A DNA stretch of 58,680 nucleotides from Isosphaera sp. GTDB taxonomy: Bacteria > Planctomycetota > Planctomycetia > Gemmatales > Gemmataceae. The stretch is taken from positions 1 through 58,680 of the forward strand of contig PNKH01000042.1 of NCBI GenBank assembly GCA_013822345.1, read 5' to 3'. A program made the translations under genes and the position numbers. Below are positions 1 to 58,680 of this stretch, one piece after another (the first letter of the stretch is position 1; each line of letters opens with the position of its first letter). The notes under the pieces were generated by a model. It saw only the letters and a list, made by a program, of their open reading frames with translations. It was not told where the DNA came from and did not search any database.

Positions 1-380
<380 letters not shown>

Positions 381-416
381 CTAGGCAACACCTCGGTGGG
401 TGATCTCGTGCCCATA

Positions 417-446
417 TTCTTAGCAGAGCGACCGGATCGGCGGCAA
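417..446 (-). promoter_or_regulatory. Candidate ahcY promoter
   Basis: TTGCCG (446-441), an 18-base spacer and TAAGAA (422-417) would start transcription near 410. That gives a leader of about 160 bases containing the riboswitch. The -10 match is moderate. Just downstream, ATGGGC and GCCCAT (about 415-374) can form a further stem before the aptamer. Confidence 0.4.
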
Positions 447-456
447 GCTCACTCGG

Positions 457-2031
457 TCATTCTCGCCGCGGCTCACTAGCAGTCCCCAGCCCGTTGACGT
501 ACTCGAAGTACCCGGACAGGTTGAACTTCCGCGCGGTGTTCTCGGACGACATGTACCGGACCGTCCCGAACACCGGCCGCTCCGGCGGCCACGGCCGGTC
601 GAACAGCCCGAACACCCACAGCATTCCCGAGTACGAGTTCGGGTCCCGGCCGTCGATCGCATACTTGTTGTTCAAATGCTCCAACACGGCGTACGCCTCG
701 GCCGGCGTCCGGCTCCATTCTAGCACCTTTTTCCCCCAGAGCATCCGCAGGTAGTTGTGGATCCGGCCGGTGGCGACGAGCTCCCGCTGGGCGGCGTTCC
801 ACAGCTCGTCATGCGTCTCCGCCGCCTCGAACTGGTCGAGCCGGTAGAGGTGCTCGCGGGTGTCGCCGGCGTGCTTGGCGAGCGTGGCCTTCGCCCAGTC
901 CGGGAGGATCACGTCGAGGGTGCGCTCGCCGCCGGGGGAGAAGTCGAACGTCTCGAAGTTGAACTGCGGGGTGGCGCCGGCCTGCCAGCTCGTGTTCCCC
1001 CGACTCCCGGCCCCCGACTCCCGACCCCGGACGTGGTGCCAGTGGTACCCCACGTCCCGCCAGGTGACGACCTCGTCGAGGAAGCCGTTCACGTTCGGGT
1101 CGCGGCAGTAGAAGTCGTCCTTGTTGCGGGTCTTCGGGTTGATCGCGGCCGGGGTCCAGTCGTCGCCCAGGGCGGCCTCCGCGACTTCCTGGGCCGAGAC
1201 GTGGCCGTAGTGGAGGTAGGCGCTCAGCGCGCTGGCGGCGTTCCGCGCGGGGTCGTCCGGGTTGTTCCGCCCGTCGGCGTAGCGCGGCAGCTTGCGGGCG
1301 ACGAAGTCGGCCAGGGCGGCCCGCCCGGCGGCCGCCCCGCCTTCGACCCCGGGGACCGCCGGCACCGTCTGGTCGAGCGGCAGGGACGCGACGAACTTCG
1401 GGATGTCTTGCTTCGGGTCCCACGGGTCGAACGGCGGGTCGAGCCGCTTGCCGACCCCCTTCGGGACGACCGGCTCGGTCGCCGCCCGGTGGCCCCACGC
1501 CTCGGCGAACAGCTTGTGGATGCGCGGCCGGAGGTGCGCCGCGGCGGCGACCGCCGGCCCGAGGTTCGCCAGCGGCACCAGGCCGTTGCCGTCGATCAGG
1601 ATCAGCGGCACGTCCGCCTTCGCCGCCAGCGCCCGGTTCTGCGCCGGGACGATGAACGCCGGGTAGTCGTCGGTAACGACGGCGCAAGCGTCGGCCACGA
1701 GCCGCTTCACCAAACCGCGGCCGGCGTCGTCCGGGGTTTCGACGAACGGCCAGTAGCTGACGCCGAGTCGCTTCGCCGCCGCGGCGTTGTCGCGCATCCC
1801 CTGGAGGATGAACGTGTGGTGCCGGGCGGCGGCCCACGGGTAGTTCAGCTTCAGTCCCTCGTACACGACCAACGGCTTCTTCCACTCGGCCGCGAGCCGC
1901 AGGGCGTGGTCGAGGGCGTGGTTCGAGTGCAGCCGGCGGAACATCTGCACCCAGTACAGGACGTACTTGCCCTGGGTGTTCGGCGGGCGGGCGTTCGCGG
2001 CCCGGACCCGGGCGTCGTTGAAGGTGGTCAT
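457..2031 (-). CDS. Class II deoxyribodipyrimidine photolyase
   Basis: Flavoenzyme that repairs cyclobutane pyrimidine dimers with light. The 524-residue product has the class II N-terminal photolyase domain (KYVLYWVQMFRRLHSNHAL, then ARHHTFILQGMRDN) and the C-terminal FAD/DNA-binding part ending in DPNSYSGMLWVFGLFDRPW and ERPVFGTVRYM, typical of class II rather than class I enzymes. I chose the ATG at 2031 (MTTFNDAR) because the reading frame further upstream runs into the divergent ABC gene and has no family similarity. Only 19 bases separate this start from the divergent start at 2051, and no Shine-Dalgarno sequence is visible, so the mRNA may be leaderless. Length fits the family. Confidence 0.93.
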   Translation of the reverse strand: MTTFNDARVRAANARPPNTQGKYVLYWVQMFRRLHSNHALDHALRLAAEWKKPLVVYEGLKLNYPWAAARHHTFILQGMRDNAAAAKRLGVSYWPFVETPDDAGRGLVKRLVADACAVVTDDYPAFIVPAQNRALAAKADVPLILIDGNGLVPLANLGPAVAAAAHLRPRIHKLFAEAWGHRAATEPVVPKGVGKRLDPPFDPWDPKQDIPKFVASLPLDQTVPAVPGVEGGAAAGRAALADFVARKLPRYADGRNNPDDPARNAASALSAYLHYGHVSAQEVAEAALGDDWTPAAINPKTRNKDDFYCRDPNVNGFLDEVVTWRDVGYHWHHVRGRESGAGSRGNTSWQAGATPQFNFETFDFSPGGERTLDVILPDWAKATLAKHAGDTREHLYRLDQFEAAETHDELWNAAQRELVATGRIHNYLRMLWGKKVLEWSRTPAEAYAVLEHLNNKYAIDGRDPNSYSGMLWVFGLFDRPWPPERPVFGTVRYMSSENTARKFNLSGYFEYVNGLGTASEPRRE

Positions 2032-2050
2032 CGGCCCTATAGTAGTCGCC
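2032..2050. promoter_or_regulatory. Divergent, apparently leaderless promoter with overlapping -10 boxes
   Basis: The 19 bases between the photolyase and ABC starts contain TATAGT (2038-2043, plus) and TACTAT (2044-2039, minus), centred on the palindrome CTATAG. Each box is followed by exactly seven bases and then an ATG, in both directions. Transcripts starting at the usual distance would begin at or next to the start codons. No -35 element is convincing on either side. Confidence 0.55.
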
Positions 2051-2986
2051 ATGTCCGAGCCGGTTCTCGAAGCCACCGACGTGCGGAAGCGGTACGGCGA
2101 GACGGTCGCGCTCGGCGGGGTGTCCTTGACCATCGGGGCGGGCGAGTTGTTCGGGCTGCTCGGGCCGAACGGGGCCGGGAAGACGACCCTCATCAGCATC
2201 ATGAGCGGTCTGACGGACGCCGACGGCGGCGCGGTGAAGTTGTTCGGCCGGCCGCTCACCCGCTCCGCCCGCGACCTCCGCCGGCTCGTCGGGATCGGCA
2301 CGCAGGACCTGTCGATCTACCCGGACCTGTCGGCCCGGGAGAACCTGCGGTTCTTCGGCAAGCTGTACGGGCTGGGCGGGGGCGGGCTGCGGGACCGGGT
2401 CGAGGAGGTGCTGGCGGCGGTCGGGCTGACGGACCGGGCGGACGAGCGGGCGGGCCGGTTCTCCGGCGGGATGAAGCGTCGGCTGAACCTGGCGGCGGCG
2501 GTCGTCCACGGCCCGCGGGTGCTGTTCCTGGACGAGCCGACGACCGGGGTCGATCCACAGAGCCGGAACCACATCTTCCGGCACGTGAAGGCGCTGAACG
2601 CGGCCGGCCTGACGGTGGTCTACACGAGCCACTACATGGAGGAGGTGCAGGCGCTGTGCACCCGCATCGCCGTCCTCGACGACGGCACCCTCCGCGCCTG
2701 CGACACCCTGCCGAACCTGCTCAAGCGGCTCGACGGCCGGGTCCGGTTCCGGTTCGCCGCCGCCCCGCCGGGGTTCGCCGCCCGACTCGAACAGCTCCCC
2801 GGGGCGAAGAAGGTGGTGCCGGCCGACGACGGGTTCGACGTGACGACGGACGCAATCCCGGAGCTGCTGCCGCGGGTGCTGGCGCTGGCCGCCGAGCACG
2901 GCACCACGGTGACCGCGATCGACCCGCGGGAGCCGACCCTGGAGCGGGTGTTCCTGCACCTGACCGGCCGCGAACTGCGGGACTGA
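2051..2986 (+). CDS. ABC transporter ATP-binding protein
   Basis: ATPase subunit of an ABC-2 type exporter (CcmA/NatA/DrrA-like). The 311-residue product has Walker A GPNGAGKTT at residues 38-46, the signature FSGGMKRRLNLA, Walker B VLFLDEP followed by TTGVDPQSRNH, and a C-terminal extension with RVFLHLTGRELRD, as in drug/Na exporters. It would sit on the cytoplasmic face and energise the permease encoded 194 bases downstream on the same strand. The start ATG overlaps the divergent promoter described at 2032-2050. The substrate cannot be told from sequence. Confidence 0.93.
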   Translation: MSEPVLEATDVRKRYGETVALGGVSLTIGAGELFGLLGPNGAGKTTLISIMSGLTDADGGAVKLFGRPLTRSARDLRRLVGIGTQDLSIYPDLSARENLRFFGKLYGLGGGGLRDRVEEVLAAVGLTDRADERAGRFSGGMKRRLNLAAAVVHGPRVLFLDEPTTGVDPQSRNHIFRHVKALNAAGLTVVYTSHYMEEVQALCTRIAVLDDGTLRACDTLPNLLKRLDGRVRFRFAAAPPGFAARLEQLPGAKKVVPADDGFDVTTDAIPELLPRVLALAAEHGTTVTAIDPREPTLERVFLHLTGRELRD

Positions 2987-3004
2987 ACCGAGTGCCGAGA
3001 ACCG

Positions 3005-3139
3005 GGGCCGTGTTCGTGGGACCCAGGCCGTTGGCCTGGGCTGAGGGAGGCCGCCCCTTCGGGGCTTCGGGCGTCTGAGGGCCGAAGGCCCGCCCTCCCT
3101 CAGCCCAGGCCAACGGCCTGGGTCCCACGAACACGGCCC
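3005..3139. repeat. Long palindrome between the two ABC exporter genes
   Basis: 3005-3050 and 3094-3139 are near-perfect inverted copies of 46 bases (GGGCCGTGTTCGTGGGACCC... against ...GGGTCCCACGAACACGGCCC). The middle also folds, using CCCCTTCGGGG and GGGCCGAAGGCCC. There is no T-run, so it is not a standard intrinsic terminator. It lies between two genes expected to be co-expressed, so it may act on mRNA processing or relative expression; that is inference. It is the longest stem of the palindrome set in this window. Confidence 0.85.
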
Positions 3140-3180
3140 AGATTTGTCGCCAACGACCCGGGTTGCTCGGGTTCTGACAC

Positions 3181-4782
3181 ATGCCCACCCTCACCCTCGC
3201 CCTGAAGGACCTCCGGCTGCTCCTGCGGGACGTCCGCAGCGCCGTCATCCTGCTCGTCACCCCGCTGGTGCTGATCCTGGTCCTCGGGCTGGCGCTGGGC
3301 GAGGGGTTCGGCGAGAAGCCGGACGAGAAGCTCCGCATCTCGGTCGTCAACCTCGACCGCGGGCTGGCGGTGCCGCAGCCGTTCCCGGGGAAGAAGTGGT
3401 CGGAGGTGGTGCTCGACGACCTCGCCGGGCCGGACGACATCCGGCTCGAGGAGATCGCCGACGAGGCGACCGCCCGCGGCCTGGTCGACCGCGGCGCCCG
3501 GGCCGCCGTCCTCGTCTTCGACCCGGACTTCTCCGAGCGGATGAACCGGGCGTCGTTCCTGTCGCACGCCGACCCGCCGCCGATCAACCCGTTCGACCGC
3601 GACGGGGTCCGCACCCCCGACCTCGGGGTGCGGCTGCTCAAGGACCCGGCCCAGCCGGTGTCGGCGGCGGTGATCGAGCAGGTGACGCAGGTCACCCTGA
3701 TGCGGGTGCTGATCCCGTGGATGATCGGGCGGGCGTTCCAGCGCGTCGGCGACGACGCGTTCATGGCCGCCGTCGCGGTCCGGCTCGGCGACGTGAAGCC
3801 GACCCCGCCGGAGGTGCTGCAGGAGCTCGACCCGGTCGTGCAAAAGCTGCTCACCGCCCTGTTCGCGGACAAGGCGTTCGCCGCGATGCTGGAGAAGAAG
3901 TTCGGGCCGCTGTCGGGGGTCATCAAGGGCCAGGTGCCGGCGTTCCGCGAGCTGATCCAGGCGGCGTTCCGCGACAAGGAGTTGATGGCCCGGGTCGGGA
4001 AGGAGCTGGCGCTCGGCGAGGTGCTGACGCCGGCGGTCCGCGGGGAGGTCGGGCCGAAGGTGAAGGCCGGGGTCGGCGACCTGCTCTCGAACTACGACTT
4101 CGAGGCGACGACGTGGGCCGGGCTGAACAAGACGGCGGCCCGGGAGGCGGACGGCGCCCGCCGGTCCGCGTACCGCGACACGTCCGGGCTGCGGTACCAG
4201 ATCCTGGTCCCGTCGTACACGGTGCTGTTCGCGTTCTTCCTGGTGCTGAGCGTCGGCTGGCTGTTCGTGTCGGAGCGGAAGCACGGGACGCTCGCCCGCC
4301 TCCGGGCCGCCCCGCTCACCCGCGGCCAGATCCTGTTGGGGAAGCTGCTCCCGTGCCTGGTGGTGTCGCTCGCGCAGGGGTTCTTCCTGCTCGCCGCCGG
4401 GTACGTCCTGTTCGGCCTGACGTGGGGGTCGCGGCCGGACCTGCTGGCGGCGGTGGTGGTCTGCACGTCGGTCGCGGCGGTCGGGCTGTCGGTGCTGGTG
4501 GCGAGCGTCGCCCGGACGGAGACGCAGGTGGCGGTGTACGGGACGCTCTTGGTGCTGGTGCTCGGCGGGGTGAGCGGGTCGCTGATGCCGCGCGACCTGA
4601 TGCCGGAGAACATGAAGGTGGCGAGCCTGGTCACCCCGCACGCCTGGGCGCTGGACGCGTACTCGCAGCTGCTGGCGAGGCCGAACCCGGACCCGGCGTT
4701 CGTCGCCACCGCGTGCGGGGTGCTGCTCGCGTTCGGGGCGGTGTTCACGCTCGTCGCGTGGTGGCGGATGGACCTCGAATGA
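3181..4782 (+). CDS. ABC-2 type exporter permease
   Basis: Membrane subunit paired with the ATPase upstream. The 533-residue product has one N-terminal membrane segment (about residues 18-38, VILLVTPLVLILVLGLALGE), a long extracytoplasmic region of about 290 residues, and a C-terminal block of about five membrane segments beginning near YTVLFAFFLVLSVGWLFVSER. This is the NatB/YhgE-like ABC-2 layout. SERKHGTLARLRAAPLTR is the usual cytosolic loop motif before the second segment. The large outer domain suggests export of, or action on, envelope molecules, but the substrate is unknown. Confidence 0.9.
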   Translation: MPTLTLALKDLRLLLRDVRSAVILLVTPLVLILVLGLALGEGFGEKPDEKLRISVVNLDRGLAVPQPFPGKKWSEVVLDDLAGPDDIRLEEIADEATARGLVDRGARAAVLVFDPDFSERMNRASFLSHADPPPINPFDRDGVRTPDLGVRLLKDPAQPVSAAVIEQVTQVTLMRVLIPWMIGRAFQRVGDDAFMAAVAVRLGDVKPTPPEVLQELDPVVQKLLTALFADKAFAAMLEKKFGPLSGVIKGQVPAFRELIQAAFRDKELMARVGKELALGEVLTPAVRGEVGPKVKAGVGDLLSNYDFEATTWAGLNKTAAREADGARRSAYRDTSGLRYQILVPSYTVLFAFFLVLSVGWLFVSERKHGTLARLRAAPLTRGQILLGKLLPCLVVSLAQGFFLLAAGYVLFGLTWGSRPDLLAAVVVCTSVAAVGLSVLVASVARTETQVAVYGTLLVLVLGGVSGSLMPRDLMPENMKVASLVTPHAWALDAYSQLLARPNPDPAFVATACGVLLAFGAVFTLVAWWRMDLE

Positions 4783-4784
4783 CA

Positions 4785-4843
4785 GTGGGGCAGGCATTCC
4801 TGCCTGCCTCTGAAGCTTGGGCAGGCAGGAATGCCTGCCCCAC
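4785..4843. repeat. Palindrome 3' of the ABC permease
   Basis: 4785-4808 pairs perfectly over 24 bases with 4820-4843 (GTGGGGCAGGCATTCC... / ...GGAATGCCTGCCCCAC), with a short loop containing AAGCTT. It begins three bases after the permease stop codon, with no T-tract. Confidence 0.9.
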
Positions 4844-4870
4844 CCGATCCGGACCCGCGTGAGGCGCCTC

Positions 4871-6787
4871 ATGCCGACACGACTCCTCGCCGTCGCGGCG
4901 CTCCTCGTCGCCGCCCCCGCGGCCCCCGCCGACGGCCTCGAACGGCTGAAGTACAACCACCCCGGCCTCGCCGTCGACCTCGGCGTGGGGCTGTGGGCGT
5001 GGCCGCTGCCGATGGACTTCGACGGGGACGGCGACCTCGACCTCGTCGTGAACTGCCCGGACAAGCCGTCCAACGGCGTGTACGTGTTCGAGAACCCCGG
5101 CGGCACGTTCCCCGTCTTCAAGCCCGCCCGCCGCATCAGCAAGGGCCTCCAGAACGTCCAGGTGAGCTACGACGGCGGCAAGCCGCGCGTCCTGTCGCCG
5201 GGCTTCGAGTATCCCGACTTCCTCACGACCGGGCTGGAGAAGGGCGTCAAACTCCCGGTGCCGGCGAACGTCCACCCGAACAAGGTGCGGGCGAACATGT
5301 GGCGGTACGCCGACTACGACGGCGACGGCCTCCTCGACCTGGTCGTGGGCGTCGGCGACTGGACCGAGTACGGCTGGGACAACGCCTACGACGCGGCGGG
5401 GAAGTGGACGAACGGCCCGCTCCGCGGGTTCGTCTACGTCCTCCGCAACACCGGCACCGCCGCCAAGCCGGAGTACGCGAAACCGGAGAAGGTGATGGCC
5501 GGGGACAAGCCGGCCGAGACGTTCGGGTGGCCGTCGCCGAACCTCGCCGACTTCGACGCCGACGGCGACCTCGACCTCCTGTGCGGCGAGTTCCTCGACG
5601 GGTTCACCTACTTCGAGAACGTCGGCACCCGGCGGGAGCCGAAGTACGCCCCCGGGAAGCGGCTGAAGACCGCCGCCGGGGCCCCGCTCGTCATGGACCT
5701 GCAGATGATCACCCCGACCGCGATCGACTGGGACGCGGACGGCGACCTCGACCTGATCGTCGGCGACGAGGACGGGCGGGTGGCGTGGGTCGAGAACACC
5801 GGCAAACTCGCCGACCGGGTGCCGGTGTTCCTGCCGCCGCGGTACTTCCGTCAAGAGGCGGACGACGTGAAGTTCGGGGCGCTCGCCACCCCGACCGCGT
5901 TCGACTGGGACGGGGACGGCGACACCGACGTCATCTGCGGGAACACGGCCGGGTACATCGCCTTCATCGAGAACCTGAGCAGGCCGGGGGTGGAGCGGCC
6001 GAAGTGGGCGGCGCCGAAGTTGCTGGAGGCCGGCGGCAAGGTGATCCGCGTGCAGGCCGGGCCGAACGGGTCGATCCAGGGGCCGTGCGAGGCGAAGTGG
6101 GGGTACACGACGCAGACCGTCGCGGACTGGGACGGCGACGGCCTCCCCGACATCGTGGCGAACGCGATCTGGGGGAAGGTGCACTGGTACCGGAACGCCG
6201 GGACGCGGACCGCCCCGAAGCTGGAGGCGGCCCGGCCGGTGGAGGTCGAGTGGGACGGCCAGCAGCCGAAGCTCGCGTGGGGCTGGCTCCGCCCGGAGGG
6301 GAAGGAACTCCTGACGCAGTGGCGGACGACGCCGGTCGCGACCGACTGGGACCGCGACGGCCTGACCGACCTGGTCATGCTCGACCACGAGGGCCACCTG
6401 GCGTTCTTCCGCCGGGCCAAGCGCGACGGCAAGCTGGTCCTCCTGCCGCCGGCGCGGGTGTTGTGCGACGAGAAGGACGAGCCGCTGCGGCTGAACGCCG
6501 GGGTCGCGGGCAAGAGCGGGCGGCGGAAGCTGTGCGTCACGGATTGGGACGGCGACGGGAAGCTCGACGTGCTGGTGAACGGGGCGAACGCCCGGTGGCT
6601 GCGGCAGACCGGGGCGGCCGACGGGCGGTGGCGGTTCAAGGACATGGGCGACGTGGACGCCCGCAACATCGAGGGCCACGACACCCACCCGACCCCGGCC
6701 GACTTCGACGGGAACGGCGTCCCGGACCTGCTGATCGGCGCCGAGGACGGTCGGCTGTACTACCTCCGCAACCCGCGGAAGAAGTGA
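4871..6787 (+). CDS. Secreted FG-GAP/VCBS repeat protein
   Basis: The 638-residue product has a signal peptide (MPTRLLAVAALLVAAPAAPA) and about nine calcium-binding beta-propeller repeats of the form D(F/W/Y)D.DGD.D(L/V): for example DFDGDGDLDLVV, DYDGDGLLDLVV, DWDADGDLDLIV, DWDGDGLPDIVA, DWDRDGLTDLVM and DFDGNGVPDLLI. Such proteins are exported and form integrin-like propellers. No catalytic domain is attached. The ATG at 4871 is chosen because it opens the signal peptide; earlier in-frame codons would lie in the preceding palindrome. The substrate or partner is unknown. The gene is convergent with the selenoprotein gene. Confidence 0.9.
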   Translation: MPTRLLAVAALLVAAPAAPADGLERLKYNHPGLAVDLGVGLWAWPLPMDFDGDGDLDLVVNCPDKPSNGVYVFENPGGTFPVFKPARRISKGLQNVQVSYDGGKPRVLSPGFEYPDFLTTGLEKGVKLPVPANVHPNKVRANMWRYADYDGDGLLDLVVGVGDWTEYGWDNAYDAAGKWTNGPLRGFVYVLRNTGTAAKPEYAKPEKVMAGDKPAETFGWPSPNLADFDADGDLDLLCGEFLDGFTYFENVGTRREPKYAPGKRLKTAAGAPLVMDLQMITPTAIDWDADGDLDLIVGDEDGRVAWVENTGKLADRVPVFLPPRYFRQEADDVKFGALATPTAFDWDGDGDTDVICGNTAGYIAFIENLSRPGVERPKWAAPKLLEAGGKVIRVQAGPNGSIQGPCEAKWGYTTQTVADWDGDGLPDIVANAIWGKVHWYRNAGTRTAPKLEAARPVEVEWDGQQPKLAWGWLRPEGKELLTQWRTTPVATDWDRDGLTDLVMLDHEGHLAFFRRAKRDGKLVLLPPARVLCDEKDEPLRLNAGVAGKSGRRKLCVTDWDGDGKLDVLVNGANARWLRQTGAADGRWRFKDMGDVDARNIEGHDTHPTPADFDGNGVPDLLIGAEDGRLYYLRNPRKK

Positions 6788-6809
6788 CCAGGTGCCGGCG
6801 GCGACCGAC

Positions 6810-6869
6810 GGGAGGGCGAGGCTCCTGCCGAGCCGGGCGACTTCGGCTCGGCAGGAGCCTCGCCCTCCC
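6810..6869. repeat. Palindrome family A, copy 1
   Basis: A 25-base stem GGGAGGGCGAGGCTCCTGCC... (6810-6834) pairs with 6845-6869. The same 25-base arm occurs again at 30965-31025 with a different loop. It lies between two convergent genes. Confidence 0.9.
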
Positions 6870-6889
6870 GGGGACCGACGGTCGGGGGC

Positions 6890-7510
6890 CTACCGTTCCT
6901 TCCCGAGCAGCTTCCGCAGCACCGGCGGGACCTCTTCCGGCTTGAACCCCCGCGGCCCCGGCGGGCCGACGTACGCCAGCTTCCCGCCGGCGTCGACCAC
7001 GTACAGCCGGTCCGGCCACGCCGCGTAGGCGTTCCGCACCTGGTCGTCGATCGTGTCGACCAGCACCGGCAGCGTCACCTTGAAGTCGGCGACGAAGTCC
7101 CGGGCCACCTTGTTCCGCTCGTCCAGCGTCTTCGGGTCCTTGACCAGGACCTTGTCCTTCACGTTCTGCGGCACCTGCTGCCCGTCCGTCGGGTGCGCCT
7201 CCCGGATGTACACGAACAGGAAGTGGACGTCTTTCCCGTGGTCCGCGAACAGCTTCTCGATCTGACCGACCGAGTTCCGGAACGGCGGTCACGTGCAGCT
7301 GCCGAATACCAGCACCGCCGGCTTCCCCTTCAGGCCGGACAGCTTCACCGCGTTCTTGCCGGTGGCGTCGGCCAGTTCGAAGTCCGGGACCGCGTCCCCG
7401 ACCTTCAGGTTCCCGACCTCCCGCTTCGGCTGCTTGGGCGGTTGCCCGCCCGCCCACGCCGCCGCCAGGGCGAGCGCGAGCGCCGCACCCAGGGACCGAC
7501 CCGCGTTCAT
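6890..7510 (-). CDS. Deiodinase-like selenoprotein, UGA read as selenocysteine
   Basis: Thioredoxin-fold redox enzyme of the iodothyronine deiodinase family. Translated straight, the frame is cut by a TGA at 7291-7289, but both sides are one gene in one frame. Reading the TGA as selenocysteine gives 206 residues with FGSCTU74PPF, the deiodinase active site (vertebrate enzymes have GSCTUPPF). The family motif IREAHPTDG follows, and then AYAAWPDRLYVVDAGGKLAY and GPPGPRGFKPEE. A hairpin starting at the TGA fits a bacterial SECIS. The ATG at 7510 opens a signal peptide (MNAGRSLGAALALALAAAWA), so the protein is probably exported or lipid-associated. Cys72 could serve as resolving thiol. The substrate in bacteria is unknown; reductive dehalogenation or peroxide/thiol redox are options. 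A naive gene finder would report two broken ORFs here. Confidence 0.92.
7262..7291 (-). promoter_or_regulatory. Candidate bacterial SECIS at the selenocysteine codon
   Basis: On the minus strand the UGA itself opens a stem: TGACCG pairs with CGGTCA over six bases. Inside, CCG pairs with CGG, leaving an unpaired U and an apical palindrome GTTCCGGAAC whose loop contains GG. Bacterial SECIS elements lie immediately 3' of the UGA with a bulged U and a G in the apical loop, which this matches in position and outline. SelB binding is not proven. Confidence 0.65.
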
Positions 7511-7587
7511 GGCAACACCCCCCGTGACGTGACCGCGACACCCCAATCATGGGGCCGGGGCTGCCGGGGCACAACGGGAAAAGACGA

Positions 7588-7837
7588 GCCGCCGCCTTGG
7601 GGGAAGGCGGCGGCAGGGGGAAGGATGGTTTCGGACGGGGGACCGGACGTGGTAACTGACGGGTCCGGGAGAGGGGGGAACTCTCTCCCGCGGCCGCGAC
7701 CCTTGGGGGAAGGGTCGCGGCCGTCTTGTCCGCGGTGCCGGCCCGCGTCTTGGGGGAACGACGGCCTTGGGGGAAGGTTTCGTCGTCGCGGGTTCGGCAC
7801 CGTTCGCGGCCCGCTTGGGGGAAGCTTGCCGCGAACG
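7588..7837. repeat. Tandem cluster of hairpins with an invariant GGGGG loop
   Basis: The 533 bases between the selenoprotein and the next gene contain no convincing gene but a run of hairpins. Stems are 7588-7598/7604-7614 (11 bp, perfect), 7666-7673/7683-7690 (8 bp), 7691-7704/7710-7723 (14 bp, perfect), 7759-7768/7774-7785 nested inside 7736-7747/7787-7799, and 7801-7810/7828-7837 (10 bp plus inner GCTT/AAGC). Four share the apex CTT-GGGGG-AAG (a further TTGGGGGAA at 7750-7758 is unpaired), while the lower stems differ completely. The remainder, 7838-8043, shows no repeat. Confidence 0.8.
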
Positions 7838-8043
7838 AGAGGAGGTAATGCACGACCCGTGCCGCGCCGATTTTTCCGCCGCGCCGCCACCCCGCGTCCG
7901 GCCCAAGTCGTTGGTCACACGCCACATCCGCGGGCCTCGGCCGGCTCGTCTCACGCCCCCGCCGGTTTGTAATTCTTGCCGGGCGTTGTAAGACGTATCC
8001 GTGGTAAGTCTGACACGGCCGCCCGGCCCGCGGAGGTTTACCG

Positions 8044-9297
8044 ATGCCCGCCGACGCGCTCGTCGCCGACCTGAACTCGGCCCTGTCGAACGTCCCGCTG
8101 ATCGACCCGCACTCGCACATCGACCCGCTCGCCCCGGTGTCGCGGTCGCTCGACGACATCCTCGGATACCACTACTACACGGAACTGGCCCACTCGGCCG
8201 GGATGGGCCAGGCGGTGCTGGCGAAGGACGCCCCGCCGCGGGACCGCGTCCGGGAGATCGTCCGGTTCATGGACCGGTACGACAACACCGCCCAGTACGG
8301 GTGGTTCCTCGACATCGCCCAGACGTTCCTCGGGTTCGACGGCAAGCGGGTCACGGCCGCCGACGCCGACCGCCTGTTCGACGCCGCCGAGAAGCTGTTC
8401 GCCCAGCCGGACTGGGAGAAGCAGGTCCGCGACAAGACGAAGCTCGAGAAGATCTTCCTGACCAACGAGTTCGACGACCCGCTGGAGGGGTTCGACACCA
8501 GCGTGTACGTCCCGTGCCTGCGGACGGACACGCTGGTGTTCCACCTGGACAAGCCGGAGACGCGGCGGCGGCTGGCGGCGGCGACCGGGGTCGAGGTGCG
8601 GGACGCGGCGACGCTCCGGAAGGCGCTGGCGAAGCTGTTCATGCACTTCACCAGCCGGGGGGCGAAGGCGGCGGCGATCTCGTTGCCGCCGAACTTCCAC
8701 CCGGCCCCGTTCGACGACGAGCACATCTACGAGCAGATGCAGTTCCACGGGTACCACGACCTGGCCCCGGGCGTGTTCTGGATGGTGGCCGAGTTCTGCC
8801 GGGACTTCCGGCTGCCGTTCGACCTGATGGTCGGGGTGAACCGGCGGGTGTACGAGAAGGGGGTGTTCCAGGGGCAGGACCTGTTCGACCAGCGGACCAG
8901 CCTGATCCAGTACAAGGACCTGTTCAACGCGTTCCCCGACGTGACGTTCCCGGTGTCGGTCCTGACCAGCGCCCAGAACCAGGAACTCGTCGCGTACTCG
9001 TGGATCTTCCCGAACGTCCTCCCGAACGGCCACTGGTGGTACTCGAACACCCCGCCGTACATCCGCAAGGACCTGACGGAGCGGATCACCGCGGTGCCGA
9101 AGACGAAGCTGGTCGGGTACTACTCGGACGCGTACAAGCTGGAGTTCGTCCTGCCGAAGTACGCGATGTACCGGCGGATCCTGGCGAACGTGCTGGCCGA
9201 CGAGTTCGTCCGGCCGGGGGTGCTAAGCGAGAAGGACGCGGTCGCGCTCGGGACGCGGCTGCTGCGGGACAACGTCCGCGAGGTGTTCAAGGTGTGA
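8044..9297 (+). CDS. Uronate-isomerase-like amidohydrolase-superfamily protein
   Basis: 417 residues, related to glucuronate/uronate isomerase (UxaC-like), which interconverts D-glucuronate and D-fructuronate. The start of a TIM-barrel metal site is visible in IDPHSHIDP (His23, His25). Further family-like blocks are RFMDRYDNTAQYGWFLDIAQ, a WIFPNVLPNGHWWYSNTP segment late in the barrel and KLVGYYSDAYKLEFVLPKY near the end. Start: ATG with GGAGG eight bases upstream. No sugar-acid catabolic genes flank it, and planctomycetes carry divergent members of this family, so activity on hexuronates should not be assumed. Cytosolic; no signal peptide. Confidence 0.75.
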   Translation: MPADALVADLNSALSNVPLIDPHSHIDPLAPVSRSLDDILGYHYYTELAHSAGMGQAVLAKDAPPRDRVREIVRFMDRYDNTAQYGWFLDIAQTFLGFDGKRVTAADADRLFDAAEKLFAQPDWEKQVRDKTKLEKIFLTNEFDDPLEGFDTSVYVPCLRTDTLVFHLDKPETRRRLAAATGVEVRDAATLRKALAKLFMHFTSRGAKAAAISLPPNFHPAPFDDEHIYEQMQFHGYHDLAPGVFWMVAEFCRDFRLPFDLMVGVNRRVYEKGVFQGQDLFDQRTSLIQYKDLFNAFPDVTFPVSVLTSAQNQELVAYSWIFPNVLPNGHWWYSNTPPYIRKDLTERITAVPKTKLVGYYSDAYKLEFVLPKYAMYRRILANVLADEFVRPGVLSEKDAVALGTRLLRDNVREVFKV

Positions 9298-9300
9298 CTG

Positions 9301-9428
9301 GGCCGGGTCGGTCCCCCTGGACCGCGGCCGTCCCGGCCGCTGCGTGGACAGCCCGGACAACCCCGACGGTGGACCGGGCGGTGTCGCCCCGGCGGCCGGG
9401 ACCCGCGGCCCAGGGGGCCGACCCGGCC
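9301..9428. repeat. Imperfect long palindrome between convergent genes
   Basis: 9301-9340 and 9391-9428 are inverted copies with a few mismatches and one small indel (GGCCGGGTCGG, CCCCCTGG, CCGCGG and TCCCGGCCGC each paired). It fills the gap between the uronate-isomerase-like gene and the stop of the diiron-protein gene. No T-tract. Confidence 0.75.
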
Positions 9429-9430
9429 GG

Positions 9431-10150
9431 TCAGCGCGGCCCGGGGCGGTACTCCGGGGCGCGGTCGCGGGCGGCGTGCAGGTCGCGGTACAGCCGGTCG
9501 AACACGTACGCCCCCAGCTCCAGCCCCTGCTCGACCGGGTGCCGCCGCGACCCGTCCGCCCACCCGTCCGCGACCACCGCGAAGAACTCCTCCGCGTGCC
9601 GCCCGTCGATCTCGGCGTGCAGGGCGTAGTGCACCAACTTCTCGGCCGGCACCCACCCGCGGTCCACCACCGCCCGCCCGATCGTCGCCGAGATCCCGGC
9701 GAACGCCTGCTCGATCACCCCCATGCACGCCACCCCGACCTCCACCTCGTCCAGCACGCACGCCGCCGTCAGCACCGCGTTGAACGCCCGCACCTCCGGC
9801 CAGATCACCAGCCGGTCGAGGCCCGCCGGGTCGGTCCCGAGGGTCGCCAGGAACTGGCGGAAGGTGGTGTGGTGGAACCGCCGCTCGTCGAACTCCCCGT
9901 GCTCCTCGACCAGGTTGTGCAGGATGTCGAGCCGCCGCCGCGGGTCCGGGATCCGGCCGACCAGCGCGGACATCGGGCGGGGGAAGAACGACACCGCGAA
10001 GTGGAACTGCTCCTGCGTCCGCCGGAAGGCGTCGGCCGACATCGCCCCGCCGGCGAGGTCGCGGAGGTACGCGTTCCCGGCGATCCCGCACCGGTCCAGG
10101 ACGGCGGCCGCGCGGGCGGCGACGGCGGCCGCCCGATTCGTCTCGCTCAC
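9431..10150 (-). CDS. Heme-oxygenase-like diiron (TenA/PqqC-fold) protein
   Basis: 239-residue all-helical protein of the heme-oxygenase-like diiron oxidase/oxygenase group, often annotated as iron-containing redox enzyme. Likely metal ligands are present: Glu83 (NLVEEHGE), His93 or His94 (RRFHHTTFRQFL), Glu147 (GVIEQAFAG), and the pattern H178-x3-D182-x2-H185 in YALHAEIDGRHAEEF. Family members carry out O2-dependent decarboxylation, desaturation or N-oxygenation, so a biosynthetic role is plausible. It starts at a GTG two bases after the stop of the GNAT gene, so it is the last gene of the four-gene operon. Substrate unknown. Confidence 0.8.
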   Translation of the reverse strand: MSETNRAAAVAARAAAVLDRCGIAGNAYLRDLAGGAMSADAFRRTQEQFHFAVSFFPRPMSALVGRIPDPRRRLDILHNLVEEHGEFDERRFHHTTFRQFLATLGTDPAGLDRLVIWPEVRAFNAVLTAACVLDEVEVGVACMGVIEQAFAGISATIGRAVVDRGWVPAEKLVHYALHAEIDGRHAEEFFAVVADGWADGSRRHPVEQGLELGAYVFDRLYRDLHAARDRAPEYRPGPR

Positions 10151-10152
10151 GG

Positions 10153-11070
10153 TCAGACCTCCGCGGTGTTGACGGCCCACGACAACCCCGGGTCGAGGCC
10201 GGCGGCGTACACGGTCGCCGGGGCGACCACCGTTCCCGGCCCGCCGGCCGCCGCGTGCTCGGGCGTGACGGCCGCGAACAGCGCCGGGAAGCCCCGGGCG
10301 GCCGCCGCCCCGGCCGCGACCCGCAGCAGGTCCGCGAGGGCGGCCGGCGTCCGGTACCCGATACAGGACAGGTGGGCGGAGCACATCTCGCCGCCGTCGT
10401 CCGCGATCAGCCGCTTCGCCCGCCGCGTGTCTTCGAGCCGGCCGCACGCCGACCCGTCCGGGGCGACGAGCCACGCCGGCACCGCCTCCGACCGCTCCGC
10501 CGGGTCCCCGCCGGCCGTCGTCACCTGGTCGGCGGTGAGCGCGGCGAAGCACGCTTCGCCCGCCGCGGCGTCCGCCTCCCACCCCGCGCCCGGGGCGCCG
10601 GCCAACACCCGCAGCACCGCCACCTTCGCCGCGACCCGGAACGGCGGGATGCCGAGCCGGCCGGTGTACGCGTCCGGGGTGACACGGGTGCCATCCATGA
10701 CGACCGCGAACCCGCAGTCGGCCCGCCCGCCGACCCACTCCCGGGCCGCGTCCGCCAGCCGGACGAGCACCCGCCCGCCGCGCGCCGCCGGCGCCACCTT
10801 CAGGTCGCCGAGGTAGACCGCCGGCCGACCCACCCCGCCGACCCGCAGCGTCGTGACCGCCAGCCCGAGCACGCCGAGCACCTCGCCGCCCCGCCCTGCG
10901 ACGAAGCACGCCGCGTCGCCGACAGCCCGGAAGAACCGCGGGTAGTCGGCGCCGTGCGAGACGCGGAACGACCGACCCGGCCCGAGCGGGTAGGCGAACT
11001 GCTTCTCGAAGCCGGCGAGGGCGGCGTTGAGTGCCGCCGGCGGGGCGGCGGTCAGGACGTGGACGGTCAT
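10153..11070 (-). CDS. GNAT-family acyl/acetyltransferase-like protein
   Basis: 305 residues. The central beta strand and acyl-CoA loop of a GNAT fold are visible in YLGDLKVAPAARGGRVLVRL, followed by a second half that may be a degenerate second domain (CSAHLSCIGYRTPAALADLL, then AAVTPEH). The gene overlaps the upstream DUF3419 gene by four bases (ATGA) and is followed two bases later by the diiron gene, so all three are translationally linked. The acyl acceptor is unknown; given the neighbour it could be the amino group left by a 3-amino-3-carboxypropyl transfer, which is inference only. Confidence 0.7.
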   Translation of the reverse strand: MTVHVLTAAPPAALNAALAGFEKQFAYPLGPGRSFRVSHGADYPRFFRAVGDAACFVAGRGGEVLGVLGLAVTTLRVGGVGRPAVYLGDLKVAPAARGGRVLVRLADAAREWVGGRADCGFAVVMDGTRVTPDAYTGRLGIPPFRVAAKVAVLRVLAGAPGAGWEADAAAGEACFAALTADQVTTAGGDPAERSEAVPAWLVAPDGSACGRLEDTRRAKRLIADDGGEMCSAHLSCIGYRTPAALADLLRVAAGAAAARGFPALFAAVTPEHAAAGGPGTVVAPATVYAAGLDPGLSWAVNTAEV

Positions 11071-12053
11071 CGCTTCCGCCCGAGGTGCAGGGCCCGGTAG
11101 AAGAAGCTCCGGTCGGTGGCGTGCAGGGCGGCCGCGGTCGCCGCGTCCCACGCGAACATCGGCCCGGCGGCCGGGATGTCGAGGGTCGAGTTGAGTTGGC
11201 GGGTCAGGACGTGCCCGCCGGGCCGGAGGGCGTTCGCCGCCGCGGCGAGGGTCGCCGTCGCCTCCGCCGGGCTGAGCCAGTCGAGGATGTTCGACAGGTG
11301 GACGAGGTCGAACGCCTCGGGGGCGTCGCGGAGGGCGTCGGCCATGAACCCCTCGCGCACGGTGACCGCGGCCGTCGGCGGCTGTTGCGGGAGGCTGAAC
11401 CAGTCGGCCGGGCGGCCGGGCGGGTAGCGGCCGCGGAGCATCTGCCAGACGAACGGGTTGTCGGCGGCCGGGAGGGTGGCGAGGGCGACCCGCAGCCGGC
11501 GGGCGAAGTGCCGGGCGAACGGCTCGACCGGGTTGCGGGTCGCCGCCTCGCCGAACAGCGCGACCAGGTTCGGCAGGGCGAGCACCTCGTCGAGGGCCGC
11601 GTCGAGGCGGCGGCCGAGGGGCGTGTCGGGGGCGGCGCGGCGGGCCTGTTCCGCGGGGTCGGTCAAGCGCAGGAGGTCGTCGAGGTCGGGGTCGGGGAGG
11701 GCGGCGGAAAGGGCCGCGAAACACCGCTCGTACCGGCCGGCGTAGTCCGGCCCGTCGCCCGCCGGGTCGGCGTGGCCGAGCCGCGCCAGTCGCTCGGCGG
11801 GCGCAGCTCCCAGCAGCGACAGCTTCAGCCGGGCGAGTTCGAGTTGCGCCGGGTTCGCGTCGACGAGGTGGACCGCGGCGACGTTCGGGAGCGTCACCAG
11901 GACAGCCGCGGTGCAGCCGCCGGACGCGACCATGCAGACGCGCACACCGGGGCCGAGCCGTTCGGCGACGGCCCGGTCGACGCGGGGGTCTTCGCGGACC
12001 TGGGCGAAGGCGACCGGCAGGGCGGCCGCCTCGCGGACCCACGGCGGGGGCAT
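11067..12053 (-). CDS. DUF3419 (BtaA-like) SAM-dependent 3-amino-3-carboxypropyl transferase
   Basis: 328 residues with the SAM-binding start of the DUF3419 family: MVASGGCT (residues 41-48) and HLVDANPAQLELARLKLSLL. It has a second conserved block near the end (DLVHLSNILDWLSPAEAT, then GGHVLTRQLNSTLD). BtaA moves the 3-amino-3-carboxypropyl group of SAM onto diacylglycerol to make the homoserine head group of betaine lipids. No BtaB methyltransferase is adjacent; instead a GNAT and a diiron protein follow. It starts one base after the stop of the copper monooxygenase fusion. The acceptor could be a lipid or another molecule. Confidence 0.82.
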   Translation of the reverse strand: MPPPWVREAAALPVAFAQVREDPRVDRAVAERLGPGVRVCMVASGGCTAAVLVTLPNVAAVHLVDANPAQLELARLKLSLLGAAPAERLARLGHADPAGDGPDYAGRYERCFAALSAALPDPDLDDLLRLTDPAEQARRAAPDTPLGRRLDAALDEVLALPNLVALFGEAATRNPVEPFARHFARRLRVALATLPAADNPFVWQMLRGRYPPGRPADWFSLPQQPPTAAVTVREGFMADALRDAPEAFDLVHLSNILDWLSPAEATATLAAAANALRPGGHVLTRQLNSTLDIPAAGPMFAWDAATAAALHATDRSFFYRALHLGRKR

Positions 12054-12054
12054 G

Positions 12055-14409
12055 TCACTTCTTCCGGCGGGTGTACGTCCCGGCCTCGGAGTACGCGGTG
12101 ATGAACCCGAGCTTCATCACGAACTCCTGGCCGATCTCGTCCTTCGCCCCGAACGTCCACCGCACCGTCCCCTTCACCCCGCTCCCGAACGGGCTCGTCC
12201 AGGTCAGCGTCTCGGCGGCCGCGTCCCACGCCCCGTCCCACTCCAGCACCGACCCCTGCGACGTGTACGTCCACATCCGGTACTTCCCCGCCGCCGGGTC
12301 GAACGTCACCAGCTCGTAGAAGTCCCTCTCCTCGCCCTCCCCGAGCCGCCGGGCCATCAGGTAAGACCCGCCGAACGCCCGCGCCACCGACTCCGCCCCG
12401 GTCACCGTCGTCTCCGCCCCGCCGCGCGGCTTCGTCACCACCCTCGTGTCCCACTCCCCGAGCCGCCGCTCCAACTCCGGGGTGAGTTGCCCCTTCACCG
12501 GCGGGTCGAACGCGACCACCCCCGGCGGCGGGAACGCCGACGTGTGGACCTGCTTCCACGGCACCCGCGTGCTCGTCGCCCCGAGGAACCCGAACAGCAT
12601 CTCGTCCGTCGTCTGGTCCCCGACCGACACGTCCCGCGGGGGCCGCGTCGGGTTGTTCGGGTTCCCCGCCGAGTTGTCGAACACCGCCTCGATCTCGATC
12701 TTCGTGCCCACCGTCGCGGTGATCGGCTCCTGGAACCAGTACGTCTCCTGCCACCGGTAGTCCCAGGCCGGGATGTCGATCAGGACCACCGGCTTGCCCC
12801 CCGGCGGGGTCATCGTCACCTTCACCGTCTTGCCGAGCAGGTGCATGTGCGGCAGGACGTTGTGCAGGACCGCGTCGGTGTGCAGGTACACCGCCCCGCG
12901 GGCGACGTGGTTCGCCGACCCGGCGAGGATCTTCTCCGCCGGCTTCATCCCGTTGATGACGACCGTCTGCCACGGCTGCTCGACCGGCCCCCTGGCGAAG
13001 TACAGCCCGATCTGCGTCCGGTCGACCGTCGCCTGGCCGTTCCGGTGGTAGTGCGTCTGGATCAGGAAGTCGGACCCCTTCGGGAGGAGCCACCCGGCCC
13101 CGGCCGGGACGAACTCCGGGGCCTGCCCCGGGGCCCACCCGCCGACCCAGCCGAACGTCGGGGCGTCCTTCTTCCCGGTGCTCGGGATGAACCCGACCCC
13201 CATGCTCGCGTTGTACCCCGGGCCGCCGTCCATCAGCAGCTTCCCCTTGTCCTTCTCCCGCTGCGCGTCCTCCAGCTTGCGGCCCTGCCCGGTGGTGTCG
13301 AAGTAGTGCAGTGTGTGGTGGACGACCCGCGGGTTGCCGGGCTTCACGTCGTACCCGATCACCCACTTGTTCTCGGTCAGCCCGGTCGGGACGACGAACA
13401 CCCGGAACAGGTCGTCCCCGGTCCCGCCGAGGCGGAAGTCGTCGCCGGGGGTGATGACCAGGTCCGGCTTCCCGTGCCGCCACCCGTCGGTGCCGAAGTC
13501 GGGGGCCTTCGGGGCGTCCGCCGGGTCGCCCTCGGGGGCGTCGGCGTCGGCCCACGCGGCGAGGGTGGCGATCTCCTTCGCGGTCAGCTTCCGCTCGCCG
13601 CGGATCGGCAGCCCGGCCGCCGGCATCCACGGCGGCATCTGCCGGTTCCCGGTGTACTCCTTGATGTCCGCCGCCCACCGGCGGGCCGAGTTGAACGAGG
13701 TGAGCGGGAACGGCCCGACCTCCCCGGCCCGGTGGCAGACCACGCAGTGGTTGTTCAGGATCGGGGCCACGTCCTTGTAGAAGGTGACGGCCCCGGCCTT
13801 CGGGGCGGGCCGGGCGGCGAAGTCGATCTCGCACCCGATCGGCTTCGTCACCGGGGTGGCGATTGGCTTCCCGGCGAGGACGGCGGCGACGGCGTCCTTC
13901 AGGTCGTGGGACGTGACCACCGGGTTCCGCTTCAGCCGCTCGCGGAAGGCGTCGTCGACCCGCCCGCGGTACCGGACCACGCCGTCGGCGTCGAGCACGA
14001 ACGCCTCCGGGGTGACGGTCGCTTTCAGCCCGGCGGCGAGCTCCTTCTTCGGGTCGAGGAACACCGGCCCGGCCGCCTTCGCGGCCGCCGCGGCCTTGGC
14101 CACCTCGTCGCGCGGCTCGTCCGTCGGGGCGGCGAGGACGACCGCCACGCCCTTGTCGGCGTGGGCCCTGGCGAGGTCGGCCAGCTCGGTCGTGTACGAC
14201 TTGGACACCGGGCAGTCGAACGACACGAACACGACGACGGTCGCGGCCTTGCCGCGGAGGGTGTCGAACCGGGTCGGGGTGCCGTCGAGGGCGGCGAGGG
14301 TCGGGGCCGGGGCCTTGGACCCGACCACGTCGGCGCCGGGGAGCGGGTCGGCGGCCAACGCGGTCGGGGCGGCGGCCAGCGCGAGTACGGCGAACAGCGG
14401 ACGGGACAT
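12055..14409 (-). CDS. Thioredoxin-like / heme c / copper type II monooxygenase / DUF1579 fusion
   Basis: 784 residues, exported (signal peptide MSRPLFAVLALAAAPTALA). Order of parts: redoxin domain, about 28-185, with FDCPVSKSY at the active-site position (one Cys only); heme c motif CVVCH at 222-226; copper type II ascorbate-dependent monooxygenase (PHM/DBM-like), about 310-615, with ligands HHTLH (364-368), HYH (453-455), HMH (521-523) and Met604 in TDEMLFGF; then a C-terminal DUF1579-like domain, about 640-784. PHM-type enzymes hydroxylate C-H bonds using two coppers and an electron donor; the heme and redoxin domains may supply electrons. First gene of the minus-strand operon with DUF3419, GNAT and diiron genes. 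Such fusions recur in planctomycetes; substrate unknown. Confidence 0.85.
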   Translation of the reverse strand: MSRPLFAVLALAAAPTALAADPLPGADVVGSKAPAPTLAALDGTPTRFDTLRGKAATVVVFVSFDCPVSKSYTTELADLARAHADKGVAVVLAAPTDEPRDEVAKAAAAAKAAGPVFLDPKKELAAGLKATVTPEAFVLDADGVVRYRGRVDDAFRERLKRNPVVTSHDLKDAVAAVLAGKPIATPVTKPIGCEIDFAARPAPKAGAVTFYKDVAPILNNHCVVCHRAGEVGPFPLTSFNSARRWAADIKEYTGNRQMPPWMPAAGLPIRGERKLTAKEIATLAAWADADAPEGDPADAPKAPDFGTDGWRHGKPDLVITPGDDFRLGGTGDDLFRVFVVPTGLTENKWVIGYDVKPGNPRVVHHTLHYFDTTGQGRKLEDAQREKDKGKLLMDGGPGYNASMGVGFIPSTGKKDAPTFGWVGGWAPGQAPEFVPAGAGWLLPKGSDFLIQTHYHRNGQATVDRTQIGLYFARGPVEQPWQTVVINGMKPAEKILAGSANHVARGAVYLHTDAVLHNVLPHMHLLGKTVKVTMTPPGGKPVVLIDIPAWDYRWQETYWFQEPITATVGTKIEIEAVFDNSAGNPNNPTRPPRDVSVGDQTTDEMLFGFLGATSTRVPWKQVHTSAFPPPGVVAFDPPVKGQLTPELERRLGEWDTRVVTKPRGGAETTVTGAESVARAFGGSYLMARRLGEGEERDFYELVTFDPAAGKYRMWTYTSQGSVLEWDGAWDAAAETLTWTSPFGSGVKGTVRWTFGAKDEIGQEFVMKLGFITAYSEAGTYTRRKK

Positions 14410-14444
14410 GCGGGCGTCCTCTGGGGAAGTGTGGTCGCAGCGGC

Positions 14445-14450
14445 ATTATA
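14445..14450 (-). promoter_or_regulatory. -10 box upstream of the copper monooxygenase operon
   Basis: A perfect TATAAT on the minus strand, 35 bases before the ATG at 14409. No convincing -35 element at 17-18 bases. Confidence 0.5.
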
Positions 14451-14578
14451 CCGACCGCGCCGCGGCACGGTTTCGGGCGCCACACCGGTTCATCCGGAAC
14501 CGGCCCCGCCGCGGCCAGGAACTCGCCGCCCCCGGCCGATCTCGGTCGGCCGCCGGGTGTGGCGCTCCGGTCCTCCGC

Positions 14579-14752
14579 GGTCGGCCGCCAGGGGTTGCGG
14601 CCCCGCCTCCGGCGGGACCTCCACCCCTGGCTACCGTCGGCCGCCCCTGCCGGGGCTACAACCCGTGTTCAGCCGCGGAGCGGCGACCGAGTGTAGCCGG
14701 GGGTGGAGCGACGGCCCGACAGGGCCGGAGCGCAACCCCCGGCGGCCGACGG
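14579..14752. repeat. Pair of inverted hairpin units with variable centres
   Basis: This lies in the 511-base gap 14410-14920, which otherwise shows only promoters. Unit 1 (14579-14633, minus) and unit 2 (14694-14752, plus) share ends TAGCC-n-GGGGTGGAG and CGCAACCCC-n-GGCGGCCGAC, but their centres fold into different hairpins. In unit 1 the outer stem is CCAGGGGT/ACCCCTGG and in unit 2 it is CCGGGGGT/ACCCCCGG, a compensatory change. Confidence 0.7.
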
Positions 14753-14811
14753 AGACCACCCGGCAGGCGGTGGCGAACCCAACCCCGGCCCGTCCCGGCC
14801 GGAAATACTGT

Positions 14812-14840
14812 CTGGCGTCCGCCGCGGGGGCGATTATACT
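14812..14840 (+). promoter_or_regulatory. Promoter of the first DUF1549 gene set
   Basis: CTGGCG (14812-14817), a 17-base spacer, then TATACT (14835-14840), 80 bases before the ATG at 14921. Confidence 0.5.
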
Positions 14841-14920
14841 TCTGGGTGTCGACACCCGCCGGCCCGCCCTCCCCGCCCGCCGACCCGACCGCCCCGCCTG
14901 CCGTCCCTGGAGCACCCGTC

Positions 14921-16543
14921 ATGCGGCTCCGCCTGCTGCTCGCCGCGGCCGTGTCCACCGCCGTCGCTCCCGCATCGCCCGCCGCCGACGCCCCCGCGCC
15001 CCGGCCGTCCGTCCCCGCGCTGATCGACAAGTACCTCGATGCGGCGATCGCCGACGCCGGGGTCACCCCCGCCGGCCAGGCCGACGACGCCACCCTCGTC
15101 CGCCGCCTCACCCTCGACCTCGTCGGCCGCATCCCGACCGCCGCCGAGGCCGACGCCTACGTCGCGTCCACCGACCCCGACAAGCGGGCGAAGTTGGTCG
15201 ACCGGCTCCTCGCGTCGCCCGGGTTCGCCCGGCACCAGGCCGCCCTGTTCGAGGCGATGTTCTACCCCGAGGGGAACGGCCGCGGGAGCGGGGCGTTCCG
15301 CGAGTACCTGACGGCGGCGGTCCGCGAGAACAAGCCGTGGGACAAGGTGTTCCGCGAGGTGCTCACCCCGGACGAGACGGACCCGAAGCTGAAGGGGGCC
15401 GCCGAGTTCGTCCGGTCGCGGGTGTCGGACGCCGACAAGCTCACCAACGACGTGAGCGTGACGTTCTTCGGGGTGAACGTGAGCTGTGCCCAGTGCCACG
15501 ACCACCCGCTGGTGGCCGACTGGACGCAGGACCACTTCTACGGGATGAAGGCGTTCCTCGCCCGCACCTTCGACAACGGCGGGTTCCTCGGCGAGCGCGG
15601 GTACGGGACGGTGAAGTACAAGCCGACGAAGGGTCCGGAGCGGACGGCGAGGATGATGTTCCTGACCGGGACTGTGGTCGAGGACCCGTCCGGGAAGGAG
15701 CCGACCGCGGACGACATGAAGAAGGAGAAGGCGGAGCTGGACAAGGCCAAAGCTGCGAAGACGCCGCCGCCGGCCCCGGCGTTCCGGGCGCGGGCGAAGC
15801 TGGTGGAGGTCGCCCTGGCCGACGCGAACGCCGACTTCTTCGCCCGCAACCTGGTGAACCGGATGTGGCACCGGTACTTCGGGGCCGGGCTGGTCGGGCC
15901 GCTCGACCAGATGCACTCCGAGAACCCGCCGGCGCACCCGGACCTGCTCGCCGCGCTGGCCAGGGACGTGCGGGCCAACGGCTACGACCTGCAGCGGCTG
16001 ACCCGCGGGCTGGTGATGAGCCAGGCGTACGCGCGGAGCAGCCGGTACGAGTCGGAGGGCCGGCCGGACGGGAAGCTATTCGCCGTCGCCCGGCTCAAGC
16101 CGATGACCCCGACGCAACTCGCCGCGTCGCTCAAGATCGCCGCCACCGACCCCGCCGCGCTGGACGGCAAGCCGGACGAGGTGGAGAAGAAGCTGGAGCA
16201 GCTGGAGGCGTCGGCCCGCGGGTTCGCGGCGCTGATCGCGTCCCCGTCCGACCACTTCCAGATCGGCGTCGGCGAGGCGCTGCTGTTCAGCAACGGTGAC
16301 CGCCTGACCAAGGAGTTCCTGACCGACGGCCCGGGCACGGCGCTCGGCCGGGTCAAGACGATGGCCGACCCGAAGGAGGCGGTCGGGTTCCTGGTGAAGA
16401 CGGCGTTCGGCCGGCCGGCGACGGCCGAGGAGACGGACGCCCTGGCGGCGTACGTCGGGAAGCGGAAGGGCCGCGAGGCCGACGCCTACCGGCAGGTGCT
16501 GTGGGCGCTGGTCACCGGTCCCGAGTTCCGGTTCAGCTACTGA
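14921..16543 (+). CDS. DUF1549/DUF1553 domain protein
   Basis: 540 residues, exported (MRLRLLLAAAVSTAVAPASPAADA). N-terminal DUF1549 (LTLDLVGRIPTAAEADAYV, then VDRLLASPGFARH) holds the cytochrome-like motif CAQCHDHP; DUF1553 follows from about FFARNLVNRMWHRYFGAGLV. These paired domains are characteristic of Planctomycetes and normally sit beside a DUF1501 gene, as here (16858). Biochemical role is not established; CxxCH suggests heme c binding in the periplasm. It is shorter than many members, lacking the N-terminal PSCyt1 cytochrome and LamG domains seen in the second set at 22703. The ATG at 14921 opens the signal peptide. Confidence 0.9.
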   Translation: MRLRLLLAAAVSTAVAPASPAADAPAPRPSVPALIDKYLDAAIADAGVTPAGQADDATLVRRLTLDLVGRIPTAAEADAYVASTDPDKRAKLVDRLLASPGFARHQAALFEAMFYPEGNGRGSGAFREYLTAAVRENKPWDKVFREVLTPDETDPKLKGAAEFVRSRVSDADKLTNDVSVTFFGVNVSCAQCHDHPLVADWTQDHFYGMKAFLARTFDNGGFLGERGYGTVKYKPTKGPERTARMMFLTGTVVEDPSGKEPTADDMKKEKAELDKAKAAKTPPPAPAFRARAKLVEVALADANADFFARNLVNRMWHRYFGAGLVGPLDQMHSENPPAHPDLLAALARDVRANGYDLQRLTRGLVMSQAYARSSRYESEGRPDGKLFAVARLKPMTPTQLAASLKIAATDPAALDGKPDEVEKKLEQLEASARGFAALIASPSDHFQIGVGEALLFSNGDRLTKEFLTDGPGTALGRVKTMADPKEAVGFLVKTAFGRPATAEETDALAAYVGKRKGREADAYRQVLWALVTGPEFRFSY

Positions 16544-16552
16544 CGGGGGTGG

Positions 16553-16558
16553 TACAAT
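16553..16558 (+). promoter_or_regulatory. Internal -10 box
   Basis: TACAAT ten bases after the DUF1549 stop and 28 bases before the next ATG. It could give the small gene and the DUF1501 gene their own transcript. Confidence 0.4.
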
Positions 16559-16586
16559 CCGAGTGTTCCCTCACCCGGAGGTCCCC

Positions 16587-16850
16587 ATGCGTCCCGGGGA
16601 ACTGAACGAGATCGTCCGCGCCCGCCCGTTCGTCCCGTTCCGGCTGCACGTGACCGGGGGGGTGACGTACGACATCCTGAACCCCGAGTTCATCCTGGTC
16701 GGGCGGTCGCTCGCCGCGCTCCTGGTCCGCCGCGACCCGAACTCTCCGATCTTCGACCTGCCGTCGTGGGTCAACCTGGTTCACATCACCCAGATCGAGC
16801 CGCTCGAGGTCCCGACCGCTTCCGCCCCCCCGGCCCCGCCCCAAACCTGA
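16587..16850 (+). CDS. Small planctomycete protein, function unknown
   Basis: 87 residues, starting MRPGELNEIVRARPFVPFRL; I recognise the pattern (short protein opening with ...RPFVPFR.H.T.G..Y.I..PE...VG) as a common planctomycete family but no function is known to me. The start has GGAGG six bases upstream. It is wedged between a DUF1549 and a DUF1501 gene that usually adjoin, with seven bases to the latter. The proline/alanine-rich C-terminus (ASAPPAPPQ) is probably disordered. No signal peptide or membrane segment. Confidence 0.75.
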   Translation: MRPGELNEIVRARPFVPFRLHVTGGVTYDILNPEFILVGRSLAALLVRRDPNSPIFDLPSWVNLVHITQIEPLEVPTASAPPAPPQT

Positions 16851-16857
16851 GACCCCC

Positions 16858-18162
16858 ATGCCCCGCTCGCACTTCTGCCGGTCCGCCGACCACGCCCTGA
16901 ACCGCCGCGCCTTCCTCGGCGGCCTGGCCGCCGCCGGGGCGACTCTCGCCGCCGACATGACGCAACTGAACGCCCTCGCGTCGCCGGGGGTGAACGCCGC
17001 CCTGAAGAAGACGCAGAAGCGGGTCATCCTGCTGTGGCTCGCCGGCGGGGCGTCGCAGCTCGAGACGTGGGACCCGAAGCCGGGGGCGGTGACCGGCGGG
17101 CCGTTCCGGTCGATCCAGACGGACGTGCCGGGGCTCCGCATCTCCGAGCTGATGCCCGAGATGGCGAAGCGGATGAAGACGACGTGTGTGATCCGCGGGC
17201 TGGACACGAAGAACGGCGACCACGGGTCGGGGGCGAAGGTGATGATGCGCGGCCGGCGCGACGAGGCCGGGCTGCGGTACCCGGACCTCGGGGCGGTGCT
17301 CGCCCGGGAGATGGGCCGGCCGGACAGCACCGTCCCGGACTACGTCACCTTCTACACCCAGACCGAGGGCCGGTCGTTCGCCCCGGGCGACGCCGGGTTC
17401 CTCGGCGCCCGGTACGCCCCGATGGAGCTGACCACCGGCAGTTCGCCGGAGTACATCAAGAAGCTCGCCGACATGACCGACGCCGACCACGAGGAGCGGG
17501 CCGCGCTGCGCGACCTGGTCGGCAAGGGGTTCGCGGCCGGGCGGTCGTCGGAGACGCTGAGCAGCCAGAGCGAGGCGTACGGCCGGGTCCGCGGGCTGAT
17601 GGCCAGCGCGAAGCTGTTCGACGCGAGCGGCGAGCCGGCGGCGGTCAAGGCCCGGTACGGGCCGACGCAGTTCGGGGAGCAGTGCCTGATCGCCCGCCGG
17701 CTGGTGGAGGCGGGGGTGCCGTTCGTCCGGGTGGCACGGGCGTGGTGGGACAGTCACGGGCAGAACTTCGAGACGCACCAGGAGATGGTGCCGGAGCTCG
17801 ACCGCGTCATGTCCGCGCTGATCGACGACCTCGGCGAGCGCGGGCTGAGTAACGACGTGATGGTGGTGACGCTGGCGGAGTTCGGGCGGACGCCGTCGAT
17901 CAACGCGAGCCTCGGCCGGGACCACTTCGCGAGCGCGTGGAGCTGCACCCTGACCGGGTGCGGGGTGAAGGGCGGGTCGGTGTACGGGAAGACGGACGAG
18001 AAGGGGCAGAAGGTGGTGGCCGAGAACGTGGACGCCGGCAGCCTGTTCGCGACGATCTACTCGGCGCTGGGGATCAACCCGGAGAAGAACTACCACGTCG
18101 GGAGCCGGCCGATCCCGCTGGTGAACCCCGGGGTGGAGGCGGTCAAGGCGGTGCTGAAGTGA
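16858..18162 (+). CDS. DUF1501 protein, Tat-exported
   Basis: 434 residues. The N-terminus NRRAFLGGLAAAGATLAA is a twin-arginine signal. Family blocks: [62 protein letters not shown] and VTLAEFGRTPSIN; the fold is alkaline-phosphatase/sulfatase-like. Partner of the DUF1549/DUF1553 protein upstream, as in most planctomycete genomes; the pair probably works in the periplasm, role unknown. It starts seven bases after the small gene at 16587, so it is likely in the same transcript. Confidence 0.92.
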   Translation: MPRSHFCRSADHALNRRAFLGGLAAAGATLAADMTQLNALASPGVNAALKKTQKRVILLWLAGGASQLETWDPKPGAVTGGPFRSIQTDVPGLRISELMPEMAKRMKTTCVIRGLDTKNGDHGSGAKVMMRGRRDEAGLRYPDLGAVLAREMGRPDSTVPDYVTFYTQTEGRSFAPGDAGFLGARYAPMELTTGSSPEYIKKLADMTDADHEERAALRDLVGKGFAAGRSSETLSSQSEAYGRVRGLMASAKLFDASGEPAAVKARYGPTQFGEQCLIARRLVEAGVPFVRVARAWWDSHGQNFETHQEMVPELDRVMSALIDDLGERGLSNDVMVVTLAEFGRTPSINASLGRDHFASAWSCTLTGCGVKGGSVYGKTDEKGQKVVAENVDAGSLFATIYSALGINPEKNYHVGSRPIPLVNPGVEAVKAVLK

Positions 18163-18176
18163 CCGGGCGGCCGCGG

Positions 18177-18182
18177 TAAGAT
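18177..18182 (+). promoter_or_regulatory. -10 box before the 79-residue gene
   Basis: TAAGAT, 30 bases before the GTG start at 18213, which has a strong GGAGGTGA ribosome site. Confidence 0.35.
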
Positions 18183-18212
18183 GGTGACGCCGCCCGCCAC
18201 CGGAGGTGAGCC

Positions 18213-18452
18213 GTGACCCGCGAAGAGCACAACGCCGTCAACCAGGCCGCGTTCCCGGCACTCAAGGCGGTGATCGAGGCGAACTACCCGCCGCGGCAGT
18301 TCGTGGCGATCGCCGGCGGGAAGATCGTCGCCGACGACGCGGACATCGAGAAGCTGGACGGGAAGATCCGTGCGCTCGGGATCGACCCGATGAACACGCT
18401 GGTCGATCGCGTCGGCGAGGAGTGGTCGGAAGACGAGTTGGTCATCCTCTGA
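18213..18452 (+). CDS. Small hypothetical protein (DUF5678-like)
   Basis: 79 residues, acidic, no signal peptide. It resembles short planctomycete and cyanobacterial proteins with YPPRQFVAIAGGKIVADDADIEKL followed by a helix (the DUF5678 pattern: a beta hairpin with G(K/E)IV). The start is a GTG preceded by GGAGGTGA. It is followed after 11 bases by an aspartyl-protease-like gene on the same strand; in related genomes such small proteins are often found next to retropepsin-like proteins. Function unknown. Confidence 0.7.
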   Translation: MTREEHNAVNQAAFPALKAVIEANYPPRQFVAIAGGKIVADDADIEKLDGKIRALGIDPMNTLVDRVGEEWSEDELVIL

Positions 18453-18463
18453 CGGGGGCGGCC

Positions 18464-18859
18464 GTGGCCGAGCAGCGGAACCGATACCGTGGCTCTCGTC
18501 CCTGGCTGCGGCTCGGCTTTCGGGCCGCCGACGGTGCCGTCTGTCACTTCGACCTCGTGGCGGACACCGGCAGCGCGCCCGGGTTGATCCTCCGGCCGGA
18601 TGTCATGGACCGGCTCCGATTCCTCCCGTACCGGAACAGGGTCAGTAACTTGGGCGAGCTCGTCGGGGGTTGGGTCAGACTCTACAACCCCGAGTTCGGC
18701 GTGGTCGAAACGGTCGTCGCTTACGGGAACGCCCGCGGGGCTGAGCTGGCGGCCCGGAGCCACCCCGACTTCGTCGGCCTGATCGGGCTGCCGATCCTGC
18801 GGGTCGGCGAGTACGGCGGGAACGCCACCGACTTCTGGTTTCGCTACCCACCCACCTAA
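18464..18859 (+). CDS. Retropepsin-like aspartyl protease domain protein
   Basis: 131 residues. HFDLVADTGSAPGLILRP contains the D-T-G-S-A catalytic motif (Asp34) of single-domain, dimerising aspartyl proteases, and the C-terminal HPDFVGLIGLPILR matches the hydrophobic-G-x-P closing motif. The start is a GTG at 18464, 11 bases after the stop of the 79-residue gene, and the two are probably co-transcribed. No signal peptide. Substrate unknown; the small neighbour may be its partner. Confidence 0.7.
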   Translation: MAEQRNRYRGSRPWLRLGFRAADGAVCHFDLVADTGSAPGLILRPDVMDRLRFLPYRNRVSNLGELVGGWVRLYNPEFGVVETVVAYGNARGAELAARSHPDFVGLIGLPILRVGEYGGNATDFWFRYPPT

Positions 18860-18873
18860 CACACCCACCTCCC

Positions 18874-19875
18874 ATGCCCGTTCCCACCCCCGACACGCTG
18901 AAGCCGAGCAAGGACTTCGCCCGCCAGGTCATCGCCTTCGCGGTCGCCCGCAGGCCCGGCACCGGCACCGTCTACCTCGGCGGGTCCGACTTCAAGGTCT
19001 GCTCGGCCGATGTCACCGCCGCCAAGTTCGAGCCGACCGAGCTCCACGCCCACGAGAGCTACGTCACCGGCGTCGCCCTCGCCGGCGACCGCCTCGTCTC
19101 CGGCGGGTACGACGGCAAGCTCGCCTGGTACGACACCGAGGCCGGCAAGGTCGTCCGCACCGTCGAGGCCCACGCCAAGTGGATTCGGAAAGTCGTCGCC
19201 TCGCCGGACGGCACCCTCGTCGCCAGCGTCGCCGACGACATGGTCTGCAAGCTGTGGGACGCCGCCACCGGCAAACTCGTCCGCGAGCTCAAGGGGCACA
19301 AGGCGACGACCCCGCACGACTTCCCGTCGATGCTCTACGCGGTCGCGTTCTCGCCCGACGGCAAGCACCTGGCCACCGCCGACAAGGTCGGCCACGTCGT
19401 CGTCTGGGACGCGGCGACCGGGAAGGAGTTGGCGGCGGTCGAGGCCCCGGTCATGTACACCTGGGACAAGGTGCAGCGGAACCACTCGATCGGCGGGGCC
19501 CGGTCGGTCGCGTTCAGCCCGGACGGCAGGCTGCTGGCCGTCGGCGGGATGGGGAAGGTCGGGAACATCGACCACCTGGAGGGCAAGGCCCGGATCGAGG
19601 TGTTCGACTGGGCGGCCGGGAAGCAGGTCGCGGAGTTCCCGGGGGACAAGTTCGCCGGGCTGGTGAACCGCTTGGCGTGGGCCGCGGACGGGTCGTGGCT
19701 GCTCGGGGCCGGCGGCGCCGGCGAAGGCTTCTTCCTCTTCCACGACGTGGCGGCGAAGAAGACGCTGCGGCAGGAGAAGGTGCCGATGCACGTCCACGAC
19801 TTCGACCTGACCGCGGACGGGAGGGAGTTGGTCGCGGTCGGGCACAACCGGGTCACCGTCCACACCCTCGGCTGA
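18874..19875 (+). CDS. WD40 repeat protein
   Basis: 333 residues of beta-propeller repeats. Clear units include [78 protein letters not shown] and [19 protein letters not shown]. No signal peptide and no enzymatic domain, so probably a cytosolic scaffold. The stop is followed by a single base before the ATG of pdxA, so the two genes are likely translated from one mRNA, though no functional link is evident. Confidence 0.88.
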
Positions 19876-19876
19876 C

Positions 19877-20827
19877 ATGGCGAAGCTGCCGCGCGTCGCG
19901 GTCACGACGGGCGACCCCGCCGGGGTCGGGCCGGAGCTGTGTCTGAGGCTCCTCCGTGACCCGCGGGTGACGGCGGCGTGCGACCCGGTCGTGGTCGGTG
20001 ACCTGGCCGTCCTGAACCGGGTCGCCGCGCACCTCGGTTGGCCGCCGCCGGACCCGGCCCGCGTCCGCGACCTGCGGGCGATCAACGCCAACGGGTTCGA
20101 GCCGGGGACGGTGTCGGCGGCGTGCGGCCTGGCGGCTTACCGGTACGTGACATGGGCGATCGACGAGGCGCTGGCCGGGCGCGTCGACGGGATCGCCACC
20201 GGGCCGATCAACAAGGAGTCGCTGCACGCGGCCGGCGTCCCGTTCCCGGGGCACACCGAGATCCTCGCCGCCCGGACCGGCGTCGGCCGGGCGTGCATGA
20301 TGCTCACGTCGCCGGCGATCACCTGCTCGCTCGCCACCGTTCACGTCGGGTACCGCGAGGTGCCGGGGCTGCTGACGCGCGACCTGGTCCGCGAGACGAT
20401 CGAACTCACCGCGGCCGCGATGCGGCGGCTCCGCGGCCGCGAGCCGCGGCTCCTGGTGTGCGGGCTGAACCCGCACGCCGGCGAGCACGGGCTGTTCGGC
20501 GACCGCGAGGAGGAGCGGGTGATCGCCCCGGCGGTCGCCGACGCCCGGGCCGCCGGCATCGACGCGACCGGCCCGCTCCCGCCGGACACGGCGTTCCTGC
20601 CGAAGCACCGCGACCGGGCCCACGCCTACGTCTGCATGTACCACGACCAGGGGCTGATCCCGCTGAAGGCGCTGGCGTTCGACGAGGCGGTGAACGTCAC
20701 CCTCGGGCTGCCGATCGTCCGCACCTCGGTCGACCACGGGACGGCGTTCGACATCGCCTGGCAGGGGGTGGCCGACGTAACCAGCTTCGTCCGGGCGGTC
20801 GAGCTGGCGGCGAAGCTCGCCACGTAG
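19877..20827 (+). CDS. pdxA: 4-hydroxythreonine-4-phosphate dehydrogenase
   Basis: NAD-dependent oxidation of 4-phosphohydroxy-L-threonine in the DXP-dependent pathway to pyridoxal phosphate. 316 residues. Family landmarks: [15 protein letters not shown] at the N-terminus, [13 protein letters not shown], the metal-binding His in [39 protein letters not shown] and [14 protein letters not shown]. Cytosolic homodimer. It begins one base after the WD40 gene. The TAG stop codon (20825-20827) lies inside the arm of the palindrome that follows. The convergent neighbour is a parvulin gene. Glycine cleavage genes, which depend on PLP, are elsewhere in this window. Confidence 0.95.
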
Positions 20828-20879
20828 GGCACGCACCGCGTGCCGCCTCCGCCGCGCCGGCACGCGGTGCGTGCCCTAC
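20824..20879. repeat. Palindrome carrying both stop codons of a convergent pair
   Basis: GTAGGGCACGCACCGCGTGC (from 20824) pairs over 22 bases with 20858-20879. The TAG at each outer end is the stop codon of pdxA (20825-20827) and of the minus-strand parvulin gene (20878-20876). Confidence 0.9.
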
Positions 20880-21781
20880 GGGAGCGTCACCCGGATGCGG
20901 GCGTCCTTCCGCAGCTTCTTCACCAGCCCCGCCCGGTAGTCGTCGGTGTACGCCTCCAGGACCTCCGACAGGCACTTCTCCAGCACCGACGGGGTGCCCG
21001 GCTTCCGGTCCGTCGCCGTCACCAGGTGCAGCCCGTACTCGGTCTCGACCACGTCGCTCACCTCCCCGACCTTCAGCGCGAACGCGGCCTTCGCCAGCGG
21101 CTCGTCCTCGGGCAGCGCCCGCCGCGGGACGAACCCGAGGTCGCCGCCGGCCCTCGCGGTCGGACACTGCGAGTACTTCCGGGCGGCGGCCGGGAAGTCG
21201 AGCTTGCCGGCCAGGAGGTCGGCCCGGACGGCCCGCAGCTTCTCCCTCGCGGCGGCCCGCTCGACCGGCGGGGCGGCCCGCGACACCCGCACCACGACGT
21301 GGCTCACCCGCACCTCGACCCGGTCGAAGTGGTCGCGGTTCGCGGCGTGGTACGCCTTGATCTGATCGTCGGTGACCTGGCCCTTGACGTACCCCGCCAG
21401 CGACACCCGCACCGCCCACTCGTCGCGGAGCTGGGCCTCCGTCCGTCCGGTCTCCTTCAGGTGGTCGGCGAGGGTCCGGTTCTCCCTGGCGAGTTGGGCG
21501 ACCAGCGCCTTCATCTGGGCGTCGAGCTCGGCCGGGTCGGCCTTCGGCCCGTTCGCGGCGAGGAACTGCTTCACCAGGAGCTCGTCGATCAGGTCGTCGA
21601 GGAGGGCGGCCCGGAGGTGGCGGCGCTGGCCGGCGGTGATCGGCCCCGGCGGCAGGCTCGCCTTCAGGGCCGCGTCGAGTTCGGCGACGGTGACCGGTGC
21701 GCCGTTCACGACCGCGGCCACGTCCGGGTTCGGGGCGTCGGCGGCCGGGGCGAGGGCAGTGAGAATGACGAGGGTGGTCAT
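20876..21781 (-). CDS. SurA-like parvulin peptidyl-prolyl isomerase
   Basis: 301 residues with a short signal peptide (MTTLVILTALAPAADA). A SurA-N-like chaperone part runs from VAAVVNGAPVTVAELDAALK to about residue 150, followed by a parvulin rotamase domain (EVRVSHVVVRVS, KYSQCPTARAGGDLGFVPRR, AAFALKVGEVSDVVETEYGLHLV). Acts on exported proteins in the periplasm. The ATG at 21781 is preferred over upstream codons because it starts the signal peptide. Divergent from queE with 62 bases between starts. The stop lies in the palindrome arm shared with pdxA. Confidence 0.9.
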   Translation of the reverse strand: MTTLVILTALAPAADAPNPDVAAVVNGAPVTVAELDAALKASLPPGPITAGQRRHLRAALLDDLIDELLVKQFLAANGPKADPAELDAQMKALVAQLARENRTLADHLKETGRTEAQLRDEWAVRVSLAGYVKGQVTDDQIKAYHAANRDHFDRVEVRVSHVVVRVSRAAPPVERAAAREKLRAVRADLLAGKLDFPAAARKYSQCPTARAGGDLGFVPRRALPEDEPLAKAAFALKVGEVSDVVETEYGLHLVTATDRKPGTPSVLEKCLSEVLEAYTDDYRAGLVKKLRKDARIRVTLP

Positions 21782-21843
21782 CGGCGGGCGTATACCCGCC
21801 CCGGGCCCGGGGTGCAACCGCGGCCGGCTGCTAACATGGGGGG

Positions 21844-22542
21844 ATGAGCGAGACCCCGACCGCCCACCGCGTTGCGCTCCTGCGGGACGTGCCGCCGGGC
21901 GAACTTCTCATCCACGAGATCTACAAGAGCGTCCAGGGCGAGTCGACGTTCGCCGGGCTGCCGTGCGTGTTCGTCCGGACCGCGGTGTGCGACAGCCGTT
22001 GCACCTGGTGCGACACCCCGCACGCCTTCAACCGCGGCGAGCGGATGACCCGGGCGGCGGTCCTCGCCCGCGCCCTGGCGTTCGACTGCCCGCTGGTCGA
22101 GGTGACCGGCGGCGAACCGCTCCTCCAGCCGGACGTGCTCCCCCTGATGGCCGAGTTGGCCGACGCCGGGCGGACGGTGTTGCTGGAGACGTCCGGGGCG
22201 CACGATGTCTCGGCCGTCGACCCGCGGGTCCACGTCGTCCTCGACCTGAAGTGCCCGGACAGCGGGGAGTGCGGGCGCAACCGGTGGGCGAACCTTACCG
22301 CCCTGAAGCCGACCGACCAGATCAAGTTCGTCATCGCGTCCCGGCGGGACTGGGACTGGGCCGCTGGCGCCATCCGTGAGCACCGGCTCGACGAGCGGTT
22401 CCAGTGCCTGGTCAGCCCGGTGTTCGGGGCGGTCGCGCCGGTCGAGTTGGTGAACTGGCTGCTCGACTCCGGCCTCGGCCGGGTGCGGTTTCAGCTGCAA
22501 CTTCACAAGGTCGTCTGGGACCCGGCGACCCGCGGGGTGTGA
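21844..22542 (+). CDS. queE: 7-carboxy-7-deazaguanine synthase
   Basis: Radical SAM enzyme converting 6-carboxytetrahydropterin to 7-carboxy-7-deazaguanine in queuosine biosynthesis. 232 residues. YKSVQGESTFAGLPCVFVR precedes the cluster motif CDSRCTWC (Cx3Cx2C), then TPHAFN and EVTGGEPLLQPDVLPLM for SAM binding, and LDLKCPDSGE. Other queuosine genes are not nearby. TAACAT ends a few bases before the ATG, and no Shine-Dalgarno is obvious apart from GGGGG, so the transcript may be very short-leadered. Confidence 0.93.
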   Translation: MSETPTAHRVALLRDVPPGELLIHEIYKSVQGESTFAGLPCVFVRTAVCDSRCTWCDTPHAFNRGERMTRAAVLARALAFDCPLVEVTGGEPLLQPDVLPLMAELADAGRTVLLETSGAHDVSAVDPRVHVVLDLKCPDSGECGRNRWANLTALKPTDQIKFVIASRRDWDWAAGAIREHRLDERFQCLVSPVFGAVAPVELVNWLLDSGLGRVRFQLQLHKVVWDPATRGV

Positions 22543-22546
22543 CGTT

Positions 22547-22617
22547 CCGGGCGAACCGCGACCGTCAGGGAGCGGGTGCCGCCCACACCCGCTCCCTGAC
22601 GGTCGCGGTTCGCCCGG
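22547..22617. repeat. Palindrome family B, copy 1
   Basis: A perfect 32-base stem starting CCGGGCGAACCGCGACCGTC directly after the queE stop. Thirty bases of the arm (from GGGCGAACCGCG to AGCGGGTG) are identical to the element at 42887-42960; only the loops differ. Confidence 0.92.
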
Positions 22618-22654
22618 CGGGCGGATTTCCTGTCCGACCCGTCTCCGGGGCCGG

Positions 22655-22660
22655 TATAAT
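22655..22660 (+). promoter_or_regulatory. -10 box of the second DUF1549 gene set
   Basis: Perfect TATAAT 43 bases before the ATG at 22703. It lies just after palindrome B, which could separate this transcript from queE. No clear -35. Confidence 0.5.
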
Positions 22661-22702
22661 CGCCGGAACGCCCTGCTCGCTCCCGCCTCCGGGTTAGACC
22701 GC

Positions 22703-25700
22703 ATGACCCGTCCCGCCTTCGCCCTCCTCGGGCTGCTGGCCGCCGCCCCCTCGGCCGACGCCCAGAACGACTCCACGACGACCGACAAGCCGACCGCCGC
22801 CTGGGCGTTCGACCAGGCCGGCGAGGCGGGCGTCCCGAAGGCCGCGGCGAAGTTCCTCGAACCCGGCCCGCGGCCGCCGGCCTACCCGGCGTTCCCGGCC
22901 GGCAACACGGCGATGGCGTTCACCGCCGCCCACCCCGGCTTCGCCGTCCGCGAGTCCGACCTGCCCGCCGCCAACCTCCGCTTCGCCGCCGGCGACTCGA
23001 TCACCCTCGAAGCCTGGGTGAAGGTGACCGAGCTGAAGGACGGGGCCTACGCTTACATCGTGGGCAAGGGCCGCAACGCGAAGCCCGGGTTCCCCGAGAA
23101 GAACCAGAACTACGCCCTGCGGCTGAAGGGCGAGAAGGGCGAGACCCGCGTCAGCTTCCTGTTCGCCAGCTCCCCCGCCGACGGCAAGCCGGCGGACTGG
23201 CACCGGTGGACGACCAACAAGGGGTTCACGGCCGGCGGGTGGCACCACGTCGCCGTGGCGTACACGTTCGGCAAGCCGGAGAGCGTTCGCGGGTACGTCG
23301 ACGGGGTGAAGACGCCCGGCACCTGGGACATGGGCGGGGCGACCACCCGCGCCCCGGTCAGCGACGCCGACGACCTCGCCGTCGGCACCGGGAACGGCGG
23401 CGGGCCGAACAACACCTTCCGCGGCGCCCTCGACAGCGTCACGATCTGGCACACGGCGCTCGCCGACGAGGTGCTGCGGAACCACTACCAGTTCGTGCCC
23501 CCGCCGCCGGTCGTGAAGCGGGAAGAGTTGCCGCGCGGCGAGGTGCTGGTGCAACTGTGCGAGGAGGGGATGCCGGCCCGGAACGCCTGGCCGGACAACC
23601 CGCCGCGGGCCACCGAGAGCTACCGCGAGGACGCGTTCGGGTTCTTCGAGGTGCCGCACAAGTACGTCGACACCGGGGTCCGGGCCGACCGCGGGTTCCC
23701 GTTCCTGCTGCGGGCGGCGGCGGTCGTGAACCTGCCGCCGGGCAAGCACCGCGTCCTGCTCCGCGGCCGGCCGGCGTCGCGCCTATACTTCGACGACGCG
23801 CTCGTCCTCACCACCCCGTTCCAGAGCGGGGACGCCAGCGGGCACGGGAGCATCCGCGCCCCCGAGAGCTACCTGAACCTCGGCCCCGACTTCCGGTTCG
23901 CCCCGCCCGGCAACCGCGAGGCGTGGGCCCACTTCGAGTCGAAGGGTGGCGAGCACCTCGTCGTGCTGGAGTCGATCGTCGGCAACTTCATTGGCAACAA
24001 CAAGCGGCGGCCGGAACTCGGCGAGACGGTGGTGGCTGTGTCGCCCGCCGGGTCGCAGGCGTGGCAACTGCTGGCGCCGGGGAAGCGGGTGGTGCCGTAC
24101 ACCGACGCGGGCTGGGCCGCCTACGAGGCGGAGCGGGCGGAGCGCCTCGACGCGATGAACGCCGCCGCCCGGGCCGCGAAGCGGGCCGAGCACGCTGGGT
24201 ACTGGGACAGGCGCCGCGACGCCGCCAAGGCCTGGCTCGCGTCCACCCCCGAGACGCCGGTGCCGGAGTTGCCGAAGGGCTACCCGGCGCACAACCCGAT
24301 CGACCACTTCCTCGCCGCCCGCGTCGAGCAGGTGAAGGGGCAGGGGGCGACCGCGGCCGGCGCGGTCGACTACTTCAAGCAGGTCCAGCCGATCCTGGAG
24401 GTGGCGTGCTACGGCTGCCACGCCGGCGGCAAGGCGAAGGGCGGGTTGCGGCTCGACGAGCGGGCCGCCGCCCTCGCCGGCGGGAAGAACGACGGCCCGG
24501 CGATTGCGCCCGGCAAGCCGGGCGACAGCCCGCTCCTCGCCCGGGTGAAGTCGGGCGGCGAGGACGTGATGCCGCCGAAGGGCGACAAGCTCACGGCGGA
24601 GCAGATCCAGGTTCTCGAAGCGTGGGTGAAGGAGGGCGCCCGCTGGCCCGACCTGAACGCCGACCACACCACCTTCACCCCGCCGGCCGACGACCTCACC
24701 TTCCTCCGCCGCGCCTTCCTCGACACGGTCGGCGTGCCGCCGACGCCGGCCGAAGTCCGCGCCTTCCTCGCCGACCCGGCCGCCGACCGCCGGGCGAAGG
24801 CGATCGACCGGCTGCTCGCCGACCCGCGGTGGGCGGACCACGGGATGGGGTACTGGCTGGACGTGCTGGCCGAGAACCCGAACATCGTCAACCCGACGCT
24901 GAACAACACCGGCCCGTTCCGGTGGTGGATCTACGAGTCGTTGCGCGACAACAAGCCGCTCGACCTGGTCGCCACCGAACTGCTGCGGATGCGCGGCAGC
25001 TCCCGGTTCGGCGGCCCGGCCGGGTTCGGGGTGGCGAGTCAGAACGACGTGCCGATGGCGGCCAAGGGGACGGTCGTCGCGGCGGCGTTCCTCGGGGTGG
25101 AGATGAAGTGCGCCCGGTGCCACGACGCCCCGGCCCACGCCTCGCTCCAGAAGGACCTGTTCGGCCTCGCCGCGATGCTCGCCACCCAGCCGCTGAAGGT
25201 GCCGGCGACCAGCAGCGTCCCGCTCGACAAGGTCCACGAGGGCGGCCGCACGCCGCTCATCAGCGTGACCCTGAAGCCGGGGACGGAGGTCGCGCCGGCG
25301 TGGCCGTTCGCGGCGCTGGTGCCGGAGGAAATCGGCAGGGAGCTGGCCGAGTACCCGGACGACCCGCGGGACCGGCTGGCGGCGCTGGTCACCGCCCCGC
25401 GGAACGAGCGGTTCGCGCAGGTGATGGCGAACCGAATCTGGAAGCGGCTGATGGGCCGCGGGATCGTCGAGCCGGTGGACGACTGGGAGCGCGGCAAGCC
25501 GAGTCACCCCGAACTCCTCCGCTGGCTCGGCCGGGAGTTGGTGCGGGGCGGGTACGACGCGAAGCACCTGACTCGGCTCATCCTGAACTCGCACGCCTAC
25601 CAGAGGGCGGCCGACCCGGCCCTGAAGGACACGCCGGTGCTGTTCACCGCCCCGGCCCGCCGCCGGCTGACCGCCGAGCAGGTCGTGGACGGGCTGTTCG

Positions 25701-26380
25701 CCGCGACCGGCGCCCCGTTCCGGCTGGAGGAGGTGAGCCTCGATGTCGACGGGGTGCGCGACGCCGGCAACTCGATCACGCTCGGGAAGCCGCGGCGGGC
25801 GTGGATGCTGACCTCGACTTCGAACGAGCGGGACCGGCCGAGCCTGTCGCTGCCGCGGATCCAGATGGTGACCGACGTGCTCGCGGCGTTCGGGTGGCGC
25901 GGCTCCCGGCAGGACGCGACCAGCGTCCGCGAGACAGCCCCGAACGTGCTGCAACCCGCCATCCTGCAGAACGGTCCAGTCGGGCTGTGGCTCACCCGGT
26001 TGAGCGACGACCACGGGATGACGGCGGTGGCTCTCGGGGCGAAGTCGGCGGACGCCCTGGTCGACGAACTGTACCTGAAGCTCCTGACCCGCAAGCCGAC
26101 GGAGAAAGAACGGGCGGCGTACACGGCGTACCTCGCGGACGGGTTCGACACCCGGGTCCGGACGCCGGCGGCGAGGCCGGCCGGGGTGCGGAAGCCGGAG
26201 CCGTACGTGTCGTGGTCGAACCACCTGCACCCGCGGGCGACGACGATCAAGCAGCAGGAGGAGGAGGCGGCCCGCCGCGGCGACCCGCCGACCGACCGTC
26301 TCGACCCGGTCTGGCGCGGCCGTCTGGAGGACGTGCTGTGGGCGGTGCTGAACTCGCCCGAGTTCGTGTTCACGCCGTGA
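22703..26380 (+). CDS. LamG / PSCyt1 / DUF1549 / DUF1553 protein
   Basis: 1225 residues, exported (MTRPAFALLGLLAAAPSADA). Order: a LamG/concanavalin-like domain (about 70-260; SITLEAWVKVTE, GWHHVAVAYTF); a linker; a planctomycete cytochrome C domain PSCyt1 with CYGCHAGG near residue 570 and a PLLARVKSGGEDVMPPKGDKL segment; DUF1549 (FLRRAFLDTVGVPPTPAEV, cytochrome motif CARCHDAP); DUF1553 at the C-terminus (VMANRIWKRLMGRGIVEPVDDW, LRWLGRELVRGGYD). Two CxxCH motifs suggest a periplasmic multiheme protein. Its DUF1501 partner lies downstream at 26685. Biological role unknown; the LamG domain suggests glycan binding. Confidence 0.92.
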   Translation: MTRPAFALLGLLAAAPSADAQNDSTTTDKPTAAWAFDQAGEAGVPKAAAKFLEPGPRPPAYPAFPAGNTAMAFTAAHPGFAVRESDLPAANLRFAAGDSITLEAWVKVTELKDGAYAYIVGKGRNAKPGFPEKNQNYALRLKGEKGETRVSFLFASSPADGKPADWHRWTTNKGFTAGGWHHVAVAYTFGKPESVRGYVDGVKTPGTWDMGGATTRAPVSDADDLAVGTGNGGGPNNTFRGALDSVTIWHTALADEVLRNHYQFVPPPPVVKREELPRGEVLVQLCEEGMPARNAWPDNPPRATESYREDAFGFFEVPHKYVDTGVRADRGFPFLLRAAAVVNLPPGKHRVLLRGRPASRLYFDDALVLTTPFQSGDASGHGSIRAPESYLNLGPDFRFAPPGNREAWAHFESKGGEHLVVLESIVGNFIGNNKRRPELGETVVAVSPAGSQAWQLLAPGKRVVPYTDAGWAAYEAERAERLDAMNAAARAAKRAEHAGYWDRRRDAAKAWLASTPETPVPELPKGYPAHNPIDHFLAARVEQVKGQGATAAGAVDYFKQVQPILEVACYGCHAGGKAKGGLRLDERAAALAGGKNDGPAIAPGKPGDSPLLARVKSGGEDVMPPKGDKLTAEQIQVLEAWVKEGARWPDLNADHTTFTPPADDLTFLRRAFLDTVGVPPTPAEVRAFLADPAADRRAKAIDRLLADPRWADHGMGYWLDVLAENPNIVNPTLNNTGPFRWWIYESLRDNKPLDLVATELLRMRGSSRFGGPAGFGVASQNDVPMAAKGTVVAAAFLGVEMKCARCHDAPAHASLQKDLFGLAAMLATQPLKVPATSSVPLDKVHEGGRTPLISVTLKPGTEVAPAWPFAALVPEEIGRELAEYPDDPRDRLAALVTAPRNERFAQVMANRIWKRLMGRGIVEPVDDWERGKPSHPELLRWLGRELVRGGYDAKHLTRLILNSHAYQRAADPALKDTPVLFTAPARRRLTAEQVVDGLFAATGAPFRLEEVSLDVDGVRDAGNSITLGKPRRAWMLTSTSNERDRPSLSLPRIQMVTDVLAAFGWRGSRQDATSVRETAPNVLQPAILQNGPVGLWLTRLSDDHGMTAVALGAKSADALVDELYLKLLTRKPTEKERAAYTAYLADGFDTRVRTPAARPAGVRKPEPYVSWSNHLHPRATTIKQQEEEAARRGDPPTDRLDPVWRGRLEDVLWAVLNSPEFVFTP

Positions 26381-26397
26381 CGCGAGGACTCCCCGCC

Positions 26398-26688
26398 GTG
26401 ACCCCGTCCTATGCCGGGCTGAGGAAGTTGGAGGGTTGGCTGTACGTTGTCGTCGGCGGGATCCTGGCGGCCTGGCCCGTCGGGTGGTGCGCCCTCGGGA
26501 GTCTGGGGTACATCGCGTCCTTCGACATCGCCCTGACCTACTCGCTCGGGTTCGTCGGCGGTGCGTGTCTGCTCGGTCTGGTGCTGGTCGTGGCGGGCGG
26601 GCTGCTGATTCGGAGCGGACGCAAGCGACAGTCGTCGGGTCGTGGAACTGAGCAAGTGATGATTTCGGGATCGGGAGGCAACCCATGA
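26398..26688 (+). CDS. Small membrane protein
   Basis: 96 residues with about three hydrophobic segments ([46 protein letters not shown]) and a basic C-terminal tail beginning RSGRKRQ. No family recognised. I start it at the GTG at 26398, with GAGG ten bases upstream. An alternative GTG at 26377 would overlap the DUF1549 stop (GTGA). Its own stop overlaps the DUF1501 start (ATGA at 26685), so it is coupled to both partners. Confidence 0.6.
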
Positions 26689-27950
26689 ACCGCCGCGACT
26701 TCCTGGCCGCGTCCGCCGCCCTCGCCGCCTCGCCGGTGCTCGGCGCCGACCGGAAGCCCGCCCCGGTCAAAGGCAAGGCCGAGGCGTGCATCTTCGTCTG
26801 GCTCGGCGGTGGGATGGGCCAGGCCGACACGTTCGACCCCAAGGCGAAGGGCGCCAACAAGGGGACGCCGAAGAAGGCCGGGTCGCTGTACGACTCGATC
26901 CCCACCGCCGTCCCCGGCGTCCGGGTGTGCGAGCACCTGCGGAAGACGGCCGACGTGATGGACCGGGTTACCGCCGTCCGGACGGTGAACCACAAGGTCG
27001 TGGACGAGCACGCGTTCGCCACCAACCTCGTCCACACCGGGCGGATCACCAGCGGGAACGTCGTCTACCCGTCGGTCGGGTCGATCGTCGCCCACGAGCG
27101 CGGCCCGGCCGCCCCGGGCGTCCCGGCGTACCTCCTGATCGGCTACCCGAACGTCAGCCGCGGGCCGGGGTTCCTCGGGTCGAAGGCCGGGTACGTGTAC
27201 CTGACCGACACGGCCGCCGGCCCGGCCGGGTTCACCCGCCCCGCCGACGTGGACGACCGCCGCGCCGCGGAGCGACGCCGGCTCCTCGAAGCCGCCGGCG
27301 GGTCCGCCCCGGCCGGGTCCGCGGTCGCCGAGTACGAGGCGGCCCGGGCGGAGGCGCTGCGGCTCGCCGGCCCGTCGTTCCTCAAGCACTTCGACCTGAC
27401 GACGGAGCCGGCGAAGCTCCGCGAGGCGTACGGCGGGGAGTTCGGCCAGCGGTGCCTGCTCGCCCGCCGGCTGGTCGAGGCCGGGGTGCGGTTCGTGGAG
27501 GTGTCGCACAACCTGAACTTCCTGAACGGCACCGGGTGGGACGTCCACAACGACGGGATCGACAACCAGCACCTGCTCATCCGCGAGCTGGACACCGCCC
27601 TGTCGGCCCTGATCCTCGACCTCGAAGCCCGCAAGAAGCTCGACACGACGCTGGTCGTGGTCGGCACGGAGTTCGGCCGGCCGCCGGAGTTCGACGGGGG
27701 CGGCGGCCGCGGGCACCAGGGGACGACGTTCTCGCTGGTGCTGGCCGGCGGCGGGCTGAAGCACCGCGGGGCGTACGGGGCCACCGACGACCTGGCGAAG
27801 ACGATCGTGTCCGACCCGGTGTCGGTCCCGGACTTCCACGCCACGGTTCACGCCGCCCTCGGGATCGACCCGGCGAAGGAGTTGTACGACGGCCCGCGCC
27901 CGGTCCCGATCACCGACGGCGGGAAGCCGGTCCGGGCGCTGTTCGGGTGA
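26685..27950 (+). CDS. DUF1501 protein, Tat-exported
   Basis: 421 residues. [21 protein letters not shown] is a twin-arginine signal. Family blocks: [85 protein letters not shown] and [18 protein letters not shown]. It is the second DUF1501 of the window and only distantly similar to the one at 16858. The ATG overlaps the stop of the small membrane protein gene. Palindrome D follows its stop. Confidence 0.92.
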
Positions 27951-27959
27951 AGCGGCCTG

Positions 27960-28022
27960 TCCGAGCCGGAAACGTCAGTGACGGAACGACGCAAGACCCG
28001 TCACTGACGTTTCCGGCTCGGA
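27960..28022. repeat. Palindrome family D, copy 1
   Basis: A perfect 25-base stem TCCGAGCCGGAAACGTCAGT... (27960-27984) pairs with 27998-28022. The arm differs from the copy at 50985-51056 at three positions, each matched by the complementary change in the other arm. Confidence 0.9.
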
Positions 28023-28046
28023 TGTCCACACGTCGCCGGGGGTCGG

Positions 28047-28964
28047 GTGTTGCCGAGCCGTCGCGTCTTCCTGCTGCCCGTCGCCGCCGCCAGCCTGGTG
28101 CTCGGCGCCGCGGCCGCGTGGTACCTGTGGCCGGACCCGCCGGCCCCGCCGCCGGAGTGGGCCGCCGACTACGACACCACCGCCCGCCCGCCGGACCCGA
28201 TCCGCCCCGGCACCGTCGTCGGCACCACCGCCCCGGACGGGTGGTCCCACCTCGTCATCAAGAGCCTGCCCCGGGTCCGCCCCGGCGAGGAGAAGAACAT
28301 CCCCCCGCTGGCCCGGTCGCAGACCGTCCGGATGACCCGGTGGCTGTTCACCGTGTTCGCCGCGGACGTCCGGCCGGAGACCCGCGGGGCCGAGACCCGG
28401 CACCACCTGCGGGCCGTCGGCATGGGGCTGGGCACCCGCGTCGCCGGCCGGGACGTCGTCCTCACCCTCGAGACGGCCGAGGAGCACGGGGTCGAACTCG
28501 ACTGGATCACCCGGACCATCCTGACGAAGGGGTACGAGGTGCAGCGGCTCGCCCGGGTCGTCGCCCATGGGCCGACGTTCGCCCTGGTCGACGCCCCGGT
28601 GTGGTACCGGTGCCCCGGCGGGAACCGGCTGATCCGGTTCCGGTACGCCCTCCTCGTCGACGCCCCGACCGGCCGGCTCGATGTCCTCTGCTGGGCCCTC
28701 GACCCCGGCGGCGACTGCACCGACCCGGGGGCCGCGGTCCTGCTGAACCCGGGCCAGCTCGACGAGGCCGAGCTGGTCCCGGACCGGAAGGGGTTCGACC
28801 CACTCGGGGTGGCGTCCGAGACGGCGTTCGGGGTAGACCGGCTCCCGCCGCACCGGGCGCGGGTTTCGCTCCCGCCCCCGGTGCGCGGCCCCGCCGCCCG
28901 GACCACCTTCACCCCGGACGAGGCCCGCGCCCTGGAGGCCGCCCTGCGGCCCCTCCTCCCCTGA
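28047..28964 (+). CDS. Membrane-anchored hypothetical protein
   Basis: 305 residues. An N-terminal signal anchor (RRVFLLPVAAASLVLGAAAAWYLW) is followed by a proline-rich linker and a soluble domain with no family I recognise (conserved-looking blocks WLFTVFAADVRPE, VDAPVWYRCPGGNRLIRFRYALLVD, LDVLCWALDP). The start is a GTG at 28047, immediately followed by a TTG codon. The following gene at 28985 is 20 bases downstream on the same strand. Probably periplasmic. Confidence 0.7.
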   Translation: MLPSRRVFLLPVAAASLVLGAAAAWYLWPDPPAPPPEWAADYDTTARPPDPIRPGTVVGTTAPDGWSHLVIKSLPRVRPGEEKNIPPLARSQTVRMTRWLFTVFAADVRPETRGAETRHHLRAVGMGLGTRVAGRDVVLTLETAEEHGVELDWITRTILTKGYEVQRLARVVAHGPTFALVDAPVWYRCPGGNRLIRFRYALLVDAPTGRLDVLCWALDPGGDCTDPGAAVLLNPGQLDEAELVPDRKGFDPLGVASETAFGVDRLPPHRARVSLPPPVRGPAARTTFTPDEARALEAALRPLLP

Positions 28965-28984
28965 CCCGCTCGCGGAGTGCTCCC

Positions 28985-29854
28985 GTGTTCCCCGCCGTCC
29001 TGCTCGCCGCCGCGGCCGCCCAGCCGCCCGCCGCCACCCACGAGGCGTCCAACCCGCTGTACAAGGCGCTGCTCGAGACCGGGCTGGAGGTCGGCCCCGG
29101 GGCGAAGGCCAAGTTCCCCGCCCCGACCATGCCCGACGGGCTCGACGCGGCCAGGCAGAAGGCGGTGATCGCCGGCCTGATCGGGACCGACTACGCCTAC
29201 GACGACTTCACCCGGAACTCGGCCGTCGCCCCGCAGTTGCTCAAGATCCGGGACGTGGCCCCGTCCGACCCGAAGGCCCCGGCCCGCGGGGTCGACGCGT
29301 GGTTCGTCCTGTACGGCGACCTGAAGGCGCTGGACGACGACAAGTTCCTCGACCGGGTGCTGAACGCCAACCGCGGGGACGGCAAGGCCCGGGCGCTGAC
29401 CAAGGACGAGCTGGCGAAGCGGAAGATCGCCGTCGCCGACCCGAAGCGGGAGAACTTCGGGCACGTCGAGTTCGACTTCCTGGAGAAGGTCCGGCTGCGG
29501 GCCACCGGGCGCTCCGTGTGGAGCCGGACGGCCGACTCGGCGGTGGTCGCCGGGGAGATCGACCCGCGGTTCGCCGGCGACCCGGAGTTCCCGAACGACT
29601 GGCGGTCGATCATCAAGGAGGGCGGGCAGACGAAGCTCGGGCCGGCCAGCCCGTGGGCCGGGGCCGCGTTCTACATCAAGATCACCAGGCTGGCCGAGCC
29701 GGCCGGGGCGCTGTTCGCCGAGCAGCACGTCGTCTTCGCCGAGCCGACCGGGTGGTTCGACGGGGCGAACCTGTTGCGGTCGAAGCTGCCGATCGCGGTG
29801 CAGCAGAACGTCCGGACGCTGCGCAAGGAGTGGGCCAAGGGGCCGGGGAAGTAG
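28985..29854 (+). CDS. Secreted planctomycete hypothetical protein
   Basis: 289 residues starting with a short signal peptide (MFPAVLLAAAAAQPPAATH). GTG start with GGAG nine bases upstream. The rest is a soluble domain (DYAYDDFTRNSAVAPQLLKIRD, GVDAWFVLYGDLKALDDDKFLDRVL, IDPRFAGDPEFPNDWRSI, AAFYIKITRLAEPAGALFAEQHVVF). I recognise no named family or catalytic motif; the sequence pattern is like exported proteins of unknown function common in Gemmataceae. Probably in one unit with the gene at 28047. Confidence 0.75.
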   Translation: MFPAVLLAAAAAQPPAATHEASNPLYKALLETGLEVGPGAKAKFPAPTMPDGLDAARQKAVIAGLIGTDYAYDDFTRNSAVAPQLLKIRDVAPSDPKAPARGVDAWFVLYGDLKALDDDKFLDRVLNANRGDGKARALTKDELAKRKIAVADPKRENFGHVEFDFLEKVRLRATGRSVWSRTADSAVVAGEIDPRFAGDPEFPNDWRSIIKEGGQTKLGPASPWAGAAFYIKITRLAEPAGALFAEQHVVFAEPTGWFDGANLLRSKLPIAVQQNVRTLRKEWAKGPGK

Positions 29855-29872
29855 GTCGGTCCGCGAGCGGCG

Positions 29873-29898
29873 CGGCGGGCGGGTCCGAGCCCGCCGCC
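29873..29898 (+). terminator. Hairpin after the 289-residue protein gene
   Basis: GCGGCGGGC and GCCCGCCGC form a nine-base stem followed by TCATTTCATCT, the only pyrimidine/T-richer stretch here. Plausible weak intrinsic terminator. Confidence 0.45.
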
Positions 29899-29937
29899 TC
29901 ATTTCATCTCCCGATCCCGCGAAATGCCGCGCCCCCC

Positions 29938-29990
29938 TTGGCGAACACCCGGGTAGGCGTTACGATTCCAGAATGATATCACATCGGTAT
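29938..29990 (+). promoter_or_regulatory. SPFH gene promoter with a palindromic operator candidate
   Basis: TTGGCG (29938-29943), a 17-base spacer and TACGAT (29961-29966) form a good promoter with a start near 29973. Exactly there lies the perfect palindrome TGATATCA (29974-29981). GATATC and GGTATC recur 12 bases apart, a spacing compatible with binding of a dimeric repressor. This is the most AT-rich stretch of the region. A GGGAGGAG ribosome site follows. Confidence 0.5.
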
Positions 29991-30003
29991 CGGGAGGAGT
30001 GTC

Positions 30004-30939
30004 GTGGAAGACCGCGAACTGCGCCTGGGTTCCGGGTGGACGGGGCTGGTGTGGGTGCTCGCGCTGCTGGCCGCGGTCGTCGGCCTGACGGCCCTGGCGG
30101 TCCGGTGGCGCGAGCCGCAGCTGGTGTGGCTCATCGCCCCGCTGGCGGTCGTCGGGGTGGTCAGCGTGTTCGGGTTCATCGTGAACGGGCCGAACCAGGC
30201 CCGGGTGGTGCAGCTGTTCGGCAGGTACGTCGGCACCGTCCGGGAGACCGGGTTCTTCTACGGCAACCCGTTCTACTGGCGGACCCGGGTGAGCCTGCGG
30301 GTGCGGACGTTCGAGACCGGGATGGGAAAGACCGAGGAGCGGAAGGACGCGAACGGCAACGTGGTGGTGCCGGCGAGCACGCACCGGGAGCCGGTGAAGG
30401 TGAACGACAAGGACGGGACGCCGATCGAGATCGCGGCGGTGGTGCTGTGGCGGGTGGTCAGCCCGGCGGAGGCGGTGTTCGCGGTCGACGCCTACGAGGA
30501 GTTCGTCCGGCTGCAGGCGGACGCGGCCCTGCGGAACCTGGCCAGCCGGTACAGCTACGACGCCCCGGACACCGACGCCCACTCGCTCCGCGGGCACATC
30601 GAGGAGGTGGCCGGGCAGCTCCGGGCCGACCTGCAGGAGCGGATGCGGCCGGCCGGGGTGGAGGTGCGGGAGGCGCGGATCAGCTACCTCGCCTACGCCC
30701 GGGAGGTGGCGGCCGCGATGCTCCAGCGGCAGCAGGCCGGGGCGATCGTGGCGGCTCGGGCGCAGATCGTCGCCGGGGCGGTCGGGATCGTCGAGCACGC
30801 CCTGGAGATGCTGGCCGAGCGGCACGTCGTCGAGTTGGACGCGGAGCGGCGGGTGGCGATGGTGAGTAACCTGCTGGTGGTGCTGTGCGGGCACACCGTC
30901 CCGCAGCCGGTGCTGAACGCCGGCACCCTGTACAACTGA
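30004..30939 (+). CDS. SPFH/band-7 membrane protein
   Basis: 311 residues. Two N-terminal membrane segments (about 12-32 and 38-60) precede an SPFH/prohibitin-like domain (NQARVVQLFGRYVGTVRETGFFY, NPFYWRTRVSLRVRTFET, PIEIAAVVLWRVVSPAEAVFAV, LRADLQERMRPAGVEVREARISYL) and a C-terminal helical tail (ARAQIVAGAVGIVEHALEML). Stomatin/flotillin-type proteins oligomerise at the membrane and organise microdomains or protect against stress. GTG start with GGGAGGAG. The promoter at 29938 with its TGATATCA site suggests regulated expression. Confidence 0.88.
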   Translation: MEDRELRLGSGWTGLVWVLALLAAVVGLTALAVRWREPQLVWLIAPLAVVGVVSVFGFIVNGPNQARVVQLFGRYVGTVRETGFFYGNPFYWRTRVSLRVRTFETGMGKTEERKDANGNVVVPASTHREPVKVNDKDGTPIEIAAVVLWRVVSPAEAVFAVDAYEEFVRLQADAALRNLASRYSYDAPDTDAHSLRGHIEEVAGQLRADLQERMRPAGVEVREARISYLAYAREVAAAMLQRQQAGAIVAARAQIVAGAVGIVEHALEMLAERHVVELDAERRVAMVSNLLVVLCGHTVPQPVLNAGTLYN

Positions 30940-30964
30940 GGAACGGTTCCGGAGGCCCGCGGTC

Positions 30965-31025
30965 GGGAGGGCGAGGCTCCTGCCGAGCCGGACGTGACAC
31001 GGCTCGGCAGGAGCCTCGCCCTCCC
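30965..31025. repeat. Palindrome family A, copy 2
   Basis: The same 25-base arm as at 6810-6834 (GGGAGGGCGAGGCTCCTGCC...), paired with 31001-31025, with an 11-base loop unrelated to that of copy 1. Lies 3' of the SPFH gene. Confidence 0.9.
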
Positions 31026-31054
31026 TGCCCTCCCGGAACACCCTGGAGGCCCCC

Positions 31055-31240
31055 GTGCCCCTCGCCAGCGTCCTCCTGTTCGTCCTCGGCGGCTCGATCC
31101 TGGTCGCCGGGATCGCCGCCGCGTTCCTCCTGCCGGCCCCGGGCGGCGGGCCGGACCTGTGGTACCTGGTCCCGGCGTTCGTGTTCGGGAGCCTGTTCGA
31201 GATCGCCGGCGCGGCCCTGGCCGTCCGCCGGAAGCGGTAG
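31055..31240 (+). CDS. Small two-segment membrane protein
   Basis: 61 residues: LASVLLFVLGGSILVAGIAAAFLL, a glycine/proline turn, then LVPAFVFGSLFEIAGAALAV and a basic end RRKR. GTG start with GGAGG six bases upstream. It is followed after 18 bases by the hydrolase gene, also with a GGAGG-type site. Function unknown; no family recognised. Confidence 0.65.
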   Translation: MPLASVLLFVLGGSILVAGIAAAFLLPAPGGGPDLWYLVPAFVFGSLFEIAGAALAVRRKR

Positions 31241-31258
31241 TCCCACCCGGAGGCACCC

Positions 31259-32212
31259 GTGCTCGCCGCCCTCGCCCTCGCGCTCGCCGCCCCGCCGGCC
31301 GGCGCCCCCGCCCCGCGGCTCGTGGGGGAGTCCGTCGAACTCCGGACGGACACCGGCACCCTGCGCGGCGTGATCGACCTGCCGCCCGGCCCCGGCCCGT
31401 GGCCGGCGGTCATTCTGCACGCCGGGTCCGGGCCGACCGACCGGGACGGGAACGGCCCGCTCACCCGCACCGACAACCTGAAGATGCTCGGGCGGGCACT
31501 GGCGGCGGAGGGGATCGCGGTCCTCCGGTACGACAAGCGCGGGGTCGCCGGGAGCCTGTTCGCGCTGGCCCGGGAGGAGGACGCCCGGCTCGACACCTAC
31601 GCCGACGACGTGCGGGCCTGGGCGGCGCTCCTGCGGAAGGACGGGCGGTTCACGAAGCTCGGGTACGTCGGGCACAGCGAGGGGGCGCTGGTCGGGCTGA
31701 TCGCCGCCGCGGACGCGAAGTTCGACGCGTTCGTGTCGCTGTGCGGCCCGGGCCGCCCGCTCCAGGACGTGCTCCGCGAGCAGTTGAAGGGGAAGCTGCC
31801 GGAGAAGCTGGCCGCGGCGGCCGACGCCATCCTGACCGAGCTGTCCGCCGGGCGGGCGGTGGCGGAGGTGCCGAAGGAGTTGCAGGTGCTGTTCCGCCCG
31901 AGCGTCCAGCCGTTCCTGATCTCGGCGTTCAAGCGGGACCCGGCGAAGCTGATCGCCGGCGTCCCCTGCCCGGTGCTGGTGGTGTCCGGGTCGACCGACC
32001 TGCAGGTGACGGCGGAGGACGCGAAGCGACTGGGGGACGCGAACCCGAAGGCGCGGGTGGTGACGGTGAAGGGGATGAACCACGTGCTGAAGGCGGTCGG
32101 CGGCGACCTGGCGAAGCAGCTGCCGAGCTACGCCGACCCGTCGCTGCCGCTGCACCCGCGGGTGGGGTACGAGGTGGGGGCGTTCCTGAAGCCGGTGTTG
32201 GCCGGGAAGTGA
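31259..32212 (+). CDS. Secreted alpha/beta hydrolase
   Basis: 317 residues, signal peptide (MLAALALALAAPPAGAPAP). Alpha/beta hydrolase fold: oxyanion region VILHAGSGPTDRDGNGP, LRYDKRGVAGS, nucleophile elbow GHSEG, acid region VLVVSGSTDLQVTAED and the catalytic His in KGMNHVLK. HAGSGPTDRDGN with YDKRG is typical of the YtxM/EstA-like serine aminopeptidase group in bacterial annotation, usually given as alpha/beta fold hydrolase without substrate. GTG start at 31259. Confidence 0.88.
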   Translation: MLAALALALAAPPAGAPAPRLVGESVELRTDTGTLRGVIDLPPGPGPWPAVILHAGSGPTDRDGNGPLTRTDNLKMLGRALAAEGIAVLRYDKRGVAGSLFALAREEDARLDTYADDVRAWAALLRKDGRFTKLGYVGHSEGALVGLIAAADAKFDAFVSLCGPGRPLQDVLREQLKGKLPEKLAAAADAILTELSAGRAVAEVPKELQVLFRPSVQPFLISAFKRDPAKLIAGVPCPVLVVSGSTDLQVTAEDAKRLGDANPKARVVTVKGMNHVLKAVGGDLAKQLPSYADPSLPLHPRVGYEVGAFLKPVLAGK

Positions 32213-32224
32213 CCGGGGTCGATC

Positions 32225-32419
32225 ATGGCGAAGAAGGACGTGAAGCCGTTCCTGTTGCGGGTCGACCCGCGGGTGCTGGCGGCCGTCCGGCGGTGGGCGG
32301 AGGAGGACCTGCGGAGCCTGAACGGGCAGATCGAGTTCCTGCTGCGGCAGGCGCTGGCGAAGCGCGGGGTGAAGCTGCCGGACGACCCGCCGGCGGACGC
32401 ACCTGATACTGACGGCTGA
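32225..32419 (+). CDS. Arc-like ribbon-helix-helix protein
   Basis: 64 residues. KPFLLRVDPRVLAAVRRWAEEDLRSLNGQIEFLLRQAL fits an Arc/MetJ ribbon-helix-helix DNA-binding domain: a beta strand, a helix, then the N-G/SxN-QIE turn and second helix. It starts 12 bases after the hydrolase stop. Such proteins act as small transcription factors or antitoxins; the next gene, an Uma2-type nuclease, is not a usual toxin partner, so I infer no toxin-antitoxin pair. Target unknown. Confidence 0.7.
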   Translation: MAKKDVKPFLLRVDPRVLAAVRRWAEEDLRSLNGQIEFLLRQALAKRGVKLPDDPPADAPDTDG

Positions 32420-32467
32420 CCCGGCGGTGTGGTAAGCTCACCCACAAGCCCCGCGACCGGAGTCCCC

Positions 32468-33142
32468 ATGTCCGTGACGATCACGATCGCCGAACACCCG
32501 CCGGTGACGGTCCCCGCCCGGGCGACCGCCAGCCTGGCCTCGTTCCGCGAGTGGGCCGGGGACAACGACCTGCCGGAGAAGACCCGGACCGACTACTACA
32601 AGGGCGAGGTGTGGATCGAGATGGGCACCGAGCAGGTCTTCTCCCACGGAGCCGTCAAGACCGCGTTCGCCCGGGTGCTGGCAAACCTTGTGGACGCCGA
32701 CGACGGCGACCTGTTCCTGATCAACGGAGTACTGGTCACGAACGTCGGGGCGGAGCTGTCAGGAAACCCGGACATGACCCTCGTCCGGGCGGCCACGCTG
32801 GACGCCGGCCGGGTGAAACTCGTCGAGTCGCCCGATGGCGGGTACACGGAACTCGACGGGACGGTCGACCTGGTGCTGGAGATCGTCAGCCCGAGCTCGG
32901 TCACCAAGGACAAGCGGACGCTCCGGGACGCCTACTGGGAAGCCGGGATCCCCGAGTACTGGCTGGTCGACGCCCGCGGAGACGCCGCGGACTTCCGCAT
33001 CCTCCGGCACGCGGCGAAGGGGTACACCGAGGCCCGGAGGCAGGCCGGGTGGCAGCGGTCGAGCGTCTTCGACAAGTCATTCCGCCTTGTCCGCGGGACG
33101 GACCGCCTGGGCCACCCGACGTTCACTCTGGAGGTGAAGTGA
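32468..33142 (+). CDS. Uma2 family (DUF820) PD-(D/E)XK nuclease-like protein
   Basis: 224 residues. Uma2 landmarks: YYKGEVWIEMG, HGAVKTAFARVLANLV, NPDMTLVR (catalytic Asp), DLVLEIVSPSSVTKDK (Glu and Lys of the PD-(D/E)XK core) and AYWEAGIPEYWLVDAR. The family is hugely expanded in cyanobacteria and planctomycetes; its cellular role is unknown. The stop overlaps the GTG start of the FAD monooxygenase gene (GTGA), and that gene's GGAGG site lies inside this gene's last codons, so translation is coupled. Confidence 0.9.
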   Translation: MSVTITIAEHPPVTVPARATASLASFREWAGDNDLPEKTRTDYYKGEVWIEMGTEQVFSHGAVKTAFARVLANLVDADDGDLFLINGVLVTNVGAELSGNPDMTLVRAATLDAGRVKLVESPDGGYTELDGTVDLVLEIVSPSSVTKDKRTLRDAYWEAGIPEYWLVDARGDAADFRILRHAAKGYTEARRQAGWQRSSVFDKSFRLVRGTDRLGHPTFTLEVK

Positions 33143-34374
33143 CGCCCGCCCCCGAGGTGATCCGCACCACCTGCTGCGTCGCCGGCGGCGGGCCGGCCGG
33201 GATGGTCCTCGGCCTCCTCCTCGCCCGGGCCGGGGTCGACGTGGTCGTGCTCGAGAAGCACGCCGACTTCCTCCGCGACTTCCGCGGCGACACCATCCAC
33301 CCGTCCACCCTGGAGGTCGTCCACGAGCTCGGCCTGCTCGACGACTTCCTGTCCCGCCCGCACCAGGTGGTGCGCGAGGCACGCGGGGTGATCGGCGGGG
33401 AGGAGTTCCCGGTCGCCGACTTCACCCACCTCCCGACCCGCTGCAAGTTCGTCGCCTTCATGCCCCAGTGGCACTTCCTCGACTTCGTCGCCGACCACGC
33501 CAGAACCTACCCGACGTTCCGCCTCCGGACGCGGGCCGAGGTGACCGGGCTGGTCGAGGAGGGCGGCCGGGTCGCCGGGGTGCGGGCGGTCACCCCGGAC
33601 GGGCCGCTGGAGGTCCGGGCGGACCTCACCGTCGGGGCGGACGGCCGGCACTCGGCCGTGCGGGCCGCGGCCGGCCTGGCGGTCCGGAGCCTCGGGGCCC
33701 CGATCGACGTGCTCTGGATGCGGATCTCCCGCCGGCCGGCGGACCCGAGCGTCCTGCTCGGCCGGTTCGACCGCGGGCGGGTGCTCGTCCAGCTCTTCCG
33801 GGACGAGTTCTGGCAGTGCGCGTACGTCATCCCGAAGGGCGGGATCGAGGCGGTGCGGGCCGGCGGGATCGAGGCGTTCCGGCGGGACGTGGCCGAGGTC
33901 GCGCCGGCCCTGGCGGACCGGGTCGGCGAGCTGCGGACGTGGGACGACGTGAAGCTGCTGACGGTCCGGGTGGACCGGCTGACGCGGTGGTACCGGCCGG
34001 GGCTGCTGTGCGTCGGGGACGCGGCCCACGCCATGTCCCCGATCGGGGGCGTGGGGATCAACCTGGCGATCCAGGACGCGGTCGCGGCGGCGAACGTCCT
34101 GGCGGAGAAGCTGCGGGCCCGGCGGGCGACGACCGCCGACCTGGCGAAGGTGCAGGGCCGGCGGATGCTGCCGACCCGGGTGACGCAGTGGCTCCAGGTG
34201 CAGATCCAGGACCGCATCCTGAGCCGGGTGATCGCCACCCGCGCGGCGTTCCGCCCGCCGCTCCCGCTGCGGCTGCTCCGCCGGTTCCCCTTCCTGCGGC
34301 GGCTCCCGGCCCGGATGATCGGCATGGGGGTGCGGCCCGAACACGTCCGCACCCCGGACGCGTTCAAGCGGTGA
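33139..34374 (+). CDS. FAD-dependent monooxygenase (UbiH/PheA-like)
   Basis: 411 residues. N-terminal Rossmann motif CCVAGGGPAGMVLGLLLA followed by VVVLEKH; the DG-type motif LTVGADGRHSAVR; and the second FAD motif GDAAHAMSPIGGVGINLAIQDAV. This is the class A flavoprotein hydroxylase layout, acting on aromatic or polyketide-like substrates with NAD(P)H and O2. The GTG start at 33139 sits on GGAGGTGAAGTG and overlaps the Uma2 stop. The 3' end overlaps the convergent PARG-like gene by 11 bases. Substrate unknown. Confidence 0.87.
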   Translation: MTPAPEVIRTTCCVAGGGPAGMVLGLLLARAGVDVVVLEKHADFLRDFRGDTIHPSTLEVVHELGLLDDFLSRPHQVVREARGVIGGEEFPVADFTHLPTRCKFVAFMPQWHFLDFVADHARTYPTFRLRTRAEVTGLVEEGGRVAGVRAVTPDGPLEVRADLTVGADGRHSAVRAAAGLAVRSLGAPIDVLWMRISRRPADPSVLLGRFDRGRVLVQLFRDEFWQCAYVIPKGGIEAVRAGGIEAFRRDVAEVAPALADRVGELRTWDDVKLLTVRVDRLTRWYRPGLLCVGDAAHAMSPIGGVGINLAIQDAVAAANVLAEKLRARRATTADLAKVQGRRMLPTRVTQWLQVQIQDRILSRVIATRAAFRPPLPLRLLRRFPFLRRLPARMIGMGVRPEHVRTPDAFKR

Positions 34375-35185
34375 CGGCCCCGAACCGGTCGGCGAACGGG
34401 CCGACGAAGTGCCGCTCGGCGGACGAGTCGAGGACCGCGAACACGACCTTCGCGAACGCCCCGGCGAACCGGCCCCGCAGCGCCTTCGCGAACAGTTCGG
34501 CGACCACCCCCGGGTCGTTCTTGAACACCCCGCAGCCCCACGCCCCGAGCACCGCCGCGGCGTGCCCGTGCCCGGCCATCACCGCCAGCACCTTTTCCAC
34601 CCGCTCCCGCATCTCCGCCCGGATCGGCTCCCGGTCGCGGTCCTTGATGACGCCCGCGTTCACCGCGGGGGCGGTCACGAACGCACAGAGGTACGGCTCG
34701 TCCAGCAACTCGCCGGCGTCGTCTTTGATGACCGGAACGTCGGGCGAGTAGATGGCGGAGTTCGTGTACCACCCGCCGGGCATCGGGGCGTGGTGCCGGT
34801 ACATCGGGTCGCCGTCGATGCACGGGAACAGGCCGGACGCCCGGCAGAGCGACTCCTCTTGGGCGCGGGCCCCGCCGAGGAACCCGCCGCCGGGGTGCCG
34901 GGCGGATGCGAAGTTCAGGGCGACCGGGCGGAACCCGTCGGCGACCAGTTTGCGAGCGGCTTCGAGCGTGGTGCCGTTCACCACCTCGAAGACGGTCGGC
35001 GTCGGCGACGGGGTGAACGACGGGAGCGGGGCGTCCGGCGGGTAGGTGACGGTCCCGGCCTTCGCGGCGGCGAGGAGGTGGTCGACGCGGACCTCGGCCC
35101 CGGCCCGGTTCGTGTACCGGCCGGCGGCGAGGACGTCGAGGGTGTCGCGGGCGATCGCGGCCGCCCGAGTCCGACTGGGGTACAT
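34364..35185 (-). CDS. PARG-like macrodomain protein (TIGR02452 type)
   Basis: 273 residues. The bacterial poly(ADP-ribose) glycohydrolase signature is intact: [21 protein letters not shown], with GGG at 99-101 and the catalytic QEE at 109-111. It is followed by [14 protein letters not shown] and, later, [14 protein letters not shown], the macrodomain loop around the ribose. It should remove ADP-ribose polymers or monomers from targets (or, in some systems, from nucleic acids). Cytosolic. I use the ATG at 35185; a GTG at 35215 is possible but unsupported. No ADP-ribosyltransferase gene is nearby. Confidence 0.85.
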
Positions 35186-35238
35186 GCGCGGCTCCGTGTG
35201 ACGCCGGAGGGACACCGCGATCAGGACTGCGGTTCGGG

Positions 35239-35244
35239 TATAAT
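35239..35244 (+). promoter_or_regulatory. -10 box of the nitroreductase gene
   Basis: Perfect TATAAT 28 bases before the ATG at 35272, in the 86-base divergent gap with the PARG-like gene; no clear -35. Confidence 0.5.
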
Positions 35245-35271
35245 CGCCCCCGCCCGCCGGAGGCCGACACG

Positions 35272-35940
35272 ATGAGCGAGCCGCGGTTCGTCCCGCTGGA
35301 CGGGTACGTCGAGCACCCCGCGGACGAGATGTGCCGGCGGGCCGCAGCGTTCCACGCCGAGCTGAGGCGCCGGCGGACCGTCCGCACCTTCTCGGACCGC
35401 CCGGTGCCGCTCAAGGCGGTCGTCGATTGCCTGCGGGCCGCCGGCACCGCCCCGAACGGGGCGAACCTCCAGCCGTGGCACTTCGTGGTCGTCACCGACC
35501 CGGGGGTGAAGGCGGAGGTCCGCCGGGCGGCCGAGGCGGAGGAGCGGGAGTTCTACGAGCGGCGGGCGCCGGACGAGTGGCTCGACGCCCTGGCCCCGCT
35601 CGGGACCGACGCCGACAAGCCGTTCCTGGAAACCGCCCCCGTCCTGATCGGCATCTTCGCCCAGACCTACGGCGTGCGGGCCGACGGGTCGCGGGTGAAG
35701 CACTACTACGTGTCGGAGTCGGTCGGGATCGCGACCGGCGTCCTGGTCACCGCCCTGCACCATGCCGGCCTGGCGACCCTCACCCACACCCCGAGCCCGA
35801 TGGGCTTCCTGAACCGTATCCTCGGCCGGCCGGAGAACGAGCGGCCGTTCCTGCTGCTGGTGGTCGGGTACCCCGCCCCGGGGACCGTCGTCCCGGACAT
35901 CACCCGGAAGGCCCTCGACGAGTTCGTCACGTTCCGGTGA
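35272..35940 (+). CDS. Iodotyrosine-deiodinase-like nitroreductase-family flavoprotein
   Basis: 222 residues. FMN-binding [14 protein letters not shown] and [11 protein letters not shown] place it in the nitroreductase fold. It also has the active-site lid of iodotyrosine deiodinase: Glu91 and Tyr95 in EEREFYERR and Lys116 in [17 protein letters not shown]. The spacings (4 and 21 residues) equal those of human Glu157, Tyr161 and Lys182, which hold the zwitterion of halotyrosine. This predicts reductive dehalogenation of iodo- or bromotyrosine rather than nitroreduction. Bacterial homologs of this enzyme are known. Cytosolic; the C-terminal 14 bases overlap the convergent MOSC gene. Confidence 0.85.
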
Positions 35941-36382
35941 CCGGTTCGACCGGGTCGCCGACCGCGACCTCTCCGCCGGTCACGACACGGGCCAGCACCC
36001 CGAGCCGGCCCTTGGCCTGGTGCCGCGACTTCCCCTGGATCATCTCGAACCGGGCGCACCCGGTCCGCGGGATGCCGACCTCGATCACCGCCGCCCCGAG
36101 CCGGAGGCGGATCCCGGTCGTGAGCGTGTCCGGCGGCAGGCCGGCGACGACGATCTGCTCGCCGAGTTCCCCGGGCTCGGCCTTGAACCCCTCGGCCCCC
36201 AGCTCCGCCACCGTCTCGGCGAGCATGACGTTCAACTGCCGGTCGCCGGACCCGCCCTTCCGGTCGCCGACGATACCCTTCCGCTCGGCGAGCGTGACCC
36301 GGTCCGCCGGCACCCGGGCGTAGTGGCCCTGCGGCCGGCCGGTGTCCTCCGGGCGGTAGACGATGCTGACGACGTGGGCCAT
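35927..36382 (-). CDS. MOSC domain protein
   Basis: 151 residues forming a single MOSC domain (molybdenum cofactor sulfurase C-terminal fold). [29 protein letters not shown] and the conserved cysteine in [13 protein letters not shown] are present. MOSC domains bind Moco and deliver or accept sulfur, or reduce N-hydroxylated compounds (YiiM, mARC). Start: ATG at 36382. Convergent with, and overlapping by 14 bases, the nitroreductase gene. Substrate unknown. Confidence 0.88.
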
Positions 36383-36495
36383 CGCGGTCCTTGCCTCTCG
36401 GATCAGGGGCGGCGTCATCTTACGGCCGCGACGGGCCAACGCTCGCCGCCGGCGGGCGTTGTCGTGGTAGCCCAACCGCCCGTCGGAGGTCCCCG

Positions 36496-38406
36496 GTGGT
36501 GACCGCCCTCGTCCTGTGCGTCCTGACCCTCCCCGCCGCCGACGCGCCCCCGGCCGGGTGCGTGCTGCGGGTCGGCACCGCCCGGTTCCGCGTCCCCGAC
36601 CACGGCCGGGTGTCGTGGTCGGCCGACGGCAAGTACCTGGCGGTCGCCGGGCCGGGGTACTCCCTCGCGCTCCTCGACCCGGACACCGGGCTGCCCGTCC
36701 GCCGGTTCGCCGGCGGGTTCTGGGAGGGGTCGTTCGCCCTGCCCGGCGGCGACCGCCTCGTCCTACGTGACCGCAACGTGCTCCGCGTGTTCGACACCCG
36801 CACCGGCGACGAACTGGAGTCGACCGACCTGAAGTTGGGGGCGCTCGAGGGGGCGGGGGTCCTGCCCGGCGGCGACCACTACCTCGTGACCGCGGCCTGG
36901 GACGCGGCGCTCGCCGACCTCCGCGACCGGACCCGGCCGGGCCGGAGCGTACGCCTCGCGGCCCCCGCCCGCGGGTCGTGGTTCCCGGCGGCGGGCGGGA
37001 AGCGGGTGCTGTTCGCCGAGGGGAACGGGAACTACCTGCTCCTCGAGGTGCCCGCCGAGAAGGCGACGGCCTTCTCCGTCCCGCTCGCGGTCGGGTCGCC
37101 CCTTACCCCGCACCCTGACGGGACGCACCTGTACCTGGAGCGCGGGGGCGACACGCTCGTCCGGGCCGACCTCGCCGGCAAGGAGCTGGCGGCGCGGAAG
37201 CTGCCGGGCGTCGGGTTCCAGGGCGTCGCGGTGTCGCCGGGCGGGAAGGAACTGTACGCCGGGCCGGGGCCCGACGGCCGGGTCCGGGCGCTCGACGCGG
37301 TCACCCTCGAAGACCTGCGCCCGCTGGCGTCCGCCGGCGGCACCGGGTGGGGGATGAAGGCGGCCTCGCCCGACGGCCGGTGGCTCGGGTTCCTCGACGG
37401 GAACACCTACCGCGTGGTCGACGTGACGACCGGCCGCGACCGGGCGCCCGCGGCCCTCGCCGGCCACCGGGCGGCCGTCCGGCAGGTGGCGGCCGACGCG
37501 GCCGGGAGGCGGGCCGTCTCGGTGGACACCCTCGGCAGCGTGCGGGTGACGGACCTCGCCACCGGCCGGGAACTCGCCGCCTTCACCCCTCCGCCGCACC
37601 CGGCCGGGCTCGGGTGGCCGGTCGCGTTCCTGTCGCCGGACGGGGACGTGGTCGTCGTGCAGAACGCGGCGACCGGGGCGTTGGGCGGGTGGGACGTGCG
37701 GGCCGGCGCGGCGGCCGAGTTCCCGCAGGCGCCGAAGGGCGCGACCGTGCTCGGCTTCTCGGCCGCGGGCCGGCTGTGGCTGGCGACGGCCGACCGGCAA
37801 CTGCGGGACCTGGACCTCCGGACCGGCCGGGCCGCGGCCGGGAAGCCGCTCCCGTGGTCGTTCCCGATCCCGGCGCTGGTCACCGCCGACGGGTCGGTGG
37901 TGGTGTCGCTGGTCCGGGGGCTCCACGACGTGGTCTCGGTCTGGCGGCCGGGGGAGGACAAGGCGGTCACGTCGTTCGACCGGAACGACCCGACCGGCTG
38001 GAAGCCGTTCGCGGCGGCGCCGCCCGTGGTCGGCGCCCTGTCACCGGACGGGCGGTACGCGGCGTTCACCCGCGAGGCCGACCGCGCGCTCGACGTGGTC
38101 GCGCTGGCGACGGGGAAGCGGCACTCGGCGTGCCTCGGCGAGCCGCCCGCGCCGGGCCGGCCCGGGGTGACGGTGACCGCGCTCGCGTTCTCGCCGGACG
38201 GCCGGCGGCTGGCGGTCGGCCTGTCCGACGGCACGGTGCGGTTCCGCGACCCGGCGGCCGGCGGCGAGGAGTTCCGGGCGGACCTCGGCGTGGGCGGGGT
38301 GACCGCCCTGGCCTTCACCGCCGGCGGGCGGCTGGTGGCCGGGGGGGCGGACACGACCGTGACCGTGTGGGACGTGCCCGCCCTGACGAAGAAGGCGGGG
38401 AAGTGA
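36496..38406 (+). CDS. Exported WD40 repeat protein
   Basis: 636 residues. A short hydrophobic N-terminus (VTALVLCVLTLPAADAPPAG) suggests export. Repeats with the WD40 pattern run through the protein: VSWSADGKYLAVAGPGYSLALLD, VTALAFSPDGRRLAVGLSDGTVRFRD and VTALAFTAGGRLVAGGADTTVTVWD are the clearest. Two GTG codons in tandem (36496, 36499) follow a GGAGG; I give the first. It ends nine bases before the convergent stop of gcvPB. Role unknown. Confidence 0.85.
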   Translation: MVTALVLCVLTLPAADAPPAGCVLRVGTARFRVPDHGRVSWSADGKYLAVAGPGYSLALLDPDTGLPVRRFAGGFWEGSFALPGGDRLVLRDRNVLRVFDTRTGDELESTDLKLGALEGAGVLPGGDHYLVTAAWDAALADLRDRTRPGRSVRLAAPARGSWFPAAGGKRVLFAEGNGNYLLLEVPAEKATAFSVPLAVGSPLTPHPDGTHLYLERGGDTLVRADLAGKELAARKLPGVGFQGVAVSPGGKELYAGPGPDGRVRALDAVTLEDLRPLASAGGTGWGMKAASPDGRWLGFLDGNTYRVVDVTTGRDRAPAALAGHRAAVRQVAADAAGRRAVSVDTLGSVRVTDLATGRELAAFTPPPHPAGLGWPVAFLSPDGDVVVVQNAATGALGGWDVRAGAAAEFPQAPKGATVLGFSAAGRLWLATADRQLRDLDLRTGRAAAGKPLPWSFPIPALVTADGSVVVSLVRGLHDVVSVWRPGEDKAVTSFDRNDPTGWKPFAAAPPVVGALSPDGRYAAFTREADRALDVVALATGKRHSACLGEPPAPGRPGVTVTALAFSPDGRRLAVGLSDGTVRFRDPAAGGEEFRADLGVGGVTALAFTAGGRLVAGGADTTVTVWDVPALTKKAGK

Positions 38407-38415
38407 CCCGGCCGG

Positions 38416-39948
38416 TCACGGCGCCCCGACCGGGCTGGCGGCGGTCGCCTTCCGCCCGGCGGGGAGCGGCTCGTCCGCCGGCCGACCGGCCGCCGTCCAC
38501 CGCAGCACCGGCTCCTTCGCCGCCTTCACCTCGTCCGGCCGGCTGATGACGTGCGTGTGCGGGGCGGCCTTCAGCAACTCCGGGTCCTCGGCCTTGATCT
38601 TCAGCAGCACGTCGGCGAAGGCGTCGAGCGTCTCCTTACTTTCCGTCTCCGTCGGCTCCATCATCAGCGCCTCGGGCACGACCAGCGGGAAGTACACGGT
38701 CGGGGCGTGATACCCGTAGTCGAGGAGCCGCTTGGCCACGTCCATCGCCCGCACCTTCCGCTCGCGCAGGAGCGACCGGGCGCTGGCGACGAACTCGTGC
38801 ATACACGGCCCGGGGTGCGGCACGTCGTACCCGTCGGCGACGAGCGCCCGGAGGTAGTTCGCGTTCAGCACCGCCTGCTCGCTCACCTCCTTGAGGCCGT
38901 CCGGCCCGAGGGTTCGGATGTAGCAGTACCCGCGGAACAGGATGCCGACGTTCCCGAAGAAGCTCCGCACCCGCCCGATCGACTTCGGCAGGTCGAAGTT
39001 CAGCCGGTACCGGTCGCCGTCCTTGACCACCACGGGGGCGGGGAGGTACGGGGCGAGGAAGTCGCGGACGGCGATCGGGCCGGACCCGGGGCCGCCGCCG
39101 CCGTGCGGGCCGGTGAACGTCTTGTGGACGTTGTAGTGCTGCATGTCCGCCCCGAAGTCGCCCGGGCGGGTGATGCCCAGGATGGCGTTCATGTTCGCCC
39201 CGTCCAGGTAGACGAGGGCGCCGGCGGCGTGCAGCATCTCCGTGATCGTGCCGATCTGCGTCTCGAACAGCCCGAGGGTGTTCGGGTTGGTGATCATGAA
39301 CACGGCCGTGTCCGGGCCGATCTTCGCCTTCAGGTCGTCGAGGTCGACCAGGCCCTTGCCGTTGCTCTTGACGGTGACCGCCTCGAACCCGGCGAGCGCC
39401 GCGGACGCCGGGTTGGTGCCGTGGGCGGAGTCCGGGACGAGGACCTTCCTGCGGTGCGCCTGGCCCTGGTCGCGGAAGTACGCGGCGGCGACGAACAGGG
39501 CGGTGAGCTCGCCCTGGGCGCCGGCCGCCGGCTGGAGGGAGACGGCCGGCAGCCCGCTGACCTCGGCGAGGAACTGCTGCATCTCGTAGAGCAGTTCGAG
39601 CATGCCCTGGGCGGTGTCGTCGTGCTGGAGGGGGTGGAGGGCGGCGAACCCGGGGAGGGCGGCGAGCCGCTCGTGCCGCTTCGGGTTGTACTTCATGGTG
39701 CACGACCCCAACGGGTAGAAGTTGGTGTCGATCGACATGTTCCGGGCGGACAGGTTGTTAAAGTGTCGGATCAGGTCGATCTCGCCGACCTCCGGGAGCG
39801 GCGGGGGGGCGTCCGCCAGGTGGGCGGCCGGGAGGAGTTGTGACAGCGGGGTGTCACCGCCCGGCACGTCGCACGCCGGCAGGCGGTGGCACCGCCGCCC
39901 GGGCCGCGACAGCTCGAAGACCAGGTCGGTGGACTGGGTGTTGTTCAT
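38416..39948 (-). CDS. gcvPB: Glycine dehydrogenase (decarboxylating) subunit 2
   Basis: P-protein beta half of the glycine cleavage system: PLP-dependent decarboxylation of glycine and transfer of the aminomethyl group to lipoyl-GcvH. 510 residues. The PLP lysine is Lys276 in HYNVHKTFTGPHGGGGPG; other family blocks are NFYPLGSCTMKYNP, PDSAHGTNPASAAL, ITNPNTLGLFE and RSFFGNVGILFRGYCYIR. It works as a heterotetramer with GcvPA. The ATG overlaps the stop of an SMI1-type gene (ATGA), so in this operon gcvPB is separated from gcvPA by two unrelated genes. Confidence 0.96.
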   Translation of the reverse strand: MNNTQSTDLVFELSRPGRRCHRLPACDVPGGDTPLSQLLPAAHLADAPPPLPEVGEIDLIRHFNNLSARNMSIDTNFYPLGSCTMKYNPKRHERLAALPGFAALHPLQHDDTAQGMLELLYEMQQFLAEVSGLPAVSLQPAAGAQGELTALFVAAAYFRDQGQAHRRKVLVPDSAHGTNPASAALAGFEAVTVKSNGKGLVDLDDLKAKIGPDTAVFMITNPNTLGLFETQIGTITEMLHAAGALVYLDGANMNAILGITRPGDFGADMQHYNVHKTFTGPHGGGGPGSGPIAVRDFLAPYLPAPVVVKDGDRYRLNFDLPKSIGRVRSFFGNVGILFRGYCYIRTLGPDGLKEVSEQAVLNANYLRALVADGYDVPHPGPCMHEFVASARSLLRERKVRAMDVAKRLLDYGYHAPTVYFPLVVPEALMMEPTETESKETLDAFADVLLKIKAEDPELLKAAPHTHVISRPDEVKAAKEPVLRWTAAGRPADEPLPAGRKATAASPVGAP

Positions 39949-40697
39949 CTACGCCTCGTCGGCTTCAGGGCGGCGAGAAACCGGGGGAACGAGTCGGCCA
40001 CGAGCGGGTACCGGACTTCGAGATGCTTGTGGTGGTAGTACACCCGACCCCATCGGTCGCCGGAGACGCCGAGGTAGTAGCCGTATGTGCCGGTCCGGAT
40101 GGAGTCGTCCGCGATGTAGACGAGTCGCCCGTCCGGCTGGTCCTCGACCCACGCCTCGTCCGGGCACGGCTTACGGCCGGAGGGGAGGCCGCCCCGCGGG
40201 GCGATCACCATGAAGTCGCCGACGTCGAAGCTCGTGTCCCAGGGGTGGTTGTCGTCCGGGTGGATCGCCGCGGGTATCGCGACTTCGCACGGGGGCATCG
40301 GGCGGCCGTTGTGGTTCAGCATGAACGCTCGGTACTCGGCCGGCAGCGAGACCCCGTGCCGGCGTTCGAACGCGGCGAGGTCGTCGGCGGTCAGCCGGGG
40401 GCCGAACCCGAACTCGTCGGTCGCCCGGGACGGTAGGTGCTCCAGGCACGCACCGAGCGGCGGCCGGCTCACCCGCGCGACCCAGGCCGGGTCGAGGCCC
40501 CGCGCCAACCCGCAGAGTCGAACCAGGTCGGCCCGGCGAACTCGTCGTGTTCTGCGCCCGACCGCCTCCCACTCGGCCCGGAGGTACGGGCCGCGGGGGT
40601 CGCCGCGGTCGTCGAGCCAGTCGGCGTACACCAGCCGCGGGGTCTCGTCCCCCGGGCCGTCCACCACCGCGCGGACGAACGCCTGGTCCTCGGTCAC
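39945..40697 (-). CDS. TIGR02996 plus SMI1/KNR4 (SUKH) domain protein
   Basis: 250 residues. N-terminal TIGR02996 domain (about 1-45: DQAFVRAVVDGPGDETPRLV, then YADWLDDRGDPRGPYLRAEW), a domain expanded in Gemmata-type genomes. The C-terminal SMI1/KNR4 fold begins LTADDLAAFERRHGVSLPAEYRAFML and continues with YIADDSIRTGTYGYYLG. SUKH proteins are often immunity or scaffold proteins. The GTG start overlaps the DUF4058 stop (GTGA) and its stop overlaps the gcvPB start (ATGA), so it is embedded in the glycine cleavage operon. No link to glycine metabolism is known. Confidence 0.85.
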   Translation of the reverse strand: MTEDQAFVRAVVDGPGDETPRLVYADWLDDRGDPRGPYLRAEWEAVGRRTRRVRRADLVRLCGLARGLDPAWVARVSRPPLGACLEHLPSRATDEFGFGPRLTADDLAAFERRHGVSLPAEYRAFMLNHNGRPMPPCEVAIPAAIHPDDNHPWDTSFDVGDFMVIAPRGGLPSGRKPCPDEAWVEDQPDGRLVYIADDSIRTGTYGYYLGVSGDRWGRVYYHHKHLEVRYPLVADSFPRFLAALKPTRRR

Positions 40698-41494
40698 GTC
40701 AGAAGCCCCTTCCCGCGCAGGACGCCCTCGGCCCACGCCTGCTGCTCCGGCGCCAGCGGCGGGTCGCACGGGCGGTCGTACCGCACCAGTCGCCGGTACC
40801 GGCCGGTGTCGTACGCCCGGTCCAACAGCGGCTGTAGGTCGAGCGGGACCAGCGGCACCCCGGGATCGAGCGGGACGCGGATCGTCGGCAGCCGCTCCTC
40901 CAGCCGGATCGGCCGGGCGAAGTACCGGGTCGGGGAACCGGCCACGGTCACGCCCACGTGGTAGTCGAACCGCCCGGCGAGGTGCCGCAACTCCCGGAGC
41001 GGGACGGCGGTGGTGTGCGGCCCGCCGCGGAGCAGGTCGATCTCCACCAGGTTCACCCCGGCCAGCCGGAACTCGCCCTGCTTCTGCTGGTACGACGTCC
41101 GTCCGCCGTCCCCCGGCCTTTTGTTCGACAGGCTCAGGACTTCCACGACCGTCACCAGCCGGTCGCCCCGGTCGGAGAAGATCTCCAGGTACGGCTCCTC
41201 GTGCGGCTCCGCGACCGGGGCGCTCGCGACCGCCACCATCCCGCACTCCGAGAACTCCTCCTCCAGCGGCTCGGCCCCGGAGGCCGGTCGGGCCGGCGGG
41301 CCGAACGCGGCGACGTCCGGCTCGCGCCGCAGTTCCGGGTCGACCCAGACCAGGTGGGAGGACGTGGCCACGTACCCGTCCGGCATGGCCGCGTTCAGCC
41401 CCTCCCGCAGGTAGATGATGAGGGCGCTGTGCAGGTCCGGGAACACCCCCGGGGCTTCCACCCACGGGTCCATGCCCGGGAACGGCGACGGCAT
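40694..41494 (-). CDS. DUF4058 protein
   Basis: 266 residues with the DUF4058 opening MPSPFPGMDPWVEAPGVFPDLH and later blocks YLEIFSDRGDRLVTVVEVLSLSNKR, YQQKQGEF and NLVEIDLLRGG, plus PLDPGVPLVPLDLQPLLDRAYD. The central strand-helix pattern (VVEVLSLSNK, then VEIDLLR) is compatible with a PD-(D/E)XK-like nuclease core, which is inference. The family is common in cyanobacteria and planctomycetes; function unknown. It begins 12 bases after the gcvPA stop and overlaps the next gene by four bases. Confidence 0.88.
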   Translation of the reverse strand: MPSPFPGMDPWVEAPGVFPDLHSALIIYLREGLNAAMPDGYVATSSHLVWVDPELRREPDVAAFGPPARPASGAEPLEEEFSECGMVAVASAPVAEPHEEPYLEIFSDRGDRLVTVVEVLSLSNKRPGDGGRTSYQQKQGEFRLAGVNLVEIDLLRGGPHTTAVPLRELRHLAGRFDYHVGVTVAGSPTRYFARPIRLEERLPTIRVPLDPGVPLVPLDLQPLLDRAYDTGRYRRLVRYDRPCDPPLAPEQQAWAEGVLRGKGLLT

Positions 41495-41506
41495 CGGGTT
41501 CCCTCC

Positions 41507-42856
41507 CTACAGCGCCGCTCTCAGGGCGGCGGCCAGCCCGTCGATCTCGGCCCTCGTCCGCTTCTCCGTCACCGCCACCGACACGCACCCGGCCAGGTCC
41601 GGGTACCACCGCCCGAGCGGCAGGCCGGCGTGATACCCGGCCGCCCGCAGCTTCGCCAGCACCGCCGGCACGTCGCCGGGGAGCTTCAGCGCGAACTCCC
41701 GCGCGAACGGCGTCTTGAACCGCAGCGACACGCCCGGCACCTGGCACAGCACGTCCGCCGCGTAGTGCGCCTTCCGGACGCACAGCTCGGCCGTGTCGCG
41801 CAGCCCCAGCGGCCCGAGCGCGGTCAGGTGGACCGCCGCCCGCAGGGCCAGCAGCCCCTGGTTCGTGCAGATGTTGCTCGTCGCCTTCTCCCGCCGGATG
41901 TGCTGTTCCCGCGTCTGCAGCGTCAGCACCCAGCACCGCTTCCCGTTCCGGTCCGTCGTCTGCCCGACGAGCCGGCCGGGGATCTTCCGCACGTACTCGG
42001 CGTCCCCGCGGCAGGCGAGGATGCCGAGGTACGGGCCGCCGAACCCGAGCGGCACCCCCAGCCCCTGCCCCTCGGCCACGGCGATGTCCGCCCCGTAGTC
42101 GCCCGGCCGCTTCAGCACGCCCACCATCACCGGGTCGAAACTCGCCACGAACACCGCCCCGACCTTCCGGGCCGCGTCGCCGATCGCCTGCATCTCCTCC
42201 ATGTGACCGAAGAAGTTCGGCGACTGGGCGACGACCGCGACGGTCGAGTCGTTGGCGGCCGCCTTCACGTCGTCGGGGTTGAGGAACCCGTCCGGGGTCG
42301 GCAGGGTGCGGACGCGGCAGTTCAGGTTCGCGGCGAAGGTCTCGAGCGTCTGCCGGTACTCGGGGTGGACGCTCTCGGCGACGAGAACCTCGCCGGTCCG
42401 GCCGGTCACCCCGAGGGCCATCAGCACCGCCTCGGCGACGGCCGACCCGCCCTCGTACAGGCTGGCGTTCGCCACCTCCAGCCCGGTGAGCCGGCACATC
42501 AGCGTTTGGAACTCGAACACCGCCTGCAGGGTGCCCTGGCTCGCCTCCGCCTGGTACGGGGTGTACGCGGTGTAGAACTCGCTCCGCCCGGCGACCGCGT
42601 CCACCGCGCTCGGGATGAAGTGGTCGTACGCCCCGCCGCCGAGGAAGCAGACGGCCTCGGCCGCGGACGTGTTCCGGGCCGCGAGCCGCTCCAGGTGCCG
42701 CTGCAACTCCATCTCGCCGAGCGCCGCCGGGATGTCGAGCGGGCGGCCGAGCCGGAGGTCCGGCGGGATGTTGGCGAACAGGTCGTCGACCGACCCGACC
42801 CCGATCCGGGCGAGCATCGCGGCCCGGTCCTCAGGCGTGTTCAGGACGTAGGACAC
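41507..42856 (-). CDS. gcvPA: Glycine dehydrogenase (decarboxylating) subunit 1
   Basis: P-protein alpha half. 449 residues: YVLNTPEDRAAMLARIGVGS, CFLGGGAYDHFIP, FYTAYTPYQAEASQGTLQA, VAQSPNFFGHMEEM and EKATSNICTNQGLLALRA are family hallmarks. It pairs with GcvPB. The GTG at 42856 is the start: GAAGGAGG lies just upstream, whereas the ATG at 42877 would place that ribosome site inside the protein. It is separated from gcvH by palindrome B. Confidence 0.95.
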   Translation of the reverse strand: MSYVLNTPEDRAAMLARIGVGSVDDLFANIPPDLRLGRPLDIPAALGEMELQRHLERLAARNTSAAEAVCFLGGGAYDHFIPSAVDAVAGRSEFYTAYTPYQAEASQGTLQAVFEFQTLMCRLTGLEVANASLYEGGSAVAEAVLMALGVTGRTGEVLVAESVHPEYRQTLETFAANLNCRVRTLPTPDGFLNPDDVKAAANDSTVAVVAQSPNFFGHMEEMQAIGDAARKVGAVFVASFDPVMVGVLKRPGDYGADIAVAEGQGLGVPLGFGGPYLGILACRGDAEYVRKIPGRLVGQTTDRNGKRCWVLTLQTREQHIRREKATSNICTNQGLLALRAAVHLTALGPLGLRDTAELCVRKAHYAADVLCQVPGVSLRFKTPFAREFALKLPGDVPAVLAKLRAAGYHAGLPLGRWYPDLAGCVSVAVTEKRTRAEIDGLAAALRAAL

Positions 42857-42886
42857 GGGACCTCCTTCGGGGATCACTCGGCCGCC

Positions 42887-42960
42887 GGGCGAACCGCGAC
42901 CGTCAGGGAGCGGGTGTCTTTCTCCTCCGTCACCCGCTCCCTGACGGTCGCGGTTCGCCC
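42887..42960. repeat. Palindrome family B, copy 2, inside the gcv operon
   Basis: A 30-base perfect stem (42887-42916 with 42931-42960), identical in both arms to the one after queE at 22547-22617; the 14-base loop TCTTTCTCCTCCGT is different. It sits between gcvH and gcvPA. Confidence 0.93.
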
Positions 42961-42962
42961 GC

Positions 42963-43376
42963 TCAGTGGCCTTCGGACGCGAGTTGGGCGTCGTACTGCT
43001 CGGCCGTCAGCAGGTGGTCGAGGGTCGCGCCGGGGGCGAGCTTGATCCGCACCATCCAGCCCTTCCCGAACGGGTCGTCGTTCACCAGGCTCAGGTCGGC
43101 CGCCCGCCTCGTCGCCTTGTCGTCGACCAGCAGTTCGTTCCGTTCCACAACCGTGCCGGCGACCGGCGAGTTCACATCGGAGGTCGATTTCACCGACTCG
43201 ATCACCCCGAACGCCTGCCCGGCGGTCAGCACCTTGCCGACCGCCGGCAGCTCCAGGTACGTCGGCTCGGTCAGTTGCTCGACCGCGAACTTCGTCACCC
43301 CGACGGTGACCACGTCGCCGTCGAGTTTCGCCCACTCGTGGGTCGGCAGGTACCGTAGGTCGGACGGGTTCGACAT
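42963..43376 (-). CDS. gcvH: Glycine cleavage system H protein
   Basis: Lipoyl carrier of the glycine cleavage system. 137 residues. LRYLPTHEWAKLDGDVVTVG at the N-terminus, the lipoylated Lys63 in GVIESVKSTSDVNSPVAGTV, and GWMVRIKL near the end. Start: ATG at 43376 with GGGAG upstream. It lies between gcvT and gcvPA, with a palindromic element on each side (43398-43489 and 42887-42960), which may set different mRNA levels for the highly needed H protein. Confidence 0.96.
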   Translation of the reverse strand: MSNPSDLRYLPTHEWAKLDGDVVTVGVTKFAVEQLTEPTYLELPAVGKVLTAGQAFGVIESVKSTSDVNSPVAGTVVERNELLVDDKATRRAADLSLVNDDPFGKGWMVRIKLAPGATLDHLLTAEQYDAQLASEGH

Positions 43377-43397
43377 GGGGTTCTCCCGGTCGGTCGG

Positions 43398-43489
43398 GTA
43401 GGGTGGGCCGAGGCCGGCTTTGCGGCCGAGTCCCACCGGGGGTGCGGGATGGTGGGGCTCGGTCCGAAGCGGACCTCGGCCCACCCTAC
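43398..43489. repeat. Palindrome family C, copy 1, inside the gcv operon
   Basis: Ends GTAGGGTGGGCCGAGG.../...CCTCGGCCCACCCTAC with subterminal mini-hairpins (GGCCGGCTTTGCGGCC and GGTCCGAAGCGGACC). The TAG of the right end is the stop codon of gcvT (43488-43486). Related copies are at 45912 and 50331. Confidence 0.9.
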
Positions 43490-44571
43490 TTCTTTCGCTT
43501 GTAGAACGGCAGCGGGACGACGGTCGCGGCGAGGGTGGAGCCGCGGGCGTCGGCGTCGAGCGCGGTGCCGGGAGCCGACAGGTCCGGGCGGACGTAGGCC
43601 ATCGCCAGCGACTTGTCGACCCACGGGCAAAAGCTCCCGCTCGTGACCGTGCCGGCCGGCTTCCCGCCGGCGTCGGTCAGGGACGTTCCTTCGCGGGCGG
43701 CCCGCTTCCCCTCCACCTCCAGCCCAACCCGCACCGGCTTCGACCCGTGCGCGGCCGCCGCTTGGAGCGCCGCCCGGCCGACGAACTCGCCCTTGTCGAG
43801 CTTCACCGCCCAGCCGAGGCCGGCCCGGATCGGGTCGATCGTCTCGTTCAACTCATGCCCGTACAGCGGCATCGCCGCTTCGAGCCGCAGCGTGTCCCGC
43901 GCCCCGAGGCCGCACGGCACCGCACCGCGGCCGAGTAACTCTTCCCACAGCGGGACCGCCAGCTCGTTCGGGACGACCACCTCGAACCCGTCCTCGCCGG
44001 TGTACCCGGTCCGGCTCACGACGCACGGCCGGCCGCGGTAGGTGGTGCGGGCGGCGAAGTAGTACTTCAGGTGCGACACGTCGTCGGGGAACAGCCCGGA
44101 GACGAGCGGAACCGCGTTCGGCCCCTGCACCGCCACCATCGCGGTGTCGAAGGTCCGGTCGGTGACCGCGACCGCCAGCCCGGCCTGGTGCCGGCCGAGC
44201 CACGCCAGGATCTTCTCGCGGTTGCTGGCGTTCACCACGGCCGCGAACCCGTCCGGCCAGCGGTAGACGAGGACGTCGTCGAGGATCCCGCCGTCCTCGC
44301 GGCAGACCAGCCCGTACCGCACCTGCCCGTCCTTCATCGTGCCGACGGCGTTGGTGAAGACGGTTTCCAGCAACTTCAGGGCGTCGGGGCCGGCGAAGTC
44401 GACGCGGGCCATGTGGGAGATGTCGAACAGCCCGGCGGCGGTGCGGACGGCCCGGTGCTCGGCGGCGATCCCGGCGTACTGGACCGGCATGTCCCACCCG
44501 CCGAACGGCACCATCCGGGCCTTGTGCCCGAGGTGCCGGTCGTACAGCGGGGTGCGGAGGTTGGCGGACAT
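43486..44571 (-). CDS. gcvT: Glycine cleavage system T protein (aminomethyltransferase)
   Basis: Transfers the methylene group from aminomethyl-lipoyl-GcvH to tetrahydrofolate, releasing ammonia. 361 residues. TPLYDRHLGHKARMVPFGGWDMPVQY, GLFDISHMARVDFAG, RTGYTGEDGFEVVV and AAMPLYGHELNETIDPIRAGLGWAV are diagnostic. First gene of the minus-strand operon gcvT-gcvH-gcvPA-DUF4058-SMI1-gcvPB, read from the promoter at 44630-44658. Its TAG stop is supplied by the end of palindrome C. Confidence 0.96.
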   Translation of the reverse strand: MSANLRTPLYDRHLGHKARMVPFGGWDMPVQYAGIAAEHRAVRTAAGLFDISHMARVDFAGPDALKLLETVFTNAVGTMKDGQVRYGLVCREDGGILDDVLVYRWPDGFAAVVNASNREKILAWLGRHQAGLAVAVTDRTFDTAMVAVQGPNAVPLVSGLFPDDVSHLKYYFAARTTYRGRPCVVSRTGYTGEDGFEVVVPNELAVPLWEELLGRGAVPCGLGARDTLRLEAAMPLYGHELNETIDPIRAGLGWAVKLDKGEFVGRAALQAAAAHGSKPVRVGLEVEGKRAAREGTSLTDAGGKPAGTVTSGSFCPWVDKSLAMAYVRPDLSAPGTALDADARGSTLAATVVPLPFYKRKK

Positions 44572-44629
44572 GGGGGCGTCCGGGAACGGCGCGGGGGCCG
44601 GCCCCGACGCGGGACCGCCCCCCCGGCTT

Positions 44630-44658
44630 ATGGTAGCCCGCCCGGCGGGGATGTCCAA
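44630..44658 (-). promoter_or_regulatory. gcv operon promoter
   Basis: TTGGAC (44658-44653), a 17-base spacer and TACCAT (44635-44630), 59 bases before the gcvT ATG. I searched the leader for a glycine riboswitch and saw no aptamer. Confidence 0.6.
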
Positions 44659-44729
44659 CCGCCCCGGGTTGACCGGCGCCGGCGCCGCGGCTATCGGGCC
44701 CCCGAGTTCCACCGGTACGGGGGCGGGCC

Positions 44730-45905
44730 ATGAGCGTGCTGGCGCGGGCGGTGGTCGGGCTGCTGGCGACCCTGGGCGGCCCGGTCGCCCCGCCCGGGCC
44801 CGGGCTGGTGGCCGAGCTGGAGGTGCCGGCGACCGTGGCGATCGGGGAGCGGTTCACGGTCAAGTACCGGGTCCGCAACACCGGGGACTGCACCGTGGAC
44901 GGGCTGCGGGTGAACCTGGACTGCCCGCACTCACACTTCGGGAGCATCATCCAGCGCGAGGAGGAGATCTTCGATCTCGAGGACAACCGACTGCCCGCCG
45001 GCCGGGAGCGTGCGTTCACCCGCACCGAGTACGCCCGGGAGCCGGGGGAGGCGTGGGTCACGTTCACGGCGTACGGGGCGGGTGGGGTGACGGCGACGAC
45101 CCGGGCCAAGGTACGGGTGCTGGCCCCGAAGCTGGCGGTGAGGATCGCCGGACCGGTCGAACTCGGGGTGACGAAGTCCGCGACCTACACCGTGACCGTC
45201 ACCAACACCGGCGACGGGCCGGCGAGTGATGTCAAGGTGACCACCGAGCTGCCCGCGGAGTTCACAACGTACTGCACGTTCGTCGGCACCGGCCTTCCTC
45301 TCGGCTCTCACTTCCACGCCGGATCGGACCGGAGGACGACCGAAGAGCTGATGATCCCGGACGGCGTGTTGAAGCCGGGTGAGTCCCGGATGATGACGAT
45401 CTGGGCGCCGATGACCAGGCCCGGGGCAGTCGTCGTCAGGGCCGCCGCCGTCGAGAAGCGCGGGGCGAAGGCGGCCGCCGAGTGCCGGACGGTGGTCCGC
45501 GGCGTCCCCGGCATCCGCATGGAGTTGGCCGGTCCCGCCGGCCCGGTGAAGCGCGGCGGCGAGACCGTGTACGAGGTCAAGGTGGCGAACACCGGGACCG
45601 AGACCGCCCGGAACCTGCGGCTCGTTTGCGACCTCCCGCCGGGGATGACGCTGATCGAAGCCGCCGGACCGGTGAAGTACCTGGAGCGGGTCGGGGTCGA
45701 CTTCGGCCGCCCGGGGCCGGGGGCGACGGCGAGCACCGTCTCGTTCGAACCGGTGTGGGAACTCGGGCCGAAGACGGAGGCGGTGTTCAAGGTGCGGGTG
45801 AAGACCGGGGCCGCCGGCGACGCCCGGTTCAAGGCGTCGCTCACCAGCGACCACCTCGCCACCCCGGTGACCAAGGAGGAGTCGACGACGGTGTACCGGG
45901 ACTGA
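44730..45905 (+). CDS. Secreted DUF11-repeat protein
   Basis: 391 residues; signal peptide-like start (MSVLARAVVGLLATLGGPVA). Three immunoglobulin-like modules of the DUF11/CARDB type, each with the pattern VxNTG: FTVKYRVRNTGDCTVDGLRV, TYTVTVTNTGDGPASDVKVT and VYEVKVANTGTETARNLRLV, ending in EAVFKVRVKTG. Such modules occur in planctomycete and archaeal cell-surface proteins and may help build the envelope. No anchor is visible. Divergent from gcvT. Confidence 0.85.
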   Translation: MSVLARAVVGLLATLGGPVAPPGPGLVAELEVPATVAIGERFTVKYRVRNTGDCTVDGLRVNLDCPHSHFGSIIQREEEIFDLEDNRLPAGRERAFTRTEYAREPGEAWVTFTAYGAGGVTATTRAKVRVLAPKLAVRIAGPVELGVTKSATYTVTVTNTGDGPASDVKVTTELPAEFTTYCTFVGTGLPLGSHFHAGSDRRTTEELMIPDGVLKPGESRMMTIWAPMTRPGAVVVRAAAVEKRGAKAAAECRTVVRGVPGIRMELAGPAGPVKRGGETVYEVKVANTGTETARNLRLVCDLPPGMTLIEAAGPVKYLERVGVDFGRPGPGATASTVSFEPVWELGPKTEAVFKVRVKTGAAGDARFKASLTSDHLATPVTKEESTTVYRD

Positions 45906-45911
45906 CGCTGT

Positions 45912-46008
45912 GTAGGGTGGGCCGAGCCCGGCTCTGCGGGCGAGTCCCACCTCTTGTCGCGGGGGGTGGTGGGACTCGCCGGCGAAGCGCCGGCTCGGCC
46001 CACCCTAC
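45912..46008. repeat. Palindrome family C, copy 2
   Basis: GTAGGGTGGGCCGAGCCCGG... pairs with ...CCGGCTCGGCCCACCCTAC; between them GCGGGCGAGTCCCACC and GGTGGGACTCGCC pair as well. Between convergent genes. The right-end TAG is the stop of the minus-strand esterase (46007-46005). Confidence 0.92.
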
Positions 46009-47489
46009 TTCATCCGCTTCTCCATCGCGTCGAGCATCTCCTTCCGCGTCCACCCGCCGCTCGCGTGCCCCTTCCGCGCCTCGATCAGGATCGTCCCGTC
46101 GAACGCCGGGTCCTTCAGCCGCGCCGCCGCGTCCGCCAATCGGCGGACGGCCGCGTTCAGGAAGTAGTCGTCCGAGTCGCCCACCCAGATGTGAACCTTC
46201 CCGCCGGCCAGCTTCGGCCCCAGCTCCTTCCAGTTCGTCACCAGGTGCCGCTTCAGGTCGTACTTCCGCCAGTGGTCGAGGACGGTCTTGTCGATCGCCC
46301 CGGCCTTGTCCCACAGCGGCACCGGCAGCCCGTCCTTCCCCTTCGGGCCGTACACCGCGTTCCAGCTCGCCCAGTCCCGGCCGCCCAGCTCCCACCGCCC
46401 GCCGCGGCCCAACACGCCCTCCAGCCGGCACTCCCACCGCACCGTCGAGACGGTGTCGCCGTCGAGGGTGCGGGTGCCGGGGCGGTCGAACCCGAACCGG
46501 TTCACGTACATGTTCGGCTCGCTGTAGATGTCGGCCAGCTCGAACCGCTCGAACGTCACCGAGTCCGGGCACTGCGACCAGCAGCCGTTGAAGAAGTCGG
46601 GGTAGAACAGCTGCAGGGCGAGCGACACCCACCCGCCGGTGCTCCCGCCGCAGGTGAACCGCGCCTTCGGGTCGCCGACGCACCGGAACAGCTTCTCGAC
46701 GTGCGGGATCACCTCGGTGGTGAGCGCCGCCCCGTACGGGCCGTTGTTCGCCGAGTCGACCTGGTACGGGTCGCCGAACGGCCCGGCCCCGTCCGGCAGG
46801 ATCTGCACGAACCGCGGGTCCGGCCGGAGCCCGGCGGCGTGGGTGTACCGCGTCCCGAACCCGCCGACGTCCACGACCAGCCCGTACTTCTTGTCGGGCT
46901 CCTTGGCGAAGTCCGGCGGCAGCACCACCCCGACCCGGTACACCATCGGCCGGCCGTGGAAGTCGGACAACAGCTTCGACGGCAGGCTCAGGTACTTGTG
47001 GGTGGCGGTGTCCTTCGGCACGTCGTCGGGCTGGGTGCGGTCGAGCGTCAGCGTCACGTTGGTGCCGGCGGCCGGGTCGAGCTTCACCTTCACCGGCCGG
47101 CAGATGCGGTTCCCCGGGGCGAACGGCACGTTCAGGTCGCGGTTCGTGGCGAACACCGCCTGCACCGTGTACTCGCCGGCCGGCAGCTTCGCCAACCCGC
47201 CTTCGGGGAAGACGTCGGAAGCGGCGTCGAGGGTGACCGGCTTGTCCGCGGTGAGGGCGTCGGCGTCGGCGCCGAGGACGGGAAGCACCGGCGGCACGTA
47301 GTTGGTGAAGTCGGGCGCCCGCTTCGCCGGGCCGATGGCGACGAGCACCCGGCCGGACTCCGGCGGCTTCCCGACCTGGTCCGGGGCGAGCTTGACCTGG
47401 AAGGTGACGCCGGCGGGTCTGGCGGGAGGCTGCGGCAGGGCGGCGGCCGACGCGGCGAACAGGGCGGCGACCGCGGGCAGGCGAGTCAT
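46005..47489 (-). CDS. Secreted putative esterase (esterase D-like)
   Basis: 494 residues; signal peptide (MTRLPAVAALFAASAAALPQ). The N-terminal third is a beta-rich domain (VTFQVKLAPDQVGKPPESGR and onward). The C-terminal two thirds have an alpha/beta hydrolase fold of the esterase D/Fes type: KKYGLVVDVGGFGTRY, nucleophile elbow CGGSTGGWVSLAL, acid region HIWVGDSDDYFLN and the closing His in ARKGHASGGW. Probably hydrolyses an ester outside the cytosol; substrate unknown. A TACAAT box lies 43 bases upstream (47537-47532). The stop codon comes from palindrome C. Confidence 0.8.
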   Translation of the reverse strand: MTRLPAVAALFAASAAALPQPPARPAGVTFQVKLAPDQVGKPPESGRVLVAIGPAKRAPDFTNYVPPVLPVLGADADALTADKPVTLDAASDVFPEGGLAKLPAGEYTVQAVFATNRDLNVPFAPGNRICRPVKVKLDPAAGTNVTLTLDRTQPDDVPKDTATHKYLSLPSKLLSDFHGRPMVYRVGVVLPPDFAKEPDKKYGLVVDVGGFGTRYTHAAGLRPDPRFVQILPDGAGPFGDPYQVDSANNGPYGAALTTEVIPHVEKLFRCVGDPKARFTCGGSTGGWVSLALQLFYPDFFNGCWSQCPDSVTFERFELADIYSEPNMYVNRFGFDRPGTRTLDGDTVSTVRWECRLEGVLGRGGRWELGGRDWASWNAVYGPKGKDGLPVPLWDKAGAIDKTVLDHWRKYDLKRHLVTNWKELGPKLAGGKVHIWVGDSDDYFLNAAVRRLADAAARLKDPAFDGTILIEARKGHASGGWTRKEMLDAMEKRMK

Positions 47490-47575
47490 GTGCGAGACCC
47501 GGTGGGGCGGGGTGTCTCGAGAGGTGCGGGCATTGTAGCCGGGGAGCGGGGCATTACCGCGGGCCGTCGGACGCG

Positions 47576-47780
47576 GCCCCCTCACCCGGCCCGGCCGGCG
47601 TTGCCGGGCGGGCCGACCTCTCCCCCAAGTCTGGGGGAGAGGTGGGTGCTTCCGGTCTTCCGGGTAGGTCCCCAGTCGGGTGCGTTCGGAGGGGCCGCTC
47701 TAGCCACACCTCTCCCCCAAGTATGGGGGAGAGGTCGGGTCACCCCGCGCTTCGCGGGGCGGCCCGGGTGAGGGGGGAGC
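47576..47780. repeat. Pair of CTCTCCCCC palindromes with flanking inverted repeats
   Basis: The 320-base gap 47490-47809 holds no gene. 47616-47627/47632-47643 and 47708-47718/47725-47735 are two near-identical hairpins (ACCTCTCCCCCA and its complement, loops AGTC and AAGTAT). Outside them CCCCTCACCCGG (left) and CCGGGTGAGGGG (right) are inverted. This resembles the interspersed CTCACCC/CTCTCCCC repeats found in many GC-rich bacteria. Confidence 0.7.
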
Positions 47781-47809
47781 TACCGAGGCGGCCGGACGCG
47801 CGCCCCGGT

Positions 47810-48232
47810 CTACACCGCCACCCACTCCGCCTCCCGATACCCGGCCTCCGTCAGCCACCACGCCCGCACCGCCGGCCCGCCGCCGGCCAGGCCGACGATG
47901 ACGTGGACCACCGCCTCGCCGTAGGTGTTCCGCTCCACGTCGCGGCGGCTCGGCACGGGGTCGGAGGTCGGGTGCGAGTGGCACACCGCCAGCAGGTCCA
48001 GCCCGTCGTCGCGCATCCGGCGGAACGCCGCGAGCAGGTCCCGGGCGTCCGTCTCGTACTCGGTCGGGCTGTGAAGGGCGTTCGTGACCGGAAGCCACTC
48101 GGTCGCCGACCCGACGCCGCCCGCGACCACCCCCGCGAGCAGCCCGCAGCACTCGTTCGGCAGCTCCGCCCGGGCGCGGGCGACCACCCGGTCGAGCAGC
48201 GCGGCGGGGACGACGAGGCGGGTGAAGGTCAC
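47810..48232 (-). CDS. M67 family (JAMM) metallopeptidase
   Basis: 140 residues with a complete JAMM zinc site: Glu27 in PNECCGLL, then HSHP (His85, His87), Ser95 and Asp98 in SHPTSDPVPSRRDVE. Bacterial members such as Mec release sulfide or cysteine from thiocarboxylated sulfur-carrier proteins, or cleave ubiquitin-like tags. Start: GTG at 48232 with GGAGGG eight bases upstream. No ubiquitin-like or cysteine synthase gene is adjacent. Confidence 0.9.
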   Translation of the reverse strand: MTFTRLVVPAALLDRVVARARAELPNECCGLLAGVVAGGVGSATEWLPVTNALHSPTEYETDARDLLAAFRRMRDDGLDLLAVCHSHPTSDPVPSRRDVERNTYGEAVVHVIVGLAGGGPAVRAWWLTEAGYREAEWVAV

Positions 48233-48338
48233 CGGAAAAACCCTCCGCTACTGGCATTGGCAGGTCGCGCCCGGCGTGCGATTCTTCCGCCCCCGGTGTC
48301 GCCCGTCACCAACCGCCGGGACTCCCAGAGGACGTGTC

Positions 48339-48878
48339 ATGACGAGGTTCGCGGTGGCCGGGGTGGTGGCGGTCGTGCTGGCCGGGCCGGCGGCGGCCCA
48401 GGAACCCCCGAAGCCCCAGAAGGAGCACGACTGGCTGAAGCAGTTCGAGGGCGAGTGGGAGCTGGTGAACGAGATCACGACGGAGCCGGGGAAGCCGCCG
48501 GTCACCTGCAAGGGGACAGAGACCGTCCGGGTGCTCGGCGGCCTCTGGATCGTCGGCGAGATCAAGGGCGAGTTCATGGGCACCCCGATGACCGGGATCA
48601 TGACCGTCGGGTACGACGCCCAGAAGAAGAAGTACGTCGGCAGCTGGGTGTGCTCGATGTGCGACCAGATGAGCACGTACGTCGGGTCCGTGGACGCCGC
48701 CGGGAAGGTGCTGACCCTGGAGTGCGAGGGGCCGAGCCCGGAGACCGGGAAGACGGTCAAGATGAAGGACGTGGTCGAGTTCAAGGACAAGGACACCCGG
48801 GTGATGACCTCGTCGATGCTCGGCGAGGACGGGAAGTGGACCGTCTTCATGACCATGACCGCGAAGCGGAAGAAGTAG
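48339..48878 (+). CDS. Secreted DUF1579 protein
   Basis: 179 residues; signal peptide (MTRFAVAGVVAVVLAGPAAAQ). DUF1579 blocks: HDWLKQFEGEWEL, GTETVRVLGGLWIVGEIKGEF, MTGIMTVGYDAQKKKYVGSWV and DMSTYVG-type strand followed by EGPSPETGK. The family forms a lipocalin-like barrel of unknown role. The copper monooxygenase fusion at 12055-14409 carries a related domain at its C-terminus. Divergent from the M67 gene. Confidence 0.88.
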   Translation: MTRFAVAGVVAVVLAGPAAAQEPPKPQKEHDWLKQFEGEWELVNEITTEPGKPPVTCKGTETVRVLGGLWIVGEIKGEFMGTPMTGIMTVGYDAQKKKYVGSWVCSMCDQMSTYVGSVDAAGKVLTLECEGPSPETGKTVKMKDVVEFKDKDTRVMTSSMLGEDGKWTVFMTMTAKRKK

Positions 48879-48892
48879 CGGCCCGCGCCCGG

Positions 48893-48995
48893 CCGGCCCG
48901 GGGTTCACGCCCCGGGTCCAACCGCCCGGGGTTCTATTACCTGCCCACCCCTTCGGGGTTCAAGACACGGGTTGCAGCCCCGAAGGGGCGGCCTC
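48893..48995. repeat. CCCCTTCGGGG / GGGTTGCAGCCC palindromic repeat
   Basis: CCCCTTCGGGG (48948-48958) pairs with CCCCGAAGGGG (48978-48988), with ACGGGTTGCAG in the loop; just upstream CCCGGGGTTCACGCCCCGGG is a second hairpin. The whole 185-base gap before argG holds only this and a GGAGG ribosome site. Confidence 0.65.
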
Positions 48996-49063
48996 GCCCC
49001 CCGGACCGGGACTCGCCCACTACCATTCCGTAATCCTATCGGCACCGCCCGCCCGGAGGTGCC

Positions 49064-50323
49064 ATGACCACCGTCGCCGACCTGAAGGGCCAGACCGTCG
49101 CGTTCGCCGCCAGCGGCGGGCTCGACTCCTGCACCGTCACCCGGTGGCTCGCCGACCACGGGGTCACCGTCGTCTGCTTCACCGCCGACATCGCCCAGCC
49201 GGACGAGACCGACTTCGATGAGATCGGGCGCCGGATGCGGGCGTGCGGGGCCGCCGACTCCGTCGCCGTCCCGCTCCACGACATGATCGCCGCGAGCGGC
49301 GTCGAGGTGATCCAGTTCCAGGCCCGGTACGAGGGGGCGTACTGGAACACCACCGGGATCGGCCGGCACGTCATCGTCGCCGGGCTGGTCCCGGAACTGC
49401 GGAAGCACGGCATTACGGTGCTGTCGCACGGGGCGACCGGCCGCGGCAACGACCAGGTCCGGTTCCAGCTCTGCACCAACATGCTCGCCCCGGAGATCGC
49501 CGTCTACGCCCCGTGGCGCGACGACGCCTTCCTGAAGCGGTTCCGCGGCCGGTCCGAGATGATCGACTACTGCAACGGGCACAAGCTGCCGATCAAGGCG
49601 AGCAAGGACGCCCCGTACAGTACCGACGCGAACCTCCTCGGGCTGACCCACGAGGCCGGCAAACTCGAGCACCTCACGACGAGCCCGTGGTTCGTCACCC
49701 CCGGCATGGGCGTGCTGCCGAAGGACGCCCCGGACGCCCCCGAGACCGTCAGCGTGCGGTTCGAGGCCGGCCGGCCCGTCGCGTTCAACGGGAAGCCGAC
49801 CACCGCGTTCGACGCGATCCGGCAGGCGAACGCCGTGGGCGGGAGGCACGCCGTCGGCGTCTGCACCCACCTGGTCGAGAACCGGTTCGTCGGGATCAAG
49901 AGCCGCGGGGTGTACGAGGCGCCGGGGATGGAACTCCTCGGCACCGCGTACGCCCACCTCCTGCAGCTCGTCCTCGACCGCCGCGGGCGGGAGCTGTTCG
50001 ACCAGTTGTCGCTGTTCGTCGCCAAGCAGATCTACCAGGGGTACGGGTTCGACCTGGCCACCCACGTCGCCCGCTCGGCGCTCGCCCCGATCAACCGCCT
50101 CGCCACCGGCACCATCACCCTGAAGCTGTACAAGGGGCGGGCGGAGTTCGAGTCGGCGGCGGACGTGCCGCACCAACTGTACTCCGAGGCGGACGCCAGC
50201 ATGGAGGCGGTCGGGTCGTTCGACCACGCCGACAGCGAGGGGTTCCTGCGGGTGCTGCAGGTGTCGGCGCGGGCGCTCGCGGCGCACGGGCAGGTCGTCC
50301 CGCCCGCGTGGGCGACGGGGTGA
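49064..50323 (+). CDS. argG: Argininosuccinate synthase
   Basis: ATP-dependent ligation of citrulline and aspartate in arginine biosynthesis. 419 residues. The PP-loop SGGLDS at 17-22, TVVCFTADIAQPDE, YWNTTGIGRHVIVAGL, the SHGATGRGNDQVRFQLC motif and KASKDAPYSTDANLLGLTHEAG are all family signatures of the type II (longer, YWNTTG) ArgG group. Cytosolic homotetramer. Start: ATG with GGAGG seven bases upstream. No other arg gene is in the window. Palindrome C follows. Confidence 0.95.
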   Translation: MTTVADLKGQTVAFAASGGLDSCTVTRWLADHGVTVVCFTADIAQPDETDFDEIGRRMRACGAADSVAVPLHDMIAASGVEVIQFQARYEGAYWNTTGIGRHVIVAGLVPELRKHGITVLSHGATGRGNDQVRFQLCTNMLAPEIAVYAPWRDDAFLKRFRGRSEMIDYCNGHKLPIKASKDAPYSTDANLLGLTHEAGKLEHLTTSPWFVTPGMGVLPKDAPDAPETVSVRFEAGRPVAFNGKPTTAFDAIRQANAVGGRHAVGVCTHLVENRFVGIKSRGVYEAPGMELLGTAYAHLLQLVLDRRGRELFDQLSLFVAKQIYQGYGFDLATHVARSALAPINRLATGTITLKLYKGRAEFESAADVPHQLYSEADASMEAVGSFDHADSEGFLRVLQVSARALAAHGQVVPPAWATG

Positions 50324-50330
50324 GCTTGTC

Positions 50331-50407
50331 GGGTGGGCCGAGCCCGGCTCTGCGGGCGAGTCCCACCACGAGACGCAGGTGGGACTCGCCGGCTCGGCCC
50401 ACCCTAC
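50331..50407. repeat. Palindrome family C, copy 3
   Basis: GGGTGGGCCGAGCCCGGCTC... with ...GCCGGCTCGGCCCACCCTAC; the 26-base left part is identical to that of copy 2 at 45912. Lies between argG and the NadD-like gene, which run in the same direction. Confidence 0.92.
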
Positions 50408-50413
50408 GAGAGC

Positions 50414-51007
50414 ATGTGGGACCTGTTCGTCACGCACTTCGCCGTCCGCGTCGAACCCGGCGGGGCCGCCGCCACCGGGCCGAGGCCGCCCGCCGTCCTC
50501 CCGGGGTCGTTCAACCCGCTCCACCACGGGCACACCGCCCTCGCCGCCGCGGCCGGGCACCGCCTCGGGGTGCCGGTCCACTTCGAGTTGAGCGTCACCA
50601 ACGCGGACAAGCCGGAACTGTCCCCCGCGGAGGTCGAGCGGCGGGTGGCGCAGTTCGCCGGCGTCGCCCCGGTGTGGGTGACCCGGGCGGCGGCGTTCGA
50701 GGCGAAGGCCGACCTGTTCCCCGGGGCGGCGTTCGTCGTCGGGTGGGACACCGCCGTGCGGGTGGTCGACCCGCGGTACTACGGCGGGCCGGCCGGGCGG
50801 GACGCGGCGCTACGGAAGCTGATCGCCCGCGGCTGCCGGCTGGTGGTCGGCGGCCGGCTCGACGCGGCCGGGGCGTTCCGGGTGTGGGACGGGGGCGGCC
50901 TGGCGGACGAGTTCGCCGGACTGTTCGTCGGGCTGGCCGAGGCCGACTTCCGGGCGGACGTGTCGAGCACGGCGCTGCGGGGAGGGCCGTCCGAGCCGGA
51001 AGCGTGA
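50414..51007 (+). CDS. NadD/cytidylyltransferase-like nucleotidyltransferase
   Basis: 197 residues. LPGSFNPLHHGHTALAAAA (residues 29-47) is the (H/T)xGH nucleotidyl-transfer motif of the nicotinate/nicotinamide mononucleotide adenylyltransferase superfamily. FVVGWDTAVRVVDPRYY resembles the NadD substrate loop, and VSSTALRGG is the ISSTxxR signature near the C-terminus. It could adenylylate NaMN or a related substrate, but the N-terminal extension before the motif is atypical of NadD. The last codons (SEPEA, stop) lie inside palindrome D, so that element has shaped the C-terminus. Confidence 0.8.
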   Translation: MWDLFVTHFAVRVEPGGAAATGPRPPAVLPGSFNPLHHGHTALAAAAGHRLGVPVHFELSVTNADKPELSPAEVERRVAQFAGVAPVWVTRAAAFEAKADLFPGAAFVVGWDTAVRVVDPRYYGGPAGRDAALRKLIARGCRLVVGGRLDAAGAFRVWDGGGLADEFAGLFVGLAEADFRADVSSTALRGGPSEPEA

Positions 51008-51056
51008 GCGACGGCGCGCGGACGGGCCGTCGCTCACGCTTCCGGCTCGGACGGGC
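50985..51056. repeat. Palindrome family D, copy 2
   Basis: GTCCGAGCCGGAAGCGTGAG... pairs over about 27 bases with ...CTCACGCTTCCGGCTCGGAC. It shares its outer half with the copy at 27960; the inner half differs by compensated substitutions. It overlaps the last codons of the NadD-like gene. Confidence 0.9.
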
Positions 51057-51059
51057 CCG

Positions 51060-52376
51060 TCACTTCTTCGGCTCGGCGGCCGGGTCCTTCAGCTCCTGCT
51101 TGAGCCGCCAGAACCCGTACTTGACCATCGCCGCGGCCCGGTCCCGGTCGCTGGTGAAGGCGTAGCTGTGGAGCTGGGCGGCGACCGGGACCTGGCCGTT
51201 CGGGGCCTTGAACCCGTAGTCCTCCATCCGCTGCCCGGTCAGGGTCACGAGGTGGGCCAGGGCCACGTCCCGGACCAGGCACTGGTACTGCTGGTTCTGG
51301 TTCGGGCCGCCGCCGAACCAGACCGTGGTCGCCAGCGTCTCGTTGGTCAACAGCCGGGTCACGAACGGGATCTCGTTCTTCCCCCCGTTCGGCCCCTGCA
51401 CCAGGGCCCGGATCGCCTCCCCCTTGGCGTACCCCTGGACCGCGTCGGTGGCGACGATCCGGCGGAGCAGCGGGGTGCTCTGCGGGAAGTTCCGGAGCAG
51501 CTGCCCGGCGACGTAGCACAGCTGGGCCAGGTCGTTCGGCTCCTCCCGGGTCTCCATCCACCGGCCGACGATCCGCCGGTACGCCTCGGCGTGCGGCAGC
51601 CCGCTGTTGGCCGACAGGGCGCTGGTCGCGGGCCCGCCCTGCTGGAGGAACGTCACCCCGGTGACGTAGCTGAACGGCCCGGCCCGGGGCACGTCGGCGG
51701 CCGGGGTGACCGTCTCGGCCAGGATCAGGCAGGCCACGTCCGGCAGGGTGATCGGCTGCGGCGGCGGCATCACCCCGCCGCGGAAGTTGTTCCGCTGGTT
51801 GATCTGGGCGTACAGCTGCATCCGCCGGTCCGCCACCGCCCGCCCGGCCTCCGCCGGGGTCCGGTCCAGGGCCCGCAACAGCTCGACGTTGTACGGCGTC
51901 TTGACCACCTCGATGAACAGCTGCCGGGCCTTGTCGTCCCCGGACTTGTCGGCCCACACCGGGTGGCCGAACACCCGCCACGTCTCCCGGGTGGCGGCGA
52001 CGAACTTGTCCCACCCCGGCAGGTCGTGCCGGTACTTCCCCTCGGTGTCGGCCAGGAAGGTGTCGAGCCGGGCCTTCAGGTCGTCGGCCGCCGCCTTCGG
52101 CAGGAGCCGGGAGCAGCGGAACCGGACCTCCGGGTCGGGGTCGGAGCCGGCCGCCTCGAGCAGGGCCGGGCGGGCCAGCCGGCCCATCCGGGTCAGCTCG
52201 GCGTGCGCCTCCTCCCGGTCCCGGTACGCCTCGCTCCCGAGCTGCCGGATCAGGTCCCGGGCCTTCGCCAGGTCGCCCTGGGAGATGACCAGGTCCTTCG
52301 GGTCGGGGGACACCCCGGCCGCCCCGCCCGCCCACAGCCCGACCGCCGCCAGCGCCGACACCAACGCCCGGGTCAT
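51060..52376 (-). CDS. Secreted HEAT-like repeat protein, paralog 1
   Basis: 438 residues; signal peptide (MTRALVSALAAVGLWAGGAAG). The N-terminal module DLAKARDLIRQLGSEAYRDREEAHAELTRMGRLARPALLEAAGSDPDPEVRFRC is the planctomycete HEAT-like repeat (L-G-S-(E/D)-x-(Y/F)-x-(D/T)-R-E-x-A). The remainder has no known domain, but aligns along its length with the neighbour at 52463-53737 (for example YRHDLPGWDKFVAATRETWRV against YEHDLPGWPEFRAVARNEWTV, and RDVALAHLVTLTGQRMEDYGF against RDVALAVSVLLSGQKLADYGF). Tandem duplicate. Periplasmic; function unknown. Confidence 0.85.
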   Translation of the reverse strand: MTRALVSALAAVGLWAGGAAGVSPDPKDLVISQGDLAKARDLIRQLGSEAYRDREEAHAELTRMGRLARPALLEAAGSDPDPEVRFRCSRLLPKAAADDLKARLDTFLADTEGKYRHDLPGWDKFVAATRETWRVFGHPVWADKSGDDKARQLFIEVVKTPYNVELLRALDRTPAEAGRAVADRRMQLYAQINQRNNFRGGVMPPPQPITLPDVACLILAETVTPAADVPRAGPFSYVTGVTFLQQGGPATSALSANSGLPHAEAYRRIVGRWMETREEPNDLAQLCYVAGQLLRNFPQSTPLLRRIVATDAVQGYAKGEAIRALVQGPNGGKNEIPFVTRLLTNETLATTVWFGGGPNQNQQYQCLVRDVALAHLVTLTGQRMEDYGFKAPNGQVPVAAQLHSYAFTSDRDRAAAMVKYGFWRLKQELKDPAAEPKK

Positions 52377-52462
52377 AACGCCCCCACGGTCACGGAACGC
52401 CGATCGATTCCCCTTAGCATGACCCGCCCCGGCGGCCGGGGCAACCGGATTTCCCCCGGCCG

Positions 52463-53737
52463 TTACCGGTTCTTCGCCCGCCACCACGCCCACTTCACCA
52501 GCGCCGCCTTCCGCTGCTCCCCGTCCGGGAAGTAGTGCCGGGTGTACGTGTACCCCGCCCCGCCGGCCGGGTTGGTCGGGTACAGGTCGGCGAACCCGTA
52601 GTCCGCCAGCTTCTGCCCGGACAGCAGGACGGACACGGCCAGGGCCACGTCCCGGACCTGGATCTCGGCCCGGGTCGGCCGGGCCGCGCCGACCAGCTGC
52701 TGGGCCGGGACCAGGACGGCGTCGTCGGCCAGGGCCCGCTCGACCAGCGGGAGGTGGGAGGCGTTCCCGAGCCGGACCAGGGTGGCGGCCGCGTTCCCGC
52801 GGTAGTACACCTGGGCCCCCTTGGCCTCCAGCAGCCGGGCGGCGGCCCGGCACGCCTCCTCGCTCAGCCCGAGGCTGGTGGCCACGGTCACCGCGTTGTA
52901 CATGTCCAGCGGGTCGCGGCGGGAGGTGAGCCACGCCCCGGCGACCGCCCGGAGCACCTTCGCCTGGTCGCCGGTGGTCTGGACCGCGGCCCCGAACGCC
53001 GACCCGGTCAGCAGGTTACTGATCGACACGGTCCGGGGGGCGGCCGCGGTCGGGGCCAGGGTCTCGGCCAGCAGCAGGGCGGTGAGGTCGGCGGTGGTGG
53101 GGTTCCGCGGCTCGGCCCGGGGCTGGCTCACCACCCCGCCGATGACGACCGCCCGCGGGTACTTCAGGCTGTACAGCTCCTGCCGCCGGGCGGCCGCGGC
53201 CGCCCCGAGGTCCGGGCCGCCGACGGCCGCCAGGAGATGCCGGTTCGGGCGGGTGGCCATCAGGTCGGCGAACACCGCCCGGGCCGCCTTGTCGACCGAC
53301 CGGTCCGACCAGACGAGGTGGCCGAGGACGGTCCACTCGTTCCGGGCGACGGCGCGGAACTCCGGCCACCCGGGCAGGTCGTGCTCGTACCGCCCGTCGG
53401 CGTCGGCCAGGAACACCTCGACCCGGGCCCGCATCTCCAGGGCGGTGGCCCGCGGGAGGAGGGCGTGGCAGCGGGACCGGACCTCCGGGCTGGGGTCGGT
53501 GTTCGCCCCCTCCAGCAGGGCCGCCCGGGCGACCCGGCCGAGGTCCGCCAGCTCCCGCTCGGCCCGCTCCCGGTCGGCGAACTGGTCGCTCCCGAGGGTG
53601 CGGACGAGTTCCCGGGCGGCGGACAACTGGTCGGCGGGGACGGCCAGGCTGGCCGGGTCCGGGGACGGGGCGGCGGCCGCGGCCGACCCGGCGGGGGTGC
53701 CGGCCAGCAGCGCCAGGAGCAGGCGGGTGCGGAACAT
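52463..53737 (-). CDS. Secreted HEAT-like repeat protein, paralog 2
   Basis: 424 residues; signal peptide (MFRTRLLLALLAGTPAGSAA). The same architecture as the protein at 51060-52376: HEAT-like module LSAARELVRTLGSDQFADRERAERELADLGRVARAALLEG, the DLPGW segment, LLLAETLAP and a C-terminal DYGFADLYPTNPAGG, ending in KAALVKWAWWRAK. The gene lies 86 bases upstream of its paralog on the same strand and was probably produced by local duplication. The 107-base gap to the next gene upstream has a TACACT box (53816-53811). Confidence 0.85.
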   Translation of the reverse strand: MFRTRLLLALLAGTPAGSAAAAAPSPDPASLAVPADQLSAARELVRTLGSDQFADRERAERELADLGRVARAALLEGANTDPSPEVRSRCHALLPRATALEMRARVEVFLADADGRYEHDLPGWPEFRAVARNEWTVLGHLVWSDRSVDKAARAVFADLMATRPNRHLLAAVGGPDLGAAAAARRQELYSLKYPRAVVIGGVVSQPRAEPRNPTTADLTALLLAETLAPTAAAPRTVSISNLLTGSAFGAAVQTTGDQAKVLRAVAGAWLTSRRDPLDMYNAVTVATSLGLSEEACRAAARLLEAKGAQVYYRGNAAATLVRLGNASHLPLVERALADDAVLVPAQQLVGAARPTRAEIQVRDVALAVSVLLSGQKLADYGFADLYPTNPAGGAGYTYTRHYFPDGEQRKAALVKWAWWRAKNR

Positions 53738-53844
53738 GGGTCGACCCCTCGGCAGCGGGAGAGGCGGGGCTGGGGGGGCAGGTGGGAGTGGTGCAGCCGC
53801 CGCACTCGACAGTGTATCGGAAAGCGGACCGTGGATCGTAACAT

Positions 53845-54771
53845 TCACCCGGATTCTTCGCGCGGGTCGTTCCGCCCGAGCCCGAGTTCCTCCAGCGCCG
53901 CCAGGAACCCGTCCGGCGGGGCGACGGTCACGTCCGTGTCGTCCACCCGGATGTCGAACGGGTGCCACGTCCCGTCCCGGACCCACAACACGTCGTCGGT
54001 CACCGGGTAGGCGTGCTCCCGGTAGTTGTCCCGGGCGAACAGCTTCAGGACGTGGACCTTCGACAGGGCGGCGAACGAGACCGGCCAGGCGGCCAACTCC
54101 TCCCGGCTCGGGACCGCCACCCAGAACCCGGCCGGGGACGGCGGCAGCAGGTCCTCGACCAGCAGCGCCCGGGCCGCGTCGTACCCGTCCCCGGTGTGCC
54201 CGACGTGGATGTCCAGCTCCCCGGACACCGGCTCGAAGAAGTCGGCCGGGGTGCCGGCCCGGAGGTTGGCGAGGGCCACGTCGAGCAGGTCCTCGCCGGC
54301 CCGCCCGGTCTTCCGGAGCATCTCGTCGGTGACGTAGGCCATCGTGTTCGGGTAGTCGACCACGAGGTTGATCTCGAGGCCGGTGCCGCGGAGCGGGACG
54401 CCCCACGGGTACGCCCTGCCGTGCCGGCCGAACGGCTTCCCGAGCCGCGGCCGGAGTTGGGCGGTGACGGCCGACAGGTCGTCCGGGATCTTCGGCCCGG
54501 ACAGGGCCCCGGTGACGTTCTCCAGGAACGCCCGGATCACGGCCGGCCACTCGGCCCGGTCGGCGGCCTTGGCCCGGCGGTACAGGTTGGCCAGGCCGAC
54601 GTACTGGTCGTCGGTCCGGCCCGGGGCGCGGACGTTCACCCCGTCGGGCTCCCAGGCGGTGGGGGTGTAGCCGAGGGCGGCGAGGGCGTGGGTGACGGCG
54701 GCCCGGAACCCGGACGGCAGCGACGACGGCACCTCCCCGCCCGGGTCGTCGAAGTCGGGGGCGTCGGACAT
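53845..54771 (-). CDS. DUF1444-like protein
   Basis: 308 residues, cytosolic, acidic. LEINLVVDYPNTMAYVTDEMLRKTGRAGEDLLDVALANLRAGTPADFF resembles the core of the DUF1444/UPF0354 (YtpQ) family, which has a P-x-x-M-x-Y-V-T segment followed by a helix and A-x-x-N-L. The C-terminal half contains HVLKLFARDNYREHAYPVTDDVLWV. The family has no assigned function. The family call is moderate. Divergent from the gene at 54836. Confidence 0.6.
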   Translation of the reverse strand: MSDAPDFDDPGGEVPSSLPSGFRAAVTHALAALGYTPTAWEPDGVNVRAPGRTDDQYVGLANLYRRAKAADRAEWPAVIRAFLENVTGALSGPKIPDDLSAVTAQLRPRLGKPFGRHGRAYPWGVPLRGTGLEINLVVDYPNTMAYVTDEMLRKTGRAGEDLLDVALANLRAGTPADFFEPVSGELDIHVGHTGDGYDAARALLVEDLLPPSPAGFWVAVPSREELAAWPVSFAALSKVHVLKLFARDNYREHAYPVTDDVLWVRDGTWHPFDIRVDDTDVTVAPPDGFLAALEELGLGRNDPREESG

Positions 54772-54835
54772 GGCGGGCCTCGGGGTGGATCGGGGGCGGC
54801 GGTTGCGGTAGAACCGTGGTCGGAAGGAGGCGGGC

Positions 54836-55681
54836 GTGGCCAAGCCGTTCGACGCGGCCCTGAAGAATCTGGTCCGGGACCACCCGGCGGACTGGCTCCG
54901 CTACTTCGGGGTGCCGCACACCGCCGATGTCGAGGTCTTGTCGCCCGACCTGTCGGCGCTGACGGCGATGGCGGACACGCTGATCCGGGCCGGGGACCGG
55001 GTGGTCCACATCGACATCGAGAGCGGCCCGGACGACGGGCTGGCGTCCCGGTTGCTGCTGTATAATATCCAGGCGCACCGGCTGACGGGCCTGCCGGTGC
55101 ACTCGGTGGCGGTGTTGTTGCGGTCGAACGCGAAGGCGGCGAACCTGACGGGCGAGTTGGCGTACGGGCCGCAGCCGGCCGGCGAGGTGCGGTTCCGGTT
55201 CGAGGTGGTGAAGGTGTGGGAGCGGGCGACCGCCGACCTGTTCGCCGGCGGGCTGGGGTTGATGCCGCTGGCCGTCTTGGGGAAGCCGCCGAAGGGTCAG
55301 TCGCGGGCCGAGTCGATCCCGGGGACGCTGGTGTCGATCGCCGAGACGGCGGTCGGCTCGCTGTCGCCGAGCCGATCGGCCGACCTCGTCGCCGCGGCCC
55401 TCGTGCTGGCCGGAATGCACGTAGACCCGGAGTCCCTGCGCGACGTGATCAGGAGGTTCCCAGCCGTGATCGAGTCGTCCGCCTACGCCGCCTTCGAGCA
55501 CATCGTCGGCGTGAAGCAATCGGAAGACATCATCCTCGTCCAGGGGCGGGAGAAGTTCGGCGAGCCGACCCCGGAGCAGGTGAGCCGGCTGAAGGCGATC
55601 GACGACGTGCCGCGCCTCACCCGGGTCGCGCTGTCGCTCCTCAAGGTCAACTCCTGGGACGAGCTCCTCAAAACGAAGTGA
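54836..55681 (+). CDS. Rpn-like PD-(D/E)XK nuclease family protein
   Basis: 281 residues. The N-terminal half follows the Rpn/YhgA transposase-related nuclease pattern: FDAALKNLVRDHPADWLRYF, DTLIRAGDRVVHIDIESG (candidate D...E core), then SRLLLYNIQAHRLTGLPVHSVAVLL. The C-terminal half is helical with EHIVGVKQSEDIILVQGREKFGEPTPEQ. Such proteins nick DNA and promote recombination in enterobacteria. Here it stands alone with no inverted repeats flanking it. GTG start with GGAAGGAGG. A single copy is seen in the window. Confidence 0.65.
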   Translation: MAKPFDAALKNLVRDHPADWLRYFGVPHTADVEVLSPDLSALTAMADTLIRAGDRVVHIDIESGPDDGLASRLLLYNIQAHRLTGLPVHSVAVLLRSNAKAANLTGELAYGPQPAGEVRFRFEVVKVWERATADLFAGGLGLMPLAVLGKPPKGQSRAESIPGTLVSIAETAVGSLSPSRSADLVAAALVLAGMHVDPESLRDVIRRFPAVIESSAYAAFEHIVGVKQSEDIILVQGREKFGEPTPEQVSRLKAIDDVPRLTRVALSLLKVNSWDELLKTK

Positions 55682-55693
55682 CACCGCCGGGCG

Positions 55694-56683
55694 TCACGGC
55701 TTGAGGTGCTTGTCGAGGAACTCGTACGCCGCCTTCCGCCCGTCCTCCGGGAAGTCGTGGCCGGCGTCCGGGTACACCGCCTTCAGGTTCTCCGCCTTCC
55801 CCAGCGCCTTGTACACCGGCTCCGCCGCCGCGATCACGTCCCGCACCCCCTGCACGTCGAAGTTGTGGTCCTTCACCGGGGCCACCGCCAGGAACGCCCG
55901 CGGGGCGAAGCCGACCACCACGTCGGTGAAGTCGAACGGCATCTTCTTCGGGTCGTTCCCGTACTCCGACGCGATCCGCGGCATGTACCGGTCGCTCGTC
56001 CACCCCTTCAGGTTTCCCTTCATGTACGTGGCGAAGCTGCAGAACCCGCAGCTCGACACCACCGCCTTCAGCCGGTCGTCGAACGCGGCGGTGAACATCG
56101 CGTTGTGCCCGCCGAGCGAGTGCCCGATCACCCCGACCCGCTCGCCGTCCACCTCCGGCAGCGACTGCAGGTAGTCGACCGCCCGCATGTTGTTCCAGAT
56201 CGCCTTCATCGTCCCGGACGCGTAATCGCCGCGCTTGAAGGCAGCCTGGAAGTCGTACTTGTACTCGCCGAAGCTCGGGTAGTCGGGGGCGAGGCAGACG
56301 TACCCGCGGCGGACCAGGTCGAGCGCCTGCTGCTTGCTCGGCTGCTTCCCGAGGCCGACCGGCTCGTCCTTGCCGATGGCGATCGTCTGGTGCAGGCACA
56401 GCATCGCCGGCCGCTTCTTGTCGGCGGACGCCCCGGTCGGGACGAGCAGCCAGGCGGGGACGCGGTCGCCCTTCTCGGCGGCGAACGTCACCTTCCGCCG
56501 GACGTACCCGTCGAGCTTCTCCTCGGACTCCTGCCGCGGGTCGAGCGGGACCTTCCGGTCGGCCCCCGGGAGCGGGCCCATGGCCTGCTCCATCTTCTTG
56601 CGGAGGGCGGCCCGGTCCGGCGCGTCCGCGGCGGGCGTGGCGAGCGGGAGGGCCAGGGCCAGGCCGAGCGTGGCGCGGATCAC
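55694..56683 (-). CDS. Secreted dienelactone-hydrolase-like alpha/beta hydrolase
   Basis: 329 residues; signal peptide (MIRATLGLALALPLATPAADA, GTG start). Alpha/beta hydrolase: VPAWLLVPTGASADKKRPAMLCLHQT, YVCLAPDYPSFGEYKYDF, nucleophile elbow VIGHSLGGHNAMF, an acidic region near PVKDHNFDVQGV and the catalytic His in YPDAGHDFPEDGRKAAYEFLDKHL. The group is found widely in planctomycetes as acetylxylan-esterase/dienelactone-hydrolase-like proteins. Substrate unknown. It follows 17 bases after the stop of the membrane protein gene at 56701, same strand. Confidence 0.85.
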   Translation of the reverse strand: MIRATLGLALALPLATPAADAPDRAALRKKMEQAMGPLPGADRKVPLDPRQESEEKLDGYVRRKVTFAAEKGDRVPAWLLVPTGASADKKRPAMLCLHQTIAIGKDEPVGLGKQPSKQQALDLVRRGYVCLAPDYPSFGEYKYDFQAAFKRGDYASGTMKAIWNNMRAVDYLQSLPEVDGERVGVIGHSLGGHNAMFTAAFDDRLKAVVSSCGFCSFATYMKGNLKGWTSDRYMPRIASEYGNDPKKMPFDFTDVVVGFAPRAFLAVAPVKDHNFDVQGVRDVIAAAEPVYKALGKAENLKAVYPDAGHDFPEDGRKAAYEFLDKHLKP

Positions 56684-56700
56684 GGGTCGCCCCTTTCGTG

Positions 56701-57564
56701 TTACCCCAGGTCGTGGTGTTTCGGTTCCGCCGGTGGGGCGTGGGCGCCCCGCTGGGCCTCGGCCGCCAGGGCGAACAGGACGTGCGGGTTCGGCACCGCG
56801 GACACGTCCACCAGCACCCACGGGAGCCACTTCCCGCCCTGCTTGACGCTCAGCTTCCCCTGGGCGACGGTCAGCTCCTTCACCTCGCCCCACGGGAGGA
56901 ACTTCCCCCCGTGCCGCAGCCCGGCCCGGGACGCCTCCAGCTCCCCGAACATCACCGGGAAGCCGTCCTGGAACCGGGCCCAGACCGGAGGCCACAGGTG
57001 GGCGAACGTCCGCCGCTGCACCTCCTCGGCCAGCAGCGCGAAGTCGGTCAGCGCCGGCCCGAGGTGGACCGACACCCCGTCCTCCCGGACGACCGTCAGG
57101 CCGCCGTTCCAGAGCTGGAACGTCGGCACCTCGGGCGGCAGCCAGCACCCCGCCGGGGAGCCGTCCGGCTCCCGGTCCAGGTCGGCCCCGGCCGCCCGCT
57201 GGACCTTCACCAGGACGTGGTCGACCTCGGCCCACGGGAGGGAGTCGACCTCCCCGCGGCGGAGGCGGAGGAGCCCGGTCGGGTACAGCAGGACGTACAG
57301 CCCGCGCTCCCGGTACATGTGGAACAGCAGGGCGGCCCCGGACAGCGGGACGACGATCAGGAGGAACAGCTCGACGTGCCCGAACGTGCCCGGCCCCCGC
57401 GGGTGGACCCACCACAGGTAGTTCGCGACCAGGCCGCCGAGCACCAGCAGGAGCCCGACCGCCAGCTTGGCCAGCAGCCGCCCGGGGCTGACCCGGAACA
57501 GGGCGTCCGGGTCGCCGAGCTCGGTCACCGACCGGGACAGGTGGTCGTCGTCCGGCAGGTCCAT
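56701..57564 (-). CDS. DUF6585-like membrane protein
   Basis: 287 residues. Two membrane segments (LLAKLAVGLLLVLGGLVANYLWW, about 32-54, and HVELFLLIVVPLSGAALLFHM, about 62-82) are followed by a PH-like soluble region with two tryptophan-containing repeats (VDSLPWAEVDHVLVKVQ and KFLPWGEVKELTVAQGKLSV). This matches the layout of planctomycete DUF6585 proteins. Bacterial PH-like domains often have a W-(A/E)-(E/D)-(I/V) strand. Read from the promoter at 57595-57624. Function unknown. Confidence 0.65.
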   Translation of the reverse strand: MDLPDDDHLSRSVTELGDPDALFRVSPGRLLAKLAVGLLLVLGGLVANYLWWVHPRGPGTFGHVELFLLIVVPLSGAALLFHMYRERGLYVLLYPTGLLRLRRGEVDSLPWAEVDHVLVKVQRAAGADLDREPDGSPAGCWLPPEVPTFQLWNGGLTVVREDGVSVHLGPALTDFALLAEEVQRRTFAHLWPPVWARFQDGFPVMFGELEASRAGLRHGGKFLPWGEVKELTVAQGKLSVKQGGKWLPWVLVDVSAVPNPHVLFALAAEAQRGAHAPPAEPKHHDLG

Positions 57565-57593
57565 GCGGCCCTCGGGGAACGGGGCGGGAACCG

Positions 57594-57624
57594 TATAATA
57601 CCCCGCCCCGCCGCCCCCCGCCAA
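57594..57624. promoter_or_regulatory. Divergent promoter region with overlapping -10 boxes
   Basis: Minus strand: TTGGCG (57624-57619), an 18-base spacer, TATTAT (57600-57595), 31 bases before the ATG at 57564. Plus strand: TATAAT (57594-57599), 67 bases before the DAHP synthase start. The two -10 boxes overlap on TATAATA, as in the region at 2032-2050. Confidence 0.55.
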
Positions 57625-57666
57625 CGGCTGACCGCCCCCGGGTCGGGCCCCAACGGAGAACGCCCC

Positions 57667-58680
57667 GTGCTCATCGTCATGCAGCCCCACGCGGCCGACT
57701 CGGAGGTCGCCCGGGTGGTCGAGGTGATCCGCGGGCAGGGGCTGACCCCGCACGTCCTCCCCGGGGCCACCCGCACCGCCATCGGCATGACCGGCAACAC
57801 CGGCGCCGTCGACCCGGCCCTGTTCGAGGTCCTGCCCGGGGTCGGCGAGGCGATCCGGGTGACCAAGCCGTACAAGCTCGCCAGCCGGGAGATGAAGCGG
57901 GACGACACGTCGATCCCGCTCGCCCAGGGGAACATCGGCCCGGGCACCTTCACCGTCATCGCCGGGCCGTGCTCGGTCGAGAACGAGGCGATGGTGCTGA
58001 AGACGGCCGAGTTCCTGGCGTCGCGGGGGGTGAAGTTCCTCCGGGCCGGGGCGTTCAAGCCGCGGACCAGCCCGTACGCGTTCCAGGGGATGGGGGTCGA
58101 GGGGCTGAAGATCCTGGCGAAGGCGCGGGAGCAGACCGGGGTGGCGGTCGTCACCGAGTTGATGGACGCGGAGTACGCGGGGGCGGTCGAGGAGTACGCC
58201 GACGTGATCCAGATCGGCACCCGGAACATGCAGAACTTCTCGCTCCTGAAGCGGGTCGGGAAGTGCCGCAAGCCGGTGCTCTTGAAGCGCGGGATGAGCG
58301 CGACGCTGGAGGAGTGGCTGATGGCGGCGGAGTACGTGATGGCCGGCGGGAACTACCAGGTGATCCTGTGCGAGCGCGGGGTGCGGACGTTCTCGGACCA
58401 CAGCCGGAACACCCTCGACCTGGGGGTGATCCCGCCGGCGAAGGCGCTGTCGCACCTACCGGTGTTCGTGGACCCGAGCCACGGGACCGGGAAGCGGGCG
58501 TACGTCCCGGCGATGACCCTGGCGGCGCTGGCGGCCGGGGCCGACGGGGTGATCGTGGAGGCCCACCCGGAGCCGGACCGGGCGCTGTCCGACGGGGCGC
58601 AGTCGCTCGACTTCCCGGTGCTGGAGACGCTGTTGGGGCGACTCGCGGCGCTGGCCCCGGCCTTCGGCCGGACCCTCGCC
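57667..58680 (+). CDS. aroF: 3-deoxy-7-phosphoheptulonate synthase, type I-beta (3' end off window)
   Basis: Condenses phosphoenolpyruvate and erythrose 4-phosphate, the first step of the shikimate pathway. 338 codons are seen with no stop; this is nearly the full family length. An N-terminal ferredoxin-like regulatory domain (MLIVMQPHAADSEVARVVEV, about 1-70), present in feedback-regulated I-beta enzymes, precedes the barrel: FTVIAGPCSVENEAMVL, LRAGAFKPRTSPYAFQGMG, QIGTRNMQNFSLL, LLKRGMSATLEEW, and the metal/PEP motif VFVDPSHGTGKR. Start: GTG at 57667 with GGAG nine bases upstream. The gene symbol is given by family only (TIGR01361 type). Confidence 0.95.
   Translation, partial: MLIVMQPHAADSEVARVVEVIRGQGLTPHVLPGATRTAIGMTGNTGAVDPALFEVLPGVGEAIRVTKPYKLASREMKRDDTSIPLAQGNIGPGTFTVIAGPCSVENEAMVLKTAEFLASRGVKFLRAGAFKPRTSPYAFQGMGVEGLKILAKAREQTGVAVVTELMDAEYAGAVEEYADVIQIGTRNMQNFSLLKRVGKCRKPVLLKRGMSATLEEWLMAAEYVMAGGNYQVILCERGVRTFSDHSRNTLDLGVIPPAKALSHLPVFVDPSHGTGKRAYVPAMTLAALAAGADGVIVEAHPEPDRALSDGAQSLDFPVLETLLGRLAALAPAFGRTLA

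Follow-up and report, generated by a model that had tools for sequence, protein, structure and literature searches.

The locus considered here raises the question of whether two adjacent broken reading frames in a planctomycete genome belong to one gene in which a TGA codon is read as selenocysteine (Sec), and what kind of protein such a gene would encode. The window, i.e. the whole stretch of 58,680 nucleotides that was analysed, comes from an Isosphaera sp. genome of 7.47 Mb, a draft in 226 contigs in which the T4_deiodinase domain (PF00837) was found once. On the minus strand, the standard code splits the deiodinase-like gene into two ORFs at 7546-7289 (85 aa) and 7213-6890 (107 aa). With the TGA at 7291-7289 read as Sec, the frame runs from an ATG at 7510 to a TAG at 6890, gives 206 residues, and holds both FGSCT-U-PPF and EAHPTDG. 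The first-pass annotation had placed the TGA exactly at the deiodinase Sec, with EAHPTDG and the C-terminal blocks continuing in frame; the coordinates proved exact, and frame and family were borne out by a PF00837 match of 112.2 bits over residues 36-200 (cut-off 27). Very probably, locus 7510-6890 (minus strand) is one gene for an exported Sec-containing deiodinase-family protein in which UGA codon 74 is read as Sec with the aid of a hairpin and Cys72 is the resolving residue. Direct support for the window gene comes from the frame, homology, the Sec machinery, interchange of TGA and Cys codons, hairpin constraint at the family level, and residue conservation; insertion of Sec itself, export, the substrate, and the resolving step are inferred. 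The features discussed below are as follows.

6890-7510, minus strand: predicted gene for a deiodinase-like selenoprotein of 206 aa, Sec being encoded by codon 74 (PF00837 112.2 bits; Dio3, 4tr3, E 6.9e-21)
7289-7291, minus strand: in-frame TGA, predicted Sec74 (TGA or Cys codon in the same column in 199/200 domains)
7295-7297, minus strand: Cys72 codon (C-x-U), proposed resolving thiol (sole Cys codon of the gene; -2 Cys in 7/7 members of the same type)
7256-7274, minus strand: SECIS-like hairpin CTCGGTC-GGTCA-GATCGAG, at nt 15-33 past the TGA (in 7 same-type members the stem cells are 94% paired; not significant alone)
7265-7267, minus strand: GGT (Gly82) codon in the hairpin loop (present in 6/7 same-type members; GGT is 3/252 Gly codons in five neighbouring ORFs)
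7442-7510, minus strand: signal-peptide-like N-terminus, residues 1-23 (hydrophobicity only; pLDDT <50 for residues 1-23)
7181-7201, minus strand: EAHPTDG motif with Glu104 and His106, corresponding to Dio3 Glu200 and His202 (sequence and family alignment)
7094-7096, minus strand: Phe139, inside predicted helix 129-143 and in the column that holds a distal Cys in most Sec relatives (alignment and model)
7518-7523, minus strand: GGGGGG, Shine-Dalgarno-like, 7 nt before the ATG (sequence)

TGA as a codon across the family

A pseudogene or sequencing error, in which a Cys codon turned into TGA and the gene is broken, would look alike in a single sequence, and the assembly is a draft in many contigs. 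Against this, six orthologues in other genomes carry TGA at the same codon as the window gene, and pN/pS in six orthologue pairs is well under 1 on both sides of it, at 0.16-0.34 before the TGA and 0.23-0.55 after (0.32 and 0.35, respectively, for the window gene compared with genome G016). Together with the presence of Sec machinery in the genome, described below, this leaves a broken gene with a practically negligible probability, and the orthologues and pN/pS lead us to reject that reading.

Of 200 Planctomycetota PF00837 domains, 151 have TGA as the active-site codon, 48 have a Cys codon, and one has a Ser codon. In the first 98 unique domains the TGA column held U in 59 and Cys in 39, with further TGA codons confined to the alignment's C-terminal end, in 9 cases; the 102 later domains, from a further 100 stretches, comprised 92 with U, 9 with Cys, and one with Ser in that column, and no other internal TGA was found when the last 12 residues were not counted. 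A tree of 199 rows requires 10 changes between U and C. A UGA at a redox position with Cys homologues, as is found here, is one criterion for a bacterial selenoprotein. The first-pass annotation had also reasoned that a different stop or a frameshift at this point in close homologues would speak against Sec; those homologues carry either TGA at the exact codon or a Cys codon, with no other stop and no frameshift. The family is broad, as PF00837 was present in 51/95 genomes of a Gemmataceae family set and in 118/392 genomes sampled across Planctomycetota, three quarters of the domains examined being of the TGA form. A search of other phyla gave three distant loci.

Several observations concern relatives of the window gene. 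Deiodinase-like genes lie next to each other in three genomes, one copy with Sec and the other with Cys in G039, and two Sec copies each in G093 and G042 (loci L009/L061, L027/L063, and L077). Locus L090 in G006 has a Cys form, SCT-C-SIF, that groups with the window-gene clade, and its domain was matched in two pieces, as if holding an insert. Loci L018 and L084 are longer relatives with EF-hand-like stretches before the deiodinase domain, over the cut-off in L018 and below it in L084.

Selenocysteine machinery and the hairpin after the TGA

The first-pass annotation had made its Sec reading depend on selA, selB, selD, and a tRNA-Sec gene, and all four are present in the genome. Profile searches gave SelA at 553.7 bits, SelB at 365, and SelD at 384, all above curated cut-offs, and the tRNA-Sec is 94 nt long and scores 79.6 bits (cut-off 47), with anticodon TCA by ARAGORN. 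Within the Gemmataceae set, 23 of the 51 genomes with PF00837 have the TGA form, and SelB is over its cut-off in 23/23 of these; put otherwise, the TGA form occurs in 23/46 PF00837 genomes with SelB over the cut-off vs 0/5 without (one-sided Fisher 0.042). The five genomes lacking such a SelB match (G009, G014, G049, G069, G094) contain Cys forms only, although the SelB match in G009 sits in a 211-aa frame and one of the five may thus be an assembly matter. SelA was over its cut-off in 21/23 TGA-form genomes (exceptions G030 and G039), and a tRNA-Sec match above 60 bits was found in 19/23 (exceptions G019, G039, G064, and G093), the exceptions all being drafts. At E 0.001, tRNA-Sec, SelB, and SelD were matched in 14/14 control genomes, over cut-off in 5, 2, and 2 respectively, and SelA was matched in 4, over cut-off in 1. 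Weak machinery matches carry little meaning, since controls match too, and the argument is therefore built on high-scoring matches alone. Sec machinery in Gemmata obscuriglobus has already been published (PMC4807772).

The hairpin was assessed by asking whether a stem that has a G-bearing loop and begins 13-30 nt past the codon outperforms synonymous-codon shuffles at the 0.05 level. In the first set this was so in 22/33 Sec vs 2/36 Cys members, and in the later set in 42/92 Sec vs 0/9 Cys members; folding energy in place of stem length gave a weaker family signal (15/33 Sec vs 1/36 Cys members of the first set). Across the 52 Sec members that belong to other types, 72% of the cells of a fixed stem were paired, vs 32-48% when the stem was slid and 33% in Cys members, and two-sided changes occurred in the stem, one pair being G-C in 19, C-G in 13, A-T in 3, T-A in 1, and unpaired in 16. 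The stem of the window gene (nt 15-33, loop GGTCA) has 94% of cells paired in the seven members of its own type, which give little covariation because the stem hardly varies. Taken by itself the window-gene hairpin has a z of 0.06 vs dinucleotide shuffles, and 11% of synonymous-codon shuffles do equally well (0.11). The SECIS-like hairpin of the first-pass annotation is thus present and is supported at the level of the family, while in the window gene alone it does not go beyond chance. Three of the 19 Gly codons in the window gene are GGT (codons 4, 8, and 82), and beyond codon 8 none of its codons except 82 ends in T; the recurrence of GGT at loop codon 82 in 6/7 same-type members is a separate sign of RNA constraint.

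The weakness of the hairpin in the window gene alone could favour a reading in which the TGA is ordinary readthrough, as Trp or Cys, or a real stop with a regulated truncated product, with no Sec insertion. Such a reading sits poorly with the exchange of TGA with Cys (and one Ser) in 200 domains, with SelB over the cut-off in every TGA-form genome of the family set, and with the synonymous constraint on the hairpin across the family, and it appears very unlikely. Under the Sec reading, SelB and Sec-tRNA-Sec would read UGA codon 74 as selenocysteine, aided by the hairpin just downstream.

Fold, active site, and the second thiol

The protein matches Redoxin (PF08534, 46.8 bits vs a cut-off of 26.6) and AhpC-TSA (PF00578, 42.7 vs 26), both more weakly than PF00837. 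Its best solved relatives by sequence (phmmer) are mouse Dio3 (E 6.9e-21) and Dio2 (E 4.1e-16), and a structure model with pLDDT 87.6 has the same two as its best PDB matches by Foldseek (Dio3 E 8.7e-14, Dio2 E 1.4e-13) and by VIA (Dio3 Z 20.5 over 168 residues at 2.4 A; Dio2 Z 21.1 over 171 residues at 2.8 A). After the deiodinases the next fold matches are ResA by Foldseek and AhpE by VIA, with Bcp also among the followers. A special closeness to animal deiodinases was considered but is not claimed, as the tree, with weak forks, groups Dio2 and Dio3 with four other planctomycete rows, apart from the window clade.

The window protein has the S-x-T-[UC] site together with the Dio Tyr, Glu, and His. 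The Dio active-site residues kept in it are widespread among the 151 Sec members: Ser71 (147), Thr73 (148), Tyr101 (151), Glu104 (149), His106 (150), Arg132 (149), and Arg168 (134). Three others are not kept, namely Dio3 Arg275, the substrate-carboxylate clamp (Pro184 here; Arg in 54/151 Sec members), Dio3 His219, the proposed proton relay (Pro126 here; His in 17/151), and Dio3 Trp207 (Gln111 here; Trp in 58/151). At the Arg275 position Dio2 has Lys and Dio1 has Arg one residue earlier, according to two papers (PMC11592359, PMC7506546), so that the clamp is not strictly defining for deiodinases. Replacement of Arg275 and His219 by Pro184 and Pro126 makes thyroid hormone an unlikely substrate and means that the proton relay is not identical. 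As judged from the alignment, the reaction centre is deiodinase-like but the proposed thyroid-hormone carboxylate site is not kept. Peroxiredoxins have the motif PxxxTxxC. The window protein does not show it, having Ser71 at -3 but Leu67 at the expected Pro, and in U-P-P-F it also lacks the UxxC motif of review tables. Against NCBIfam NF038285 (deiodinase_rel) it scores 185.3 bits, below the cut-off of 250.

Cys72 is the only Cys of the 206-aa protein besides Sec74, and the position of the second thiol varies in the family. In the first 98 domains no member combined a -2 Cys with one in the helix that precedes the PVLVD strand, the U members having 46 with the helix Cys only, 9 with the -2 Cys only, 0 with both, and 4 with neither, and the Cys members 35 helix, 1 at -2, 0 both, and 3 neither. 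Exclusivity was set down as a prediction before the 102 further domains were viewed. The 92 later U members comprised 78 with helix Cys, 1 with -2 only, 0 with both, and 13 with neither. The prediction that almost every member has one or the other failed on these 13/92; 8 of the 13 show a Cys at +3, which was added as a third position. Over all 151 U members, the helix Cys was the sole one of the three in 122, the -2 Cys in 10, and the +3 Cys in 8, while 2 members combined +3 with helix and 9 had none; over all 48 Cys members there were 43 helix, 1 at -2, and 4 none. Five of the nine Sec members counted under none in this three-site tally do have a Cys in the vicinity, just after the conserved Arg132 in L174, L203, and L228 and near the site in L093 and L025. 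The raw contrasts, from which relatedness is not removed, gave Fisher values of 6.7e-9 for -2 vs helix and 1.4e-5 for +3 vs helix. The tree calls for 4 changes of the -2 Cys, of which starred branches force 2, too few for a sign test to reach 0.05; the pattern is consistent with a single origin for the window-gene clade, in which the Cys form L090 is included, and with one further origin in each of L070, L114, and L179.

The helix position is residue 139 of the window protein, within predicted helix 129-143; in L007, which has the helix Cys, it is residue 110, as counted manually from a spacing of 13 residues, in predicted helix 100-113. Counted manually in the alignment, the helix Cys column lies 8 residues before the animal distal Cys, which PMC7506546 places in the loop after alpha-D. 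In human DIO1, a Cys124-Cys126 disulfide at the matching positions was detected by mass spectrometry and Cys124 is needed for glutathione reduction (PMC9141512). Cysteines at -2 (C-x-U), at +3 (U-x-x-C), and in helix alpha-D seem almost mutually exclusive by alignment, with most Sec members apparently using the helix Cys, and this layout seems new. It is possible, and we propose it only tentatively, that deiodinase-family selenoproteins of Planctomycetota each have one resolving thiol, at -2, +3, or helix alpha-D, that lineages have swapped it repeatedly, and that the window protein is an exported CxU version whose substrate, halogenated or peroxidic, is met outside the cytosol. If the one-partner rule is true, the unsettled role of the animal distal Cys becomes testable in bacterial relatives.

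Surroundings, function, and known systems

The window gene is flanked by a convergent gene for an FG-GAP protein and a divergent uxaC-like gene. A uxaC-like neighbour is also found in G016 and G019, of the same genus, and an ABC permease adjoins too in G016; in G064 and G065 the neighbour is of the PSD1/PSCyt type (recognised in G064 through blast against the G065 copy), and G065 also has a DUF1501 protein. No neighbour is common to all seven same-type genes, and context therefore says little on the substrate. The FG-GAP repeat protein (4817-6787, plus strand) lies between an ABC permease and the deiodinase gene, and in G016 (L124) the permease adjoins the deiodinase directly. Nearby is a second redox protein, of 784 aa (12055-14409, minus strand); its start is hydrophobic and its N-terminal part holds a Redoxin domain. 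A long inverted repeat at 6809-6870, between the convergent deiodinase and FG-GAP genes, scores in Rfam as several miRNA families far below thresholds on both strands and may be a bidirectional terminator or a repeat.

Just upstream of the deiodinase gene, in the interval that separates it from the uxaC-like gene, there is a chain of hairpins with C-rich loops (TTCCCCC) at 7574-7841 on the minus strand, ending in a terminator-like hairpin at 7614-7588 (shuffles give 1.2 such sites on average). The motif CCTTCCCCCAAGG occurs 4 times in the host genome, 3 of them within this element. Matches over at least 195 nt were found in 22/95 family genomes, and the element lay divergently beside a uxaC-like gene in 16/17 loci examined and beside a deiodinase in 3. 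In 17 aligned sequences, 24/58 predicted pairs had at least one two-sided pair-keeping change. Rfam 15 over 6400-8200 gave nothing over its gathering score, the 6C RNA reaching 32.2 bits vs 47, and the L129 copy had no Rfam match up to E 1. Among the matches listed, the literature on C-rich-loop small RNAs included none from planctomycetes. The element appears to be a small RNA with C-rich loops, not described before and independent of the deiodinase.

The first-pass annotation had proposed a signal peptide and work outside the cytosol. A hydrophobic, signal-peptide-like N-terminus is present in 7/7 same-type genes, with start codons chosen by the analyst and hydrophobicity read without a control; export is suggested by this hydrophobicity reading, and the N-terminus of the window protein could instead be a membrane anchor. 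If exported, the product would be a single-domain deiodinase-family protein with a peroxiredoxin-like thioredoxin fold. Within a site of Ser71, Thr73, Tyr101, Glu104, His106, Arg132, and Arg168, the Sec74 selenolate would attack an electrophilic substrate, which could be a peroxide or, as with animal deiodinases, a carbon-halogen bond. By position and by analogy with DIO1, Cys72, which supplies the sole additional thiol, would resolve oxidised Sec74 by forming a Cys72-Sec74 selenenylsulfide; an exported thiol reductant would then reduce this bridge outside the cytosol.

The nature of the substrate divides the remaining readings. We lean slightly toward the same selenoprotein being a peroxidase or thiol oxidoreductase unrelated to halogens, consistent with Redoxin and AhpC-TSA scores that both exceed their cut-offs, with AhpE, Bcp, and ResA coming next after deiodinases in the fold comparison, and with 0/10 scanned proteins, mostly neighbours of the gene and its orthologues, being halogen-related by name; it has to accommodate a far higher PF00837 score and the conservation of the Dio active-site Ser, Thr, Tyr, Glu, His, and two Arg. 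Alternatively, the same selenoprotein could be an exported reductive dehalogenase of halogenated aromatics, for which near-invariance of the Dio-type Tyr101, His106, and Glu104 in Sec members would speak. We consider this unlikely, given Pro at both Dio3 Arg275 and His219, the minority of Sec members with Arg or His in those columns, and the fact that no substrate, transporter, or pathway gene points that way. Our best guess for the window protein is an exported Prx-like Sec reductase recycled through the Cys72-Sec74 selenenylsulfide.

The bacterial deiodinase-like family was described from the Sargasso Sea in 2005 with 4 Sec and 6 Cys sequences (PMC1088965); two later reviews tabulate its motif as UxxC (PMC9312934, PMC13188914), and a 2008 ocean survey lists no motif for it (PMC2398784). 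The earlier statement that bacterial Sec members are known while their substrates are not agrees with PMC1088965 and PMC13188914. In the main texts of the selenoprotein papers searched, planctomycetes and deiodinases are nowhere brought together, and among papers with both deiodinase and planctomycete terms none is on this subject by title and start of abstract. The window gene is a member of a known selenoprotein family (Sargasso Sea 2005; NF038285), of a distinct, apparently exported CxU type. With that family it shares PF00837, the occurrence of Sec and Cys forms, and a SECIS-like hairpin after the UGA (PMC1088965, PMC9312934, PMC13188914); it differs from the UxxC of the review tables in having UPPF with CxU, UxxC being present in 10/151 Sec domains. 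Homology to NF038285 extends over residues 36-194, but the match begins at model position 177 of 347, the N-terminal half being missing in the window protein, unlike the longer relative L084, which scores 444 bits. Animal Dio1 and Dio3 (SCTU) resemble the window protein in SCT-U, the -2 Cys, AHPxDG, the Prx-like thioredoxin fold, and the active-site Tyr, Glu, His, and Arg, whereas the window protein has no distal Cys (Dio3 Cys239), has Pro for Arg275 and His219 and Gln for Trp207, is about 30% identical to them, and would use bacterial Sec decoding. Finally, ResA-type exported thioredoxins, AhpE, and Bcp have their fold in common with the window protein, and its apparent export is like that of the ResA type, but the window protein has no CxxC and carries instead Sec and the deiodinase motif.
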